64,000 nt of DNA from an uncultured Monoglobus sp. (GTDB taxonomy: Bacteria > Bacillota > Clostridia > Monoglobales > Monoglobaceae), in the NCBI GenBank assembly GCA_947630135.1, contig CANRGH010000002.1, positions 62,001-126,000 on the forward strand, read 5' to 3'. Below the pieces are notes generated by a model, which was not told the DNA's origin, searched no databases, and saw nothing but the letters and a program-made list of their open reading frames with translations. Below are positions 1 through 64,000 of the stretch, piece by piece. How positions within the stretch are numbered: the first letter of the stretch is position 1; every line of letters begins with the position of its first letter. Both the position numbers and the translations under genes were made by a program.

Positions 1-1
1 T

Positions 2-751
2 TCGACCGCGGCGGGCTTCACCTATTCGGGCGAGAGGTTCAAGAAATATTTTTCGGATTTTATAGAAAAATACGGCTTTTCCGATATGTATTCCGGCGGC
101 TTTTATCGGTTTGAAACTCCCGAGGAGCGCTGGGCCTATTGGTCGCGATATATCTTCATAAACCGCTATGCCGACGCGCCGAAGCCTGTCTATGATAAGC
201 TGTTTGAATTGGTGAAAGACAAGGATTATTTTGTGATCACAACAAATGTTGACCACTGTTTCCAAAAAACGGGATTTGATAAAAAGCGTCTGTTTTACAC
301 GCAGGGCGATTACGGGCTTTTCCAATGCTCCGTGCCGTGCTGTGAGGAGACTTTTGACAATGAGGAAATCATACGCGAAATGGTTGACGCTCAAAAAAAT
401 ATGCGCGTACCGTCCGGGCTGCTGCCCGTCTGTCCGCGCTGCGGCAGTCCGCTTGTGATGAATTTGCGCGCCGATGATAAATTCGTCGAGGACGAAGGCT
501 GGCGCGAAGCGGCGAAGCGATATGAAAATTTCCTGCAAACTCGGCGGCAGCGGCGGGTCTTATACCTTGAGCTCGGAGTCGGCTTCAATACTCCCGTCAT
601 CATTAAATACCCGTTTTGGCGCATGACGGCGCAAAACCCCAACGCGGTTTACGCATGCGTAAATTACGGAGAGGCCGCCTGCCCGACCGAAATTGAAAAA
701 CGGTCGGTTTGTATTAACGGCGATATCGGTGATGTGCTCGAGAAACTGTGA
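2..751 (+). CDS. SIR2-family NAD-dependent protein, class M (SirTM)-like, 5' truncated
   Basis: The reading frame is open to the left edge (STAAGFTYSGERF precedes the first internal Met at 86), so the N-terminus with the first NAD-binding glycines lies outside the window. Sirtuin landmarks present: ITTNVDH (NAD pocket), two Cys pairs for structural zinc (CSVPCC and CPRC), and a C-terminal LYLELGVGFNTP Rossmann strand. Where deacetylating sirtuins have the catalytic His (HG), this protein reads TQGD, with Gln at 302-304. That substitution is a hallmark, as I recall, of class M sirtuins, which ADP-ribosylate lipoylated GcvH-L with a partner macrodomain protein. Partner genes would lie upstream and cannot be seen. 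Family assignment is secure; the SirTM subclass is an inference from the His-to-Gln change. Confidence 0.8.
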   Translation, partial: STAAGFTYSGERFKKYFSDFIEKYGFSDMYSGGFYRFETPEERWAYWSRYIFINRYADAPKPVYDKLFELVKDKDYFVITTNVDHCFQKTGFDKKRLFYTQGDYGLFQCSVPCCEETFDNEEIIREMVDAQKNMRVPSGLLPVCPRCGSPLVMNLRADDKFVEDEGWREAAKRYENFLQTRRQRRVLYLELGVGFNTPVIIKYPFWRMTAQNPNAVYACVNYGEAACPTEIEKRSVCINGDIGDVLEKL

Positions 752-759
752 TGAGTTTC

Positions 760-780
760 ACAGCGCTACCGCCGCGCTGT
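760..780. terminator. Small hairpin between convergent genes
   Basis: ACAGCGC (760-766) pairs with GCGCTGT (774-780) across a 7-nt loop. It sits directly between the sirtuin stop and the stop of the convergent nitroreductase gene. The following T-tract is weak (TTCAGTTTTC), so termination is only plausible. Confidence 0.4.
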
Positions 781-781
781 T

Positions 782-1330
782 TCAGTTTTCGAGGACCTCG
801 TCAAGCGAGCGCTTGGGAACGTTGATCACGTCGTTTTCGTCCTCGTAATATTTAACGCTGCCGTCCTTCATTTCGACCACGCGGCTCTCCTGCGCGGGAT
901 AGCCCACGGCCAGCAGATACAGAACCTCGCGCTCGGTGCCGAGCATTTCCTTGATTGCCTTTTTGTCAATGGCGCCCAGCCAGCAGGTGGCAAGACCCAT
1001 TTCCTCGGCAAGCAGCATCATGGTGGTGACTGCCGCGCCCGCGTCGGGCTCAAAGCTGTTTTTAACGGCGGTGTCGCCGAGGATAGCTATATAGGTCAGG
1101 GGCCGTTCGTTCTCGGCGGGCTCCCACTCGGTGAGATAACCGGCCCATTTGGTGAGGGGATAAACCTCCGCGCCGTTTTCCATGATCGCGTATTTGATCG
1201 GCTGCATGTTCGCGCCGCTCGCGGCGTACCGGGCCGCGTCGATCAGCGTCTCGATATCCTTACGCGGAACGCGGGTTTGTTTGAATTTTCGGATACTTCT
1301 GCGGTTTTTGATCGCCTCGATAACTGTCAT
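782..1330 (-). CDS. Nitroreductase family protein (FMN-dependent)
   Basis: A 182-residue protein that starts with the family hallmark AIKNRRSIRKF, which contacts FMN phosphate, followed by AARYAASGANMQPIKYAIM and a GLATCWLGAIDKKAIKEML segment typical of small NAD(P)H nitroreductases. The likely role is flavin-dependent two-electron reduction of an unidentified substrate in the cytoplasm. AAGGAG lies directly against an upstream in-frame ATG (1337-1339) but at good distance from the ATG at 1328-1330, so the latter was chosen. It is the last gene of a minus-strand run behind the M24 peptidase (22 bp gap). Confidence 0.85.
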   Translation of the reverse strand: MTVIEAIKNRRSIRKFKQTRVPRKDIETLIDAARYAASGANMQPIKYAIMENGAEVYPLTKWAGYLTEWEPAENERPLTYIAILGDTAVKNSFEPDAGAAVTTMMLLAEEMGLATCWLGAIDKKAIKEMLGTEREVLYLLAVGYPAQESRVVEMKDGSVKYYEDENDVINVPKRSLDEVLEN

Positions 1331-1352
1331 AAATAACATCTCCTTGTATATT

Positions 1353-2417
1353 TTAAAGTATAATAAGCTCTTTTGTCAGGTTTGTCAGGTTCCGCGCGCC
1401 GTCCTCGGTGACGCACACCAAGTCTTCTATTCTGACGCCGCCTGTGCCGTAGATATATATCCCCGGCTCGCACGACACGACCATGCCGGGTTCAAGAATT
1501 ATCTCGCTCTTCGGCGACAGGTTCGGCAGCTCGTGAATGAGCAGGCCCACGCCGTGGCCCAGCGAATGGCCGAAATATTTGCCGTATCCGGCTTTTTCGA
1601 TAACCGACCTCGCCGCCGCGTCGGGCTCTTTCCCGGGGATCCCCGGGCGGATCGCCTCAAAGCCCGCGCGCTGCGCGTCCTTGACTATCTCATAGATTTT
1701 TTTAAGCTCCGGGTCGGGCTCGCCCACGGCCACGGTCCTTGTCATGTCGGAACAATAGCCCTTATACACGCAGCCGAAGTCCATAAGCACCAGATCGCCT
1801 TTTTTGACCTTATTGTCCCCGGGGACCCCGTGGGGCAGCGCGCACCTCGCGCCGCTTAAAACGATCGTGTCAAATGAGGTCTTTTGCGCGCCCCGCTTTT
1901 TCATAAAATACTCGAGCTCCGCCGCGATCTCCGACTCGGTGACGCCGGGCTTTATCATGCCGAGGACATGGTTGAACGCCTCGACTCCGATCTGCTCCGC
2001 CTCGGCGATGAGGCTCAGCTCGTCGGCGCGCTTGATCATTCTCAAGCGGTCAATTTTGTCCTTCGCGGGCACGAACTCAATGTTCGGCAGATGCTTTTTG
2101 AGCCGCTCAAGCTCCGCCACGGAAACGGCTTCGTCCTCATAGACCAAGGCTTCGATCCCCTCGCCGCGCGCGAGCTCGGGCAGCAGCTCCTTCAGCGGAA
2201 CGGCCGCGCTGAACTCCCTCACCTCGAACCCGTCGAAGGCCTCCTCGCCCGCGGCCGCCGTGTAGCGCGAGTCAACGATTATATAACCGCGCTTTTCGGA
2301 GATCAGAACATATCCCTCGCCGCCCGAAAATCCGCTTGCCATTCGCATGTTGTGGGGCGAGGTCAGCAATATACCGCGCCCGCTTTCAAGGCAAAGCTTT
2401 GATGCCAAATCCGTCAT
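1353..2417 (-). CDS. Xaa-Pro aminopeptidase-like M24 metallopeptidase
   Basis: 354 residues, the usual size for clostridial aminopeptidase P. A creatinase N-terminal domain (about 1-125) is followed by the pita-bread M24 domain. Metal-ligand motifs are visible: LMDFGC, YCSDMTRT, HSLGHGVG, and two glutamates near CEPGIY and GVRIEDL. It should release N-terminal residues that precede proline, in the cytoplasm, using two divalent metals. An AGAGGT ribosome site precedes the ATG at 2417. It is preceded on the same strand by the AP-endonuclease-like gene (15 bp) and followed by the nitroreductase, suggesting an operon. The N-terminal substrate preference cannot be read from sequence. Confidence 0.88.
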   Translation of the reverse strand: MTDLASKLCLESGRGILLTSPHNMRMASGFSGGEGYVLISEKRGYIIVDSRYTAAAGEEAFDGFEVREFSAAVPLKELLPELARGEGIEALVYEDEAVSVAELERLKKHLPNIEFVPAKDKIDRLRMIKRADELSLIAEAEQIGVEAFNHVLGMIKPGVTESEIAAELEYFMKKRGAQKTSFDTIVLSGARCALPHGVPGDNKVKKGDLVLMDFGCVYKGYCSDMTRTVAVGEPDPELKKIYEIVKDAQRAGFEAIRPGIPGKEPDAAARSVIEKAGYGKYFGHSLGHGVGLLIHELPNLSPKSEIILEPGMVVSCEPGIYIYGTGGVRIEDLVCVTEDGARNLTNLTKELIIL

Positions 2418-2432
2418 ATCAATACCTCTTTA

Positions 2433-3314
2433 TTATCTATTCAAAAAATTTCTGTACATTTCCTGCATTTGCGCGGCGTCCGACGTTTGCGTCCCCGCCG
2501 ACTCGCAGATGATCCTCGGCGTAAGCCCGCGCTCCGCGATAAGCTCGGCGATCGGCTCAAAATCGGGCTCAAACTCGGTCTCGGCCATGGTGTGGTGCTT
2601 TTTTTCGCCCGCGCGCGTGTACTCTATTCTTGAGTAGTGGGCGTGGAAATTCTTCGCCCGTTCCGCGCCCAGCTTGTTATGGATCTTGTCAAATATGCCG
2701 CCGATCGCTTCTTTGGTTTTATATCCGCCAAGCGACTGAGCGTTGATATGTCCGAAGTCAAGCGCGGGAAGCATCCGCTCGTCAATCAGACAGAGCTTGA
2801 TGACCTCGTCAACGTTCCCGAGCTGCTTGACCTTGCCCATGGTCTCGGGGCATATCCTTATATGGCCGTAACCCGCCTCGTCCGCCGCCTTAACGGCGCG
2901 CTTTAAGGTGTCCGAGGCGAGATCAAGCGCCTCGAGGCGGGTTATCTGTCCGCACGAGCCCGAGTGGACCACAATGCGGTCGGCGCCCATGCAGTCGGCG
3001 GCGCGCAGCGTCGCTAATATATATTCAATGCTCCTGTCGCGCTTTTCCTCCTCGGTGGAGGATAAGCTGATGTAATACGGCGCGTGTATCGAAAGGCGGA
3101 TGCCTTTTTCGGCCGCTAAGGCTCCGAAGTCGCGCGCCGAGTCGTCGGAGATCTTAACGCCCCTGCCGCACTGGTACTCAAAGGCCGAAAGGCCGTGCTC
3201 GGTCAGCCATTCGGGCACCTGAAAGACCGTTCGGTTCCCGGCCGCGTAAAAATCCTCGGAATTGCCCGCGGGGCCGAACAGGGCGAATTCCTCGTGCTTA
3301 AACTCAAGGCTCAT
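2433..3314 (-). CDS. TIM-barrel AP endonuclease IV-like protein
   Basis: A 293-residue member of the xylose-isomerase-like/endonuclease IV superfamily. Visible metal-ligand segments are RLSIHAPYYISL, IVVHSGS, ICPETMG, ALDFGHINAQ, NFHAHYS and a terminal RIICESAG, which correspond to the zinc-binding His/Glu/Asp set of endonuclease IV. The spacing supports a deoxyribonuclease IV-type nuclease, but sugar isomerases share the fold, so the substrate is not certain. Start: GGGAGTGAG precedes ATG at 3312-3314, while an upstream Met (3338) has no ribosome site and would overlap yqeG. Its start lies 4 bp beyond the yqeG stop, suggesting translational coupling. Confidence 0.72.
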   Translation of the reverse strand: MSLEFKHEEFALFGPAGNSEDFYAAGNRTVFQVPEWLTEHGLSAFEYQCGRGVKISDDSARDFGALAAEKGIRLSIHAPYYISLSSTEEEKRDRSIEYILATLRAADCMGADRIVVHSGSCGQITRLEALDLASDTLKRAVKAADEAGYGHIRICPETMGKVKQLGNVDEVIKLCLIDERMLPALDFGHINAQSLGGYKTKEAIGGIFDKIHNKLGAERAKNFHAHYSRIEYTRAGEKKHHTMAETEFEPDFEPIAELIAERGLTPRIICESAGTQTSDAAQMQEMYRNFLNR

Positions 3315-3318
3315 GATC

Positions 3319-3825
3319 TCACTCCCGTTTTTTCGCATCTTTTAAAATCAGCCGCTCAAAATTTCTTTTGAATTTCACAAAGCCGACTTCTTTTTCGGAT
3401 ATGGGCTCAACCAGAACGGTCAGCATTCCCATGCGGTTCCCGCCGTAAATATCGGTGAAAAGCTGGTCTCCTGCGAGCACTGTGCGCTCGGGGTTCACGC
3501 TCATGGCTTCGCATGCCAGACGCATATATTTTTTAAGCGGCTTGAGCGCCGCCGCGTAATACGGCTCGCCCAGCGACTCGGCGAATTTTTTGACCCGCGC
3601 CTTGTTGTTGTTTGAAACGATAAAGGTCTTTATCCCGGCGGCGTGGAGCCTGTCGAAAAATTCGCGCGTGTGATCGGGCGCCACAGGGTCGTCATAGGTG
3701 ACGAGGGTGTTGTCAATGTCGAAAATAACCGCCTCCGCGCCTCGCGACTTCAGCTCGCCGACGCTTATCTTATATATGTCGTCGATAAAAATATCCGGTA
3801 AAAAGCGATTTTTAAATCTGCCCAT
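3319..3825 (-). CDS. yqeG: YqeG family HAD IIIA-type phosphatase
   Basis: 168 residues. HAD motif I is VIFDIDNTLVTYDDP, motif II lies in FIVSNNN, and a lysine-containing AALKPLKKYM precedes the motif III region VLAGDQLFTDIYGGNRMGM. This matches YqeG, a widely conserved small HAD hydrolase of Bacillota with no settled substrate. GGAGG followed by 5 nt sets the ATG at 3823-3825; the frame is open further upstream but has no ribosome site there. It lies downstream of rpsU and is separated from it by a hairpin (3847-3877), and is tightly coupled to the AP-endonuclease-like gene. Confidence 0.85.
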   Translation of the reverse strand: MGRFKNRFLPDIFIDDIYKISVGELKSRGAEAVIFDIDNTLVTYDDPVAPDHTREFFDRLHAAGIKTFIVSNNNKARVKKFAESLGEPYYAAALKPLKKYMRLACEAMSVNPERTVLAGDQLFTDIYGGNRMGMLTVLVEPISEKEVGFVKFKRNFERLILKDAKKRE

Positions 3826-3843
3826 AATTTCCTCCGAAAACGA

Positions 3844-3880
3844 AAGGACCGCAAAACAAGTTAACGCTTGCCGCAGTCCC
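3844..3880 (-). terminator. Nested hairpin between rpsU and yqeG (terminator or attenuator)
   Basis: Read on the minus strand, GGACTGC pairs with GCGGTCC with one G-U pair. Inside it CAAG pairs with CTTG around CGTTAA. The sequence then runs into TTTCGTTTTC. The position, 70 nt after rpsU and just ahead of the yqeG ribosome site, fits a leaky terminator. Confidence 0.5.
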
Positions 3881-3949
3881 AATAATCTTATTTAATCAAC
3901 ATTCTAAATTTTTACTGTCTTGACGACAGGGAATGTTAACAGCAGAAAA

Positions 3950-4123
3950 CTAATATTTGCGCTTTCTTGCAGCCTCGGATTTCTTCTTGCGTCTAACGCT
4001 GGGCTTCTCGTAATGTTCTCTCTTTCTGACCTCAGACAGAACACCGGCCTTGGCGCATGAACGCTTGAAACGGCGAAGCGCGCTGTCCAGCGATTCATTT
4101 TCTTTAACTCTGATTTCTGCCAA
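3950..4123 (-). CDS. rpsU: 30S ribosomal protein S21
   Basis: A 57-residue basic protein, the normal length for S21: [18 protein letters not shown] at the start and a KRKY end. It binds the 30S platform near the anti-Shine-Dalgarno region. The start is TTG at 4121-4123: GGAGGGAAGAAAA precedes it, and the conserved N-terminus begins exactly there; the upstream ATG (4168) would add an unconserved segment. An own sigma-A promoter lies upstream at 4187-4215. Downstream on the same strand are yqeG and repair or peptidase genes. Confidence 0.95.
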
Positions 4124-4186
4124 TTTTCTTCCCTCCCTCCGAGTATTGTAAAAACACTTAGAAGTCAAAAAAACTCTACTCGAACA

Positions 4187-4215
4187 ATTATACTCGTTTG
4201 TTTTTGATCTGTCAA
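4187..4215 (-). promoter_or_regulatory. Sigma-A promoter of rpsU
   Basis: On the minus strand TTGACA (4210-4215) and TATAAT (4187-4192) are separated by exactly 17 bp. Both hexamers match the consensus perfectly. It lies 64 bp upstream of the rpsU TTG start. Confidence 0.85.
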
Positions 4216-4283
4216 GGCATTTTGCATAAAAATCTTACAGGATTTTTAACTTTTTTAATTTGGTTGCGGCAAAATATCCAAAA

Positions 4284-5243
4284 TCAGTACATCTTGCGCG
4301 GGTTGACCGGCTCAGTGTTTTTCTCGAAAACCTGCTTTTCCTCGACATTGGCGTCCTCCGAAAGGTGCCTGCGTATCTGCCTTTCGGCGTTAAAGCTGAC
4401 AATAAATCCGCACACCGAGTTGAGCAGGACCAGCATAGCGACCACATATATCGCGAGGAACGAAGTCATCGCCGTACCCGAAAGCACGAAAATTCCGACA
4501 TACCACATGCCCAGAGTCAGCGCCGCCAGAATTATGATGACCAAAATGCTGTAGGGCAGACTCGCGATCGCAAACAGCGCCGAGTTGCGCAGAAGCTGCG
4601 TGAACTTCAGGCGGTAGCGAACCATAAGCGGATACACAAACAAATGCGAGATCGTGTAAAACGCGAACAGGCAGTAAACCAGATATTTGGCGTAGCTTAT
4701 TATTCCGCTCCTTGAGGAATAGAAAAATATTCCGTAGAAGAACAGGAACATAAAAATTATGTCAATAACAAACACGGCAAGCGACTGCTTGAAGTTGTCC
4801 TTGAGCGCGTCCCAGAAGTCGCTCAGAATGAACGAGTGCTCCTCGCGCGAGTAGTTGCGCAGGACGTAGTGCATCGCCGCGTAGGCCGGGCCGCTTCCCC
4901 AGAACACGCTGAACAGGATCGTGACCACCGCCCTGACGCCCAGATCAATCGAGCGGTAGATGATGAGGAAGTCCGGATTTGTGAAGTCGGGTTCGCTGAG
5001 ACCCGCGATGCCCGCGATCTGGTTCGGGAACGAGCCCAGAACGGCGTTTGAGAACATGCCCGTGAGATAGAACAAGATCAGAAACGCGGGAATGTTGACA
5101 ACGCAGAACAGCAGGTTGACCTGAATGAGCTTCCAGAATTTTCTGATGAATATCTCAAAAAACAGGACCGCGCCCTCGCTGCCCTCGCCGCTCTCGTCGA
5201 CGCCCTTGCCGGGCTTGCTGTAATCTCTGTTAAATATACCCAT
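4284..5243 (-). CDS. YesL-like (DUF624) integral membrane protein
   Basis: 319 residues with about six hydrophobic helices: NLLFCVVNIPAFLILF, VVTILFSVFWGSGPAYAAM, FVIDIIFMFLFFYGIF, LVYCLFAFYTISHLFVYPL, SILVIIILAALTLGMWYV and IYVVAMLVLLNSVCGFIV. The N-terminal tail is short and charged. The layout and the GPAYAAMHYVLRN segment match the YesL/DUF624 family, often found near polysaccharide-use genes in Bacillota but of unknown activity. GGAGAG sets the ATG at 5241-5243. It has its own promoter, diverging from the phosphate operon. Confidence 0.7.
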   Translation of the reverse strand: MGIFNRDYSKPGKGVDESGEGSEGAVLFFEIFIRKFWKLIQVNLLFCVVNIPAFLILFYLTGMFSNAVLGSFPNQIAGIAGLSEPDFTNPDFLIIYRSIDLGVRAVVTILFSVFWGSGPAYAAMHYVLRNYSREEHSFILSDFWDALKDNFKQSLAVFVIDIIFMFLFFYGIFFYSSRSGIISYAKYLVYCLFAFYTISHLFVYPLMVRYRLKFTQLLRNSALFAIASLPYSILVIIILAALTLGMWYVGIFVLSGTAMTSFLAIYVVAMLVLLNSVCGFIVSFNAERQIRRHLSEDANVEEKQVFEKNTEPVNPRKMY

Positions 5244-5284
5244 AATATCTCTCCGTTTCAATAGAAAAATAACTATCGGAAAAT

Positions 5285-5313
5285 ATTATAGCACAACGAT
5301 TTTTAAAATGCAA
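5285..5313 (-). promoter_or_regulatory. Promoter of the YesL-like gene
   Basis: Minus-strand TTGCAT (5308-5313) and TATAAT (5285-5290), spacer 17 bp, 41 bp ahead of the start codon. Confidence 0.7.
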
Positions 5314-5335
5314 CACATTTTATTTGTCCCGTGAT

Positions 5336-5389
5336 TTTACAAAGATTTAACACGCCGCCGCTTTCGGATTTTACATTCGGAATGTAAAA
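5336..5389 (+). promoter_or_regulatory. Pho-box-like repeats and palindrome ahead of pstS
   Basis: TTTACA (5336-5341) and TTAACA (5347-5352) lie 11 bp apart, the PhoP-box spacing of Gram-positive bacteria. A third TTTACA (5370-5375) follows 23 bp later, on about the same helix face. It is the left arm of a perfect inverted repeat, TTTTACATT (5369-5377) and AATGTAAAA (5381-5389). The operon downstream encodes its own PhoP/PhoR pair, so autoregulation under phosphate limitation is likely. The assignment is by motif reading only. Confidence 0.6.
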
Positions 5390-5439
5390 TATTCTTGAAT
5401 TTGATAAATTCGCAAATCAGAACAAAGGAGAGAAGAATT

Positions 5440-6336
5440 ATGAAAATTTTAAAAAATCATCCGAAACTGACTGACGGGATCGCGGCGGCGTGCGCGCTGC
5501 TGGTTATCGGCTCGTCTTTGACGGGCTGCGGAGGAGGCGCGGAAAAGGCCGCCTCGGGAGGATCAATAACCGTCATTTCCCGCGAGGACGGCTCGGGCAC
5601 ACGAGGCGCGTTCACCGAGCTGTTTAAAATCGAGGAGGAGCAAAACGGCGAAAAGGTCGACATGACCACCGACGCGTCCGATGTGACAAACAGCACCTCG
5701 GTCATGATGACGAGCGTCGCGGGCAACGAGGACGCGATAGGCTACATATCAATGGGCTCGCTGAACTCAAGCGTCAAGGCGCTGCGCGTCGACGGGGCCG
5801 AGGCGAGCGCCGACAGCATAAAGTGCGGCGAATACAAGGTTTCGCGTCCGTTTAATATCGTGACCAAGGACGGCCTTTCGGAGACGGCTCAGGATTTTAT
5901 CGGCTTTATTTTAAGTGCCGAGGGTCAGGCGGTCGTTGAGGAGAACGGATATATTTCCGAGGGAAATTCCGGAGCCTATGCCGGAACAAAGCCCGCGGGC
6001 AAGATCGTTGTTTCGGGCTCGTCGTCGGTGACGCCGGTTATGGAAAAGCTCAAAGAGGCGTATCTTGAGATCAATCCGTCCGCCGAAATCGAGGTCCAGC
6101 AGAGCGACTCGACCACGGGCGTCAACAACGCCATTGACGGCGTGTGCGACATCGGCATGGCGAGCCGCGAGCTCAAGGACAGCGAGACTCAAAAGGGAGC
6201 CAAGGCAACGGTGATCGCCCTTGACGGAATAGCAGTCATAGTCAACAACCAAAACCCGGTCAGCGAAATAACCTCCGAGCAGGTGAAAGGCATATACACA
6301 GGCGAGATCACCGACTGGAGCGAGATCGGAGAATAG
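5440..6336 (+). CDS. pstS: Phosphate-binding lipoprotein PstS with swapped halves
   Basis: 298 residues with a lipoprotein signal ending LTGC (Cys30), so it is membrane-anchored outside the cell. It should deliver phosphate to PstCA. The phosphate-contacting motifs are in unusual order: the block that is C-terminal in classical PstS (SREDGSGTRGAF, AIGYISMGSL, SRPFNIVTKDGL, EGQAVVEENGYI) comes first at about 40-185, and the classical N-terminal block (VSGSSSVTPVMEKL, DIGMASRELK, ALDGIAVIVNNQNPV, IYTGEITDWSEIG) comes second at about 190-298. This is a circular permutation of the binding-protein fold. AAAGGAG supports the ATG at 5440. First gene of the operon, preceded by Pho-box-like repeats. 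Confidence 0.9.
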   Translation: MKILKNHPKLTDGIAAACALLVIGSSLTGCGGGAEKAASGGSITVISREDGSGTRGAFTELFKIEEEQNGEKVDMTTDASDVTNSTSVMMTSVAGNEDAIGYISMGSLNSSVKALRVDGAEASADSIKCGEYKVSRPFNIVTKDGLSETAQDFIGFILSAEGQAVVEENGYISEGNSGAYAGTKPAGKIVVSGSSSVTPVMEKLKEAYLEINPSAEIEVQQSDSTTGVNNAIDGVCDIGMASRELKDSETQKGAKATVIALDGIAVIVNNQNPVSEITSEQVKGIYTGEITDWSEIGE

Positions 6337-6355
6337 CCGGGGAGTGAAAACCGTT

Positions 6356-7216
6356 ATGACAAAAAATAAACTCAAGGAAAACATAATGCACGGGGTGTTC
6401 CTGTTCTGCGCCTGCGTGTCGATACTGGCAGTGGCGCTGATATGCGTGTTCCTGTTCGCGAACGGAATTCCCGCCATGAAGGAGATAGGACTGTTTGACT
6501 TCCTGCTCGGCAAAAGGTGGAAGCCCGGCAACGATATTTACGGCATTCTGCCAATGATATTGGGAAGCATATACGTCACAGCCGGAGCGGTGGTGATAGG
6601 CGTTCCGATAGGGATTTTGGCGGCGGTGTTTATGACCCGCTTCTGTCCCGATCGGCTCCGAAGGCTGCTGAAGCCTGCGGTCGATCTTTTGGCGGGCATT
6701 CCATCGGTGGTGTACGGCTTTTTCGGACTCATGGTGATCGTGCCGACGATAAGACGGATCTTCGGCGGCAGCGGCACAAGCATGCTGGCGGCGTCGATAG
6801 TATTGGGAATTATGATACTGCCTACGATCATCTCGGTCAGCGAATCGTCGCTCGGCGCGGTTCCCGAAAGCTATTACGAGGGTGCCCGCGCCCTCGGCGC
6901 AAGCCACGAACGCGCCGTGTTTCTGACGGTGCTGCCCGCAGCAAAGTCCGGAGTTCTGGCCGGAGTTATTTTGGGCATAGGCCGCGCCATAGGCGAGACT
7001 ATGGCGGTTATCATGGTGGCGGGCAATCAGGCAGCCATGCCGGGCGGACTTTTAAAGGGCGTCAGAACCATGACGGCGAATATAGTGCTTGAAATGGGCT
7101 ACGCGGCCGATCTTCACCGCGAGGCGCTGATCGCGACGGCGGTTGTGCTGTTTGTTTTCATCCTGATCATCAATCTCAGCTTTTCGATCTTAAAAAGGAG
7201 GTCTGAGAGCAAATGA
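6356..7216 (+). CDS. pstC: Phosphate ABC transporter permease PstC
   Basis: 286 residues, six predicted membrane helices and the inner-membrane permease loop EGARALGASHERAVFLTVLPAA that docks onto the ATPase. GIPSVVYGFFGLMVI and GRAIGETMAVIMVAG are typical of PstC. GGGGAG (6339-6344) lies 11 nt before ATG 6356; the in-frame GTG at 6344 overlaps the ribosome site and was rejected. It starts 20 bp after pstS and overlaps pstA by 4 bp (ATGA), so the two permease subunits are translationally coupled. Confidence 0.93.
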   Translation: MTKNKLKENIMHGVFLFCACVSILAVALICVFLFANGIPAMKEIGLFDFLLGKRWKPGNDIYGILPMILGSIYVTAGAVVIGVPIGILAAVFMTRFCPDRLRRLLKPAVDLLAGIPSVVYGFFGLMVIVPTIRRIFGGSGTSMLAASIVLGIMILPTIISVSESSLGAVPESYYEGARALGASHERAVFLTVLPAAKSGVLAGVILGIGRAIGETMAVIMVAGNQAAMPGGLLKGVRTMTANIVLEMGYAADLHREALIATAVVLFVFILIINLSFSILKRRSESK

Positions 7217-8106
7217 GCAATAAAGTCTTAAATAAAACAAGCTCGGTGCCAATCGCCTCTGCGCTTCGGCGCGGCGGCATACGCGGCGGAGCAAAAATTC
7301 AGTCGGCGCTGCTTCGGGCGCTTGTGTACCTCGCGGCGGGCCTCACCTTCGGAGCGTTGATATGCCTTATACTTTATATACTTATCAAAGGCATACCAAA
7401 CCTTTCGCTCGATCTGTTCAGCCCGACCTACAACACCGAAAACGTGTCGCTGTTCCCCGCGCTTGTCAACACGATAACGATGACGCTGCTGTCTCTGATT
7501 ATAGCGGTGCCGCTGGGCGTGTTCTCGGCAATATATCTGGTGGAATACGCGAAGCGCGGGAATAAGATCGTGGGTCTCGTCAGGATCACCACCGAGACGC
7601 TTCAGGGTATTCCCTCGATAGTGTACGGTCTGTTCGGCTTTCTGCTGTTTGTGACAACGTTTTCGTGGGGTTACTCACTGCTGGCGGGCGCGCTGACGCT
7701 GGTTATCATGATACTGCCGGTCATAATGCGCACAACGGAGGAGGCGCTCAAGTCGGTGCCCGATTCATACCGCGAGGGAAGCTTCGGCCTCGGCGCGGGG
7801 CGGCTGCGCACCGTGTTTAAAATAGTCCTGCCCTCGGCGGTGCCGGGAATACTTTCGGGCGTTGTGCTGTCTGTGGGCAGAATAGTCGGCGAGACCGCGG
7901 CGCTTATCTATACCGCGGGAACCGTGGCTCAGGTGCCGCCCAATCTTCTGGGTTCGGGACGAACCATGGCGGTCCACATGTACGCGCTCTGGAGCGAGGG
8001 ACTAAACACCGAGCAATCCTACGCCACGGCGGTCGTGCTGCTGCTTATCGTTGTGCTGCTGAACGCGGCGTCGGGTGCTTTGGCGAAGAAAATTACACTG
8101 AAATAA
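7213..8106 (+). CDS. pstA: Phosphate ABC transporter permease PstA
   Basis: 297 residues, six membrane helices after a basic N-terminal stretch with [47 protein letters not shown] and [16 protein letters not shown] are PstA signatures; the middle one is the coupling loop for PstB. The start codon overlaps the pstC stop (ATGA). With PstC it forms the transmembrane channel of the high-affinity phosphate importer. Confidence 0.93.
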
Positions 8107-8125
8107 TTTAAAAGAGGAAAATATT

Positions 8126-8878
8126 ATGGAAAATATTTTAAGCATAAAGAATTTAAATCTGCATTACGGAGACTTCCACGCTCTCAAGAACGTGAACATG
8201 GAGATCCCGAAAAACGAAATAACAGCGTTCATAGGCCCGTCGGGCTGCGGAAAATCGACTTTGCTAAAAACGCTGAACCGCATGAATGACTTGGTCGAGG
8301 GCTGCCGCGTGGACGGGGATATAAGGCTTGACGGCGCGGATATTTACAAGGAGATCGATCCAAACGAGCTGCGCAAGCGCGTCGGCATGGTGTTCCAAAA
8401 GCCGAACCCGTTCCCTATGAGCATATACGACAACATAGCCTACGGCCCGAGAACGCACGGCATCCACTCAAAGTCAAAGCTTGACGAGATCGTGGAAAAA
8501 TCGCTGACAGACGCGGCGATCTGGGACGAGGTAAAGGACAGGTTGAAAAAGAGCGCCCTCGGAATGTCGGGCGGCCAGCAGCAGAGGCTGTGCATAGCCC
8601 GCGCTTTGGCGGTTCAGCCCGAGGTGCTGCTTATGGATGAGCCCACCTCGGCTCTTGACCCTATCTCGACATCAAAAATAGAAGACCTTGCGCTTTTGCT
8701 GAAAAAGAGTTATACTATAGTCATAGTAACTCACAGCATGCAGCAGGCCACCAGAATTTCGGACAGAACCGCTTTCTTTCTCTTGGGCGAGGTCGTTGAG
8801 CAGGGCGGCACGGATCAGATATTCTCTATGCCCAAGGACAAGAGAACCGAAGACTATATCACAGGAAGGTTTGGTTAA
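8126..8878 (+). CDS. pstB: Phosphate ABC transporter ATPase PstB
   Basis: 250 residues, normal for PstB. Walker A is GPSGCGKST, the signature is MSGGQQQR, Walker B is [13 protein letters not shown], and the H-loop is VTHSMQQA. The segment [18 protein letters not shown] after the Q-loop is specific for PstB among ABC ATPases. It powers phosphate uptake through PstCA. AGAGGAAAATATT precedes the ATG. It ends 4 bp before phoU. Confidence 0.96.
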
Positions 8879-8882
8879 TGCT

Positions 8883-9521
8883 ATGAGAGAAAATTTTAAC
8901 AGACAGTTAGACACGCTGAACAGAGAAATGACCGACATGGGTTCTCTTTGCGAGAGCGCCATAGAGAGCGCGGTGCGGGCGCTGCTCCGCCGCGACGAGA
9001 AGGCGGCCGAAAGCGTTGCCGCGATCGAGGACGAGATAAATCACGCCGAGCGGGATATCGAGGCCCTGTGCCTTAAACTGCTGCTTAAGCAGCAGCCCGT
9101 GGCGGCGGATCTCAGGACCGTGTCATCCGCACTCAAAATGATAACCGATTTGGAGCGCATAGGCGATCAGGCTGCGGACATTGCGGAGATCGTCCGCCAC
9201 GCGGATTTTGACGAGAACTATGACAACGAGCACATCAGGGAAATGGCGACCGGAGTGTCAAAAATGGTGACCGGAAGCGTTGACGCTTTTGTGGAGCGGG
9301 ACCTTGACGCGGCCAAGGACGTGATACGCCGCGACGATCAGATCGACGATTTGTTCAAAAAGGCCTGCGACGATCTTGCAGGATATATAGGAAAAAACCC
9401 GAAAAAAGCGGCTCCCGCTCTCGATCTGATGATGACCGCGAAATATCTGGAGCGCATAGGCGATCACGCTGTAAACGTTGCAGAGTGGGTGGAGTTTTCC
9501 ATAACCGGCGAGCGCAGATAA
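8883..9521 (+). CDS. phoU: Phosphate signalling protein PhoU
   Basis: 212 residues forming two PhoU three-helix repeats. Each has the metal-binding ERIGDQAADIAE or ERIGDHAVNVAE motif, near residues 88-99 and 189-200. PhoU links PstSCAB occupancy to the PhoR kinase and limits phosphate uptake. AGGAAGG at the end of pstB serves ATG 8883; a longer frame back to 8796 lies inside pstB and was rejected. Its place between pstB and the PhoP/PhoR pair is the classical one. Confidence 0.94.
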   Translation: MRENFNRQLDTLNREMTDMGSLCESAIESAVRALLRRDEKAAESVAAIEDEINHAERDIEALCLKLLLKQQPVAADLRTVSSALKMITDLERIGDQAADIAEIVRHADFDENYDNEHIREMATGVSKMVTGSVDAFVERDLDAAKDVIRRDDQIDDLFKKACDDLAGYIGKNPKKAAPALDLMMTAKYLERIGDHAVNVAEWVEFSITGERR

Positions 9522-9593
9522 AACGTCGCGTTTGAGCAAAAAACACGGACGCGGATCGAGCGGGGAGCACAATTACCGATTGGAGGAAATGAT

Positions 9594-10274
9594 ATGATTT
9601 ATTGCGTTGAGGACGACGGCGGCATTCGTGAGCTTGTCGTATACAGCCTGCGGAACACTGGCTTTGACGCGGAGGGCTTTGAGAGCGGCGAGCCGTTTTT
9701 TAAGGCTCTCAAAAACGGCGGCGCGCCCGAGCTCGTTCTGCTTGACATAATGCTGCCCGGCGAGGACGGCTTCGCCATATTGAAAAAACTGCGCTCAAAC
9801 CCGGACACCCGCGATATTCCGGTGATACTGCTCACCGCCAAAAACGCCGAGTTCGACAAGGTGAGCGGCCTTGACGGCGGCGCGGACGATTATGTGACAA
9901 AGCCGTTCGGGATCATGGAGCTGATCTCGCGGATAAAGGCGGTGCTGCGCCGCAGCGGAGGAAGGGCCGAAACGGGTGACGGCGAAAAATATTCCGCCTT
10001 TGGTATTGTTCTTGACGCGAGAAAGCATATCGTGACTGCAGGCGGAGAAGAGGTCGGGCTGACCCTTAAAGAGTTTGAGGTGCTGCGGCTTTTGCTTAAG
10101 AACCGCGGCGCTGTGATAACCCGCGACACGCTGCTGGAGCGGGTCTGGGGCTATGATTTTGACGGCGAGACCCGAACCGTCGACGTGCACATAAGGAGCC
10201 TGCGCCGCAAGCTTGGCGACAACGGAAAAATAATAAAAACCGTTCGCGGCGTGGGATACAGAATTGAGGATTGA
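9594..10274 (+). CDS. phoP: Response regulator PhoP/PhoB (OmpR family)
   Basis: 226 residues. The receiver domain has acidic residues CVEDD near the start, phospho-acceptor Asp51 in LLDIMLPGEDG, Thr in LLTAKN and Lys in VTKPFG. A C-terminal winged helix (about 128-226) has the OmpR-type end VDVHIRSLRRKLGDN and TVRGVGYRIED. It should bind Pho boxes such as those at 5336-5375. TTGGAGGAAATGAT precedes the ATG. It overlaps the upstream open frame of phoR, whose true start is at 10288. Confidence 0.9.
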   Translation: MIYCVEDDGGIRELVVYSLRNTGFDAEGFESGEPFFKALKNGGAPELVLLDIMLPGEDGFAILKKLRSNPDTRDIPVILLTAKNAEFDKVSGLDGGADDYVTKPFGIMELISRIKAVLRRSGGRAETGDGEKYSAFGIVLDARKHIVTAGGEEVGLTLKEFEVLRLLLKNRGAVITRDTLLERVWGYDFDGETRTVDVHIRSLRRKLGDNGKIIKTVRGVGYRIED

Positions 10275-10287
10275 CGGAGGTGTTAAC

Positions 10288-11613
10288 GTGAAGCTGAGCT
10301 CAAAGGTCTTCGGCGGCATTGTTTCGGCGGCCGCCGCAGGGGTGATATTGACAACGATCGTGGCTTCGATCTTGTTTTACGCCGCTTTTTCGGGCGAGAT
10401 CAAGTCTGAGGTGAAAAACGAGGCTCTGTATCTGGCGGAGCTGGCCGAGACTGATGAGAATCTGCTTGTCGGCATGCCTCCCGTCGGCGGGAACCGCGTA
10501 ACGATCGTTTCGCCGAGCGGCGAGGTTAAATTTGACAGCGGCGGCGAGGTTTCCGAGAACCATTCGGACAGGCCCGAGATCCGTGACGCGCTTGCGAGCG
10601 GCGAGGGTGAAAGCACCCGCGTTTCCTCGACCTTCGGCAAAAAGAATTATTATTACGCGGTTCGGCTGAAAAGCGGCGATGCGCTTCGCGTGGCCTGCGA
10701 GACCTCAAGCATGTTCGGCGCTGTTTTCGGCGCTATGCCGGGGATTTTGCTCGCCGCTCTTTTGCTGATAGGCCTTGCGTTCACCGCCGCGGGATTTCTC
10801 GCGAGATCAATAATAAAGCCGATAAACGCCATAGACCCGGAAAATCCTTTGTTGAGCCGCGCCTACGCGGAGCTTTCGCCGCTGCTTGAGCGGATCGACA
10901 ATCAGAACAAAAAGGCTGCGGCGCTGATCGACGAGGAGCGCGAGGCTGAAAAAATGCGGCGGGAATTTTCCGCCAATGTCTCCCATGAGCTCAAGACGCC
11001 GCTCACAACGATCATGGGCTGCAGCGAGATTTTAAAAGAGGGCATAGTCAGCCCCGAGGATGTGGACGGCTTTTTGGAGCGGATAAACTCCGAGTCAAAA
11101 CGGCTGTTGTCGCTCATTGACGATATAATCAGCCTTTCCGGCCTTGACGAGGGCGGAGGCAATATCGAGATGTCGGACGTTGATCTGTTTGAGGTCGCCC
11201 GTGAGACGGCAAAAAGACTCGAGCTCAAGGCCGAAAAGCACAAGATAAAGCTTTCCGTGGAAGGCGGCAGCGAGACGGTCCGCGGCAGCCGCGGCCTGCT
11301 TTGCGAGATGATCTATAACCTTTGCGACAACGCCGTCAGATATAACCGCGAGGGCGGCTATGTCAAAGTGACTGTCGGAAACGACGGCGGCAGGCCGTTC
11401 GTTTCGGTCGCTGACAACGGGATAGGAATACCCGAGGCGGATCGCGAGCGCGTGTTCGAGCGGTTCTACCGCGTGGACAAAAGCCACTCCAAAGAAACCG
11501 GCGGCACAGGCCTCGGCCTCTCGATAGTGAAGCACGGCGCCAAGATACACAACGCCGACGTAACAATAAAAAGTGAGCTGAACAAAGGCACAGAAATAAA
11601 AATAACCTTTTAA
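10288..11613 (+). CDS. phoR: Sensor histidine kinase PhoR
   Basis: 441 residues. TM1 is about residues 4-33, an extracytoplasmic loop follows, and TM2 is about 145-175. HisKA carries NVSHELKTPLTTI with phospho-acceptor His233, and HATPase motifs are LCDNAVRYN, VADNGIGIPEADRERVFERFYRVDK and GGTGLGLSIVKH. GGAGG 7 nt upstream selects GTG 10288; an in-frame TTG at 10264 overlaps phoP. It lacks an obvious PAS domain, so signal input probably comes through PstSCAB-PhoU. Last gene of the operon, followed by a strong hairpin. Confidence 0.88.
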   Translation: MKLSSKVFGGIVSAAAAGVILTTIVASILFYAAFSGEIKSEVKNEALYLAELAETDENLLVGMPPVGGNRVTIVSPSGEVKFDSGGEVSENHSDRPEIRDALASGEGESTRVSSTFGKKNYYYAVRLKSGDALRVACETSSMFGAVFGAMPGILLAALLLIGLAFTAAGFLARSIIKPINAIDPENPLLSRAYAELSPLLERIDNQNKKAAALIDEEREAEKMRREFSANVSHELKTPLTTIMGCSEILKEGIVSPEDVDGFLERINSESKRLLSLIDDIISLSGLDEGGGNIEMSDVDLFEVARETAKRLELKAEKHKIKLSVEGGSETVRGSRGLLCEMIYNLCDNAVRYNREGGYVKVTVGNDGGRPFVSVADNGIGIPEADRERVFERFYRVDKSHSKETGGTGLGLSIVKHGAKIHNADVTIKSELNKGTEIKITF

Positions 11614-11614
11614 T

Positions 11615-11649
11615 CCAAAAATCCCGAGGCTCTGCCCCGGGATTTTTGG
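11615..11649. terminator. Bidirectional terminator between phoR and the pectinesterase gene
   Basis: CCAAAAATCCCG (11615-11626) pairs perfectly with CGGGATTTTTGG (11638-11649). Runs of A on one arm and T on the other let it act on both convergent transcripts. Confidence 0.88.
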
Positions 11650-11678
11650 TTAATCCTTGTTTGATTTAATTGTCAAAA

Positions 11679-14600
11679 CTATTTTTTATATCTTGACATC
11701 ATTGCCGCGGCTTCCGCTCTGGTGGCGCTGCCCGCGGGTCTGAGCGTTCCGTCCTCATAGCCGTTTATTATTCCGGCTCCGCATGCCCATTGCATTGCCT
11801 CATAAGCGTAGCCGCTTATTGACGACGCGTCCGCGTAGCCCGAAACATCTGCGCTCGCGTCAGTGGACACAATGGTTCCACTTGCCGAAGCGTATCTGTA
11901 AAGGATAGCCGCGATCTGCTCGCGCGTGACGTTGTCGTTGGGGCTGAACGTTGTGTCGCTCGTGCCGTTGACTATTCCGCTTGTCTCGGCGGCCGCGATA
12001 TACGGCGCGAACCACTCGGACGCGGGAACGTCGCTGAAGCTTGAGGTTCCGCCCGGAGCAATTCCGAACAGGCCTACCGCCATCTTTGTGAATTCCGCTC
12101 TTGTGATATTGTCGTCGGGAACAAATATTGTCGGAGTCTCGCCGTTGATTATTCCCGCGTTATACAGATCCATAATGTAGCTGTATGCCCAATAATCGGC
12201 GGGAACGTCCTCGAATACGGTCGTTGTGACCGGATTTGATGTCACTGTCGTGTCCGGGGCGTTTGTCGCCTCGGGCTGAGCCGTCGCGTTCGGATCCGCC
12301 GTGGCGGAGGGCCTGGGCGTCGCGGTGGCGGCGTTTCCTGTGCCGAATGTGCTGCCGCTGATCGTTCCGCCTCCGTAAGAGGGTTTGCGTGTCGGCGACG
12401 GCGCGGGCGACGGTGATGCCGCCTCAAACGTGTTCTCGACATCGAGCTTAACAGAATAGCTCTTTCCCTGACTGTCCTCGATCACAAGCTCGTGCGTGCC
12501 GTTAGGCAGTGTGTCAAGGAATTCCGGAGTGAAGGTAATGGTGCCTTCATTAACGACGTAGCTGTTCTTGGGAACGACATTGCCGTTGAGGGTAACCTCG
12601 TATACATCCGTTGTTATGCTCGGCAGAGCAACCACAACATCCGCGGGTTTTGCTCCGTCGAATTTTTGCTCGCTCAAGGGTTGAGGCGTCGCCGTAGGTT
12701 CCGTCGTAGGCTCTGCTGTGGGAGCCGCGGTCGGCTTGTCGGTTATCGGTGTTGCCGTGGGCTCAGATGTGGGCTCCGTCGTAGGCTCCGTCGCACCGGG
12801 AGTTGCGGTCGGCTCATCGGTTGTCGGTGTTGCCGAGGGCTCCGCCGTAGGCTCTGCCGTAGGAGCCGCGGTCGGTTGATCTGCTGTCGGCGTTGCCGTG
12901 GGCTCCGCCACACCGGGAGTCGCGGTCGGTTCGTCGGTTATCGGTGTTGCCGAGGGCTCCTCTGTGGGCTCTGCCGCAGCGGGAGTCGCGGTCGGTTCGT
13001 CGGTTATCGGCGTTGCCGAGGGCTCTGCCGTAGGAGCCGCGGTCGGCTGATCGGTTATCGGTGTCGCTGTGGGTTCTGTCGTGGGCTCCGCCGTAGGAGC
13101 CGCGGTTGCGGGAGCGGATGTGGGAGCGTTCGGGTCGGCAAGCAGCTTCAAATATTTGAAGTTTCCAATATATCTGCCGGCTCCCGCTCCCGTGATTTCA
13201 AGTGTAACGCTGCCCGAGGCGGTTTTGTTTGAAATGTCAACCGTAAAGTCCTGATAATCATTCCAACCGGAGGTTCCCAAATCTTTAAATTCCGCGACAA
13301 CGGCGCCGCCTATTTTGACCGTCACGTTTACCTTGTTGGGATTGTTGTTTGTTCCCGTTTCTTTTGACATATTTATTACTGCCTTAGCGTATTTGCCGGC
13401 AAGGTCAATATCGGGAAGCGTGAAAATCGCTATATCATCAGATGTTGCTTTAACGCTGTCGGGACGAATAATATCGCCGTCAGCCATCATTTTTCCGCCG
13501 TTTGACGATGTTATTGAATTTTCGCCGAAGTTCAGCGTTGCGGATCCGTCGGCGTTTTCCGTGATCGTGCCGTACTGAGTCGCTGCATCCGGCGTCGGTT
13601 CGGGCTCGGGAGTCGTAGCGGCGGGAGGTTCCTTGACCGTCTCCCCGTCACCGAGGACTCGCTTGTATGTAACCCAAACATCGCGCATTTTAAAGATTTC
13701 CGGGCCGGGCGTAACGGACATAATCAGCTTGCCTTTTTCATAATTTGTCGGGAATTTAGCAAATTTATATGTTTCCGTTTTATTGTTTGAACCAAAGCCT
13801 TCCATGGTAATTGTTTGGTCTTTATAGTTAATGCAGACCGTAACCTTTGACGGAACTCCCTTTTCAAATTTTCCGCAGGCGTTAAGCCACTGATTGGGAG
13901 TGTTGCTTGATCCGCTGAAGCCGCTTGTGCCCGAGTCGATCGTGTCAAGCTGGTTCCAGTGACCGAGCTTGGAATAGAGAAATCTTGACGTAATGTCGCT
14001 TCCCTCGCCTCTCAGCTCGATAAAGCCGTTGCCGGTTGTTTCGGGTTTGACGTCAAGCGTGTATGTGACGGTGATCACGTCGCTTTTCAGAATATCCTCA
14101 TCAGCGCCGTTATCCGTCGCGAGTTTGATCAGATCATATGTCTTATTTCCGTCTGTTTCGGCATACGATATTTTTGTGCTTATCGTCTCGTCGACCTGCT
14201 TTTCCGCCTTAACGTTAAGAGCTGATGATTTGCCGGTTATGCCATTAACAACGGTTTTGCCCCCTTCCGGCTCGGTTATTGTCATGTCAATGCTTGATGA
14301 AACAACTGTTGCTTCATATTCAATTCCCTCCGCGCTTGCCGGAATGTTTTCGAGTGTCCCCGAGGCCGTTTTCTCGCCGGCTTTCATAACAATGTCCTGA
14401 GACTTGATCAAAGCGTCGTTCTTTGTGATCGTAACCGTATATGTGCAGTCTTCTTCAAGCGCCGCGCTCGCGCTGACCGTAACGGGAATATCAAATACAT
14501 TTTCGGTGTTTGACGTGGGATTGATCGTAACGGGAACTGATTTTTTGTCGCCAATTGTAGTGCCTTTTTCCCTCGCGTACAGAGTAACCTCGCTTGTGAT

Positions 14601-17600
14601 CGCGGGCATACCCGCCGCGGGGCGAATAACTGTCAGTTTTGTTCCGTCAGCCGATACAACAGCGTTGGACGAGGCCGATTCCCACTTAAATTCAATACCG
14701 GCGGGAGGGGTCGGAAGGCTGATCTCTGTCGCTTCGCCCTCGGGTATGGTGACTGAAGCGCCGTTGATGGCCGCGTCAACCGCCTTTAACTGTTCGCCGA
14801 AGTTCATGGGATCCCAATCGTCCGTCCAGCCGCCGCGATTGTCCGCCGCCCAGCTTCCGTTGTCCGCCGAGAAATAGTTCCTTGGATTGAACTCGAGAAT
14901 TTGCCAATCGTCAAGAACCGTGCCCATGCCTTGGCCGCCTTCCTCGGCCGACGCGTTCTTTACGCGTCCGCTGAGATCAGTCGCGGCGCCGCTCGCGTTA
15001 TAAGTGCCGTTCTCAAAAAATCTTGCAAGTTCCTTCTTGCTTCCGCTCATGTCTCTCCAGCCCTCGGCGCCTATTCCCGCTTTGCTCAGGCCGGTCGATT
15101 TATTATCGTCGATCTTGGTGTTGCGGAATGTTATCTGCGCGCCCTGTCCCCAAGGTCTGCCGTAAAGCGAGTTTGTTATATTGTCTCTAACGTTATATAC
15201 CTCGCAGTTATAGAATAAATATCCGTATTTTTTGTTCGAGTCATGATTTGCGGCGGTGATCGTAGCGCCGTAATCCTTGTCGGACATGCCTTCGGCGCCG
15301 AGCTTACAATTGTCAAACACAACCGTCGCGCCGGCGTATATATAGTCCGTTCCGCCGATCAGATCACAATTTTTAAAGTAAATTCTTTCCTCGCCCACAT
15401 ATATCGAGTCCTGATTGCCGCGCGCGCGAACGTTCTCGAAGGTGATTTTGTCGCCGTTATAAACCGAAATGGCGTGTCCTCTTTCGTTAAATCCGCTCGA
15501 TCTTGCCAGCCACGCGCTTTCGCCCGGAGTGAGCGCGCGAGATGAGTTTGCGTATTTAGTGAGGTTGACTGTGCCGTCGGAATTTAAAAGATCATTTGGC
15601 TTTGATTCAACGGTGTTTTCATCGCAGATCGCGAGCTTATCTCTGTACGGCAGAGCAGCTTTCCCTGTGGACGCGTCTATATTCGGGGTGAGATGAGCGT
15701 CCTTCTCGCCTTGAGTTACCATAACGGGAACGCTGTTTACGATATTAAAGTCCTTGACGGTAATATTTTTCGAGCCGCCCCGGATGATCAGAGGCGCCAT
15801 GTTGGCAAGTCCTCCGGTGTTGCCGAGGTTAATATCGCCGTTTACCGTGTCTGTATGCTCTTTTCCTGCCAGATCCTTGTATGTAAGCTTTGTGCCTTTG
15901 GGTACTACGTCGCCCACGTTATAGGTCTTTCCCGATGCGTCCTTCGGCGGATTGCTGTACCAGTCGATATTCGGGTTGTACGAGCCGCTCAGGTCGCAGT
16001 TGGCGGCGGAATAACCCGTGCAGTAATACCAGTGCAGGTTGACCTTTCCCGATGTGCCGGGTGTCTGCCGGAGCGTTATGAACGCCGCGCCGTCAAAAAT
16101 TACCTGCTCCTCATAGTCGCCGGGGTTCACGTTTATCGTAACCGCGTCGGCCTCGCTTTGAGGCTTGAGCGCCTTTGCCTTTGCGACTGCCGTGCTTATG
16201 GTTTTGAAATTGGTATCCGACTCTGCCGCCGACGAATTGACCGTCAAAGTTTTGGGCGCGGGAGCGCTCGTCGCCGTGGGAGCGGACGTTGCTGTCGGAG
16301 CGTTTGTCGCCGTTGGAGCGGGCGTCTCTGTCGGAGCGCTTGTCGCCGTGGGAGCGGATGTCTCTGTCGGAGCGCTTGTCGCTGTGGGAGCGGGCGTCTC
16401 TGTCGGAGCGCTTGTCGCCGTTGGAGCGGGCGTCTCTGTCGGAGCGCTTGTCGCCGTGGGAACGGGAGCCGCTGTCGGAGCGTTTGTCGCCGTTGGAGCG
16501 GGCGTCTCTGTCGGAGCACTTGTCGCTGTGGGAGCGGGCGTCTCTGTCGGAGCGCTTGTCGCCGTGGGAACGGGCGTCGCTGTCGGCATTGTTCCGTCGT
16601 TATAAAATCTGATGTACACATAATTTCCGGCATATGTTGCCGTAGTGGTGATCTCGAGAGTAACGGCGCCTGACGCGGTTGTGTTTGTCAAATCGATAAT
16701 ATTTTCCGCGTAGGCGTTCCAGCCCTCGCTCGGGATTGTTATACTGTCGGCAACGGCGTCGCCTCCTACCTTAAGGATAACGGATGTGGTGTTTTCGCCG
16801 CCGCCCGTCGAGGCGTATATAGCCGCTTTGTTATACTTGCCTCCGAGATCAATATCGGGATATGTGATCGTGTTGTTTCCGCTCAGATTATCGCTTTGAG
16901 CCACATAGTCGCCGTTAAGGTCTTTAAAATATGAGCCGTTGTTATGCGAGACTTCGTTGCTCAAAACAACGCTGCCGTGGCTCGTGACGGATTCGCTGCC
17001 CATATAGAGATAAAGGCCGTCGTTTTCGGTTCCGTCGCGCTCTTCGGTATAACCAAATCCCGGACGGACAGTCGGCCTCGGTGTGTTAGTCGGCTGATTT
17101 GGATCATCGGGCTTGATCGAATTCGCATCGCCCTCTTTGATCACAAGGTTTTTGAAGTTGCCCGTAAGGTCGTTTCCGTCATTGCTCGTTTCCGCTGTTT
17201 TAATAAAAACGGCTTTTTCGCCCTGCGCGGACGCGACGGTTTTAAGCTGCTTTTCGACAAAATTCCAGTTTCCGTCCGGGCCCGAGTAATCCTTAAGCTC
17301 CGCGATCAACACGCCTTCATTCTCAAGGTCGGGCGCGGCTGCGCCGCTTATTTTTTTATCGTCGAGACCTTGAGTGTAATACGCGTCGGTTTCGGCTGCC
17401 GAGCCCTTGAGAGGCATTGCGTAGACCATGAGATCCGCGGTGTATTGATTTGTCAGAGCCCATTCGACCGAAACGTCAACGAACTCCGGAAGATTTGCCG
17501 TGCCCGCGTAAGCGATCGCGCCGCTTGACGTGCCGTCAATAAAATCTTCCTTGACCGCGAAAAACTGATTGTTTCCGGTTCCCGCCCACGCGGCCTTGAA

Positions 17601-17714
17601 AGTGGCGAAATCAGCCACGGGGTCGCCCTTTGCCGCGAATGCCGGCGCGGACGTGAACATTGTCATAACCATAGCCGCCGCGAGAATTAAAGATAATACT
17701 TTTGATTTTTTCAT
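11679..17714 (-). CDS. SLH-anchored multidomain pectinesterase (CE8)
   Basis: 2011 residues. Signal peptide 1-27 ends AFA. Then: an N-terminal beta domain (30-200), a CBM-like domain A (218-372), Pro/Thr linker 1 (376-490), and CE8 pectin methylesterase (490-965). CE8 residues match the family: Gln768-Asp769 in QDSIY, Asp790 in GGTDYIYAG and Arg853 in YGRPW, with spacing close to characterised enzymes. Next come Ig-like segments (970-1150), a lectin-like domain (1175-1355), CBM-like domain B (1375-1529), Pro/Thr linker 2 (1530-1685), an X2-like domain (1686-1760), and three SLH repeats (1828-2011) for attachment to wall polymer. It should de-esterify pectin at the cell surface. GGAGGAAAT supports ATG 17714. 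Domain B recurs in the divergent gene. Confidence 0.9.
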   Translation of the reverse strand: MKKSKVLSLILAAAMVMTMFTSAPAFAAKGDPVADFATFKAAWAGTGNNQFFAVKEDFIDGTSSGAIAYAGTANLPEFVDVSVEWALTNQYTADLMVYAMPLKGSAAETDAYYTQGLDDKKISGAAAPDLENEGVLIAELKDYSGPDGNWNFVEKQLKTVASAQGEKAVFIKTAETSNDGNDLTGNFKNLVIKEGDANSIKPDDPNQPTNTPRPTVRPGFGYTEERDGTENDGLYLYMGSESVTSHGSVVLSNEVSHNNGSYFKDLNGDYVAQSDNLSGNNTITYPDIDLGGKYNKAAIYASTGGGENTTSVILKVGGDAVADSITIPSEGWNAYAENIIDLTNTTASGAVTLEITTTATYAGNYVYIRFYNDGTMPTATPVPTATSAPTETPAPTATSAPTETPAPTATNAPTAAPVPTATSAPTETPAPTATSAPTETPAPTATSAPTETSAPTATSAPTETPAPTATNAPTATSAPTATSAPAPKTLTVNSSAAESDTNFKTISTAVAKAKALKPQSEADAVTINVNPGDYEEQVIFDGAAFITLRQTPGTSGKVNLHWYYCTGYSAANCDLSGSYNPNIDWYSNPPKDASGKTYNVGDVVPKGTKLTYKDLAGKEHTDTVNGDINLGNTGGLANMAPLIIRGGSKNITVKDFNIVNSVPVMVTQGEKDAHLTPNIDASTGKAALPYRDKLAICDENTVESKPNDLLNSDGTVNLTKYANSSRALTPGESAWLARSSGFNERGHAISVYNGDKITFENVRARGNQDSIYVGEERIYFKNCDLIGGTDYIYAGATVVFDNCKLGAEGMSDKDYGATITAANHDSNKKYGYLFYNCEVYNVRDNITNSLYGRPWGQGAQITFRNTKIDDNKSTGLSKAGIGAEGWRDMSGSKKELARFFENGTYNASGAATDLSGRVKNASAEEGGQGMGTVLDDWQILEFNPRNYFSADNGSWAADNRGGWTDDWDPMNFGEQLKAVDAAINGASVTIPEGEATEISLPTPPAGIEFKWESASSNAVVSADGTKLTVIRPAAGMPAITSEVTLYAREKGTTIGDKKSVPVTINPTSNTENVFDIPVTVSASAALEEDCTYTVTITKNDALIKSQDIVMKAGEKTASGTLENIPASAEGIEYEATVVSSSIDMTITEPEGGKTVVNGITGKSSALNVKAEKQVDETISTKISYAETDGNKTYDLIKLATDNGADEDILKSDVITVTYTLDVKPETTGNGFIELRGEGSDITSRFLYSKLGHWNQLDTIDSGTSGFSGSSNTPNQWLNACGKFEKGVPSKVTVCINYKDQTITMEGFGSNNKTETYKFAKFPTNYEKGKLIMSVTPGPEIFKMRDVWVTYKRVLGDGETVKEPPAATTPEPEPTPDAATQYGTITENADGSATLNFGENSITSSNGGKMMADGDIIRPDSVKATSDDIAIFTLPDIDLAGKYAKAVINMSKETGTNNNPNKVNVTVKIGGAVVAEFKDLGTSGWNDYQDFTVDISNKTASGSVTLEITGAGAGRYIGNFKYLKLLADPNAPTSAPATAAPTAEPTTEPTATPITDQPTAAPTAEPSATPITDEPTATPAAAEPTEEPSATPITDEPTATPGVAEPTATPTADQPTAAPTAEPTAEPSATPTTDEPTATPGATEPTTEPTSEPTATPITDKPTAAPTAEPTTEPTATPQPLSEQKFDGAKPADVVVALPSITTDVYEVTLNGNVVPKNSYVVNEGTITFTPEFLDTLPNGTHELVIEDSQGKSYSVKLDVENTFEAASPSPAPSPTRKPSYGGGTISGSTFGTGNAATATPRPSATADPNATAQPEATNAPDTTVTSNPVTTTVFEDVPADYWAYSYIMDLYNAGIINGETPTIFVPDDNITRAEFTKMAVGLFGIAPGGTSSFSDVPASEWFAPYIAAAETSGIVNGTSDTTFSPNDNVTREQIAAILYRYASASGTIVSTDASADVSGYADASSISGYAYEAMQWACGAGIINGYEDGTLRPAGSATRAEAAAMMSRYKK
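12660..13125 (-). repeat. Pro/Thr linker 2 minisatellite in the pectinesterase gene
   Basis: Imperfect tandem units encode variants of EPTATPITDEPTATP and PTAAPTAEPTTEP. At DNA level GTCGGTTCGTCGGTTATCGG-type blocks recur. Such linkers separate domains in secreted glycan enzymes. Confidence 0.8.
16250..16590 (-). repeat. Pro/Thr linker 1 minisatellite, 36-bp units
   Basis: About nine units of 36 bp encode APTATSAPTETP with small variations (N for S, A for E). High DNA identity between units makes unit-number variation by slippage likely. Confidence 0.85.
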
Positions 17715-18037
17715 ATTTCCTCCTTCCGCGCATAAAAATACGCAAATGAAAATTAAATATTTTTTTCTATTTTAATAGTAATGTCTTGAAATTGAAAAAA
17801 CAAGACAAAAAACAAACAATATTAGCCAAAAGTTGCTATAAATCCGATTGAGTTTAAAATACAGCAATTTTTGTCCATAATTGTTGTTTTTTTGGCTATT
17901 AATATTTTAAACTTCGTGATATAATCAAAATGTGTTCGGTTATATGTGATGACTTGTTTGTTATTTGTTCCGTAAAAAAATAAATTAATATAAAAAATCA
18001 AAATTTATTCGGAAAGAAAGGAAAGGATGAAGAAGAA
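17715..18037. other. AT-rich divergent intergenic region
   Basis: 323 bp between the pectinesterase gene and the divergent secreted-protein gene. It holds a TATAAT (17920-17925) on the plus strand without a good -35, and an inverted pair TAGCCAAAA (17823-17831) and TTTTGGCTA (17890-17898) that could be a shared operator. No coding region is apparent. Confidence 0.5.
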
Positions 18038-19468
18038 ATGAGAAAAAAGATTTTATCCCTTATTGCGGCATTGACGGTTATGTCCGCATTTCTGTCGGGG
18101 GGGGGTACTTTTGTAACGGCTTTTGCCGCTGAGGTTCCCGTAGGTTATGAGCTCGCTTATAAGTATGATTTTAGCGAACTTAAGGAGTTGCCCGAAGATG
18201 AGATTACTAAACTCGAGTACCTAAGCAACACTAAAAAGGGTGATTTAGCTCTTGTTCAAGACGAAAAAATAAATGGAACTGTACTTCAAGTTGATGTTAA
18301 TGAGAGCTGGGCAGGCGTGACTTTTAATTTAGGAAAGATAATTGATCTTCCGGGAACATATATTTTTGATTATGACATAAAAAGTGGAAATGATACAAAA
18401 AGCCTTTTAACAACCAAGCATGACACCAATTCGGACAAAATCGGAGTAGAAAAAACACAAACGGCAACGAATGAATTTACCACTGTTAAATTTAATGAGG
18501 GAGAAGCTGTTAATATAACCGGTAACGAAGCGTATTTTACTATTCAGCTGACTAAAAATGCATCCAATGTAAAATTTTGGATAAGCAGCCTGAGAATTTA
18601 CAAAACGGCTCCCGACTACGGAAATTCCGAGGAAATTGATAGCGGATTAAAATTAACATTCGGACAAAATTCCATAACGGTTGGAGATTTAAGTAGCGGT
18701 GGAAAAATAACACAGGGCAGAACCGACGGTATTAAGTCAATAAACGGTAATACCGCCGAACTGACTTTGCCGTCCGTTGATTTAAACAGCCAATATGACA
18801 GTGTTGTCGTTAATTTATCAAAGCCTGTGACCAAAAATAATCCCAATCCGGTCAGCTTTGAGGTGTTTGTCGGAGGAACGAAGGCCGCCGAGTTTAAAAA
18901 TATTTCAACCCATAAATATGAAGACGGACAAGAACGTTGGGATAAATATTTGGATTTTACAAGCCCGATTCTCGATGAAGCGAAAAGCGCGAAAGGTAAT
19001 GTTGTTTTGAAAATATCGATACCGAGCGGCAGTTACATAGGAAATTTCGCTTACGTAACATTCAAAAAAGATGCGGCAAGCGTGGAGCCGGCCAATCTTA
19101 AAGACGGAGAAGCGGTCGGCGGATATTACACCGAGGGAGACACAGCGGCAGGTGAGGGTAACCCCAAGATCGGAATAATAAGATTTTTCCAGCAATATAA
19201 GGGAAACACTAATATTTCACAATACGGATTTTATTTCGTGGGCAGCGACGGTAAAATACTTGACTATCAAAATTATATTAATGATAATAATTCATTTACC
19301 GAGGATGGATTTTACGGCGATTTGATAAACGCCCAATTCAATACCGCCTATCACGCGAAAGCGTTTGTGGTGACGACCGGAGGACAAATTTACTTTTCGG
19401 ACACAATCACCGGCCGTGCCGATGAAAACAACTGGGTCAAAAATCCAAATTATTCAAAAAATAATTAA
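18038..19468 (+). CDS. Secreted protein with CBM-like domain B, function unknown
   Basis: 476 residues with signal peptide (cleavage near VTAFAA-EV). An N-terminal domain (about 35-190) looks like a galactose-binding-fold carbohydrate module. Residues about 200-342 share sequence with domain B of the divergent pectinesterase: LTFGQNSI, LTLPSVDLNSQYDSVVVNLS, VGGTKAAEF and YIGNFAYVTF. A C-terminal segment (350-470) with YGFYFVGSDGK and AKAFVVTTGGQIYFSD is unrecognised. No catalytic motif is seen; a glycan-binding role is inferred. Base composition is visibly more AT-rich than neighbours, suggesting different ancestry. Nine consecutive G (18097-18105) lie in the signal-peptide codons. It is followed by a 54-codon gene before a terminator. 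Confidence 0.75.
   Translation: MRKKILSLIAALTVMSAFLSGGGTFVTAFAAEVPVGYELAYKYDFSELKELPEDEITKLEYLSNTKKGDLALVQDEKINGTVLQVDVNESWAGVTFNLGKIIDLPGTYIFDYDIKSGNDTKSLLTTKHDTNSDKIGVEKTQTATNEFTTVKFNEGEAVNITGNEAYFTIQLTKNASNVKFWISSLRIYKTAPDYGNSEEIDSGLKLTFGQNSITVGDLSSGGKITQGRTDGIKSINGNTAELTLPSVDLNSQYDSVVVNLSKPVTKNNPNPVSFEVFVGGTKAAEFKNISTHKYEDGQERWDKYLDFTSPILDEAKSAKGNVVLKISIPSGSYIGNFAYVTFKKDAASVEPANLKDGEAVGGYYTEGDTAAGEGNPKIGIIRFFQQYKGNTNISQYGFYFVGSDGKILDYQNYINDNNSFTEDGFYGDLINAQFNTAYHAKAFVVTTGGQIYFSDTITGRADENNWVKNPNYSKNN
18097..18105 (+). repeat. Homopolymeric G9 tract inside a signal peptide
   Basis: TCGGGGGGGGGTAC encodes SGGGT about 20 codons into the secreted-protein gene. Gain or loss of one G would shift the frame. 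No comparable run of G was noticed in the neighbouring genes. Confidence 0.85.
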
Positions 19469-19481
19469 GAGGTGAAATATT

Positions 19482-19646
19482 ATGAATAAAAAATATATAA
19501 ATCCCGAGGCAACAATAACCGTGTTTGAGTGCGAGGACGTTATAACGGTCAGCGGACAGCCGAAAGATCTTGAGACAAGAGATTATAAAAAAGCGGGCTG
19601 GATATCCACGGGCGATATTACAACATGGGGAGATGGCCTCAAATAA
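19482..19646 (+). CDS. 54-residue peptide downstream of the secreted protein
   Basis: ATG at 19482 has GAGGTG 9 nt upstream, and the frame ends at 19646. The peptide begins MNKKYINPEATITVFECEDV, continues ITVSGQPKDLETRDYKKAGW, and ends ISTGDITTWGDGLK. It has no signal peptide, one Cys and an acidic middle. Short proteins with a (K)KYxxPE...F..EDVIT-S start are, as I recall, common and uncharacterised in gut Clostridia. It sits 13 bp after the secreted-protein gene and just before a terminator, so it is co-transcribed. Function unknown; a small accessory or peptide precursor role is speculation. Confidence 0.65.
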   Translation: MNKKYINPEATITVFECEDVITVSGQPKDLETRDYKKAGWISTGDITTWGDGLK

Positions 19647-19660
19647 AATATAAAAATACA

Positions 19661-19700
19661 GGGCGGGAAAGTCATATCGGCTTTCCCGCCCGATTTTATA
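19661..19700 (+). terminator. Rho-independent terminator
   Basis: GGGCGGGAAAG (19661-19671) pairs perfectly with CTTTCCCGCCC (19681-19691), loop 9 nt, followed by GATTTTATA. Confidence 0.88.
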
Positions 19701-19736
19701 TACGGGCAAATTTAGCCTTTAATCTTGCAAAAATTA

Positions 19737-19765
19737 TTGACAAAAAAATCACGTTTTGCTATAAT
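19737..19765 (+). promoter_or_regulatory. Sigma-A promoter of gatCAB
   Basis: TTGACA (19737-19742) and TATAAT (19760-19765), spacer exactly 17 bp, 61 bp before the gatC start. Confidence 0.88.
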
Positions 19766-19826
19766 TGTTTTCGGTATGTTTAAAATTTATTGAAAATTAT
19801 ATTTTTTAGCGAAAAGAGTGATATTT

Positions 19827-20114
19827 ATGGAAATTACCAAAGAAATGGTCGCGTATGTCGCGGAGCTGTCGAGGCTCAAGCTGAGCGATGAGGAGGCCGA
19901 GACCGCCCGCAAGGGTCTGGGCGAGATCATCGGTTATATGGACGTTCTGAACAATATCGACACCGAGGGCGTCGAGCCGATGTCCCACGCGTTCGCCGTG
20001 AAGAACGTTATGCGCGACGATGTTGTGCGCCCGAGCCACGACAGGGCCGAACTGCTCGCCAACGCGCCCAAGGCGGACGACGAGGCGATCATCGTTCCGA
20101 GAACGGTCGAATAG
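19827..20114 (+). CDS. gatC: Asp-tRNA(Asn)/Glu-tRNA(Gln) amidotransferase subunit C
   Basis: 95 residues, normal for GatC: ITKEMVAYVAELSRLKLSDEE at the start, GYMDVLNNIDTEGVEPMSHA in the middle, and ending IIVPRTVE. It wraps between GatA and GatB and stabilises the complex that makes Gln-tRNA by transamidation. AAGAGTG serves ATG 19827; a GTG nine bases upstream overlaps that site. First gene of gatCAB. Confidence 0.95.
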   Translation: MEITKEMVAYVAELSRLKLSDEEAETARKGLGEIIGYMDVLNNIDTEGVEPMSHAFAVKNVMRDDVVRPSHDRAELLANAPKADDEAIIVPRTVE

Positions 20115-20154
20115 CCCGAACTTGATTTTAACCCGAACAGAAAGGAAGAATAAT

Positions 20155-21648
20155 ATGAACATTACCGAAATGACCGCCCTTGAGCTGGGCGCGAAGATCA
20201 AGAGCGGCGAGATAAAGGCGCCCGACGCGGCCCGCGCCGTGCTTGATGAGATAAAGAAAAAGGATCCGTATTATAGCGGCGGAATAAACGCCTATATCGT
20301 GACGCTTGAAAACGAGGCGATAAAGCGCGCCGAGGAGGTTCAGGCGATGATCGACGCGGGCGAGCTTGAGGACTCGCCTCTGGCGGGCGTTCCGATCGCT
20401 ATTAAGGACAACATCTGCACAAAGGGCGTGAAAACGACCTGCGCGTCAAAGATTTTGGGCGATTTCAAGCCCCCCTATAATGCCACCGTCATTGAAAAGC
20501 TGAACGCCGCGGGCGCGGTTATCATAGGCAAGCTCAACATGGACGAGTTCGCGATGGGCAGCACCGGCGAGACCTCGTTCTACGGCGAGACAAAAAATCC
20601 GTGGAACCATGAGCGCGTGACCGGCGGCTCATCAAGCGGAGCGGCGGCGGCTGTGGCCGCATGCGAGGCGCCGTGCGCGCTGGGCTCCGACACGGGCGGC
20701 AGCATAAGGCAGCCCGCCTCGTTCTGCGGCGTCACAGGCATGAAGCCGACCTACGGCGCGGTATCGCGCTACGGACTGATCGCCTACGCCTCGTCTCTCG
20801 ACCAGATCGGTCCGGTCGCCAAGGACGCGGCCGACTGCGCGGCTATCTTAGACATAATCTGCGGCAAAGACGAGATGGACGGCACGTCTCTTGACTTTGA
20901 GCACAAGAGCTATCTCGACTGTCTCAGCGGCGACGTTTCGGGACTTAAGATAGGCATCCCAAAGCAGTGCTTCGGCGACGGCTTAAACGCCGACGTCAAG
21001 ACCGCGGTTCTGGGCGTCGCGGAGACGCTCAAATCGAAGGGCGCCGAGACCGAGGAGTTTGACATGCCTCTTATCGACTACGCTGTTCCGACGTATTATA
21101 TAATCGCGGCGGCCGAGGCGAGCTCCAACCTCTCAAGGTTCGACGGCGTGAAGTACGGATTTCGCGCCGACGGGTTTGAGGATCTGACCGACCTTTACAT
21201 GAAGACCCGCAGCGAGGGCTTCGGCGAGGAGGTCAAGCGCAGGATCATGCTCGGAACCTTCGCGCTGTCCACCGGATATTATGACGCGTACTACAAAAAG
21301 GCGCTCCAGGTCAAGGCGCTTATCAAAAAAGCCTTTGACGAGGCCTACGAGAAATATGACATTATTCTTTTCCCCGCGGCTCCGACGACCGCGCCGAAAA
21401 TGGGCGAGAGCCTTTCCGACCCGCTGAAGATGTATCTGTCGGATATTTACACCGTTTCGGTCAACCTTGCGGGTCTGCCGGGAATTTCGGTTCCCTGCGG
21501 CTTCGACAAGGACGGAATGCCGATAGGGGCGCAGCTTGTCGGCGCGCCGCTCGGCGACAGCGTGATATTGAACGCCGCGTTCGCTTATCAACAGCTTACC
21601 GATCATCACAAAAAACCGGCCGAGAAGTTCGGAAAGGAGGCGGAGTAA
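20155..21648 (+). CDS. gatA: Asp-tRNA(Asn)/Glu-tRNA(Gln) amidotransferase subunit A
   Basis: 497 residues. The amidase-signature catalytic triad is visible: Lys84 in AIKDNICTKG, cis-Ser159 in GGSSSGAAAAV, and nucleophile Ser183 in GSDTGGSIRQPAS, with spacing equal to characterised GatA. It releases ammonia from glutamine and channels it to GatB. AAAGGAAG precedes ATG 20155; the frame opens earlier (20020) but overlaps gatC. It ends one base before gatB. Confidence 0.96.
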   Translation: MNITEMTALELGAKIKSGEIKAPDAARAVLDEIKKKDPYYSGGINAYIVTLENEAIKRAEEVQAMIDAGELEDSPLAGVPIAIKDNICTKGVKTTCASKILGDFKPPYNATVIEKLNAAGAVIIGKLNMDEFAMGSTGETSFYGETKNPWNHERVTGGSSSGAAAAVAACEAPCALGSDTGGSIRQPASFCGVTGMKPTYGAVSRYGLIAYASSLDQIGPVAKDAADCAAILDIICGKDEMDGTSLDFEHKSYLDCLSGDVSGLKIGIPKQCFGDGLNADVKTAVLGVAETLKSKGAETEEFDMPLIDYAVPTYYIIAAAEASSNLSRFDGVKYGFRADGFEDLTDLYMKTRSEGFGEEVKRRIMLGTFALSTGYYDAYYKKALQVKALIKKAFDEAYEKYDIILFPAAPTTAPKMGESLSDPLKMYLSDIYTVSVNLAGLPGISVPCGFDKDGMPIGAQLVGAPLGDSVILNAAFAYQQLTDHHKKPAEKFGKEAE

Positions 21649-21649
21649 T

Positions 21650-23083
21650 ATGGCATGGGAAACAGTAATGGGTCTTGAGGTTCATGTTGAGCTCGCGACC
21701 AAATCAAAAATATTCTGCTCGTGCACGACCGAGTTCGGAGGCGAGCCGAACACGCATTGCTGCCCGGTCTGCACGGGAATGCCGGGCACTCTGCCCGTTG
21801 TCAACCGTCAGGTGGTTAACTACGCGATGAAGGCGGGTATCGCGCTGAACTGCGACATCACCCGCTACAACAAATTTGACAGAAAGAATTATTTCTATCC
21901 CGACCTTCCCAAGGCGTACCAGATCTCGCAGCTTTATCTGCCGATCTGCCGGAACGGCAGAGTTCCGATCGAGACCGAGAGCGGCCTCAAAAAGGATATA
22001 AGAATACACGAGATACACATGGAGGAGGACGCCGGAAAGCTGATACACGACGAGTTCAACGACGAGACCAAGTGCGACTACAACCGCTGCGGCGTGCCCC
22101 TTATCGAGATAGTCAGCGAGCCCGATTTCCGCAGCGCGGAGGAGGTTATCGCGTATCTGACAAAGCTCAAGTCGACGCTTGAATATCTCGGCGTTTCCGA
22201 CTGCAAGATGCAGGAGGGCTCTATGCGCGCCGACGTTAATCTGTCGGTAAGGCAGGCGGGAGCCGAGGAGTTCGGAACCAGAACCGAGATGAAGAACCTG
22301 AACTCGTTCAAAGCGATCGCCAAGGCGATAAATTTTGAGGCGAAGCGCCAGATCGACGTGATCGAGCGCGGCGGCAAGGTAATTCAGGAGACCCGCCGCT
22401 GGGACGACAACAAGGACAAGAGCTATGCCATGCGCAGCAAGGAGAACGCGCAGGATTACAGATACTTCCCGGAGCCCGATCTGCCGCCGATCGAGATAGA
22501 CGATCAGTGGTACAACTCCGTAAAAGACAGCCTGCCCGAACTGGCCGAGGCCAAAAAACAGCGTTATATCAGCGAGCTCGGCCTTCCCGAATATGACGCG
22601 AACATGATAACCGGCCAGAAGGCGCTTGCCGACTTCTTTGAGGAAACCACCGCGCTCTGCGGCAACCCCAAGGAGGTCTCCAACTGGATCATGGGCGAGC
22701 TCATGCGCAAGCTGGGCGACGAGGGCATCGAGGCAAAAGATATGAAGCTGACGCCCAAGGCGCTGTCTACGCTGATCGGGCTGGTTGAGAAAAAGACGAT
22801 CAACCGCAACAAGGCCAAGGAGATATTCGCGATCGCGTTCAACGAGGATCTGGACGTTGAGAAATATGTCAAGGACAATAACCTCGAGCAGGTGAGCGAC
22901 GAGGGATTGGTGCTTGAGATCGTAAAAAATGTTATTGCGGCCAATTCCAAGGCGGTTGACGACTATAACTCGGGCAACAAAAAGGCCATAGGCTTCCTTA
23001 TGGGACAGTGCATGAAGGAACTCAAAGGCAAAGGCGACCCCGGCGTTGTGAATAAGCTTTTAAATCAGGAGCTGAATAAATAA
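21650..23083 (+). CDS. gatB: Asp-tRNA(Asn)/Glu-tRNA(Gln) amidotransferase subunit B
   Basis: 477 residues, full length. The catalytic cradle has VMGLEVHVELATKSKIFCSC, YPDLPKAYQISQLY and IHMEEDAGKLIHD, followed by RCGVPLIEIVSEPD. The C-terminal YqeY-like tail domain (about 330-477) ends VVNKLLNQEL. It phosphorylates and amidates misacylated Glu-tRNA(Gln) or Asp-tRNA(Asn). CXC and CCPVC cysteines for zinc are present at the N-terminus. GGAGG lies at the end of gatA, so the subunits are coupled. Confidence 0.96.
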   Translation: MAWETVMGLEVHVELATKSKIFCSCTTEFGGEPNTHCCPVCTGMPGTLPVVNRQVVNYAMKAGIALNCDITRYNKFDRKNYFYPDLPKAYQISQLYLPICRNGRVPIETESGLKKDIRIHEIHMEEDAGKLIHDEFNDETKCDYNRCGVPLIEIVSEPDFRSAEEVIAYLTKLKSTLEYLGVSDCKMQEGSMRADVNLSVRQAGAEEFGTRTEMKNLNSFKAIAKAINFEAKRQIDVIERGGKVIQETRRWDDNKDKSYAMRSKENAQDYRYFPEPDLPPIEIDDQWYNSVKDSLPELAEAKKQRYISELGLPEYDANMITGQKALADFFEETTALCGNPKEVSNWIMGELMRKLGDEGIEAKDMKLTPKALSTLIGLVEKKTINRNKAKEIFAIAFNEDLDVEKYVKDNNLEQVSDEGLVLEIVKNVIAANSKAVDDYNSGNKKAIGFLMGQCMKELKGKGDPGVVNKLLNQELNK

Positions 23084-23095
23084 GCCAAAAAACTC

Positions 23096-23282
23096 CCTCT
23101 CAGTCAGCTGCGCTGACAGCTCTCCCCCTTAAAAGGAGGCGAGCCTGACGGGCGGATAATATCCGCCCCTACAAGTGCGGATGATGTAACGGATCGCCGC
23201 GAGCCGTCCGAATTTCGCCAAACTTGTAGGGGCGGCAATCTGCCGCCCGTCCTATTCGCTATTCACTAATCGCTAATCACTA
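23096..23282. repeat. Dispersed palindromic intergenic repeat block A
   Basis: It contains a CTCAGTCAGCTGCGCTGAC hairpin module, the palindrome GGGCGGATAATATCCGCCC (23150-23168), a second palindrome GGGGCGGCAATCTGCCGCCC, and the tail CTATTCACTAATCGCTAATC. The same modules recur at about 34.4, 60.4-60.95 and 63.9 kb, in either orientation. No gene is present. Confidence 0.85.
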
Positions 23283-23305
23283 CGTTGAAAGGAAAAACCA
23301 ACAAA

Positions 23306-23872
23306 ATGCTGAACAAAACGTATGTTGTATTCGATTTGGAAACGGTCTGCACCGGGCCGGACGACAAGGAGCTCCTTGAGATCGGCGCGGTGAAGCTCAG
23401 AAACAAAAAAATAACCGACAGCTATCAGCAGCTTATAAATCCCGGATACGGCATACCCCAGATAATCCGCGAGCTTACCGGAATAACCGACGAAATGGTA
23501 AAGGATATGCCGACGTCCCGCGCGGCGCTCAGGGATTTTAAAAAATTCTGCGGCGCTGCGGTTTTAGTGGGGCACGATGTGGCATATGATTTAAAATACC
23601 TTAACACCGTGGCGAAAAAATATCGGATGAAGTTCAAAAACGACACCCGCGACACGCTCAAAATGTCTCAGGAGCGGTTCCCGGAGGAAACCAAGCACAA
23701 CCTGAAAATTCTGTGCGAGCGCCTCGGAGTCGAGCATGAGCATCCGCACAGGGCGCTTGACGACGCCCGCGCAACCGCGGCGTGCTTTTTGAAGATGTGC
23801 GAAATGAAGCCGAAGCCGGTCAAAAAGCGGAAGGACAGCGAAAACAAAAAGACAAAAACCGAAAACAAATGA
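23306..23872 (+). CDS. DnaQ-like 3'-5' exonuclease (DEDDh)
   Basis: 188 residues. Exo I is VVFDLETVCTG, Exo II is GHDVAYDLKYL, and Exo III is HRALDDARATAACF, giving the complete DEDDh set. The segment LLEIGAVKL is typical of proofreading-type exonucleases. It is a stand-alone nuclease rather than part of a polymerase; possible roles are proofreading or RNA/DNA trimming. The start is uncertain: AAAGGA lies 12 nt before ATG 23306, and a TTG at 23285 is in frame. A lysine-rich tail (KKRKDSENKKTKTENK) follows the fold. The GH13 gene begins 22 bp later. Confidence 0.85.
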   Translation: MLNKTYVVFDLETVCTGPDDKELLEIGAVKLRNKKITDSYQQLINPGYGIPQIIRELTGITDEMVKDMPTSRAALRDFKKFCGAAVLVGHDVAYDLKYLNTVAKKYRMKFKNDTRDTLKMSQERFPEETKHNLKILCERLGVEHEHPHRALDDARATAACFLKMCEMKPKPVKKRKDSENKKTKTENK

Positions 23873-23894
23873 TCAATCAGGAGGAAACAGAGTT

Positions 23895-25205
23895 ATGTGG
23901 TACGAAAAAAGCGTGTTTTATCAGATATATCCGATAGGGTTCTGCGGTGCTCCGACCTCGAATGACGGAGTTTACCAAAACAGAATAAAAAAGGTCATAG
24001 ACTGGATCCCGCACATCAAGGAAACCGGCTGTGACGCTGTGTATTTCTCGCCGATATTCGACTCGGACAATCACGGATACGACACCAGAGACTATAAGAA
24101 TATAGACTGCCGTCTCGGAAACAACGAGGACTTCAAAGAGGTCTGCTGCGCCCTTCACGAAAACGGCATCAAGGTCGTGCTTGACGGCGTGTTCAACCAC
24201 GTCGGACGCGGCTTCTGGGCGTTTAAGGACGTGCAGGAGAAGAAGTGGGACTCGCCGTATAAGGACTGGTTCCACATCAGCTTTGACGGCAACAGCAATT
24301 ATAACGACGGCTTCTGGTACGAGGGCTGGGAGGGCCATTTTGAGCTCGTCAAGCTAAACCTCAGAAATCCCGCCGTCGTGAACTATCTTTTGGAGTGCGT
24401 CGATTTTTGGAAGAACGAGTTCGATATCGACGGCCTGCGCCTCGACGTGGCGTACTGCCTCGATCAGGACTTTCTCAGGACGCTTCGGAGCCACTGCAAT
24501 TCGCTCAAGGAGGATTTCGTGCTTATCGGCGAGCTGCTCCACGGCGACTATAATCAGTTCGTCTCGGACGACAAGCTGCATAGCTGCACCAACTACGAGT
24601 GCTACAAGGGCCTGTATTCAAGCATGAACTCGCTCAATATGTTCGAGATCGTGCATTCGCTGCTTCGTCAGTTCGGCCCCGACAACTGGTGCCTGTACCG
24701 CGGCAAGCATCTGCTCTGCTTTGTTGATAACCACGACGTGACCCGCGTGGCCGACATACTCACCGACAAGAACCACCTGCCGCTTATCTATGGAGTGCTG
24801 TTCGGAATGCCCGGCGTGCCCTGCGTCTACTACGGCAGCGAGTGGGGAGCTTTGGGCAAGAAGCAGGACGGCGATCACGCCTTGAGGCCCTGCTTTGAAA
24901 AGCCCGAAACTAATGAGCTGACGGCGTTTATCTCAAAGCTCGCCAAGGCTCACAAGGAGTCAAAGGCCCTGTGCTTCGGCAGCTTTAAGTCGGTAGTTCT
25001 CACCAACAAGCAGGCAATCTTCGAGCGCAAATGCGATGACGAGCGTGTGCTGGTCGCCGTGAATATCGAGAACGCCCCGTACACCGCCCATTTTGACGCG
25101 GGCTGCGGCACGGCGGTCGATCTGATCACCGGCGAGACGCACGATTTCGGCGGCGGAAGCGAGCTCCCGCCGTACAGCGTGCAGTACTGGAAAATGGAGC
25201 GTTAA
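23895..25205 (+). CDS. GH13 alpha-amylase family hydrolase
   Basis: 436 residues without a signal peptide, so cytoplasmic. The four GH13 regions are present: DGVFNHVG, GLRLDVAY (nucleophile Asp), LIGELLHGD (acid/base Glu) and FVDNHDVTR. An early YQIYPIGF strand and a C-terminal beta domain complete it. The QIYP start and short B domain resemble neopullulanase or maltodextrin-acting enzymes and related trans-glycosidases. It probably processes imported malto-oligosaccharides; exact specificity is not readable. AGGAGGAAAC precedes the ATG. Close spacing on both sides suggests co-transcription with the exonuclease and serine acetyltransferase genes. Confidence 0.88.
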   Translation: MWYEKSVFYQIYPIGFCGAPTSNDGVYQNRIKKVIDWIPHIKETGCDAVYFSPIFDSDNHGYDTRDYKNIDCRLGNNEDFKEVCCALHENGIKVVLDGVFNHVGRGFWAFKDVQEKKWDSPYKDWFHISFDGNSNYNDGFWYEGWEGHFELVKLNLRNPAVVNYLLECVDFWKNEFDIDGLRLDVAYCLDQDFLRTLRSHCNSLKEDFVLIGELLHGDYNQFVSDDKLHSCTNYECYKGLYSSMNSLNMFEIVHSLLRQFGPDNWCLYRGKHLLCFVDNHDVTRVADILTDKNHLPLIYGVLFGMPGVPCVYYGSEWGALGKKQDGDHALRPCFEKPETNELTAFISKLAKAHKESKALCFGSFKSVVLTNKQAIFERKCDDERVLVAVNIENAPYTAHFDAGCGTAVDLITGETHDFGGGSELPPYSVQYWKMER

Positions 25206-25235
25206 ATAAAATTATCTATTGAAAGGTTGATGTTT

Positions 25236-26144
25236 GTGAAGCGCGAAACCGAACAATTGGTCGAGTCGATCTTAAAAAGCTACGAAGGCTGCGACGGCAT
25301 GAGCCGCGTTGACGAGGACAACATGATCAACAAGGACATCATTATCGAGGTGATCGAGCGCCTGCGCCGCATACTTTTCCCGGGTTATTTCGACAGCGGC
25401 AAGGTGCGTTCGGAATACATAACATATTATGTGGGCGAGCAGCTTGAGTTCGTGCAGTATAATCTGAACAAGCAGATAGCCCGTGCCCTCGGCAGCGGCG
25501 ATCTGTGCGCCGACTGCCCCAAGTCCGCGCTGAACGAGAAGGCGGAAAAGATCACGGGCGCGTTTTTGAAAAAGATACCCGAGATACGCGAGTATTTATA
25601 CACCGACGTTAAGGCGGCCTTAAGCGGCGACCCGGCGGCCTCGAGCACCGATGAGATCATATTCTCATACCCCGGCTTGTACGCAGTAACGGTGTACAGG
25701 ATAGCGCATGAGCTGCAGCTTCTCAAGGTACCGATGATCCCGAGGATCATGACCGAACACGCCCACAGCCTCACCGGAATAGACATTCACCCCGGCGCGT
25801 CGATAGGCAAATATTTCTTTATCGACCACGGCACCGGCATAGTTGTGGGCGAGACCACCGAGATAGGAGACAACGTGAAGATCTATCAGGGCGTGACACT
25901 CGGCGCGCTTTCCACCCGAAAGGGCCAGGAGCTGCGCGGCGTCAAGCGGCACCCCACGATAGGCAGCAATGTCACCATATATTCCGAAACAAGCATTTTG
26001 GGCGGCGAGACCGTGATTGGCGACGGCGCCACGATCGGCGGCAACGCGTTTATAGTAAGCTCCGTTCCCGCCGGGACGCGCGTCAGCGTCAAGACCCCCG
26101 AGCTTGAATACACGACCGGCTCGCAAGGCGGGCTATGGGACTGA
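25236..26144 (+). CDS. cysE: Serine O-acetyltransferase
   Basis: 302 residues, the long form of the family. An N-terminal helical domain is followed by the left-handed beta-helix (about 180-285) with hexapeptide turns: GIDIHPGASIGKYFFIDHG (catalytic His), GIVVGETTEIGDNVKIYQGV, VKRHPTIGSNVTIY and IGGNAFIVSSVPAGTRV. It makes O-acetylserine from serine and acetyl-CoA for cysteine synthesis. AAAGG (25222-25226) is properly spaced from GTG 25236; the ATG at 25230 is too close and is the alternative start. A terminator follows at 26162-26195. Confidence 0.9.
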   Translation: MKRETEQLVESILKSYEGCDGMSRVDEDNMINKDIIIEVIERLRRILFPGYFDSGKVRSEYITYYVGEQLEFVQYNLNKQIARALGSGDLCADCPKSALNEKAEKITGAFLKKIPEIREYLYTDVKAALSGDPAASSTDEIIFSYPGLYAVTVYRIAHELQLLKVPMIPRIMTEHAHSLTGIDIHPGASIGKYFFIDHGTGIVVGETTEIGDNVKIYQGVTLGALSTRKGQELRGVKRHPTIGSNVTIYSETSILGGETVIGDGATIGGNAFIVSSVPAGTRVSVKTPELEYTTGSQGGLWD

Positions 26145-26161
26145 AAACCGAATAATAAATT

Positions 26162-26195
26162 GAACGCGTACCGCCGATGATACGCGTTCTTTTTG
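26162..26195 (+). terminator. Rho-independent terminator after cysE
   Basis: GAACGCGTA (26162-26170) pairs with TACGCGTTC (26181-26189), loop 10 nt, followed by TTTTTG. Confidence 0.88.
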
Positions 26196-26253
26196 ATAAC
26201 AAATTTTCTCGCGGCGGCATATAATAATTAAAAACATGAACGGAGGCTAGAGA

Positions 26254-27531
26254 ATGATAATACATATTGTGAAGCCCGGCGAGACATATTCGTCGATTGC
26301 CGCGGAATATAATATCCCGCTTGAAAATTTTCTCGCGGACAACGGAGTGACGGCCGGGTCACGGGCGGTCGTGGGATTTGCCGCGGTAATATCCGAGCCG
26401 GATGTGACGCATACGGTGGCGGCGGGCGAGACCCTGTCGGGAATAGCGCGAAGATACGGAACGGACTTAAAGACGCTTTATCGGAACAACTACTTTTTGG
26501 GAGGCAGGCCGGTCGTAAGGCAGGGCCAGACGCTGTTTATCAGCCTGAGGGAGCAAAAGGGAAAGACCTTTGAAACCAACGGATACGCGTATCCGTTTAT
26601 TTCGCTTGATCTGCTCAGAGAGCAGCTTCCGTACATGACATATCAAACGCCGTTCACCTACGGCATAAGCGAGAGCGGAAGCTTGGTTCCGCTGGAGGGC
26701 GATATCCCGATGATAAGCGAGGCGAACCGTTTGGGCGTCCTTTCGCTGATGCATCTTTCGACCCTTACCGAGTATGGAAATTTCAGCAGCGACCGCGCCT
26801 CGCTGATTTTCGGAAGCGAGACGCTCCGGAACCGTCTGCTTGATGAGATCGTCGCCAATATGCAAAGCAAGGGCTATTCGGGCCTTGACGTGGATTTTGA
26901 GTTCATAGACCCCGCCACAAAGAATGATTATGTGGAGTTTTTGACGCGGGCGCGCGAGCGTATCGCGCCGCTCGGCTATCCGCTGTTCTCGGCTCTCGCA
27001 CCGAAAACGAGCGACGACCAGCGTGGAACGCTGTATGAGGGGCACGACTACGCGGCGATCGGAGCGGCGGTTGACAAGGTGCTGCTTATGACCTACGAGT
27101 GGGGCTATACATACAGCGCGCCAATGGCGGTGGCGCCGATCAACTCGGTGGAGCGCGTTGTGCGCTACGGCCTGAGCCGCATCCCGGCGGATAAGATATA
27201 CATGGGAGTGCCTACCTACGGCTATGACTGGCCGCTGCCCTATGAGAAGGGCATAACCCGCGCGGACTCACTCTCGCCCGTTCGGGCGGTGGAGCTTGCC
27301 GAGCGGTACGGAGCCGAGATAAGCTATGACGAGACGGCGCAGACGCCATGGTTCAGGTACAGGACTCCCGAGGGTGCGCTCCACGAGGTCTGGTTCGAGG
27401 ACGCCCGCAGCATAACCGCGAAGCTTGATCTCGCCGCACGATATAACCTGTCGGGATTGGGCTACTGGAGCCTCGATCGAAAATTCCCGCAAAATCTGGT
27501 GACGCTCAACGCGGGCTACGGAATAAAATAA
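26254..27531 (+). CDS. LysM-GH18 glycosidase (YaaH/SleL-like)
   Basis: 425 residues. Two LysM repeats open the protein: IHIVKPGETYSSIAAEYNI (about 2-45) and HTVAAGETLSGIARRYGTD (about 50-95). A GH18 barrel follows (about 110-425) with the catalytic motif YSGLDVDFEFI, the Glu being the acid, and LLMTYEWGYTYSAP later. This is the architecture of spore cortex-lytic enzymes of the YaaH/SleL group, which cleave muramic-delta-lactam glycan during germination. No signal peptide is seen, as is usual for spore-coat-localised SleL. CGGAGG precedes the ATG. That it acts on spore cortex is an inference from family; the organism may or may not sporulate. Confidence 0.87.
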   Translation: MIIHIVKPGETYSSIAAEYNIPLENFLADNGVTAGSRAVVGFAAVISEPDVTHTVAAGETLSGIARRYGTDLKTLYRNNYFLGGRPVVRQGQTLFISLREQKGKTFETNGYAYPFISLDLLREQLPYMTYQTPFTYGISESGSLVPLEGDIPMISEANRLGVLSLMHLSTLTEYGNFSSDRASLIFGSETLRNRLLDEIVANMQSKGYSGLDVDFEFIDPATKNDYVEFLTRARERIAPLGYPLFSALAPKTSDDQRGTLYEGHDYAAIGAAVDKVLLMTYEWGYTYSAPMAVAPINSVERVVRYGLSRIPADKIYMGVPTYGYDWPLPYEKGITRADSLSPVRAVELAERYGAEISYDETAQTPWFRYRTPEGALHEVWFEDARSITAKLDLAARYNLSGLGYWSLDRKFPQNLVTLNAGYGIK

Positions 27532-27560
27532 AAGCCCGTCCGCGGACGGTTCCATAAATT

Positions 27561-27598
27561 AAAACGGATAGAGGAATATCGCCCCTATCCGTTTTTTT
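27561..27598. terminator. Bidirectional terminator
   Basis: AAAACGGATAG (27561-27571) pairs with CTATCCGTTTT (27585-27595), followed by further T. It lies between convergent genes. Confidence 0.85.
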
Positions 27599-27603
27599 AC
27601 GAA

Positions 27604-28230
27604 TTATTCGCCTATGCCTATATCTATAACCGTGATCCTGCCGCAGTTTTCGAGCGCCGAAACGTGCGCCCGCTTGAGATACTGCACGGCGATCGTGTGG
27701 TCGGCCTTTATCGCTCCTTCGGCGGGTTCGCCGTCATCCGGAACGCCGCTCGGAATATCGACCGCGAACTTCACCGCGTCGCTGTCGTTTATTATGTCAA
27801 ACAGCGGCCTCACATCTTCTCTGATACCGCCGTGAAAGCCGGTGCCGTACACGCAGTCAACAATCACCTCGCAGCCGTAAATGACCGCCGCGCTGAGGCT
27901 TGGGTCAAATCTGACTATCTCGATCCCCATGTCTTTCGCAAGCTCAAAGTTCCGCGCCGCGTCGGGAGTTTTGGGCGTTCCGCAAGCCATCATGATGATC
28001 GGCGTTCCGCCGAGCTTTTTGATGTAACGCGCGGCGACATAGCCGTCGCCGCCGTTGTTGCCCGCGCCGACGCAGATCAGGCACAGCTTGGTTCCAAAAT
28101 CCTTGGTGTTTTCCTTTATGTATTCCGCGGCTTTCCGGCCCGCGTTTTCCATCATGTCATAGTATGACATGCCGCGCTCGTTTGCGCGGCGCTCTATCTC
28201 TTTCATTTCGGCAGCAGTAACGATCCGCAT
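27604..28230 (-). CDS. nnrE: NAD(P)H-hydrate epimerase (YjeF N-terminal type)
   Basis: 208 residues comprising only the epimerase domain. ICVGAGNNGGDGYVAARYI is the nucleotide-binding loop, EIVRFDPS and VIVDCVYGTGFHG follow, and KFAVDIPSGVPDDG contains the catalytic Asp region. It epimerises damaged R-NADHX to the S form for repair by the dehydratase. In many bacteria the two activities are one polypeptide; here the dehydratase is fused to AcpS at 56887-58134. GGAGG seven nt upstream sets ATG 28230; the longer frame (28302) overlaps the upstream gene. Only 2 bp separate it from the DUF6062 gene. Confidence 0.9.
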   Translation of the reverse strand: MRIVTAAEMKEIERRANERGMSYYDMMENAGRKAAEYIKENTKDFGTKLCLICVGAGNNGGDGYVAARYIKKLGGTPIIMMACGTPKTPDAARNFELAKDMGIEIVRFDPSLSAAVIYGCEVIVDCVYGTGFHGGIREDVRPLFDIINDSDAVKFAVDIPSGVPDDGEPAEGAIKADHTIAVQYLKRAHVSALENCGRITVIDIGIGE

Positions 28231-28232
28231 GG

Positions 28233-28967
28233 CTAATCCTCCACCTCGATCGCCGCAAGCCGCTGAATGGCGCGCGGCAGCGCGTCCTTTGAATTTTTCC
28301 ACGGCTCGTCCTTAAAGCGGTAGTCAAATTTCTGGATGAACCAGTCCACGTCCTCCTGAAGCGCGTCGAGCTGCTTCATCTCAAGCGGCGCGATAACCGA
28401 CAGGAACTCGGCGTATGCGGCGTCGCTCAAGCGGTTTTTGCCCTCTCTCAGCAGCATCTCAAGATGCTCGAGGCAAAAGCCCTTGGAGTTCTTGATTTTC
28501 TCGATAAATTCGGGTTCCTTTTTCCAAAGGTGGAAGAAGGTGCCGATATAGCTTTTCATTCTGCTTTCCATGCGGTTGCAGGCGTAGCACGAGTCTTCGA
28601 GCCCGGCGAGGTATTCCTGCGCGGGCGATCCGCTCTCGTCTGCCTTTTTGAACAGTCCTTTTTTCGCGGGCTTCTGCGCGGCCTCACGATCGAGCAGGCT
28701 TTTGAGCTCACCGCGCACATGCTTCAGGTGCGTGCTTGTCATAAGTGCCACGCCGAGGCGGTTCTGCTCGCCGTACATTTGGCGGTAGTGCTTTTTGCAA
28801 AAGCCGAGCTTGTCGGTCTCACCGCGTATGTCCTCCTCCATGTATGACGGGCCGAGGATATAGTTGAGTATATCAGCTTCGAGCTTTTTGTTGAGCGTGC
28901 AGAAAAGGCACTCGCCGTCCTGTTCAAGCGCCTCGTTCACCGGTATGGTGTACAGTTCCTCTTTCAT
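28233..28967 (-). CDS. DUF6062 family protein
   Basis: 244 residues. Conserved features: KEELYTIPVNEAL start, CLFC, LGPSYMEEDIRGETDKLGFC, CYACNRM and FCLEHLE. The paired Cys suggest metal or redox-sensitive sites. This pattern matches DUF6062 as I recall it, a clostridial family of unknown function. No signal peptide or membrane helix. GGGAGAT precedes ATG 28967. Stop and start are nearly contiguous with nnrE, so it is co-translated. Confidence 0.65.
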   Translation of the reverse strand: MKEELYTIPVNEALEQDGECLFCTLNKKLEADILNYILGPSYMEEDIRGETDKLGFCKKHYRQMYGEQNRLGVALMTSTHLKHVRGELKSLLDREAAQKPAKKGLFKKADESGSPAQEYLAGLEDSCYACNRMESRMKSYIGTFFHLWKKEPEFIEKIKNSKGFCLEHLEMLLREGKNRLSDAAYAEFLSVIAPLEMKQLDALQEDVDWFIQKFDYRFKDEPWKNSKDALPRAIQRLAAIEVED

Positions 28968-29037
28968 TTTGTCATCTCCCATTCATTGTTCAGATATTGT
29001 CTGCGCGACCGACGCGCCGTGTCCGATCGGCGGCCGC

Positions 29038-29607
29038 CTAAAAATTAATTATGTTAAGTCCCTCAAGCAGGATCTTAAGCCCGATCAATATGAGTATAAT
29101 TCCGCCGGCGACCTCGGCTTTGGTCTTGAATTTCATGCCGAAGCGGTTCCCGATCATAACGCCGACGATCGAAAGCAAAAACGTGATAATTCCGATAGCC
29201 GAGGCGGAGGGGATAATGCTCACCTCGAGGAAGGCGAACGAGACTCCGACGGCCAGAGCGTCGATGCTTGTGGCGACCGCCAGCATGGTTATCTCTTTAA
29301 AGTCATAGACGATCGCGCTGTCGTCGGCTCCGTCCTCATGCAGCGCGTCCCACACCATTTTGCCGCCGATAAACGCCAGCAGAACAAAGGCGATCCAGTG
29401 GTCAACGCTGTTGATATAGCTTTCAAACTGCCGTCCGGCAAGCCAGCCGATCGTCGGCATCGCCGCCTGGAAAAAGCCGAAAAAGAACGCGATTATAAGC
29501 GTGTATTTAAAATCAACCTTCCGCATCTTGAGTCCCTTGCAGACGGATACCGCGAACGCGTCCATTGCGAGCCCCACGGCGATCAGGAACACCTCGTAAA
29601 AACTCAT
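29038..29607 (-). CDS. mntP: Manganese efflux protein MntP
   Basis: 189 residues, six membrane helices. The two conserved MntP motifs with buried acidic residues are GLAMDAFAVSVCKGLKMRK (helix 1) and TSIDALAVGVSFAFL (helix 4). It exports Mn2+ across the cytoplasmic membrane. GGAGGTTTTTT precedes the ATG. Its promoter (29638-29666) is consensus-like; the leader is short (about 25 nt), so the Mn-sensing yybP-ykoY riboswitch that often controls mntP is absent here. Confidence 0.92.
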   Translation of the reverse strand: MSFYEVFLIAVGLAMDAFAVSVCKGLKMRKVDFKYTLIIAFFFGFFQAAMPTIGWLAGRQFESYINSVDHWIAFVLLAFIGGKMVWDALHEDGADDSAIVYDFKEITMLAVATSIDALAVGVSFAFLEVSIIPSASAIGIITFLLSIVGVMIGNRFGMKFKTKAEVAGGIILILIGLKILLEGLNIINF

Positions 29608-29637
29608 AAAAAACCTCCAAAGCTTTGCGTCTTGATT

Positions 29638-29666
29638 ATTATAACACTATATGCCCCGCAAATCAA
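29638..29666 (-). promoter_or_regulatory. Promoter of mntP
   Basis: Minus strand TTGATT (29661-29666) and TATAAT (29638-29643), spacer 17 bp, 30 bp from the ATG. Confidence 0.8.
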
Positions 29667-29679
29667 TATAATTTGGAAA

Positions 29680-30570
29680 TTACCCCGAAGTTTTCTTGCT
29701 TTTGCCGAGCGGGATATTGAGCAGCACGATCGCCGCGAAGATCATCAGTATTCCCGCCGCGTTTTTGATCGTGAGGCTCTCGCCGAAAATAACGATCCCC
29801 GCAGCCGTGGCGATCATCGGCTCCGCGAAGGCCAGAACAGAGGCTTTGCCCGCGTCGATCTTTTCAAGGCCGTAGGTGTAGAAAATAAACGGCAGGAACG
29901 TCGAGATCACTCCGAGACCCGCCGCGGTGAGCAGCGGCCCGCCCGAAAGCGCGCCGACAATGCCGCCGAAATCCGAAAACGGCAGCAGGCCCGCGGCCGC
30001 GACCGCGAAGGTGTAAAACACCGTGGTGAACGGCGAGTAGCGCTTCAGGGCGATCTTTCCGAATATGCTGTAAAGCGCGTAGCCTATTCCCGAGCCCAAG
30101 CCTGTCATCAGCGCGAAAGGAGTTATGCTTCCTCCCGCGAACCCGCTCGCCGGAACGCAGCCAGCAAAGGCCAGAGCCAGCGCAATCAGCTTTTGCGCCG
30201 TGATCTTTTCCTTAAACAGCGCCGCCGAGATCAGCATGACAAAGCAGGGCGCGGTATAGAGCAGGATCGAGGCCGCGGCGAGCGTCGTGCGCTCAATCGT
30301 AAGAAAATAGCACACGTTAAAGAAAACGATGCTCAAAAGCCCGCTGCCCAAAAATATCCAAATATCGCGGACACGTATTTTAAGCAGCGAGCGGTCTTTA
30401 ACAAGCAGGAAAATCCCCATCAGGACCGCGGTGATTATGTTGCGGACAAAGGTTATCTGGATGGGAGTGAGGCCCGCGGCCGCCAGGGGCCGCGAGAAAA
30501 CTCCGATAATTCCCCAGCCCGACGCCGCAGCGAGAATAAATATAACCGAAACCGCTTTTTTGTTTTTCAT
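29680..30570 (-). CDS. EamA (DMT) family transporter
   Basis: 296 residues with about ten hydrophobic helices in two homologous EamA halves. The first begins FILAAASGWGIIGVFSRPLAAAG and the second begins PFALMTGLGSGIGYALYSIFGK. LAAASILLYTAPCFVMLISA and DAGKASVLAFAEPMIATAAG are the typical helix 4 and 9 segments. It is a drug/metabolite-type carrier of unknown substrate. AAAGGAGC lies upstream of the ATG. A promoter (30616-30643) precedes it. Confidence 0.88.
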   Translation of the reverse strand: MKNKKAVSVIFILAAASGWGIIGVFSRPLAAAGLTPIQITFVRNIITAVLMGIFLLVKDRSLLKIRVRDIWIFLGSGLLSIVFFNVCYFLTIERTTLAAASILLYTAPCFVMLISAALFKEKITAQKLIALALAFAGCVPASGFAGGSITPFALMTGLGSGIGYALYSIFGKIALKRYSPFTTVFYTFAVAAAGLLPFSDFGGIVGALSGGPLLTAAGLGVISTFLPFIFYTYGLEKIDAGKASVLAFAEPMIATAAGIVIFGESLTIKNAAGILMIFAAIVLLNIPLGKSKKTSG

Positions 30571-30615
30571 GATCTGCTCCTTTGCCGCGCCTCAAAGACG
30601 CGTTTTGCTCTTTAC

Positions 30616-30643
30616 AGTATAACATAAACCCGGCGTATGTCAA
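30616..30643 (-). promoter_or_regulatory. Promoter of the EamA transporter gene
   Basis: Minus strand TTGACA (30638-30643) and TATACT (30616-30621), spacer 16 bp. Confidence 0.75.
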
Positions 30644-30713
30644 ATATTTTCGAGCCCTATCGCCGATAACAAAAAACAGAACAAATTGTTGGCAATAATT
30701 AGGTATATTTACG

Positions 30714-30743
30714 TTGACACCGCTTTTGAAATTAGTGTATAAT
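30714..30743 (+). promoter_or_regulatory. Promoter of citrate synthase
   Basis: TTGACA (30714-30719) and TATAAT (30738-30743), spacer 18 bp, 38 bp before the ATG. Confidence 0.82.
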
Positions 30744-30781
30744 TATTTTGATTAGTTCACAAGAAAGAGAGGCGGCGGCAT

Positions 30782-32230
30782 ATGGACATTAAGTCAAGTG
30801 ACTTTAACGCCAACATGGAGAATTTTATCGAATTTATGAGAAGCCAGAACTCGCGCTGGAACAAGATACCATCGCGCTATTATGATATGTACAACGTGAA
30901 ACGCGGGCTGAGGAACGCCGACGGCACGGGCGTGCTGGCGGGAATGACCTCAATAGGCGAGGTCCACGGCTACGTTATGGACGAGGGCAACAAGGTGCCC
31001 GTCGAGGGAAAGCTGAGATACAGAGGCATAGATATCGAGGACATCGTTGCCAACTGCTTTGCCGAGAAGCGTTACGGCTTCGAGGAGGTCGCCTTCCTGC
31101 TGCTGTTCGGCTTTCTGCCGAGCCGCTCGCTGCTTGATCATTTTGAAAAAAATCTGGCCGATTTCAGGACGCTCCCCCCGGAGTTCACCGAGGATATGAT
31201 ATTAAAGGCGCCCAGCAAGAATATTATGAACAAGCTCGCGCGAAGCGTTCTGGCCCTGTATTCGTACGACGACAATCCCGACGATATATCGGTGCCCAAC
31301 CTGCTGCGCCAGAGTCTGCTGCTTATAGCGAGGTTCCCGTTGCTTATAGCCAATTCCTACGCCTGCAAGCGGCATTATTTCGACAACCAGAGCCTTATCC
31401 TGCACAATCCGGTCCCCGAATACAGCACGGCGGAAAATTTCCTGCACATGATAAGGCCCGATAACCGGTTTACCCGTCTTGAGGCCGAGATCCTCGACCT
31501 CACACTTATGCTTCAGGCGGAGCACGGCGGCGGAAACAACTCGGCCTTCGCTGTTCATGTGCTCTCTTCGACCGACACCGACACTTATTCCGCGATCGCG
31601 GCGGCTGTCGGTTCGCTGAAGGGCCCTAAGCACGGCGGCGCGAACGACAAGATGCGCGTCCAGATGGACGAGATCAAAAACAACGTCAAGAACTGGAACG
31701 ACAAGGACGAGATATACGAGTATCTGAAAAAAATCATGCTCAAGGAGGCCGGAGACGGCAAGGGCCTCATTTACGGCATGGGCCACGCGGTTTATACGAT
31801 CTCCGATCCCCGCGCGGTCATCCTCAAAGAGCGCGCCGGAAAGTTGGCCGAGGCCATGGGTCATACTGACGAATTCAATCTGTACGCCTCGATAGAGGAG
31901 CTCGCACCGATAGTCTTTAAGGACGTCAAGGGCATCGACAAGCCCATGTGCGCGAACGTGGACTTTTATTCGGGCTTTGTTTATCAGATGTTGAGAATTC
32001 CGCGCGAGCTGTTCACGCCGATATTCGCGATGGCGAGAATTGTGGGCTGGTGCGCGCACAGGATAGAGGAGATAACCACCGGCAGCAGAATTATCCGCCC
32101 GGCCTATAAGAGCGCGGTCAAGCGGCTTGAATACACCCCGATCGACGAGAGGCACGAGCCCTCGCCCGAGGAGATAGAACAGACCGCGTTTAATGACGGA
32201 ATAAATATTAAAGGCAAAAAAACGCAATAA
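30782..32230 (+). CDS. Citrate synthase
   Basis: 482 residues. Family motifs: HGGGNNSAFAVHVLSSTDTD, GPKHGGANDKM, YGMGHAVYTISDPRA (catalytic His) and NVDFYSGFVYQML (catalytic Asp). It condenses acetyl-CoA and oxaloacetate to citrate, in anaerobes chiefly for glutamate synthesis. The N-terminal extension of about 60 residues before LRYRGIDIEDI is longer than in short bacterial citrate synthases, but is common for the clostridial branch. A 2-methylcitrate synthase cannot be excluded, although no prp neighbours are present. GAGAGG lies upstream of the ATG. Confidence 0.88.
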   Translation: MDIKSSDFNANMENFIEFMRSQNSRWNKIPSRYYDMYNVKRGLRNADGTGVLAGMTSIGEVHGYVMDEGNKVPVEGKLRYRGIDIEDIVANCFAEKRYGFEEVAFLLLFGFLPSRSLLDHFEKNLADFRTLPPEFTEDMILKAPSKNIMNKLARSVLALYSYDDNPDDISVPNLLRQSLLLIARFPLLIANSYACKRHYFDNQSLILHNPVPEYSTAENFLHMIRPDNRFTRLEAEILDLTLMLQAEHGGGNNSAFAVHVLSSTDTDTYSAIAAAVGSLKGPKHGGANDKMRVQMDEIKNNVKNWNDKDEIYEYLKKIMLKEAGDGKGLIYGMGHAVYTISDPRAVILKERAGKLAEAMGHTDEFNLYASIEELAPIVFKDVKGIDKPMCANVDFYSGFVYQMLRIPRELFTPIFAMARIVGWCAHRIEEITTGSRIIRPAYKSAVKRLEYTPIDERHEPSPEEIEQTAFNDGINIKGKKTQ

Positions 32231-32306
32231 TTTAAGAAAGCGCATGAAAATATTAATTAATTGAATATAATTGCCAATAACGGAATATAATAACAATTAA
32301 ATAAAT

Positions 32307-32335
32307 TTGAAATTATATTAAAATGCGAGTAGAAT
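32307..32335 (+). promoter_or_regulatory. Promoter of groES-groEL
   Basis: TTGAAA (32307-32312) and TAGAAT (32330-32335), spacer 17 bp. The CIRCE operator starts 5 bp downstream. Confidence 0.8.
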
Positions 32336-32339
32336 ATCA

Positions 32340-32685
<346 letters not shown>

Positions 32686-32717
32686 TCGCGGATCAAAATT
32701 TAAAATTCAGGAGGTAA

Positions 32718-34355
<1,638 letters not shown>

Positions 34356-34368
34356 CGTAGGGATTAGT

Positions 34369-34505
34369 GATTAGAGAATAGAAACTACGCGGGGAAACCT
34401 AGGCGGAAAATGCTTGGTTATCCCCGCGCTTTTTGCTTATGGCTAAGCTCGGCGGGCTTTGCGGGAGCCCTGAATATAGATTAGAGAATAGAAACTACGC
34501 GGGGA
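34369..34505 (+). repeat. Tandem 27-bp repeat with duplicated terminator hairpins
   Basis: The same 27 bp, from GATTAGAGAATAG to CTACGCGGGGA, occur at 34369-34395 and 34479-34505. Each opens a hairpin region. The 5' part matches the TAGTGATTAG module of the dispersed repeats. Confidence 0.85.
34389..34434 (+). terminator. Terminator of groESL
   Basis: GCGGGGA (from 34389) pairs with TCCCCGC (ending 34428), with inner AACC/GGTT pairing, followed by GCTTTTTGC. A second, degenerate copy of the hairpin follows at about 34499-34545 and ends in CGTTTTTTTG. Confidence 0.8.
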
Positions 34506-34574
34506 TAATTGAGTGAAAAAAGCTCGGTTGTTCCCTCGTTTTTTTGTTGTCCGTTAAAAATTAAATATATGATA

Positions 34575-34603
34575 TTGACAAACAATTACTTGCGTAGTAT
34601 AAT
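34575..34603 (+). promoter_or_regulatory. Sigma-A promoter of pectate lyase 1
   Basis: TTGACA (34575-34580) and TATAAT (34598-34603), spacer 17 bp. The start codon is 140 bp downstream. Confidence 0.88.
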
Positions 34604-34743
34604 GTGACATAAAGACAGCGCGTCTGTAAATTCCAAAATACGGACAAGCGGTTTCTTCCCAAACATGATCCGCGTTCCCGCCGCGTGACACGGCGGCGGG
34701 CCGGCGGTCATTTTTGAGGATATTATATCAGGAGGATTATATT
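34604..34743 (+). other. Long leader of pectate lyase 1 with GC-rich hairpin
   Basis: About 130 nt of probable 5' UTR. It contains CCCGCCG paired with CGGCGGG around 34678-34700, without a T-run, and a proper AGGAGG close to the ATG. I do not recognise a known riboswitch. Confidence 0.45.
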
Positions 34744-37641
34744 ATGAAAAAACTATGCTTGATATTGGCTTTGACGATGCTTGCGGCATTGCTGCCGTGC
34801 GGCGCGTCCGCGGTCAATGGACTTGAAAAAAGCGGTAACGGATCTCGGGCCGTCGCGGCGGCGGACAGCCTCTCCGCGTTTCCGGGAGCAGAGGGCGGCG
34901 GAATGTACGCCACGGGCGCGAGAGCGGCTTCAAGGCCAGAAATATATCATGTGACGACTCTTAAAGACTATGACAAAAACGCGGGTGATAGTCCTATCCA
35001 AGGCTCTCTGCGCGACGCTGTATCAAGAGGCAACAGAATAATCGTGTTTGACGTGTCGGGAAATATTGAGCTGAAAGCCCGCCTCAATATCAGCGGCGGC
35101 GATCTGACAATACTCGGCCAGACCGCGCCGGGCGACGGAATATGCGTCACGGGCTATGACACGCATATAAACTCAAGCAACGTGATACTGCGCTACCTAA
35201 GATTCAGAATGGGCGACAAGAACGACGTTGAGGACGATTCCCTCGGCGGCAGAAATATAAATAACGTGATAGTCGACCACTGCTCGATAAGCTGGAGCGT
35301 TGATGAGTGCGCATCTTTTTATGACAACACAAATTTCACCATGCAGTGGTGCATAATATCCGAAAGCCTCAACAATTCAGTCCACGCGAAGGGCAGCCAC
35401 GGCTACGGCGGCATCTGGGGCGGCGCGAACGCGAGCTTCCACCACAACCTTATGGCGCACCACAAGAGCAGGAACCCCAGAGCGCCCGAGGGCGACTTTA
35501 AAATGCTTGTTGGTATAGACGACGGCGACTATGACATGACGCAGCAGCGTCAGCTTACGGACTGGCGCAACAATGTCATATACAACTGGGGCGACAACTC
35601 GGCTTACGGCGGCCAAGCTGCCATGGCGATAAATATAGTCAACTGTTACTATAAGTCGGGTCCCGCGACCGGAAGTGGAGTTAAAAGCAAGATATACGAA
35701 TTAAGCTCCACGGGCAACGACAAGACGTTTGTCTGGAGTACAGACCTTTATCTTGACGGTAATCATGTTGAGGGCTATCCCGATGTTACCGAAAACAACG
35801 CGCTGGGCGTCACCAAGGACTCAACGGCTCAAAACTACTATGTCTGGACAAGCGGCCCGAGCGGAACCAACAACAAAAATGTTAAATACGAACCGATCTC
35901 GAATAACGCGGATGCGCAGAATGTGCATTTTAAGTATAGCGATGAATATCCCGTAAAAATGCAGTCAGCAGAGGAAGCATACGAAGCGGTCCTAGCGAAT
36001 GCCGGTGCCAGTCTGTCACGCGATAGTTTGGACGCGAGAGTGATCGACGATGTAAGAAACGGCACGGCTGAGCACGGAGCCAACGGAATAATCGACACGC
36101 CGTCGGACGCGGGCGGCCTTCCCGAACTTAAAGGTTATCCCGAACCCGACAGCGACAAGGACGGACTTCCCGACAGATGGGAGGATCAAAACGGCTCGGA
36201 TAAGAACAATGCCGCTGACGCGGCGGTGATCCTTCCGAGCGGATATACAAGGATCGAGGAATACGCCAACGACCTTGCGGACGGAAGCTTTGTGAAAGAG
36301 GACACAAGACCCACGGCGACGCCCGAACCTACGCAAACACCCGAGCCCACGCCTACAGCGACGACCGATCCGCTGTCGCTGATAAAATGGGAGATCGTGG
36401 ATAACAAAACCGTTACGATAACGGGCCTGAGAGCAAGTAGAACGCCGAGTGAACTGAATATACCGAGCGAGATCGAGGGCTTGCCCGTGACTGCCATAGG
36501 CGATTCGGCGTTTGAAAGAAAAGGCATTATGAAAGTGACCCTGCCCGACACCCTTGAGGTCATAGGAGACCGGGCCTTCGCTCAGACCGGTTTGAGCGAG
36601 ATAGAATTACCCAAAAATCTGATGACGATCGGCGCCAACGCGTTCGCAATGTGCGGGTTCTCAAGAGTGGAGATCCCCGCGGGAGTGAGCGAGATAAAAG
36701 GTTCGTCATTTATGAGCTGCTGGAATATGAAAGAGATAATTGCGGACTCGGAAAATCAAACATTCCGCTCGGAGGACGGAATTTTGTTCAGCAAGGACAT
36801 GTCAACTCTTGTGTATTGTCCTACGGGCAGAAGCGGAGAATACAGAGTTCCCGAAAAGGTTGCGGGCATAGGCGAGGGCGCGTTTGCCTACTGCGGAGTG
36901 AACCCCGTGATCGTTTCGGCGGACGTAAAAGAGATAGGCGCAAACGCCTTTATCGGCTGTCCTAATCTTGAGAGCATATATCTGCCAAACGGTCTTTCTG
37001 AAATTATGCGCCGCGCGTTCATGAACTGCGTAAGACTCAAAGATGTGTACTTCGACGGCACCGAGAATGAGTGGAACGCGATAACGATAAGCGAGGAGAA
37101 CAACAATTATTTGATGTCTGCGGCAAAGCATTTTAAGGATGTTGATCCGACGCCCACAGCGACGCCCGCAGTGACAACGACACCGACGCCCACGGAAACG
37201 CCGACAGCGACACCGACAGTGACGTCACCGCCAACGCCTACGGCGACAATAACGCCGACGTCGGCGCCGACAAATACGCCTGCTCCGACAATTACGCCTA
37301 CAACAGCGCCGACGGCAACGCCGTCAAGCGGGCCGGTTGAAACCTCGTGGAAAATATTGAGCGTTGATAAAGAGTCGGGCGAAGCGAAAATATTTATTCC
37401 CGACGGAACGCCAACGGGAACGGCCTTCACGCTGATTATGGCGAAGTACAAAGATGATGTTATGCTTGACTGCGTGATCGAAGGCTTCAAAACGGAGGCG
37501 GAAGGCGGAAGCGAATACACGGCAAAGCTTAGCCGATTTATCACGGCGGCCGTTCCCGACGAGGATGTGAAGCTCATGCTGTGGGACGGAACCGACGACA
37601 TAAAACCCCTCGCCGAGCCGAAGGATCAAAGCGGTGATTAG
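34744..37641 (+). CDS. Secreted PL1-like pectate lyase with LRR and C-terminal domain
   Basis: 965 residues. Signal peptide ends CGASA. Residues about 42-452 are a right-handed beta-helix pectate lyase of PL1 type: FPGAEGGGMYATG, SLRDAVSRGNRIIVFDVSG, TILGQTAPGDGI, VIVDHCSISWSVDE, HGYGGIWGGANASFHHN and NSAYGGQAAM. A calcium-binding-like DSDKDGLPDRWED follows (about 468). Then a Pro/Thr linker (522-540), BspA-type leucine-rich repeats (549-795), a second Pro/Thr linker (799-863), and a C-terminal domain (865-959) with WKILSVD, MAKYKDDVMLDC and KLMLWDG. It should cleave polygalacturonate outside the cell. The paralogue at 45638-48814 has these domains reordered. AGGAGG sets ATG 34744. Confidence 0.85.
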   Translation: MKKLCLILALTMLAALLPCGASAVNGLEKSGNGSRAVAAADSLSAFPGAEGGGMYATGARAASRPEIYHVTTLKDYDKNAGDSPIQGSLRDAVSRGNRIIVFDVSGNIELKARLNISGGDLTILGQTAPGDGICVTGYDTHINSSNVILRYLRFRMGDKNDVEDDSLGGRNINNVIVDHCSISWSVDECASFYDNTNFTMQWCIISESLNNSVHAKGSHGYGGIWGGANASFHHNLMAHHKSRNPRAPEGDFKMLVGIDDGDYDMTQQRQLTDWRNNVIYNWGDNSAYGGQAAMAINIVNCYYKSGPATGSGVKSKIYELSSTGNDKTFVWSTDLYLDGNHVEGYPDVTENNALGVTKDSTAQNYYVWTSGPSGTNNKNVKYEPISNNADAQNVHFKYSDEYPVKMQSAEEAYEAVLANAGASLSRDSLDARVIDDVRNGTAEHGANGIIDTPSDAGGLPELKGYPEPDSDKDGLPDRWEDQNGSDKNNAADAAVILPSGYTRIEEYANDLADGSFVKEDTRPTATPEPTQTPEPTPTATTDPLSLIKWEIVDNKTVTITGLRASRTPSELNIPSEIEGLPVTAIGDSAFERKGIMKVTLPDTLEVIGDRAFAQTGLSEIELPKNLMTIGANAFAMCGFSRVEIPAGVSEIKGSSFMSCWNMKEIIADSENQTFRSEDGILFSKDMSTLVYCPTGRSGEYRVPEKVAGIGEGAFAYCGVNPVIVSADVKEIGANAFIGCPNLESIYLPNGLSEIMRRAFMNCVRLKDVYFDGTENEWNAITISEENNNYLMSAAKHFKDVDPTPTATPAVTTTPTPTETPTATPTVTSPPTPTATITPTSAPTNTPAPTITPTTAPTATPSSGPVETSWKILSVDKESGEAKIFIPDGTPTGTAFTLIMAKYKDDVMLDCVIEGFKTEAEGGSEYTAKLSRFITAAVPDEDVKLMLWDGTDDIKPLAEPKDQSGD

Positions 37642-37654
37642 CGGACAATTAATA

Positions 37655-37684
37655 GGAGCGCTTGCGGCGGCGGGCGCTCCTTTT
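37655..37684 (+). terminator. Terminator after pectate lyase 1
   Basis: GGAGCGC (37655-37661) pairs with GCGCTCC (37674-37680), followed by TTTTCTATCTT. Confidence 0.8.
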
Positions 37685-37748
37685 CTATCTTATTATTGGT
37701 GAATTTTTGTGTTTTTTGAAAAAAATAAATATTTTTATATTTTTATGC

Positions 37749-37777
37749 TTGACATACAAAATTTTTTGTGTTATCAT
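37749..37777 (+). promoter_or_regulatory. Promoter of rpoB-rpoC
   Basis: TTGACA (37749-37754) and TATCAT (37772-37777), spacer 17 bp. A TATAAT lies 6 bp further on, but with a 23-bp spacer. No ribosomal protein genes lie between this promoter and rpoB. Confidence 0.65.
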
Positions 37778-37857
37778 TATAATCTGTTTAAAGTGAGGTA
37801 CTGTGCCGATTTTGCGGAAAATCAATACTTAAGAGCGGGAATTAATCGCTTGAAAAT

Positions 37858-38010
37858 CACGATTTTACGCGGGTTTATGACGTTTTTTCAATTAATGGCA
37901 TATCGGAGGTACTTATGGCAATTTTTCAGAAATAATTTAAAATCGTGCGGCGCCCGGTTCGCGTATCAAAAAAACGCGGATTTTCCGGGCTAAGCTTGCG
38001 ATTTCATTAA
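37858..38010 (+). promoter_or_regulatory. Structured rpoB leader with mini-ORF
   Basis: CACGATTTTA (37858-37867) and TAAAATCGTG (37938-37947) form an exact 10-bp long-range stem. Enclosed is GGAGG (37905-37909) and a mini-ORF ATG-GCA-ATT-TTT-CAG-AAA-TAA (37915-37935). Downstream a nested hairpin pairs GCCCGG with CCGGGC and, inside it, CGCGT with ACGCG (about 37952-37991). This looks like an attenuation-type leader; no match to a known class is recognised. Confidence 0.5.
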
Positions 38011-38036
38011 AATTTTTACGAGAGGTGATCAGTTTT

Positions 38037-41000
38037 ATGCCACATCCTGTGAAACTTGGCGAAAACACGCGCATGAGCTACGGAAAGATTAACGAAGTCT
38101 TAGAGATGCCCAATCTTATTGAAATCCAGACAAATTCCTATAACTGGTTTCTAAACGAGGGACTTAAGGAAGTCTTTCATGATGTTTCGCCTATTACGGA
38201 TTATACAGGAAATCTTATTTTGGAGTTTATCGACTATCACTTGGAGAACACACCGAAATACGATATCGAAGAGTGCAAGGAAAGGGACGCGACATACGCG
38301 GCGCCTCTCAGAGTGAAGGTTCGGCTTATCAACAAGGAATCGGGCGAGGTCAAGGAGCAGGAGATATTCATGGGCGATTTTCCGCTCATGACGCCCTCGG
38401 GCACGTTTATTATAAACGGAGCCGAGCGCGTTATCGTGTCTCAGCTTGTTCGCTCGCCGAGCGTTTATTATTCCCAGACCTACGATAAATTGGGTAAAAA
38501 GCTGTTTTCGTCTCAGGTTATTCCAAACCGCGGCGCGTGGCTTGAGTATGAGACCGACAGCAACGACATATTTTATGTGAGAATTGACCGCACCAGAAAA
38601 ATTCCGGTGACGGTGCTTATCCGCGCCCTCGGAATTGGAACCGACGCGGAGATAAAAGAGCTTTTCGGCGAGGACGAAAGGCTTATCGCGACGATGGAAA
38701 AAGATACCGCCAAGAACCATGAGGAAGGCCTGCTTGAGGTTTACAGAAGGCTCCGTCCGGGCGAGCCGCCCACGGTTGACAGCGCTCAGTCGCTGCTTTC
38801 CAGCACCTTCTTTGACCCCAAGCGCTACGACATGGCGAAGGTCGGCAGATATAAGTATAACAAAAAGCTGATGCTCTCGGCCAGAATTAAGGGTCAGATC
38901 TCCGCCGAGACGGTGGTAAGCCCCCTGACCGGAGAAGTGCTGTGCGAGGCGGGCGACAAGATCTCCGCCGAGACCGCGAAGGAGCTTGAGGCTCACGGCA
39001 TAAACTCTCTCGTTCTCGAATGCGACGGAGCGCGCACCAAGGTCATCTCGAACCACATGGTCGACATTCCGGCGTATGTGCTGAACAAGACCGGCGAGGA
39101 GCTGAGCTACAGCCCCAGAGAGTGCGGAATTACCGAGCGTGTCCGCCGCACGGTTCTTGATGAGATAATCGAGAGCGCGGGCGACCCCAATTCCGAAGAG
39201 TTTAAGACCCTGCTCACCGACAGACGCGATGAGCTGCAGCCGAAGCATGTGCTGATCGACGACATAATGGCTTCGATCTCGTATATCGGCAATCTGGCAA
39301 ACGGCGTGGGCAGCGTTGACGATATTGACCATTTGGGCAACAGAAGAATAAGAAGCGTGGGCGAGCTGCTGCAAAATCAGTTCAGAATAGGCTTGTCAAG
39401 AATGGAGCGCGTTGTCCGCGAGAGAATGACGACATCCGATCTTGACGCGATCACGCCCCAGTCGCTCATAAACATAAGACCCGTGACCTCGGCGATAAAG
39501 GAGTTCTTCGGCTCCTCGCAGCTGTCGCAGTTCATGGACCAGATAAACCCCCTGGGCGAGCTGACTCACAAGAGAAGGCTTTCGGCCCTCGGTCCCGGCG
39601 GACTGTCAAGAGAGCGCGCGGGCTACGAGGTGCGCGACGTGCACCATTCTCATTACGGCCGCATGTGCCCCATAGAGACGCCCGAAGGCCCGAACATCGG
39701 ACTTATCAACTCGCTGAGCGGCTTTGCCAAGGTCAATGAGTACGGATTTATCGAGACTCCGTACCGCAGAGTTGACAAAGAGCATAAGCTCGTGACCGAC
39801 GAGGTGTTCTATATGACCGCCGACGAGGAGGAGGGCTTCTTTGTCGCGCAGGCCAACGAGCCCCTCAACGACGACGGCACATTCAAGAAGAAAAAGGTAG
39901 TAACAAGATTTAAAGACGAGTTTGTGGAGGTCGCTCCCGAGCGCGTTGACTATATGGACGTTTCGCCCAGACAGGTGACGTCGATCGCCACGGCGATGAT
40001 CCCCTTCCTTGAGAACGACGACGCGAACCGCGCCCTGATGGGCTCCAACATGCAGCGCCAGGCCGTTCCGCTCCTTGTTCCCGAGTCTCCAATCATCGGA
40101 ACCGGCATGGAGTACAAGGCCGCCAAGGACTCGGGCGTGTGCGTTCTCGCGAAGCACGCCGGAACCGTGTCGTATGTTTCGGCCACCACTATCAAGGTAA
40201 AGACCGACGAGGGCGACATCGACACATACAAGCTTATAAAATTCACCCGCTCCAACCAGGGCATGTGCGTGAACCAGAAGCCCATAGTCGAAAAGGGCGA
40301 AAAGATAAAAGAGGGCCAGATCATAGCCGACGGCCCCTCCACGAGAAACGGCGAGATAGGCCTCGGCCGCAATATCCGCATGGCGTTTATGACATGGGAG
40401 GGCTACAACTACGAGGATGCTATACTAATCAGCGAAGAGCTTGTTAAGGACGACGTGTTCACCTCGATCCATATTGAGGAATATGAGGTTGACGCCCGCG
40501 ACACCAAGCTCGGCCCCGAGGAAATAACAAGAGATATTCCCAACATCGGCGACGACGCGCTCAAGGATCTTGACGAGCGCGGAATAATCAGAATAGGCGC
40601 CGAGGTTGAAAGCGGAGACATTCTGGTCGGAAAGGTCACGCCGAAGGGCGAGACCGAGCTCACGGCCGAGGAAAGACTGCTCCGCGCCATATTCGGCGAG
40701 AAGGCCAGAGAGGTGCGCGACACCTCGCTGCGCGTTCCCCACGGCGAGTACGGAATAATAGTTGACGTGAAAGTGTTCACCAGAGCGAACGGCGACGAGC
40801 TGCCCCCGGGCGTTAATCAGGTCGTGCGCTGCTATATCGCCCAGAAGAGAAAGATCTCGGTCGGCGACAAGATGGCGGGCCGCCACGGAAACAAGGGCGT
40901 TGTCTCAAGGATACTGCCCGTTGAGGATATGCCGTTCCTGCCCGACGGAACGCCGCTTCAGATAGTGCTTAACCCGCTGGGCGTGCCTTCGCGTATGAAT

Positions 41001-41876
41001 ATCGGACAGGTTCTTGAGGTTCATCTGGGCTACGCCGCCAAGGCTCTCGGCTGGAAGGTCGCGACCCCGGTGTTCGACGGAGCCACAGAGGAAGACATCA
41101 TGGATGCGCTGGAGGAGGCCGGATATGAACGCGACGGAAAGAGCGTGCTCTATGACGGCAGGACAGGCGAGCCGTTTGACAACCGCGTAACCGTGGGATA
41201 CATGCACATGCTCAAGCTTGCCCACCTTGTTGACGACAAGATCCATGCCCGCTCCACGGGCCCGTATTCGCTTGTTACGCAGCAGCCCCTGGGCGGCAAG
41301 GCCCAGTTCGGCGGCCAGCGTTTCGGAGAAATGGAGGTCTGGGCGCTTGAGGCTTACGGCGCGGCTTACACTCTGCAGGAGATCCTGACTGTCAAGTCGG
41401 ACGACGTTGTGGGCAGAGTCAAGACCTACGAGGCGATCGTTAAAGGCGAAAACGTGCCCGAGCCGGGCGTGCCCGAGTCCTTTAAGGTGCTCATCAAGGA
41501 GCTCCAGAGTCTGGCGCTTGACATCAAGGTGCTTGACGGCGACGGTAATGAGGTTATTTTAAGAGAGAGCCTCGACGATGATGACGCGGCGGATCTGCCG
41601 GTTAACATCGCAGGCTTCGAGGAAGACGAGAGCGCTCAGAAGCCCGAGCAGCGTCCCGCGGATGAGGAAGAAGACGAGGAGGACCTTCTGATCGACGACG
41701 ATTACGATGAAGAGGAAGACTCCGAGACAAGCCTGATCGACGAGGTTACGCAGATACTCGCGGGCAAAACAGGCGACAGCGAGGCCGACCTCTTTGACGA
41801 GACTGACGATCTTGAATCCTACGAGGCTATGAAGGACGCCGAGGATTTTGACGACGACGAGGAAGAAGATTTTTAA
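38037..41876 (+). CDS. rpoB: RNA polymerase subunit beta
   Basis: 1279 residues. Start [18 protein letters not shown], then [13 protein letters not shown]. Rifampicin-region motifs: [22 protein letters not shown] and LSALGPGGL. The active-site side has GRHGNKG and [20 protein letters not shown] at the C-terminal clamp. The wild-type-like residues in the rifampicin pocket (D, H, S) predict normal sensitivity. A long acidic tail follows the clamp. AGAGGTG precedes ATG 38037. It has its own promoter and leader and is not preceded by rplJ-rplL. Confidence 0.97.
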
Positions 41877-41935
41877 TTTGATCCCGAAAATATGCTGACT
41901 CACGGCATAATGTGAGTAGAAAGGCGTGGTCTTTA

Positions 41936-44900
41936 ATGGGCGAATATCAAAATTTTGAAGCTATTCAGATCGGGCTCGCTTCACCCGAGAAGATTAGAGA
42001 ATGGTCAAGAGGCGAGGTTAAAAAGCCGGAGACTATAAATTACAGAACCTTAAAGCCGGAGAAGGACGGATTGTTCTGCGAGAGAATTTTCGGCCCCCAG
42101 AAGGACTGGGAATGTCACTGCGGAAAATACAAGCGCGTCCGCTATAAGGGCGTTGTCTGCGACCGCTGCGGCGTTGAGGTAACAAAGAGCAAGGTAAGGC
42201 GCGAGCGCATGGGCCATATTGAGCTGGCCGTGCCGGTGTCGCATATATGGTACTTTAAGGGCATTCCGTCACGCATGGGCCTTATGCTCGACATATCGCC
42301 GCGTGCCCTTGAAAAGGTGCTCTACTTCGCGGCATATATAGTTATGGACCCGGGCCAGACGGGTCTGATGAAGAACCAGATACTCAGCGAGAAGGAATAC
42401 ACCGAGAACCGCGAGAAATACGGCGACATGTTCCGCGCGGGCATGGGCGCCGAGTCGATCCTTGAAATGCTCCGCGAGATCGACCTTGAGGAGCTGTACC
42501 ATGAGCTCAAGCAGGAGCTCGAGGACGCGAAGGGTCAGAAAAAGATAAGAACCGTGAGACGGCTCGAGGTCGTCGAGGCGTTCCGCCACTCGGGCAACAA
42601 GCCGGAATGGATGATTTTGACCGTTATCCCGGTTATCCCTCCCGAGATAAGACCCATGGTCCAGCTTGACGGCGGCAGATTTGCCACCAGTGACCTTAAC
42701 GACTTGTACAGAAGAGTTATAAACAGAAACAACAGATTAAAGAGGCTGCTCGATCTGGGCGCCCCGGATATTATCGTGAGAAACGAGAAGAGAATGCTCC
42801 AGGAGGCTGTTGACGCGCTGATCGACAACGGCAGACGCGGCAGACCCGTAACAGGCCCCGGAAACAGACCGCTGAAGTCTCTGTCCGACATGCTCAAGGG
42901 CAAGCAGGGACGTTTCCGCCAGAACCTGCTGGGTAAGCGCGTTGACTATTCGGGCCGTTCGGTTATCGTTGTCGGTCCCGAGCTTAAGATATATCAGTGC
43001 GGTCTGCCGAAGAAAATGGCTCTCGAGCTGTTCAAGCCCTTCGTTATGAAGAAGCTTGTGCAGGACGGACTGGCGCACAACATAAAGTCGGCCAAGAGAA
43101 TGGTCGAGCGTGTCCGCGAGGAGGTTTGGGACGTGCTTGAGGACGTTATCTCCGAGCATCCCGTTCTGCTCAACCGCGCTCCCACGCTGCACAGACTGGG
43201 TATCGAGGCCTTTGAGCCCGTTCTGGTCGAGGGCAAGGCGCTCAAACTGCATCCGCTGGTCTGCACGGCGTTTAACGCCGACTTCGACGGCGACCAGATG
43301 GCGGTTCATCTGCCCCTCTCTGCCGAGGCGCAGGCCGAGGCGAGGTACCTCATGCTTTCGGCCAACAACCTGATAAAGCCACAGGACGGAAAGCCGGTAA
43401 CGGTTCCCACACAGGACATGGTTCTCGGTTCGTATTACCTGACCTTGAAGGACGACACCGAGAAGGGCTCGCCCGAGGTCAAGGAGGGCGAACTCCGCTA
43501 TCATCTTTACAGCTCGCCCGACGAGGCGAAGCTGGCGTATGTCAACGGGGCCGTCGGACTGCACGCGCCGATCAAGGTGCGCGTCACCAAGAACATTGAC
43601 GGCGTGAAGGTTTCAAGGCTTATCGACGCCACGGTCGGCAGACTGATATTCAACGAGAAGATCCCGCAGGATCTGGGATTTATCGACAGAAGCGATCCCG
43701 ACAAGATACTCAATCTTGAGATCGGCGACGAGGTCCTCAAAAAGCCCGAGGTCAAGAACTCGATAGGCGACAATGTTGAGCCGGGCGTTGACAAAAAGCT
43801 GCTGGGCAAGATCATTGACGCGAGTATTAAGGTTCACGGCATAACCGAGACCTCGACGCTTCTCGACGACGTAAAGGCTATGGGATATAAGTATTCCACG
43901 ATCGGCGCGATAACCGTCGGCGTTGCGGATATGGAGATCCCGAAAGAGAAGCAGCAGTACCTGCAGGAGGCCGAGGACGAGATCGACAAGGTCGTTCGCA
44001 GCTACAGACGCGGTCTGCTCACCAACGACGAAAGGTACCAGAAGGTTATAAATATATGGAACAGCACCTCGGACAAGGTTACGCAGGCGCTGATGGACAA
44101 CTTAAAGCAGCTTAACCCGATTTACATGATGGCCAACTCCGGCGCCCGCGGAAGCGTTAACCAGATCAGACAGCTCGCCGCTATGCGCGGACTTATGGCC
44201 GACACGTCGGGAAGAACGATCGAAATTCCTATCCGCGCCAACTTCCGCGAGGGCCTCACGGTTCTTGAGTACTTCATTTCGACTCACGGCGCCCGCAAAG
44301 GTCTGACCGACACGGCGCTCAGAACGGCCGACTCGGGTTATCTGACCAGACGTCTGGTTGACGTTTCGCAGGAGGTAATCGTTCGCGAGGACGACTGCGG
44401 AACCACCGACGGAATTATCGTTTCCGACATCATGGACGGCAACGAGATCATTGAGCCGCTTCAGGACAGACTGGAAGGCAGAACGATAATAGGCGACTTA
44501 GTTGCCGAAAGCGGCGAGGTCATCGCGCGCGACGGCGAGATGATCACCCATGACAAAGCCGCAGAGATCGTGGCCGCCGGAATTAAAGAGGTCAAGATCC
44601 GCTCGGTTGTTAAGTGCCGCAGCAAGGTCGGCGTATGCTCCAAGTGCTACGGCATGAACCTCGCGACCGGCAGACCGGTCGATATAGGCGAGGCGGTCGG
44701 AATTATCGCGGCTCAGTCGATCGGCGAGCCCGGTACACAGCTTACGATGAGAACGTTCCACGCCGGCGGCGTAGCGCAGGGCGACGACATCACACAGGGT
44801 CTTCCCCGTGTTGAGGAGCTGTTTGAGGCCAGAAAGCCCAAGGGCGTCGCGATCGTCAGCGAGGGTAGCGGAGTTGTCTCGGTTTCCGAGGCTATGCAGA

Positions 44901-45568
44901 AGCGCGAGATCACCGTCACAAATCAAGAGACAGGCGAGGCTTACACCTACCTTATCCCGTTCGGCTCGAGAATAAGAGTCAGCGACGGCGAGGTGATCGA
45001 GGCGGGAACCCCCGTTACCGAGGGTTCGCTCAATCCTCACGATATTATGGCGATAAACGGCGAGACGGCCGTTCAGAACTACTTCATTCAAGAAGTTCAG
45101 CGCGTTTACCGCCTGCAGGGCGTTGATATCAACGACAAGCATATCGAGGTAATCGTGCGTCAGATGATGCACAAGGTCAAGATCGAGGATCCGGGCGACA
45201 CCGGCCTGCTCACCGGCTCGCTTATCAATCTTTACGACCTTGAGGATATAAACAAGAAAACGGTCGAAGAAGGCAAGACCCCGGCGGAGTATTCACTCCA
45301 GCTCATGGGAATAACCAAGGCGGCGCTTGCCACCGAGTCGTTCCTGTCGGCGGCGTCGTTCCAGGAGACCACAAGGGTTCTCACCGACGCGGCAATCAAG
45401 GGCAAGACCGACCCGCTTGTCGGCCTCAAGGAGAACGTTATCATAGGCAAGCTGGTTCCTGCGGGAACGGGCATGCCGCAGTATAACGACATTGACGTTT
45501 ACACGAGCTACGGCACTCCCGCGGCAGACGCGACAAGCGACTCATTCATAGACATCGACGCGGAATAA
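41936..45568 (+). CDS. rpoC: RNA polymerase subunit beta'
   Basis: 1210 residues. The N-terminal zinc ribbon has CHCGKYK and CDRCGVE. The catalytic Mg site is [35 protein letters not shown], the bridge helix and trigger-loop region ([20 protein letters not shown]) are present, as is a second zinc site with [13 protein letters not shown]. Start ATG 41936 opens the conserved [17 protein letters not shown]; the frame continues upstream to 41912, but without a good ribosome site. It follows rpoB by 59 bp and ends at a very strong terminator. Confidence 0.97.
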
Positions 45569-45578
45569 ACAGTTAAAT

Positions 45579-45616
45579 AAAAAGCCCCGGTTCCAAATGC
45601 GGAACCGGGGCTTTTT
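45579..45616. terminator. Strong bidirectional terminator after rpoC
   Basis: AAAAAGCCCCGGTTCC (45579-45594) and GGAACCGGGGCTTTTT (45601-45616) form a perfect 16-bp stem with a 6-nt loop. It also serves the convergent pectate lyase 2. Confidence 0.95.
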
Positions 45617-45637
45617 GGATTATTGGGAAGAATTAAT

Positions 45638-48600
45638 TTATTTCACATTAATCACCGAAATTGTGCTTCTTGTGCTTTCGCCTTTTTGGTTGTAGGCAAG
45701 GGCCGAAATGTAGTGTGTTCCGGCCTCGGCCGAATCTATGTTAACATTCACCTTATCTGTCTCGTGCTCAGATACTATCTTGTCGCCGTCGTATATCACT
45801 ATCTTCGTAATCGTGTTGTCGCCCACAGGCGAAGCCTCTGCCGAAACCGTGATGTTATTGCCGTCGACGCTTGTCTGTATCGTCACATCCGGATTGGTCG
45901 GCAGCTCCTGCTGCTCGGTCCACTCGTTGACATACGCCTCGATCCATGTATATCCCTTCCAGCGTCCGTCAGGAACTATGTCGCCCTCGTAGGCGTCTCC
46001 CATGCCGTTTTCGTCCTTCCACTTCTGCGGGATCTCGAACCAGCGGTACACCGTCGGGTACTGCATAACTCCGCCGACCTCGGCCTCATTGTCGATTATT
46101 CGGCCTTGTCCGTTTCTTACCTCGCTAATTATTCTTGCGTCGGTCTCATCGCGCCTCGGCAGCGACGCTCCGATATGATCAAGCAGTGTGTCATAAGTTT
46201 CCTCTGCGGTCTGCGTTGTCACGGGATATTTCTCCTCAAACTTAAAGTGAACCGCTTTTGCCTCGTCGATGATATTATCCTTTGTCCAGACGTAATATTG
46301 AGCAACCGTGCTGTCGTGATCGACGCCCTTGCTGTTGTCGGCGGTCACACTTTGGTTTCCGTCCATATAGTTTCCGTCAACATACAGGTCGGTCGCCCAT
46401 TTTGAGGTTTGTCCGTTTCCGGTAGACGTCGTCTGAAATATTCTCGAGCGGTGGCTGGTTGTCGACGGGCCGGGTTTGTAGTAGCTGTTAATTATGTTCG
46501 CGGCCATCGCGCCCTGACCGCCGTAGGCAGAGTTTCCGCCCCAGTTGTAGATTATGTTGTTGCGAAGGTCGGTCAAAGTCATTTGCTCGCTCATGTCATA
46601 ATCAAGGTCGCCCTCGAAGCGTCCCGCCGCGATCCTCGGGTTTCGGCTGTCGTGGCTCGCCAGCAGGTTATGGTGGAAGCTTGCGTTATAGCCGCCCCAA
46701 ATTCCGCCGTAGCCGTGGGCGCCCTTGGAGTGGCCGCCGTTTTTCAGGCTCTCTGAGCTTATGCAGTTCTGGAGCGTGAAATCGGTGTACTCATAGAACG
46801 AGATGCACTCGTCAATGCTGTAGCTCACCGAGCAATGGTCGATTATTGTCTGCACGCCGTTAAATCCTCCGAGGCCGTCAGCCTCGATCTTGTTCTTAAA
46901 CGTCGGCCTTATTCTCAAATAACGGATAATATTGCTGCCGTCAAGCTCAAGATTGGCGCCGGTTATCGTTATTCCGTCGCCGGGCGCGGTCTGACCGAGG
47001 ATCGTCACGCCTCCGATATACCTTATCGATTTTTCAAGATTTATCGTGCCGCCCACGTCAAACACGACTATTCTGCCTGACTTGGACACCGCGTCCCGGA
47101 ACGAGCCGGGTCCGCTGTCGTTTAAGTTGGTGACGTGGTAAACCTCCGCGCCGCCTCTTCCGCGCCCGCCGGTGGAATATTTGCCTCCGCCCTCGGCACC
47201 GGGGAACGCGGTGAGAAGCGGGGTCGTCACATACGGCAGAGTCAAAGGTCTGCAGTCGTCCATATTGTCCCACAGCATTATTTTTATATACTCGCCCTCA
47301 CCGGTAACGGACGGAAAACTGCTCAAATCGGCATAAAAGCTCATTCCCGCAGGGCACTTTGTTGTCAAATCCTCAACGGAAACGTCGATCAAAACATCAT
47401 CCTTGTATTTCGCGGCAATCGCGGTGAAAGGCGTTCCTTCCTCGGCGCTGCCGTCTACGGATATATTTATTCTGTTTCCGTAAAGGCCGTTTATTTTCCA
47501 AGGCATTGTATCCGTCGGCTCGGCGGTCGCGGGAGGTCTGGTCGCTCTCGGCGGAACCGTCGGAGGAACCGGCGTGGGCGTAGGTTTGGCCGTCGGTGTC
47601 GACGTCTCGGTCGGCTTGGCCGTCGGCTTTGATGTCGGCGCGGCCGTAGGCAAAGGCTCCGGCGTGGGCATTGTCGAAATGTCCGCAAACGGAATATCGT
47701 TTTGATTAGCGTATGTCTCGGCGTATGAGCCCGCCACGCCGTATATTATGGTCGTGCCGCTTGAGGTTTTAATGATCGCGTTGCGGCCTATTTCCGTCAC
47801 GCTCTCGGGTATAGATATCGCCAAATTATTACATCCGTAAAACGCGGAGTTTTTAATTTCATTAACGTTTTCGCCGACCTCAAAGCGCTGCAGCTTTCTG
47901 CAGCCTTGATAAATACCGGTGGGAATAACGGTAAGCGCGTCGGGGAGTTTCGCGAACAAAAGGCCGGAACAATTCATAAAAGCGTAATTTCCGATATCGG
48001 TCACGCTGTCCGGAACGATAGCAGACATAAGATTTTTATTATTGTAAAACGCGTAGGGATCCACGGTCGTCACACTTTCCGGCAGTTTCAGCTCCGTGTC
48101 GGTTTTCTCGTCGGAATAGAGCAGAAGGCGCGTCATATCGGCGCTGTACAGCACACCGTCCGATATAACAAAATCTTTGTTATCCGCGGACAGAACGATC
48201 TCCCTCAATTTCTTTCTTCCTAAAGCGCCCGTGCCGATTTTCGTCACGCTCGACGGAATATTCACGACAGCGGGGCAGCTTCCGAAAGCTGTGTCCTCTA
48301 TTGTCAGAACCCCTTCGGGCAGCGTGATCGTCTTTATTCCCGAGATATTCGCAAACGCCTGAACGCCGATCGTTTCGACGCTGCCCGGCACCGCGTATGT
48401 ATCCGCGGCCTTTTTCCTCGGGCAGGCAATGAGCCGTGTCATGTCCTTATCAAACAATATTCCGTCCGCGCTCGAATATGCTTCGCTGCCGTTTGACACG
48501 GTTATCTCGGTGAGATTTGTCAAAACCGTTATTGAGCTTCGCGTAATATTGGTGACCGAATCCGGGATCGAGATGCTTGTGATGTTCGAGTTTCCGCTCG

Positions 48601-48814
48601 AGATTTTCAGGTCTGTAACTATGTAACCGTCGATCTCCGGCGGTATGACAAGCGCCGCATCCCTGCCGATGTACCGAGTGATCGCAGCCGTTGTGCCGTC
48701 CGGGTTGATCTGATACTCAAAATCACCCGAGGTTTCGGTAAAAACCGCCGCGCATACTGCCAGACTTAAAATCAGCGTCAGCACGCAAACCCTGCAAAGT
48801 TGTTTTAACTTCAT
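45638..48814 (-). CDS. Secreted PL1-like pectate lyase with N-terminal LRR
   Basis: 1058 residues with signal peptide (about 1-26). BspA-type leucine-rich repeats come first (25-375; units like TEIGRNAI and SVTDIGNYAFMNC), then a Pro/Thr linker (381-433), and the WKINGLYG/AAKYKDDVLID/IKIMLWD domain (435-528). The PL1-like beta-helix follows (536-941): FPGAEGGGKYSTGGRGRGG, SFRDAVSKSGRIVVFDVGG, TILGQTAPGDGITI, IIDHCSVSYSIDEC, HGYGGIWGGYNASFHHN. The end (971-1058) is Ig-like. It should cleave pectate extracellularly. Compared with pectate lyase 1 the same three modules are in a different order. It is divergent from an XRE regulator. Confidence 0.86.
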   Translation of the reverse strand: MKLKQLCRVCVLTLILSLAVCAAVFTETSGDFEYQINPDGTTAAITRYIGRDAALVIPPEIDGYIVTDLKISSGNSNITSISIPDSVTNITRSSITVLTNLTEITVSNGSEAYSSADGILFDKDMTRLIACPRKKAADTYAVPGSVETIGVQAFANISGIKTITLPEGVLTIEDTAFGSCPAVVNIPSSVTKIGTGALGRKKLREIVLSADNKDFVISDGVLYSADMTRLLLYSDEKTDTELKLPESVTTVDPYAFYNNKNLMSAIVPDSVTDIGNYAFMNCSGLLFAKLPDALTVIPTGIYQGCRKLQRFEVGENVNEIKNSAFYGCNNLAISIPESVTEIGRNAIIKTSSGTTIIYGVAGSYAETYANQNDIPFADISTMPTPEPLPTAAPTSKPTAKPTETSTPTAKPTPTPVPPTVPPRATRPPATAEPTDTMPWKINGLYGNRINISVDGSAEEGTPFTAIAAKYKDDVLIDVSVEDLTTKCPAGMSFYADLSSFPSVTGEGEYIKIMLWDNMDDCRPLTLPYVTTPLLTAFPGAEGGGKYSTGGRGRGGAEVYHVTNLNDSGPGSFRDAVSKSGRIVVFDVGGTINLEKSIRYIGGVTILGQTAPGDGITITGANLELDGSNIIRYLRIRPTFKNKIEADGLGGFNGVQTIIDHCSVSYSIDECISFYEYTDFTLQNCISSESLKNGGHSKGAHGYGGIWGGYNASFHHNLLASHDSRNPRIAAGRFEGDLDYDMSEQMTLTDLRNNIIYNWGGNSAYGGQGAMAANIINSYYKPGPSTTSHRSRIFQTTSTGNGQTSKWATDLYVDGNYMDGNQSVTADNSKGVDHDSTVAQYYVWTKDNIIDEAKAVHFKFEEKYPVTTQTAEETYDTLLDHIGASLPRRDETDARIISEVRNGQGRIIDNEAEVGGVMQYPTVYRWFEIPQKWKDENGMGDAYEGDIVPDGRWKGYTWIEAYVNEWTEQQELPTNPDVTIQTSVDGNNITVSAEASPVGDNTITKIVIYDGDKIVSEHETDKVNVNIDSAEAGTHYISALAYNQKGESTRSTISVINVK

Positions 48815-48859
48815 AAAATTTCCTCCTATCTAAAACTAATTTATATATCATATATTTAT

Positions 48860-48888
48860 ATAATAACAATAAACAAATTTTCTGTCAA
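48860..48888 (-). promoter_or_regulatory. Promoter of pectate lyase 2
   Basis: Minus strand TTGACA (48883-48888) and TATTAT (48860-48865), spacer 17 bp. Confidence 0.8.
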
Positions 48889-48902
48889 TACTTTTTAGTA
48901 TT
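48887..48902. promoter_or_regulatory. Candidate operator palindrome
   Basis: AATACT, four T, AGTATT forms a perfect inverted repeat that touches the -35 element of pectate lyase 2. It lies between that gene and the divergent XRE regulator, which may bind it. Assignment is by position only. Confidence 0.4.
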
Positions 48903-48979
48903 ATCTTTAATATCTATAACTAATTGATTATTGGAGAATATAATCATAAAATAATATCTAAAGGTATTGAGGTGGTATT

Positions 48980-49318
48980 ATGAAAGAAACAGCGGTCAAT
49001 GTAGGAAAAAGAATAAAATATTTCAGAAAAAAACTTAATCTCAGTCAGGAAAAGCTGGCGCTTGAAGCCGGCATAAATCCCGCGTTTCTCGGGCATCTGG
49101 AACGCGGACTTAAAAGCCCTACCGTTGATACTTTAGCAAAAGTTTCGGGGGCGCTCGGAATAACGCTTTCCGAGCTCCTGTTCTTTGAGGAAGAAGAAAA
49201 CCTCAATGTGATGGCGGTAAGAAAGGCCTCGGAGGTGCTTAACAGTCTGCCGCCCGAAAAAGCGGAGGCACTTTCGGAAATAATCACCGAGCTCGCGAAA
49301 ATAATTAACACCGATTAA
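48980..49318 (+). CDS. XRE-family transcriptional regulator
   Basis: 112 residues. An N-terminal helix-turn-helix (about 8-65): VGKRIKYFRKKLNLSQEKLA, then ALEAGINPAFLGHLERG and PTVDTLAKVSGALGITLSEL. A C-terminal helix (80-110) with LNSLPPEKAEALSEIITELAK may dimerise. GAGGTGG precedes the ATG. The gene diverges from pectate lyase 2, with a palindrome in the shared region, so control of the pectinase is plausible but not shown. A terminator follows at 49405-49437. Confidence 0.85.
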   Translation: MKETAVNVGKRIKYFRKKLNLSQEKLALEAGINPAFLGHLERGLKSPTVDTLAKVSGALGITLSELLFFEEEENLNVMAVRKASEVLNSLPPEKAEALSEIITELAKIINTD

Positions 49319-49404
49319 TTTTGAAAACCGTTGGATCCCCACAGCGGAGCAGCTTCAAAACGCCGAAAAATTTTGTGACGTTATAAAAAATTATATTAAT
49401 TCAA

Positions 49405-49437
49405 AAAGCCGCGGCGAGGATTGATCGCCGCGGCTTT
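49405..49437. terminator. Bidirectional terminator
   Basis: AAAGCCGCGGCG (49405-49416) pairs perfectly with CGCCGCGGCTTT (49426-49437), loop 9 nt, between the XRE gene and the convergent deacetylase remnant. Confidence 0.88.
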
Positions 49438-49448
49438 GAGTTTGAGCT

Positions 49449-49688
49449 TTAGTTGTTGTTTGAGTTATTTGAATTGCTTAAATTTTCTGATTTTTCGGAA
49501 TTGGTTGAGTCGCCCGTCAGTGACTTAACGTTGCCGGGGAGCAGATCGGTGTAAACATGTCCGGCTTCCGGGCCACCCACTTTTGCCTCGCCCATTTTCG
49601 AGACGGTGACGAGCTGATAGCCCTCGTCCATAAGAGCGGGAATGAGCCGCCATGCGGCGGCCCTTGTATTAATATTTGCGCTTATTTC
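49449..49688 (-). pseudogene. C-terminal remnant of a polysaccharide deacetylase
   Basis: The minus-strand frame reads ISANINTRAAAWRLIPALM, then DEGYQLVTVSKMGEAK and EAGHVYTDL, and ends in a Ser/Asn tail. This matches the last part of NodB-type polysaccharide deacetylases (usually LIPELxxxGYQLVTVSEL). The catalytic barrel, with its His and Asp motifs, is missing: upstream the sequence is the end of the hybrid kinase gene in another frame, whose stop (49682-49684) lies inside the remnant. A deletion that joined the two is the simplest reading. A short ATG frame (49631) remains, but without a ribosome site. Confidence 0.6.
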
Positions 49689-52237
49689 AGCAGTCGGTTC
49701 AGGACCCTTGCCAGCCGCTCGAAGTCTATCGGCTTTGCAACGTGGTCATTCATGCCGCTGTCGAGCGCGGCCTGACGATCCTCTTCAAACGCGTTTGCCG
49801 TCATGGCCACGATCGGGATATCCGCCAGTTCTTTGTTGTCAAGCGAGCGTATCGCCCTCGTTGCGGCGTATCCGTCCATGACCGGCATCTGAACGTCCAT
49901 AAGAATGAGGTCAAAGTATCCGGGTTTCGAGTTTTTGACCATGTCGACCGCCTCGGTGCCGTCGGCAGCCGTCTCGACCTTAAAGCCGCTCTCGATGAGA
50001 ATTTCGTTGGCTATCTCACGGTTGAGCTCGTTGTCCTCGACCAAGAGCAGGCGTCTGCCCTTGAGCCTGTTGTCGTCAACCGTCAGCGGCGCCGTCTTTT
50101 GCGGCGCGGGCGCTTCGGTTTGGTTGAGCGCGGAGATAAGAATATCGCGGAGCTCGGAGATAAATATCGGCTTGTTGCAGAACGCGGTGACTCCCGCCTG
50201 GCGCGCCTCATCCTCGAACATGCTCCAGTCATAGGCCGTCAGCACGATAATCGGAATATCGTCGCCCACAACCGAGCGGATCTGCCGCGTGACCTCAATT
50301 CCGTTAAGGTCGGGCAGAGCCCAGTCGATTATGTATGCGAAGAATTTGTCGCCTATCTCTATCGCCTGCCGCGCCCTGAGCACGGCCTCTTTGCCGTGAA
50401 GCGTCCATTCGGAGCGCATGCCGATCTGCCGCAGCATCTTGGTCACGCTGTCGCAGGTGTTGAAGCTGTCGTCAACGACCAGAACGCGCATGCCCTCAAG
50501 CTCGCGCACGATCTCAATGTTCTTGCTCTCGCCGCAGAGACGGAACTCAAGGTTGATTATAAACTCGGTGCCGCGGTTCTGCGCGGTGTCCACCTCGATC
50601 GTGCCGCCCATTGCCTCGATTATGCTCTTGGTGATCGCCATGCCGAGGCCGGTTCCCTGAATTCCGCTGACCGTGGTGTTGTTTTCCCTTTCAAACGGTT
50701 TGAACACATCCTTGGCGAACTCGGAACTCATGCCTATTCCCGTGTCCTTCACGCGGATCTCATAGGCTCCGTAGCCGCTGACCGAGCAAGGCTTTTGCTT
50801 GATCGTCAGCGAGACAGAGCCGCCCGCGGGCGTGAATTTTATCGCGTTGCTGAGTAAGTTCAGCAGCACCTGGTTTACATGCAGCTTGTCGCAGAAAATA
50901 TCCTCGTCCACAACGTCGATCGTGTCCATAAAGAAGTTCAGGCTCTTTTCCTGCATCTGCGTCTGTATAATGTTGCGCATATCCTTAAATATATCCGATA
51001 TGCTGCACGGCTTTTCCTCAATGTTCAAACGGCCGCTCTCTATGCGGCTCATGTCGAGCACGTCGTTGATAAGGCTCAGCAGGTGGTTGCTTGATGAAAG
51101 TATTTTGCCCAGATATTCCTGAACGCGCGCCCTGTTGTCAATATTTGCCTCGGCGAGCGTGGTAAATCCGATTATCGCGTTCATAGGCGTCCTTATGTCG
51201 TGCGACATGTTCGAGAGGAACATGGTCTTCGCCTTTTCGGCTGCTTCCGCCTTTTGAAGCTTTTCCTCAAGCACGGCCTGCTTGACGGCTTTGGCCATAA
51301 CCGCTTTGGAGTTTTTGCGCATCCAGATATAGTAAAGAATAACCGCAATTCCCATGAGCAGCGCGATTATCATAAATATCCGGCGGATAGCGTAAAGGTT
51401 GGCGAACGCCTCGCGCTCGGGAACAGAGATCGCGATCTCCCACTGATTTATGTTCGCGGGCGCGTAATAGAGGTATGTCCACTCCGAGTCGGTTTCCGAG
51501 CGGAACACGACGTATCCTTTTCCGCAGGACATGATCTCGGCCATTTTCTCGTCCCAGTTAAAGCCCTTTTTGGTTTTGCGGTCGCGCATGGTCTCTATGT
51601 TTCCGAGTGTGTCGTGCCAGGTGTCCATGATAAAGTCGCCCGTGTCGGTGTCGATTATGAAAACGCTTGAATTGGCGTTATAGATATTGTCAATGTTGAG
51701 TGCCTTGGGCAGATCGTCAAGCTTTGTCACGCCGTACATTATCGCGACCGTCTCGCCGTCCTTGACGATCGGTATGTAGTGCCTGAGGATCATAAGGTTT
51801 CCGTCCATAATGCTGGTCATTCGGTTCGAGACATGCTCGCCGAGCGGAGCCTCGGCCTCAAATGAGATGCTTCCGGTGCCGTCGAGCACATTTCCCTCGG
51901 AGTCAATGACCGAGTTGTCGGGCATAAGCACGCGCACCTTCATGGTCTCCATCAGCGGCGCAAACGCGCTCATCATTTCCTTCATGGTCTCGGTGTCGAT
52001 GCTGTCCGCCGACGAGAGCAGGTCCGCGGCGGCGTTGAGCATAAGGCTGTCGCGCATAAGCTTGTCGGTGATCTCGTCAACGGCGGTGTTGATGCCTTCC
52101 TCCATGCGGCGCAGGCACCTGTCCTCGGTTAGGTCGCTTATTCTGAGATACGCCGCCACAAACAGCAGCAGAACGACCGCGATCATAATAACCGTGGCTG
52201 TCAGACTCCTTTCGCGGGTTTCGGAATGTTTTTTCAA
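49682..52237 (-). CDS. Hybrid sensor histidine kinase with two receiver domains
   Basis: 851 residues. TM1 about 13-31, an extracytoplasmic dCache-like sensor (32-285) with VFIIDTDTGDFI and YAPANINQWEIAISVPE, and TM2 about 290-310. HisKA contains NMSHDIRTPMNAIIGF (His346); HATPase motifs are LLSNAIKFT, VKDTGIGMSSEFAKDVF and GTGLGMAITKSI. Two receivers follow with Asp638 (IIDWALPDLNG) and Asp781 (LMDVQMPVMDG). No Hpt or output domain is present, so phosphate must pass to another protein. The start is TTG with GGGAGG 8 nt upstream. The 3' end abuts a deacetylase remnant; the final receiver looks complete. Confidence 0.9.
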   Translation of the reverse strand: MKKHSETRERSLTATVIMIAVVLLLFVAAYLRISDLTEDRCLRRMEEGINTAVDEITDKLMRDSLMLNAAADLLSSADSIDTETMKEMMSAFAPLMETMKVRVLMPDNSVIDSEGNVLDGTGSISFEAEAPLGEHVSNRMTSIMDGNLMILRHYIPIVKDGETVAIMYGVTKLDDLPKALNIDNIYNANSSVFIIDTDTGDFIMDTWHDTLGNIETMRDRKTKKGFNWDEKMAEIMSCGKGYVVFRSETDSEWTYLYYAPANINQWEIAISVPEREAFANLYAIRRIFMIIALLMGIAVILYYIWMRKNSKAVMAKAVKQAVLEEKLQKAEAAEKAKTMFLSNMSHDIRTPMNAIIGFTTLAEANIDNRARVQEYLGKILSSSNHLLSLINDVLDMSRIESGRLNIEEKPCSISDIFKDMRNIIQTQMQEKSLNFFMDTIDVVDEDIFCDKLHVNQVLLNLLSNAIKFTPAGGSVSLTIKQKPCSVSGYGAYEIRVKDTGIGMSSEFAKDVFKPFERENNTTVSGIQGTGLGMAITKSIIEAMGGTIEVDTAQNRGTEFIINLEFRLCGESKNIEIVRELEGMRVLVVDDSFNTCDSVTKMLRQIGMRSEWTLHGKEAVLRARQAIEIGDKFFAYIIDWALPDLNGIEVTRQIRSVVGDDIPIIVLTAYDWSMFEDEARQAGVTAFCNKPIFISELRDILISALNQTEAPAPQKTAPLTVDDNRLKGRRLLLVEDNELNREIANEILIESGFKVETAADGTEAVDMVKNSKPGYFDLILMDVQMPVMDGYAATRAIRSLDNKELADIPIVAMTANAFEEDRQAALDSGMNDHVAKPIDFERLARVLNRLLK

Positions 52238-52276
52238 TCTGCGCGCCTCCCTTTTTAACCAAAATCAAGTTATATA

Positions 52277-52305
52277 ATTTTAACATATTCCGCCCGCCGC
52301 GTCAA
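52277..52305 (-). promoter_or_regulatory. Promoter of the hybrid kinase gene
   Basis: Minus strand TTGACG (52300-52305) and TAAAAT (52277-52282), spacer 17 bp. Confidence 0.7.
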
Positions 52306-52348
52306 TAATCTAATCTCTATAATTTATATTAAGGTTAATTATTTTTTA

Positions 52349-52377
52349 TTGACTTTGAAATATATAATCGGTATAAT
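52349..52377 (+). promoter_or_regulatory. Promoter of the SH3-amidase pair
   Basis: TTGACT (52349-52354) and TATAAT (52372-52377), spacer 17 bp. Confidence 0.82.
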
Positions 52378-52413
52378 ATATAAAGATATAAAAAGCAGAA
52401 GGAGGCTGTGATC

Positions 52414-53538
52414 ATGAGAGACATTAATGACGGGAACGGTTTTACGTCGCCCGAGAAAATTGAAAACACGGGCGAGATCAATTTAAACGGCAATAATGCC
52501 GATGTATCTGACGAAAATTTGGGTGACACAACTGCCCGGAATATTCCGGTCCCGCCCGCGTCCGGCGGACAGAACTTTTACCCGCAGGGCGGCGGATATG
52601 ATCAAAATTATAACAGCGGCGGATACCGAGGTGATCCGTATATGAACGGACGGAATTACGAAAAAAGAAGCAACACCGGGCTTATCGCGGCGATTTCCGT
52701 GCTTTCGGCAATCATTGTTGTCGGCATTGTCTTTTTGACGCTTATGTTCACCGGCGTGCTGCGTTTCGGCGGCGGCGACAATTCCGCCGCTATCGCGCCT
52801 ACTGCGGCCCCGGCAGCGCCCACCGACGCGCCTGCACCCACCGCGGCTCCGGCGGCACAGCCCGCGCAGCCCGAAAACAACGTGATAAGCCGCTATGTTT
52901 ATGTGGCGAACGTTCAAAACTCGATATATTTCCGCAGCGCTCCCGCGGAGAACGACGGCAATATAATCACCGAGATCCCGCTGGGAACAATGGTCGGATT
53001 TATCGAAAACGTTGACAGCGTTTTTGCCAAGATAAACTATAACGGTCAGATAGGCTACGCCAAGCAGCAATACCTGTCGGACGTTCAACCCTCAATCAAC
53101 AACACCGTTTCGGATTACATGTATGTGGCGAACGTTAAAAACTCGATCTATTTCCGCAGCTCGCCGTCCGAAAACGACGGCAACATCATATGCGAGATAC
53201 CGCTCGGCACCAGAGTCGGCTTTATTGAAAACGCTAACAGCGTGTTTGCGAAGATCAGCTATAACGGTCAGGTGGGCTACGCCAAGCGCGAATACCTCTC
53301 ATATTCAAGGCCGTCAACAAGCAGCTCGTCGTCGGGCTCGACCATGACGGTAGTCAATGTTGACTACGCGATATATCTCCGCAGCTCGCCGTCCGAGAGC
53401 TCCGACAGCAACATAATCATGGAGATCCCCGTCGGCGCGACCGTGTCGTATCTCGGCACCGCGAACAGCACGTTTTATAAAATATCTTACGGAGGAACCG
53501 TCGGCTACGCGAAGCAGATCTATCTCAGCTTTAATTAA
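52414..53538 (+). CDS. Membrane-anchored protein with three bacterial SH3 repeats
   Basis: 374 residues. A Gly/Asn/Tyr-rich cytoplasmic tail (1-88) is followed by one membrane helix (about 90-113, IAAISVLSAIIVVGIVFLTL). An Ala/Pro/Thr linker (120-148) comes next. Three SH3b-like repeats of about 70 residues (about 155-374) share IYFRSxPxENDGNII, EIPLGTxVGFIEN, VFAKI-YNGQ-GYAK and YLS. SH3b domains typically bind peptidoglycan peptides. The amidase gene starts 22 bp downstream, suggesting a wall-remodelling pair. GGAGG sets ATG 52414; a GTG six bases upstream lies too close to it. Confidence 0.82.
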   Translation: MRDINDGNGFTSPEKIENTGEINLNGNNADVSDENLGDTTARNIPVPPASGGQNFYPQGGGYDQNYNSGGYRGDPYMNGRNYEKRSNTGLIAAISVLSAIIVVGIVFLTLMFTGVLRFGGGDNSAAIAPTAAPAAPTDAPAPTAAPAAQPAQPENNVISRYVYVANVQNSIYFRSAPAENDGNIITEIPLGTMVGFIENVDSVFAKINYNGQIGYAKQQYLSDVQPSINNTVSDYMYVANVKNSIYFRSSPSENDGNIICEIPLGTRVGFIENANSVFAKISYNGQVGYAKREYLSYSRPSTSSSSSGSTMTVVNVDYAIYLRSSPSESSDSNIIMEIPVGATVSYLGTANSTFYKISYGGTVGYAKQIYLSFN

Positions 53539-53560
53539 GCGGGGGAATTAAAATAAAAAA

Positions 53561-54490
53561 ATGAAAAACAATTCAAACAAAATCTTAATAGGAATAGTCG
53601 CTTTTTTAAGCGTGATCCTCGTTTCCCTTATTGTGGTTTTCGCGCTGACGCTTAAGGGCGTTATCACAAAGGAGACCTTCGGCATCGGAAAAGAGAAGCC
53701 CGCAGCGACCGCGGCCCCGACGGAGCCTCCGAAAAAAATCGTGGTGCTCGACCCGGGTCACGGAAGGGACTCCGGCTCAATGACCGACGAGGAAAAAACA
53801 GCCGAAGGCTGGGTCCGTTCGTCTCGCGGCTGGGGTGAGTGGCGGCACTGGAAGTCCGGAACGGTATGGCAGGACTGCGAGGGCGTCGGCTGCTCCGGCA
53901 GAGCGCCGTCGGGCGGCGGGTGCTGGTACCCGATAGGCGACGGAGATCGCAGCGGCGAGCCCGAGATCAATCTGAGGAACACCGAATACGCCAAAGCCTT
54001 TCTTGAGCAAATGGGCTATGAGGTGAGAATGACGAGAAAAACCAACGAGGAAAACCCGTCCATGACCAAACGTCTTACATATTGCTATAAGGACGGAGAC
54101 ACAGCCACGGCGCCCGACGCCGACGTGTTCGTCTGCGTTCACTCAAACGCCGGAGGCGGCAGAGGATCGGCGTATATGGCGCTGAGCGGACTGTATGACC
54201 AGGCGGGAACGCTTCCGTCCGCGGATTATGTTGAGCGGAGCAACCTGCTCGGCAGCCTTATCAACGGCCGCATAACCGCTGAGACCTCAATGCCGGCTTT
54301 TGGCGGCGGCAGATACGACGGCCTGCCTGAGGCGATTTTGTTCTGCAAGTCGCCCGTGCCGATAGCGTATCTTGAGATAGGATTTTTCGACAGCTCAGCC
54401 GACACGGAAATACTTAACTCCGAAGCCGAGGCCATAGGCAGAGCCATAGCCGAAGGCGTGGATGATTATTTCAGGTCTGTCGGTCAATAA
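53561..54490 (+). CDS. N-acetylmuramoyl-L-alanine amidase (Amidase_3)
   Basis: 309 residues with an uncleaved-type N-terminal membrane anchor (about 8-32), so tethered outside. The zinc-ligand and catalytic motifs of Amidase_3 are complete: VVLDPGHGRDSG (His), EPEINLRNTEYAKAF (Glu), FVCVHSNAGGG (His) and AYLEIGFFDSSADTEIL (Glu). It cleaves the bond between MurNAc and the stem peptide. A Trp/Gly/Cys-rich insertion (about 83-130: RSSRGWGEWRHWKSGT, CEGVGCSG) between the first two motifs is unusual and may set substrate recognition. It follows the SH3 gene in one operon and ends at a terminator. Confidence 0.9.
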   Translation: MKNNSNKILIGIVAFLSVILVSLIVVFALTLKGVITKETFGIGKEKPAATAAPTEPPKKIVVLDPGHGRDSGSMTDEEKTAEGWVRSSRGWGEWRHWKSGTVWQDCEGVGCSGRAPSGGGCWYPIGDGDRSGEPEINLRNTEYAKAFLEQMGYEVRMTRKTNEENPSMTKRLTYCYKDGDTATAPDADVFVCVHSNAGGGRGSAYMALSGLYDQAGTLPSADYVERSNLLGSLINGRITAETSMPAFGGGRYDGLPEAILFCKSPVPIAYLEIGFFDSSADTEILNSEAEAIGRAIAEGVDDYFRSVGQ

Positions 54491-54503
54491 TTTTAAATTA
54501 AGC

Positions 54504-54542
54504 GCGCGGCTTGCATTCAAAGCGAGCCGCGCTTTTGTTTTT
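54504..54542 (+). terminator. Terminator after the amidase gene
   Basis: GCGCGGCT (54504-54511) pairs with AGCCGCGC (54525-54532), followed by TTTTGTTTTT. Confidence 0.87.
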
Positions 54543-54634
54543 AATTTGTATTATACAATTAATAAAATCGTAATGTTTTATGCCGAAGTTTGTAGTATAA
54601 TTATTCTGTAGATTTGTATACTAAAGGTGATAAG

Positions 54635-56290
54635 ATGGCAGAGACAACCTATAAAGTTATAAAGCGGACGGAGTACGAGAACAGAGGCGACGCCCCGGTA
54701 TACATAGACACCAGCGAGGTTATGCTTGACGAGAGCGGCGGAGCGGTCATGAAACTTAAGCTCTATAATAACTGTGGCAAGACGGTGCGCTCGGCTTATT
54801 TCAACGCGGGCTGCTTTGACAGCTCATTGAATTTGTGCATACAGCTAAAAAACGTGCCTTACGTCAACGTCAACGCGAAAGCGGCCGTAGTTTTCGGCGA
54901 CACACAGCTTGTTGAGGTCCCGCGCGAGACGCGCTCGGTTTTTGTCGAGGTGGCGAAGGTCCTGTTTGAGGACGGAAGCTCGTGGGTGAACCCAAATCAG
55001 AGTCTGGCCGAGAATATCGTTTCCGAGGAGCAGCTTGGCGAGGAGTGGAAAAGGCTTCGCCTCACAAAAGAGATAAAGGATAAAAACGCCGCGAAAAGCG
55101 GGTTTAAAAAGAAAATGTCCGAGAACAAAAAGCTTGCCGTGATCTTCGCGGCCGTGGCGGCGATAGCCTTGATCGCGGCGGGCGGCGCGGCGGTTTCCAA
55201 GCATTTTTCGGAGCGTCAGCTTGACTATAAAACGGCGATGAATTATTACATAAACCGCGACTACGCCGCGGCGGCCCCGGCGCTCGCCGAGCTTGACGAA
55301 AATTATTTCTTTTTCGGGAACGACAAAAACGACGTCAGATATTCCGCCGCGATAGCCTACATGAACACGGGCGATTATCTGTCTGCCGCGAAATATTTTC
55401 TAAGCTGCGGCGATTACAAAAACAGCGTGGCAAACCTGAGAAATATATTAAACTCAAGCGGGCGCCTGATCGCCGCCGGATACAACCACAGCGCCGCTGC
55501 CAAAAAAGACGGGACCGTTATCGCCGAGGGCGACAACAGCTACGGCCAATGCGGCGTGTCGGATTGGTCACGTGTTATAGGCGTGGCGGCAGGCGGCAAC
55601 CACACGGTCGGCATGACGTATGACGGAATGCTCTATGCCTGCGGCGACAATGAATACGGTCAGTGCGACGTAAGCGGTTGGACTGACATTGTAGCCGTCG
55701 CGACGGGCGAAAAGCACACAGCGGCGGTCAAAGCCAACGGCCGCGTGATAGCCCGCGGCAACAACGAATACGGCCAGTGCGACGTTCAGGAGTGGTCGGA
55801 CGTAGTTCAGATAGCGGCGGCTGGCAACCACACGATAGGACTGCGGCGCGACGGCACGGTGCTCGCGGCGGGCTGGGACCAATACGGCCAGTGCGATGTT
55901 GAGGGCGAGACCGGTGTCCTGTATATCGCGACCGGCAGCAAAAACACCGTGCTCGTTAAAAATGACGGCAGCGTGAAGGTGCTTGGCGACGACAGCTTCA
56001 GCCAGAAAAAAGCCGAGGGCGAAAAAAATGTTATCGCCGCGGCGGTCGGAACCGACTATATTATCCTGCTAAGCGCCGACGGCAAGGCGCAATCCTTCGG
56101 CAGCAACGGCTCAAATCAGGGCTCCGTGGGGCTGTGGTCGGATATTTTGGCCGTGACCTGCGGAAATAATCACACGCTCGGCCTGTCGGACAGCGGCCAA
56201 ATATACGCGGTCGGCGACGGCGGCGACAATAAGCTTAAAATAACCGCGGCCGAAAATATCGGCCCCGAAAATATACCGGTTGTTGAATAA
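54635..56290 (+). CDS. Membrane protein with seven-bladed RCC1-like propeller
   Basis: 551 residues. The N-terminal beta-rich domain (1-130) begins AETTYKVIKRTEYENRGDAP and should be cytoplasmic. One membrane helix lies at about 166-187 (LAVIFAAVAAIALIAAGG), then a TPR-like helical stretch (200-270). Seven repeats of 37-38 residues follow (278-545), each with the pattern V-A-G-NHT-GL--DG-V-A-GdN-YGQCdV---sDV: exactly one closed RCC1 propeller. Repeats 5-7 are more degenerate. Clostridial RCC1-like surface proteins are known but functions are mostly unknown. AAAGGTG sets ATG 54635; the in-frame TTG at 54614 is less likely. First gene of a co-directional cluster; a TATAAT lies at 54596-54601, but with a poor -35. 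Confidence 0.78.
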   Translation: MAETTYKVIKRTEYENRGDAPVYIDTSEVMLDESGGAVMKLKLYNNCGKTVRSAYFNAGCFDSSLNLCIQLKNVPYVNVNAKAAVVFGDTQLVEVPRETRSVFVEVAKVLFEDGSSWVNPNQSLAENIVSEEQLGEEWKRLRLTKEIKDKNAAKSGFKKKMSENKKLAVIFAAVAAIALIAAGGAAVSKHFSERQLDYKTAMNYYINRDYAAAAPALAELDENYFFFGNDKNDVRYSAAIAYMNTGDYLSAAKYFLSCGDYKNSVANLRNILNSSGRLIAAGYNHSAAAKKDGTVIAEGDNSYGQCGVSDWSRVIGVAAGGNHTVGMTYDGMLYACGDNEYGQCDVSGWTDIVAVATGEKHTAAVKANGRVIARGNNEYGQCDVQEWSDVVQIAAAGNHTIGLRRDGTVLAAGWDQYGQCDVEGETGVLYIATGSKNTVLVKNDGSVKVLGDDSFSQKKAEGEKNVIAAAVGTDYIILLSADGKAQSFGSNGSNQGSVGLWSDILAVTCGNNHTLGLSDSGQIYAVGDGGDNKLKITAAENIGPENIPVVE

Positions 56291-56334
56291 CAAAAGCGCG
56301 GCCGTTTCAGTTGAGGCGGCGGAGAGGAGAGAAT

Positions 56335-56874
56335 ATGGATATATTTGTTGAACAGCTTGTAAAGAAAAAGCGTGACGGAAAAGACATGCTGAAAATCATT
56401 CTGAGCATAGTCGGCGCGCTTGTGATTATCGCGCTTCTGGGCCTGCTCAGCGCGTTTGTGCCGTTTATAGGCATGTTTATGCTGCTTGCGGTCGTCGGGC
56501 TGATATACGGACTGTATGTGATAATCACCTCGGTCAACCTCGAGTATGAATACGCCTTCACCGAGGGCGAGCTGGACGTTGACAAGGTGATAAACGCCCG
56601 CAGGAGAAAGCGCATGACGAGCTTTGACGTTAATGACATGGAGGTTTTCGCCGACAGGAACTATTCGGAGTTTAACAGATATATGAACAATCCGAGGATT
56701 GAAAAGCTCTGGGCCTGCGCCGACAGGGAGGGCGACGATCTCTGTTTCGCGGTATATACCGGCGGCGGAGCGAGCAAAATGCTGCTTTTCAGCCCCAACG
56801 AGAAGATACGCGAGGGCTTCAAGGCAATGGCGCCGCGGAAAGTATTTTTGAGCAAGAGCCAAAATAATATATAA
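56335..56874 (+). CDS. DUF6106-like membrane protein
   Basis: 179 residues. Two membrane helices close together (about 20-70: LKIILSIVGALVIIALLGLL and GMFMLLAVVGLIYGLYVIIT), then YEYAFTEGELDVDKVINARRRKRM and a soluble C-terminal part with KLWACADR and LLFSPNEKIREGFK. The YEYxFTxGxLDxD motif is, as I recall, characteristic of DUF6106, an uncharacterised clostridial family. GGAGAGGAGAG lies before ATG 56335. The acpS-nnrD fusion starts 12 bp downstream. Confidence 0.65.
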   Translation: MDIFVEQLVKKKRDGKDMLKIILSIVGALVIIALLGLLSAFVPFIGMFMLLAVVGLIYGLYVIITSVNLEYEYAFTEGELDVDKVINARRRKRMTSFDVNDMEVFADRNYSEFNRYMNNPRIEKLWACADREGDDLCFAVYTGGGASKMLLFSPNEKIREGFKAMAPRKVFLSKSQNNI

Positions 56875-56886
56875 GGGTGGTATATC

Positions 56887-58134
56887 ATGATTGGAATTGA
56901 TGTTGTTGAGATCTCCCGTTTTCGGGACATGAAAAATCTTGAAATGTTCGTGCGGCGGGTGTTCACGCAAAACGAGGCCGAATATTTTACCTCAAAGACA
57001 GCCGCCAAAAAGTTTTACGAGTCCGTGGCGGGCCACTTTGCAGCTAAAGAGGCTTTCGCGAAGGCTCTCGGGACCGGAGTGCGCAATTTTGACATGTCGG
57101 ACATCGAGATCTGCCATAACGAGCTCGGAATGCCTTACATAAAATTCGGAGGCGTGAGAGTGAACGCCTCGGTGACGATCTCACATTCCGACACCGTGGC
57201 GGTCGCCGCGGTGTATATATCGGAAAATATTCCCGGCACCGGGCTGCCGTTTTATCAAAATCTCGACGAGTACGCACGGCTGGTGCCCTCGCGGGCGGCT
57301 GACGCCAACAAGGGCGACTGCGGCAGAATCGTTATCGTGGGCGGAAGCCCCGGCATGAGCGGCGCTCCCTGCCTTTCGGCGCTGGGCGCGCTCCGCAGCG
57401 GCAGCGGCCTTGTGACGGTGGGGCTCCCGAAATCGCAGCAGCCGATCGCGGCCGTGAAGCTGACCGAGGCGATGACGCTGCCGCTTGACGAGCTTGACGA
57501 CGGCACGCTGAGCCTTAACGCGCTCGGCGAGATAAAAAGCAGACTAAGCCGCGCGGACGCCTGCGTTTTCGGCCCGGGTCTGTCGAAAAACGTTGATCTG
57601 GGAAAGCTCGCAGACTCGCTGCTTAACGGCTCTGTGCCGATCGTGATCGACGCCGACGGCCTGAACGCCATAGCCGAGGATATGGTGATACTGAAAAAGC
57701 ATAAGAACCGTATGTCGTGCAGCGTGGTCATAACCCCGCACCCGGGCGAGATGAGCCGTCTTTGTGGCAAGTCGGTCGAGGCAATTCAAAACGACCGCGA
57801 GGGAACGGCTGCGGAGTTTGCGAGAGAATACGGCGTGACCGTAGTCTTAAAGGGCAAAGACACCGTGATAGCCGCGCCCGACGGCAGAATGAAGATAAAC
57901 CGCTCGGGCAGCGAGGCTATGGCGAGCGGCGGCATGGGCGACGCTCTTTCGGGAATAATAGCAAGCTTTATCGGTCAGAAAATGGGCGGCTTTGAGGCCG
58001 CGGTGCTCGGTACCTTCGTCCACGGAGCCGCGGGCGATCTGGCCCGCTCCGAGATAGGCGATCGCGGAATTCTCGCGACCGATCTCTGCGAGCGTGTGCC
58101 AAAGACGATAAGAATGATAACCAACGCGGAGTGA
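56887..58134 (+). CDS. Fused holo-ACP synthase and NAD(P)HX dehydratase
   Basis: 415 residues made of two enzymes. Residues 1-118 are AcpS: MIGIDVVEISRF (Mg-binding Asp), HFAAKEAFAKALGTG (Glu), and VNASVTISHSDTVAVAAVYI. It transfers phosphopantetheine from CoA to acyl carrier protein. Residues about 125-415 are NnrD (ribokinase-like): GRIVIVGGSPGMSGAPCLSA, VFGPGLSKN, VIDADGLNAIAE, ITPHPGEMSRL, VLKGKDTVIA and ASGGMGDALSGIIASFIGQ. This repairs S-NAD(P)HX using ADP or ATP. The usual NnrE partner is a separate gene at 27604-28230. AAGGGTGG precedes the ATG. alr follows 32 bp downstream. Confidence 0.92.
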   Translation: MIGIDVVEISRFRDMKNLEMFVRRVFTQNEAEYFTSKTAAKKFYESVAGHFAAKEAFAKALGTGVRNFDMSDIEICHNELGMPYIKFGGVRVNASVTISHSDTVAVAAVYISENIPGTGLPFYQNLDEYARLVPSRAADANKGDCGRIVIVGGSPGMSGAPCLSALGALRSGSGLVTVGLPKSQQPIAAVKLTEAMTLPLDELDDGTLSLNALGEIKSRLSRADACVFGPGLSKNVDLGKLADSLLNGSVPIVIDADGLNAIAEDMVILKKHKNRMSCSVVITPHPGEMSRLCGKSVEAIQNDREGTAAEFAREYGVTVVLKGKDTVIAAPDGRMKINRSGSEAMASGGMGDALSGIIASFIGQKMGGFEAAVLGTFVHGAAGDLARSEIGDRGILATDLCERVPKTIRMITNAE

Positions 58135-58166
58135 TCTTTGGACTTTTAAAGTGAGGAATTAATGCT

Positions 58167-59369
58167 ATGATCAATGAAAAACGCGCGTGGGCCGAGATCG
58201 ACCTTGACGCGCTTGTGGATAATTTTAACGCGATACGCGCCCATGTGGGCGGAAAAACCAAAATAATGGCCGTCGTCAAGGCCGACGGCTACGGCCACGG
58301 CTATCTCGAGGTCGCCAAGACGCTGATAGACAGCGGAGCGGACGCTCTTGCCGTGGCGTTCATGGACGAGGCGATACAGATACGCAAATGCGGGATAACC
58401 ACGCCGGTGCTTATTCTGGGCTATACCCACCCCGGCTATGCCGAGGAGCTTATCGAGAAGGACATAATGCCAAACTGTTATACCTTTGAGATGGCCGAGG
58501 CGATGTCGAGGGCCGGGCAGAAGCTCAACAAAACCGGAAAAATACATATCAAGATCGACACGGGCATGAGCCGCGTCGGATATAGGTACTGCGGCGACGA
58601 AGCGGTGAACCGAAGTACGGTTGAAGAGATAAAGCGTATCTCTCGTCTGCCGAACCTTGAGATCGACGGGCTGTTCACCCACTTCGCGGTCGCGGATGAT
58701 GACGACGACGAGTTTACTCTGCTCCAGTACCGCCGCTTTAAGGAGCTGTGCGACAGGGTGGAGGCGGAGGGAGTCAAGGTCAATCTTCGCCACTGCTGCA
58801 ACAGCGCGGGCCTGATGCGCTTTCCGGAGTTCCATATGGACATGGTCCGCCCTGGAATAATTCTTTACGGCCTGATGCCGAGCCCGTTTGTGGATAAAAA
58901 TATATTAAAGCTTCGGCCCGCGATGGCCTTAAAAGCAAAGATAACCAACATAAAGACGGTGGAGGAGGGAGTCACGGTCAGCTACGGCAGGAAATACAGG
59001 ACTGCGGCTCCCGCGAAAATCGCCACGGTCTCGATCGGCTATGCGGACGGTTATTCGCGGCTGCTCTCCGGAAAGGCGGAGATGCTCGTCGGCGGAAAAA
59101 AATGCCCTCAGATAGGAACAATTTGCATGGATCAATGTATGATCGACGTCACTTATGTTAATAATATCAATATCGGTGACGAAGCCGTACTCTTCGGCGG
59201 TGACAAGTCGGGAAACGAGATCCCGATCGAGGAAATCGCCGGGATTATGGGAACGATCAACTATGAAATTCTTTGTGTCATCGGCAAGAGAGTGCCGAGG
59301 GTCTATCTGAGAGACGGGCGCGTTTCGGACGTGCATAACTATCTTCTCGACAGCCCTATCAAAAACTGA
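58167..59369 (+). CDS. alr: Alanine racemase
   Basis: 400 residues. PLP-binding Lys38 is in AVVKADGYGHG; the second catalytic residue Tyr is in VSYGRKYRTAAPAKIATVSIG. C-terminal QIGTICMDQCMIDVTYV is typical. It interconverts L- and D-alanine for peptidoglycan. GTGAGGA precedes the ATG. Its place ahead of the ndoA/mazF-like toxin matches Bacillus, but the intervening antitoxin gene is missing. Confidence 0.96.
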   Translation: MINEKRAWAEIDLDALVDNFNAIRAHVGGKTKIMAVVKADGYGHGYLEVAKTLIDSGADALAVAFMDEAIQIRKCGITTPVLILGYTHPGYAEELIEKDIMPNCYTFEMAEAMSRAGQKLNKTGKIHIKIDTGMSRVGYRYCGDEAVNRSTVEEIKRISRLPNLEIDGLFTHFAVADDDDDEFTLLQYRRFKELCDRVEAEGVKVNLRHCCNSAGLMRFPEFHMDMVRPGIILYGLMPSPFVDKNILKLRPAMALKAKITNIKTVEEGVTVSYGRKYRTAAPAKIATVSIGYADGYSRLLSGKAEMLVGGKKCPQIGTICMDQCMIDVTYVNNINIGDEAVLFGGDKSGNEIPIEEIAGIMGTINYEILCVIGKRVPRVYLRDGRVSDVHNYLLDSPIKN

Positions 59370-59496
59370 TCTGTACATAGGAAATCCGCCGTCGTTTCGT
59401 TGCCGCAGGTTGTCGGACGGCTGAACCAAAACAGGTCTTTCGCATAAAATACTACCGAGGACATTAAGAAAATTAACTTGCGGAGTGTGAATTGAA

Positions 59497-59847
59497 TTGG
59501 TAGTAAAACGCGGAGACATTTATTACGCGGATCTGAGCCCGGTTGTGGGCTCCGAGCAGGGCGGGGTGCGTCCGGTGCTGATAATCCAGAACGATGTGGG
59601 CAACAAATACAGCCCCACGGTTATCGCCACCGCCATAACGTCGCAGCTCAATAAAGCAAAAATGCCGACCCATATCGAGCTTGACGCGGGCGGCTACGGA
59701 CTTTCAAAAGACTCCGTGGTGCTGGCCGAGCAGATAAGAACAATAGACAAACGACGTCTTAAAGAAAAAATAGGTCATCTGGACGACAGACTTATGACGC
59801 GGGTCAACCGCGCGATAAGCATAAGCTTCGGCCTCAATGACCGCTAA
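59497..59847 (+). CDS. MazF/NdoA-type endoribonuclease toxin
   Basis: 116 residues: [20 protein letters not shown] and [12 protein letters not shown] at the N-terminus, [10 protein letters not shown] in the middle, and [17 protein letters not shown] before the last helix. This matches EndoA/NdoA of Bacillus closely and has the residues of the MazF RNase fold (Arg near VRP, Thr/Ser in AAITSQ, QIRTID). It cleaves single-stranded RNA at a short motif. It starts with TTG, with GGAGTG 9 nt upstream. No RHH antitoxin precedes it: the gap after alr is only 127 bp. The small secreted-protein gene follows 15 bp downstream. Confidence 0.92.
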
Positions 59848-59862
59848 CGGAGGTGCTTTGAA

Positions 59863-60336
59863 TTGAAAACAAAACTCAAAAACAGATTATTAAAGGCATT
59901 GATCGCCGTGACCGCGATCCTTGCGGTGATAGGCGGAACGATCGTTCTTGCCGAACCCGGTGACACCGACGACCCGGTTGTCACCAAAAACTACATAGTG
60001 AATGTGGTCGTGCCCCAGCTCAAGGCGTATGTCGAGGAGCGGCTCGGCGGCGGCTCGTCCGATTACTACGCCGACACCTTCGCGGTGGTCAACGTAAGCG
60101 GAGGCCAGACCGTGGTGTTTGACGCGGGCGCGCAGTACATTCTGCGCAAGGGAAACGGGGTTATAATAGGCAACGAGCTCGGCGGCATATGCGACACGAC
60201 CGCGGGCTATGACCTGCCCGACGGCACCGAAATGCCGTCAAACCACATGCTTGTCGTGCCCCGAGGCGACGGCCGCGGCTTCAAAGCCAGCAACGATGTA
60301 ATAATAATGGTAAAAGGCGGCTACTCATTCCGCTAA
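59863..60336 (+). CDS. Small secreted or anchored protein, function unknown
   Basis: 157 residues. Signal peptide or anchor (about 9-32: KALIAVTAILAVIGGTIVLA). The rest is predicted beta-rich: VVPQLKAYVEERLGGGSSD, FAVVNVSGGQTVVFDAGAQY, RKGNGVIIGNELGGICDTTA, MPSNHMLVVPRGDGRGF, NDVIIMVKGGYSF. No domain is recognised; uncharacterised clostridial secreted proteins of similar pattern exist as far as I recall. GGAGG sets a TTG start at 59863. It is last in the cluster after the toxin and is followed by a terminator. Confidence 0.7.
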   Translation: MKTKLKNRLLKALIAVTAILAVIGGTIVLAEPGDTDDPVVTKNYIVNVVVPQLKAYVEERLGGGSSDYYADTFAVVNVSGGQTVVFDAGAQYILRKGNGVIIGNELGGICDTTAGYDLPDGTEMPSNHMLVVPRGDGRGFKASNDVIIMVKGGYSFR

Positions 60337-60348
60337 CCCCGAAACAAT

Positions 60349-60375
60349 GCCCCTCTCTTCCCGAGAGGGGCTTTA
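60349..60375 (+). terminator. Terminator of the alr-mazF cluster
   Basis: GCCCCTCTC (60349-60357) pairs with GAGAGGGGC (60363-60371), followed by a short TTTAAC. Confidence 0.75.
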
Positions 60376-60376
60376 A

Positions 60377-60950
60377 CATAGTGATTAGTAATTAGCAAAT
60401 AGTGAATAGAACGGGCGGCAGATTGCCGCCCTACGGGTTAGGCGTAATTTATGATGTTATGGCGATACGATATGTCACCCACCACCCCGTAGGGGCGGAT
60501 ATTATCCGCCCGCGGCGGCATGCTGGCATGCCGCCGCTGCCTCGCCCCTTGGGGAGAGGTGGATTTCCGCCAACGGCGGAAAGACGGAGAGGGGTTAACA
60601 TAGTGATTAGTAATTAGCGAATAGTGAATAGAACGGGCGGCCTCAATTTACGGCTCCCTCCGGGAGGGAGCTGGCTGCGGCTTGTCCGCAGACTGAGGGA
60701 GATCGGCGCGCTTACCATATATTCGCCCAATAATACTCCTTCCACCGCTGTCGCGGTCCCCCTCCCTCAAAGAGGGAGGCGTTTTTTGCCTCTCCCTCCT
60801 AAAGGCGGGCGAGGCAGACGAAAGCCGTCACGATTTAATTGCTACATTCGTAGGGCCGGATGCCCACATCCGGCCATGGGACGTCGAGGGCGTCGTCCCC
60901 TACAACTAAAGTGAACAAATTACCGTAGGGGCGGATATTATCCGCCCGCT
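60377..60950. repeat. Dispersed palindromic repeat block B
   Basis: Modular non-coding stretch. It holds AGTGATTAGTAATTAG...GTGAATAGAACGGG twice (60381-60415 and 60602-60637), the palindrome GGGCGGCAGATTGCCGCCC (60413-60431), GGGGCGGATATTATCCGCCC twice (60491-60510 and 60929-60948), the module GGCCGGATGCCCACATCCGGCC (about 60854-60875), and CCCTCC/GGAGGG hairpins. Apparent small frames here are spurious. Confidence 0.85.
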
Positions 60951-61049
60951 TTGGCTTCCCTTGGTGATAATCAGCAAGCTTGCTTTCGGGTTCAAAGCTA
61001 TCTGTTTTCTCATGTGTTTATAACTCCGGGAATTATGTCGATTATATAT

Positions 61050-63053
61050 TTAGTCTTTCCCAAAAGATATAACGACCTTAAATAAATCACCGTCGATTAT
61101 GACGTCAAATTTGCCGCCGCAGACTTCGGTGTAGCTTTTGGCGATGGCAAGACCAAGTCCGTTGCCGTCGGAAGCTCTCGCCTTGTCGCCCCGTACAAAC
61201 CGTCCTGTTATTTCATCCGCGTCAAAGTCCATCTGATAGGCGGATATGTTTTTTATTTCTATCACAATTCGGTTTTCTCGCGCCGTAGCGGACACAAATA
61301 CTCTCGTGCCTTTCATGGCGTATTTCAAGGCGTTGTCGATCAGATTTCCCAGCGTTCTCGACATCTTTCGTCCATCCGCTGTGAAGAACAGCTCCTTGTC
61401 GGTGCTCACGCAGAATTTCAATTCGGATTTTTGTATCTCATTGTCGCGCTCGCCCAAGGTTTGACTGACGAGCAAAGCGGCGTCTAACTTTTCCATATTG
61501 AGTGTTTCGTTTCCGCTTTGCACTTTTGAAACCTCAAACAAGTCCCGCGTGAGATTATTCAGCCTCTCACTTTTTTTGGAGATGACCGAAACATAGTCCC
61601 TCGCATCCTCGGGCAGATCCTTGATCTGAGACAGCAGCTCGGTGTAGCTTATGATTGAAGTGAGCGGCGTTTTCAAGTCGTGGGACACATTTGTTATCAG
61701 ATCGGTTTTTAGCCGTTCAGCCCTGAGTTGTGCAGAAACCGTCTTTTCAAGGCCCTCGCCGATTTCGTTAATGTTTTTCGCAAGCTCTTTCATATCCTCG
61801 GATTTTATATCAGAAATCTTATACTGCAAATTTCCGTTCCGGATTACCGCCGCGCCTTTCCGGATTTTATCCGTGTCCATCCCTCTGTGGGCAAGTATAA
61901 AGACTCCAAAGCCGAAAATGACGACTCCCATAATCGGCCCAAGAGCGCTTGCCGAAGTCAGCAGCCCGCAAAAGGCGATCGCCATGGTGTAGATAAACAG
62001 AACCGAAACAGTCAGAGCGCCGGATTTTTTCGCAAGCGTTTGTTTTATCGTTTGTATGCCGCTTTTCATGTGCTTTCGCAGCCACTTGAAAACACGGATC
62101 AAGCACTTGCCGCACCACAGAATAACAATGCAGACCGCGCTTGTTTTCAAGAACCTGCCGCTCTTGATTTTACGCACAAGAGACAAGCCGGAGACGAGTA
62201 TAACGGCTCCGCCCGCGGCTGCCGACGCGGTGGTAAGGCATTGAAGCATATATACGGGAATGTGCGAGGTCATGTGCGCGTCAAAAATCAAAGCGCAGAT
62301 AGCGGCAGCTCCGATTACTGCTGCTGCGATTGCCGCGAGATGCACCTCGCTCCACACCGAATCGATCCAAACAGTCTTTTGCTCTCCATATCGGTTCTTT
62401 CCGGCAACACATATTAGATAAACCATAAGCAGCAGAGCGAGAATAGCGCAGATAAGCGCATTAACAAAGGCTTTTCGCACGATCTCCGCCTGTCTGTTCC
62501 AATCTTCTTCAAATTTTGCGGCGACCGCGTCGCTGATATTGGCGCAGACAGTGATTATATCTGTTCTGTTAAAGAGTGATATGTCCTCTAAAGTATTGGT
62601 ATACATCATGCTTTGCCTTGCTCTGCCGTCATAGGTTATCATCCCTTTCGCGTCTCTCGCCGTGTATTGATACAAACGGACGTTTTTCAGCTGATCTGCG
62701 TTTTGGGCGCCGCAGTTTGTGTATATTTTATCATTGACGGCCACAAAATAATTCACCACATCCGGCTCATACAAACAGCTCAGCCTTTCGGTCAGATTTT
62801 CGTCAAGAGCCGCGACGTTTTTCACGTTGGCCGTGTCCTGATACGCGCTGAACACGGCGGCAGCCACACTGTTAAGCGCGGTATCAATAAATTGCGAGTC
62901 CTCGAACGAGTTTTCAAAGCCGTAAATATATCTCTCTTCATCACAGTATCGAATAAATCCGTTTGTGGCGGTCAGCATACCCGCAGATATCAGCAGAACG
63001 CACAGAACAGCCGCGGCAAATTTTGTGTAACCGGAATATATAAGTCTTTTCAT
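61050..63053 (-). CDS. Sensor histidine kinase of a two-component system
   Basis: 667 residues. TM1 about 10-28, an extracytoplasmic domain (30-195) with CDEERYIYGFENSFED, then four or five more hydrophobic segments (about 200-395: LICAILALLLMVYLICVAG, AAAVIGAAAICALIF, GGAVILVSGLSLV, SVLFIYTMAIAFCGLL, GPIMGVVIFGFGVFILA). A HAMP-like or linker region follows, then HisKA TNVSHDLKTPLTSIISY (His458), LIDNALKYAM and GNGLGLAIAKSYTEVCGG. The multiple helices ahead of the kinase suggest membrane-embedded sensing. AAAGGAGG sets ATG 63053. It follows the response regulator gene by 15 bp. Confidence 0.9.
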   Translation of the reverse strand: MKRLIYSGYTKFAAAVLCVLLISAGMLTATNGFIRYCDEERYIYGFENSFEDSQFIDTALNSVAAAVFSAYQDTANVKNVAALDENLTERLSCLYEPDVVNYFVAVNDKIYTNCGAQNADQLKNVRLYQYTARDAKGMITYDGRARQSMMYTNTLEDISLFNRTDIITVCANISDAVAAKFEEDWNRQAEIVRKAFVNALICAILALLLMVYLICVAGKNRYGEQKTVWIDSVWSEVHLAAIAAAVIGAAAICALIFDAHMTSHIPVYMLQCLTTASAAAGGAVILVSGLSLVRKIKSGRFLKTSAVCIVILWCGKCLIRVFKWLRKHMKSGIQTIKQTLAKKSGALTVSVLFIYTMAIAFCGLLTSASALGPIMGVVIFGFGVFILAHRGMDTDKIRKGAAVIRNGNLQYKISDIKSEDMKELAKNINEIGEGLEKTVSAQLRAERLKTDLITNVSHDLKTPLTSIISYTELLSQIKDLPEDARDYVSVISKKSERLNNLTRDLFEVSKVQSGNETLNMEKLDAALLVSQTLGERDNEIQKSELKFCVSTDKELFFTADGRKMSRTLGNLIDNALKYAMKGTRVFVSATARENRIVIEIKNISAYQMDFDADEITGRFVRGDKARASDGNGLGLAIAKSYTEVCGGKFDVIIDGDLFKVVISFGKD

Positions 63054-63068
63054 TGTCAAATACCTCCT

Positions 63069-63749
63069 TTAAATTATTTTATAGCCGACTCCCCATACCA
63101 CCTTTAGATATTGGGGCTCCTTCGGGTTGATTTCGATCTTCTCCCGAATGTGGCGGATATGCACAGCTATGGTGTTGTCCCCCACCACAGTGTCCTCGTT
63201 CCACACATTTCTGTAAATCTCGTCGGGCGAGAAAACCTTGCCCCTATTCCTGACGAGCAGCTCAAGTATTCCGTATTCAAGAGGCGTCAGACGCACGTCT
63301 TTTCCTTCAACAGTTACCGTCCGCGTCTCGGTGTTGACCGTCAGACCCGAGATCGTGATAACGCCGTTTTGCTTTCCGATAGAGCCAAGGGCGGTGTAAC
63401 GGCGCAGCTGAGACTTTACCCGCGCCACCAATTCGGACGGATTATACGGCTTTGTCACATAGTCGTCCGCCCCGGCAGTCAACCCTAAGATTTTGTCGGC
63501 ATCTTCCGACTTCGCCGACAGCATGATCACCGGAATATTTCTGGATTTTCTCAACTTCATCAGCGTTTTTATGCCGTCCAGTTTCGGCATCATGATGTCC
63601 AAAATCATCAAGTGCACCTCGTTTTCACTCAACGCATCCAAAGCTTCAATGCCGTTATATGCTTTTATAACCTCGTAGCCCTCGCCCGACAAAAATATAG
63701 CGATGCTGTCCACTATATCTTTGTCGTCATCAACAACAAGTATTCTCAT
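63069..63749 (-). CDS. OmpR-family response regulator
   Basis: 226 residues. Receiver: VVDDD acidic cluster, phospho-acceptor Asp51 in LMILDIMMPKLDG, MLSAKSEDADK and VTKPYNPSELVARVK. The winged-helix domain ends VHIRHIREKIEINPKE and VWGVGYKII. It is the partner of the kinase downstream; target genes are not evident in the window. GGGAGG selects ATG 63749; an in-frame GTG (63758) overlaps that site. VanR-like architecture, but no vancomycin-resistance genes are nearby. Confidence 0.92.
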   Translation of the reverse strand: MRILVVDDDKDIVDSIAIFLSGEGYEVIKAYNGIEALDALSENEVHLMILDIMMPKLDGIKTLMKLRKSRNIPVIMLSAKSEDADKILGLTAGADDYVTKPYNPSELVARVKSQLRRYTALGSIGKQNGVITISGLTVNTETRTVTVEGKDVRLTPLEYGILELLVRNRGKVFSPDEIYRNVWNEDTVVGDNTIAVHIRHIREKIEINPKEPQYLKVVWGVGYKII

Positions 63750-63925
63750 TTCTTTCACCTCCCGATTTTATTGTAACAGATACTTATTAAGATTTGACAA
63801 TGAAATTTCTTAAAATTTCTTTATAAATTCAGTATAACATAAAACATAGTTGATCACAACTTGATTGTGGGTAGATAATTAAATGATTTGTGTTCGTTTG
63901 GCGCGTTTACTTTCGTAGCACTGTA

Positions 63926-63975
63926 ATGCGGATATTATCCGCCCGCGGCGGCATGTGGGGACATCACCGCAAACG
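63926..63975. repeat. Dispersed palindromic repeat, right-edge copy
   Basis: GCGGATATTATCCGCCCGCGG plus GGCGGCATGTGGGGAC, the module seen at 60491-60520. It continues to the window edge as non-coding sequence. Confidence 0.7.
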
Positions 63976-64000
63976 TTAATGATTTGTGGCCTCGTTTATC

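Follow-up and report, generated by a model that had tools for sequence, protein, structure and literature searches.

A Peptide Encoded Behind a Secreted Protein in Monoglobus Resembles the Precursor of an LPP-like RiPP Pathway

The Two-gene Unit and Its Surroundings

The DNA analyzed here, referred to as the window, is a 64,000-nucleotide stretch of contig CANRGH010000002.1 from an uncultured Monoglobus sp.; the genome to which it belongs (2.35 Mb in 42 contigs) is denoted G000. On the + strand of the window, a gene encoding a 476-residue protein (18038-19468), the translation of which begins with a signal-peptide-like segment at residues 1-31, is followed after a spacing of 13 nt by a gene encoding a 54-residue peptide (19482-19646). 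The latter was assigned as precursor-like from its ORF and from matches to paralogues and to a profile. Both ORFs were found where the first-pass annotation had placed a unit consisting of a secreted protein and a 54-residue peptide. A GAGGTG ribosome-binding site for the peptide gene could be read from the sequence at 19469-19474 (+). A four-codon upstream ORF (ATG AAG AAG AAA TGA) was observed at 18027-18041, and its stop codon and the start codon of the gene for the secreted protein overlap.

A terminator-like hairpin of 13 pairs, nine of them G-C, followed by a T-rich stretch, lies at 19661-19691 (+), in keeping with the earlier proposal that the unit has its own terminator. Given that two terminator-like sites were found in the region and 2.1 were expected from shuffled sequence, it is the strength of the hairpin itself that supports this assignment. 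The GC content of the unit, described previously as visibly below that of its neighbors, is 0.40, compared with 0.56 for the flanks and 0.53 for the window. All 11 units of the genome proved to be AT-rich (0.386-0.413) relative to their flanks (0.48-0.56), and low GC content is thus a trait of the family. Further downstream, a 12/12 match to the sigma-70 consensus with a 17-nt spacer and a TG before the second hexamer (19737-19765, +) directly precedes an ORF at 19818-20114, which we take to be gatC.

No match over cut-off was obtained when the 476-residue protein was scanned against Pfam and NCBIfam. A BLASTP comparison revealed that residues 191-345 (18608-19072, +) form a domain common to this protein and an SLH-anchored pectinesterase (residues 1378-1527 of the latter; 40% identity over 162 columns, E 7e-22). 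The pectinesterase, a protein of 2011 residues with SLH domains, CBM_X2 and a PT-rich stretch, is encoded by the divergent neighbor of the unit at 11679-17714 on the - strand. The secreted protein ends with a conserved C-terminal domain (19085-19465, +), for which a profile gave 11 matches in the genome, one per unit. An AlphaFold2 model of this domain (mean pLDDT 86.8) contains seven strands and is predicted to be a beta-sandwich, which agrees with the original description of a secreted beta-domain protein. The matches returned by a structure search were Fn3/Ig-like and weak, with none reaching E 0.001. Scans of eight other partner proteins gave two Big_2 matches, of which one was over and one below cut-off, and a single CBM77 match, also below cut-off. 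Judged by their domains, some of the partners resemble surface proteins with which gut fiber degraders bind polysaccharides. Literature searches joining Monoglobus with SLH and pectin returned nothing, and no genome paper was among the 10 of 110 matches listed for Monoglobus pectinilyticus.

Peptide and Partner Are Paired in the Genome and Across the Genus

A search of G000 with the window peptide gave 10 further matches, and a profile built from the 11 peptides gave 11 strong matches. All 11 peptide genes sit downstream of a gene for a secreted protein bearing the same ∼120-residue C-terminal domain. The partners range from 476 to 688 residues, and the gap between partner and peptide is 13-42 nt in 10 of the 11 units and 263 nt in one. 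Inspection by eye revealed a basic hydrophobic signal at the first Met of 10 partners; in the eleventh (L016), a signal sequence follows a short extension.

Twelve genomes of the genus were compared. Peptides were present in five of them (11 in G000, 15 in G003, four in G006, seven in G007 and three in G008), and the C-terminal domain was detected in the same five (11, 14, 4, 7 and 3, respectively); neither was found in the other seven. A search for co-occurring homologues had been put forward as the check on the proposed partnership. By coordinates, 38 of the 40 peptides in the five genomes lie 20-306 nt downstream of the shared domain and on its strand. Of the 39 C-terminal domains, 38 are paired with a peptide, the exception being G008:C81 (the pairing table was copied by hand). 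The two unpaired peptides (L236:3481-3637 and L235:2551-2722) look degenerate, one being without a proper YxxP start and the other a fragment.

A wider set of 34 distinct units was assembled by pattern, each peptide having YxxP, an [IV]-x-[TS] end, and FEC or YEC, with an upstream ORF of at least 90 residues. In six of the 34 units, a spacer of 230-263 nt separates the partner and peptide genes. One such spacer (L017:7931-8193) folds far better than its shuffled counterparts (z -5.8), is 98% identical in G003 and 93% identical in G007, and gave no Rfam match at E 0.1. Spurious ORFs containing NPLTRLRPQ recur beside units (L003:1119-1343 and L009:1074-1295), which indicates a repeated intergenic DNA element.

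The Peptide Has a Predicted Leader and a Variable Core

Alignment of the 11 peptides of the genome revealed invariant residues at Y5, P8, T13, F15, E16, C17, D19, T22, S24 and W49. From this alignment and a leader-only profile, residues 1-24 (19482-19553, +) are predicted to form a leader of the type YxxP ... FEC-x-D[VI]IT-x-S. Residues 25-54 (19554-19643, +) form the predicted core, which in the alignments is variable in the middle and conserved at the end, where the invariant Trp is found; the leader/core border would accordingly lie between residues 24 and 25. YxxP was present in all 11 peptides, which had been collected by similarity without requiring the motif. The combination of YxxP with a conserved stretch is characteristic of leader sequences to which RRE (PqqD) domains bind. 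The wider alignment of 34 peptides gave a similar picture, in which letter invariance is partly by construction because the selection pattern demanded those letters.

Two descriptions of the peptide in the first-pass annotation require revision. It was termed leaderless, and residues 1-24 look instead like a RiPP-type leader. It was also termed acidic, which is a weak description: the net charge of the window peptide is -2, and values of -3 to +1 were obtained with the other ten members of the genome. The RiPP-type leader, together with the maturation cassette described below, is what is new beyond the first observation.

The peptide gene is real: it has 10 paralogues in the genome, and amino acid change within the family is restrained. 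For 13 independent family pairs, pS was 0.53 and pN was 0.19, and dN/dS ranged from 0.09 to 0.71 across the 14 closest pairs. A signal peptide is absent from the 54-residue peptide, which was unstructured when modeled alone (pLDDT 60, pTM 0.15). No Pfam family was found for any of the 34 peptides, a search of a viral collection with the window peptide gave no confirmed relative, and the 18 confirmed named relatives are all from Monoglobus MAGs. Together with the leader matches in other genomes of the class (see below), the blank Pfam result bears out the remark made at the outset that the peptide resembles short clostridial proteins of no named family.

A Candidate Maturation Cassette Is Conserved in Peptide-positive Monoglobus Genomes

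In G000, a set of candidate maturation genes was located on contig C13. A P-loop, HprK-related kinase (C13:32966-33661), which matches models below cut-off, is followed by an MsbA-like ABC pump on the opposite strand (C13:33669-35339), a strong stand-alone RRE identified in a PqqD search (C13:35433-35696), and a small SpI-like peptidase with GTSMxP and LHR motifs (C13:35709-36170), for which the matches to SipW and archaeal signal peptidase I models were below cut-off. A secreted Cu_amine_oxidN1 protein (C13:32442-32954; L210:5443-5955) adjoins the kinase, as do its homologues in each of the remaining four Monoglobus cassettes. RRE, kinase, SpI-like peptidase and ABC pump are adjacent in all five peptide-positive Monoglobus genomes; in G007, the RRE is absent from the gene calls and was placed in the same spot by profile searches. 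An NTP_transf_5 protein (PF14907 nucleotidyltransferase) is likewise present in all five. It is encoded beside the cassette in G006, G007 and G008, and away from it in G000 (C17:9615). The precursor genes of G000 lie on other contigs than the cassette.

Solved structures matched by the RRE profile include TbiB1, TfuB1, PbaB1 (9x90) and, ranked last of the four, LppB (9x8z), and the RRE scores no better against LppB than against the lasso RREs. The best NCBIfam matches of the cassette PqqD protein were also lasso RRE models, below cut-off. With the register of the pocket taken from the profile alignment to solved structures, the equivalent of LppB N33 is kept in 8/8 RREs and that of D70 in 7/8, and the position of F74 is aromatic in 8/8. 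A Pfam scan covering 15 of the 19 called ORFs in the 16-kb cassette region gave no macrolactam synthetase and no B2 protease.

Double-glycine export was considered as a separate candidate. Peptidase_C39 was over cut-off in six of 32 genomes. Given that just two of the 14 peptide-positive genomes carry it (G006 and G347), C39-dependent export is not the general route.

Peptide, RRE and Short-form Kinase Co-occur in the Class

A set of 32 genomes was searched for the cassette components. Strong stand-alone PqqD proteins (E 5e-14 or better) were detected in the five Monoglobus and nine other genomes that encode peptides, and NTP_transf_5 was present in 14 of these 14 peptide genomes versus one of the 18 others. 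Within the genus, a strong PqqD protein together with NTP_transf_5 was observed in 5/5 genomes with peptides and 0/7 without. A weaker type of PqqD protein (E 1e-9 to 6e-9, over the Pfam cut-off) is present in five of the seven peptide-free Monoglobus genomes, one of which (G011) has two. In the 11 other peptide-free genomes, PqqD was strong in two (G018 and G027), weak in two (G038 and G040) and not detected in seven. G018 combines PqqD with a long-form kinase and NTP_transf_5, and G027 combines PqqD with a long-form kinase; neither has a peptide. No kinase was found in the five peptide-free Monoglobus genomes drawn for this search from the seven, G001 and G004 being outside the draw.

The analysis was extended to 391 genomes of the class. 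The leader-only profile (26 positions) matched 42 genomes at E 0.05, the RRE profile matched 117 (E 1e-6), and the kinase profile matched 110 (E 1e-10). Two forms of the kinase were distinguished, a short one (60 genomes, full-model match) and a long one; the short-form set was compiled by hand from matches that begin no later than model position 7, with the table copied by hand. Short-form kinase was present in 37 of the 42 peptide genomes (Fisher p 1.4e-30) and RRE in 38 of the 42 (p 3.7e-18), although both p values overstate the case because the genomes are related. Long-form kinase only was seen in 2/42. The 20 genomes with the strongest peptides all encode short-form kinase and RRE. For peptide and kinase, the count by genus (sets counted by hand) is 26 of 30. 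The kinase was missing from five of the 42 peptide genomes. In four of these (G069, G212, G299 and G316), the leader matches are weak and lie in long or interrupted frames; that in G286 looks real. No peptide with this leader was detected in 23 of the 60 short-kinase genomes. The long-form kinase alone is not tied to the peptides, and its substrate is therefore probably another precursor family. In sister cassettes (L218, L226 and L227), the long kinase form is accompanied by an SLH533-type secreted protein.

Leader matches reach 15 in G053, 13 in G245 and seven in G288; a few of the weakest matches across the class sit in long frames and are probably false. The surroundings of 44 leader matches were examined; these matches had been selected in 11 of the 42 genomes with peptides. 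In these distant genomes, 42 of the 44 peptides start no more than 45 nt behind an upstream ORF or slightly overlap it. The upstream ORF is complete and has 150 residues or more in 32 cases, in 28 of which its N terminus is signal-like and hydrophobic, compared with a background of 61/198 among proteins of that size from cassette regions. Across the class, the leader is conserved and the core is variable. Partners differ between genera and the layout is constant. Peptide homologues do adjoin secreted-protein genes in other genomes, which speaks for the undescribed partnership suspected from the window.

In seven genomes, the components were found at one locus. Here, a large ORF, the peptide, the kinase and the RRE follow one another on one strand (G250, G352, G120, G303, G123, G126 and G083). 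The peptides lie 0.1-1.5 kb before the kinase, and the gap between the large ORF and the peptide is 5-133 nt in 7/7. In G250, G352 and G120, the large ORF is signal-like at its start, and a gene for an SpI-like peptidase comes after the RRE. In G123 and G126, the start of the large ORF is beyond the contig end, and a signal could not be made out clearly in G303 and G083. Partner, precursor and enzymes, scattered in Monoglobus, are thus physically tied at these shared loci.

Relation of the Core to the Partner

The ends of the cores were compared with the partner proteins. Single alignments with the last hairpin of the partner, such as that of SAKSYVKVGNGASWSD with YAKAYVKIGNQTIWSD, are striking, and the C-terminal domain gives higher core scores than does the middle of the partner (rank test p 4e-24, with pairs that are not independent). 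The idea that the core is a copy of this hairpin was rejected, since just two of the 34 partners score 5 bits or more with a profile built from the 34 cores; the controls at 5 bits gave 5/1020 for shuffled sequences, 0/34 for reversed sequences and 0/302 for other proteins. What is left is a hint that some core ends resemble the last hairpin of the partner. Distances among the peptides and among the partner domains were uncorrelated (Mantel r 0.06, with 438 of 2000 permutations as high), as were those of cores and partner domains (Mantel r 0.08, 165 of 2000 permutations as high), and thus no sign of pair-specific coevolution was observed.

Comparison with Known Systems

The kinase and the PqqD protein show similarity to those of the SynChlorMet and HprK-rel-A/B cassettes (NCBIfam ScmC, ScmD, HprK_rel_A/B and PqqD_rel_X). 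Among the matches listed, the curated cut-offs of these models are well above the scores reached here, and we know of no linked precursor family of this kind in such cassettes.

A closer likeness is to the system for linear polyphosphorylated peptides (LPPs; LppA/K/B/S/D/N) of Paenibacillus alginolyticus, described in 2026 (PMC13381572). The LPP set consists of an SpI-like peptidase, a discrete RRE, an HprK-like kinase, an NTP transferase and an MsbA-like pump, and the same five core functions are represented in Monoglobus. LPP precursors, of which there are one to three per cluster, carry a YxxP leader and a core Ser that becomes multiply phosphorylated. The leader is cleaved by a SipW-like peptidase with the help of the RRE, in which N33 and D70 of LppB fix the Pro and Tyr of the motif; the biological role is unknown according to the authors (PMC13381572). 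The Monoglobus peptides share with these precursors the YxxP leader, a variable core and a Ser just after the leader motif, and no lasso cyclase was seen among the scanned ORFs beside the Monoglobus cassette. By contrast, LPP precursors are encoded within their cluster, whereas Monoglobus has up to 15 precursors per genome, scattered, each behind a secreted-protein gene. A precursor inside the cluster was not found in G000 but was found in seven other genomes of the class. The LPP consensus YxxPxVLxHQxIxFETxxS also differs from that of the Monoglobus family, YxxPxAEITxFECADVITxS. Because the leader differs after YxxP, the system was classed as LPP-like and not as an LPP member. The LPP experiments and genome mapping (PMC13381572) concern Bacilli, whereas the systems described here are from Clostridia.

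The pathways for paeninodin-type phosphorylated lasso peptides, as outlined in the same source, likewise combine an HprK-like kinase, an NTP transferase, a discrete RRE and a [Y/W]xxP leader (PMC13381572). They differ in that the motif has Tyr here and not Trp, and in that no macrolactam cyclase or B2 protease was observed among the scanned neighbors of the cassette. No description of a secreted-protein/precursor pairing was found in the sections of PMC13381572 consulted or in literature searches, which covered few subscription journals.

A Proposed Pathway and Its Alternatives

We consider it probable that these genes constitute an LPP-like RiPP pathway that acts in trans in G000 and serves many precursors, every one of them encoded together with a secreted protein of its own. 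Maturation of the peptides is argued from the leader, the content of the cassette, the co-occurrence and the shared loci. In this pathway, the 54-residue peptide would be the precursor of a RiPP (a peptide made on the ribosome and modified after translation), the 24-residue leader of which would be gripped through YxxP by the free-standing RRE (PqqD). The HprK-related kinase would modify the precursor, most likely at the conserved Ser at the leader/core border, the SipW-like peptidase would take off the leader, and the MsbA-like ABC pump would export the core; the NTP_transf_5 enzyme may attach a further group. The enzymes of C13 and the NTP_transf_5 protein of C17 would serve all 11 precursors of G000 in trans. 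Each precursor would be translated together with its own secreted beta-domain protein and probably also exported alongside it, so that the modified core would most likely act outside the cell on or with its partner, for instance as a ligand, an anchor or an assembly aid. The constant pairing points to such a joint role and suggests that the cell may make a custom modified peptide for each such secreted protein.

Alternatively, the peptide could be an unmodified cytosolic helper of the secreted protein, such as a secretion chaperone or a translation-coupled partner, with the RRE cassette being unrelated. The lack of a signal peptide, the short spacing (13-42 nt in 10/11 units) and the presence of one peptide per partner would all suit such a role. 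We nevertheless regard it as unlikely, given that it leaves the RRE-type YxxP, the co-occurrence with RRE and kinase, and the one-locus cases unexplained, and that peptide and partner distances are uncorrelated.

The same lack of pair-specific coevolution, and the conserved leader and variable core across the class, would be expected were the peptides independent RiPPs of the bacteriocin or signal type that merely share operons with surface proteins. The layout is too regular for chance on this account, both in Monoglobus, where one domain family accounts for nearly all pairings, and in the 11 distant genomes, where the partners are mostly signal-peptide proteins, and a large partner-like ORF precedes the peptide in 7/7 cassette-linked cases. 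This explanation is therefore judged decidedly unlikely.

Assignment of the peptides as lasso precursors, to which the YxxP leader, whose final part contains a conserved Thr, and the lasso RRE models that best match the PqqD protein (below cut-off) might point, is very improbable, since neither macrolactam synthetase nor B2 protease was found in the 15 scanned ORFs of the 19 around the cassette, and the family shows no conserved Asp or Glu at core position 7-9 (by eye). Polymorphic toxins have a variable C-terminal toxin domain, the reverse of the pattern seen here, where the C-terminal domain, predicted to be an Fn3/Ig-like sandwich, and the peptide are conserved and the middle is variable; a secreted toxin with a small immunity protein, despite a matching two-gene secreted-plus-small layout in many copies, can thus be dismissed as scarcely credible.

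Within the favored LPP-like pathway, a more specific and rather doubtful possibility concerns surface assembly in Clostridia. Here, one cassette would produce many modified peptides that dock on co-encoded secreted proteins and tie them, via a phosphate-linked group added by the NTP transferase, to the envelope or to polysaccharide. Docking might perhaps occur by addition of a beta-strand to the C-terminal sandwich that the end of the core resembles. Were this the case, the RiPPs would be anchors or cofactors of secreted proteins and not antibiotics or signals.

The presence of one secreted protein per precursor would provide a handle on the target of LPP-type peptides, the roles of which are given as unknown by the authors of PMC13381572. 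With matches to this leader in 42 of the 391 class genomes, RiPP precursor genes can lie far from those of the enzymes and be hidden as hypothetical ORFs of 50-60 residues, and can thus be missed by cluster-based mining.
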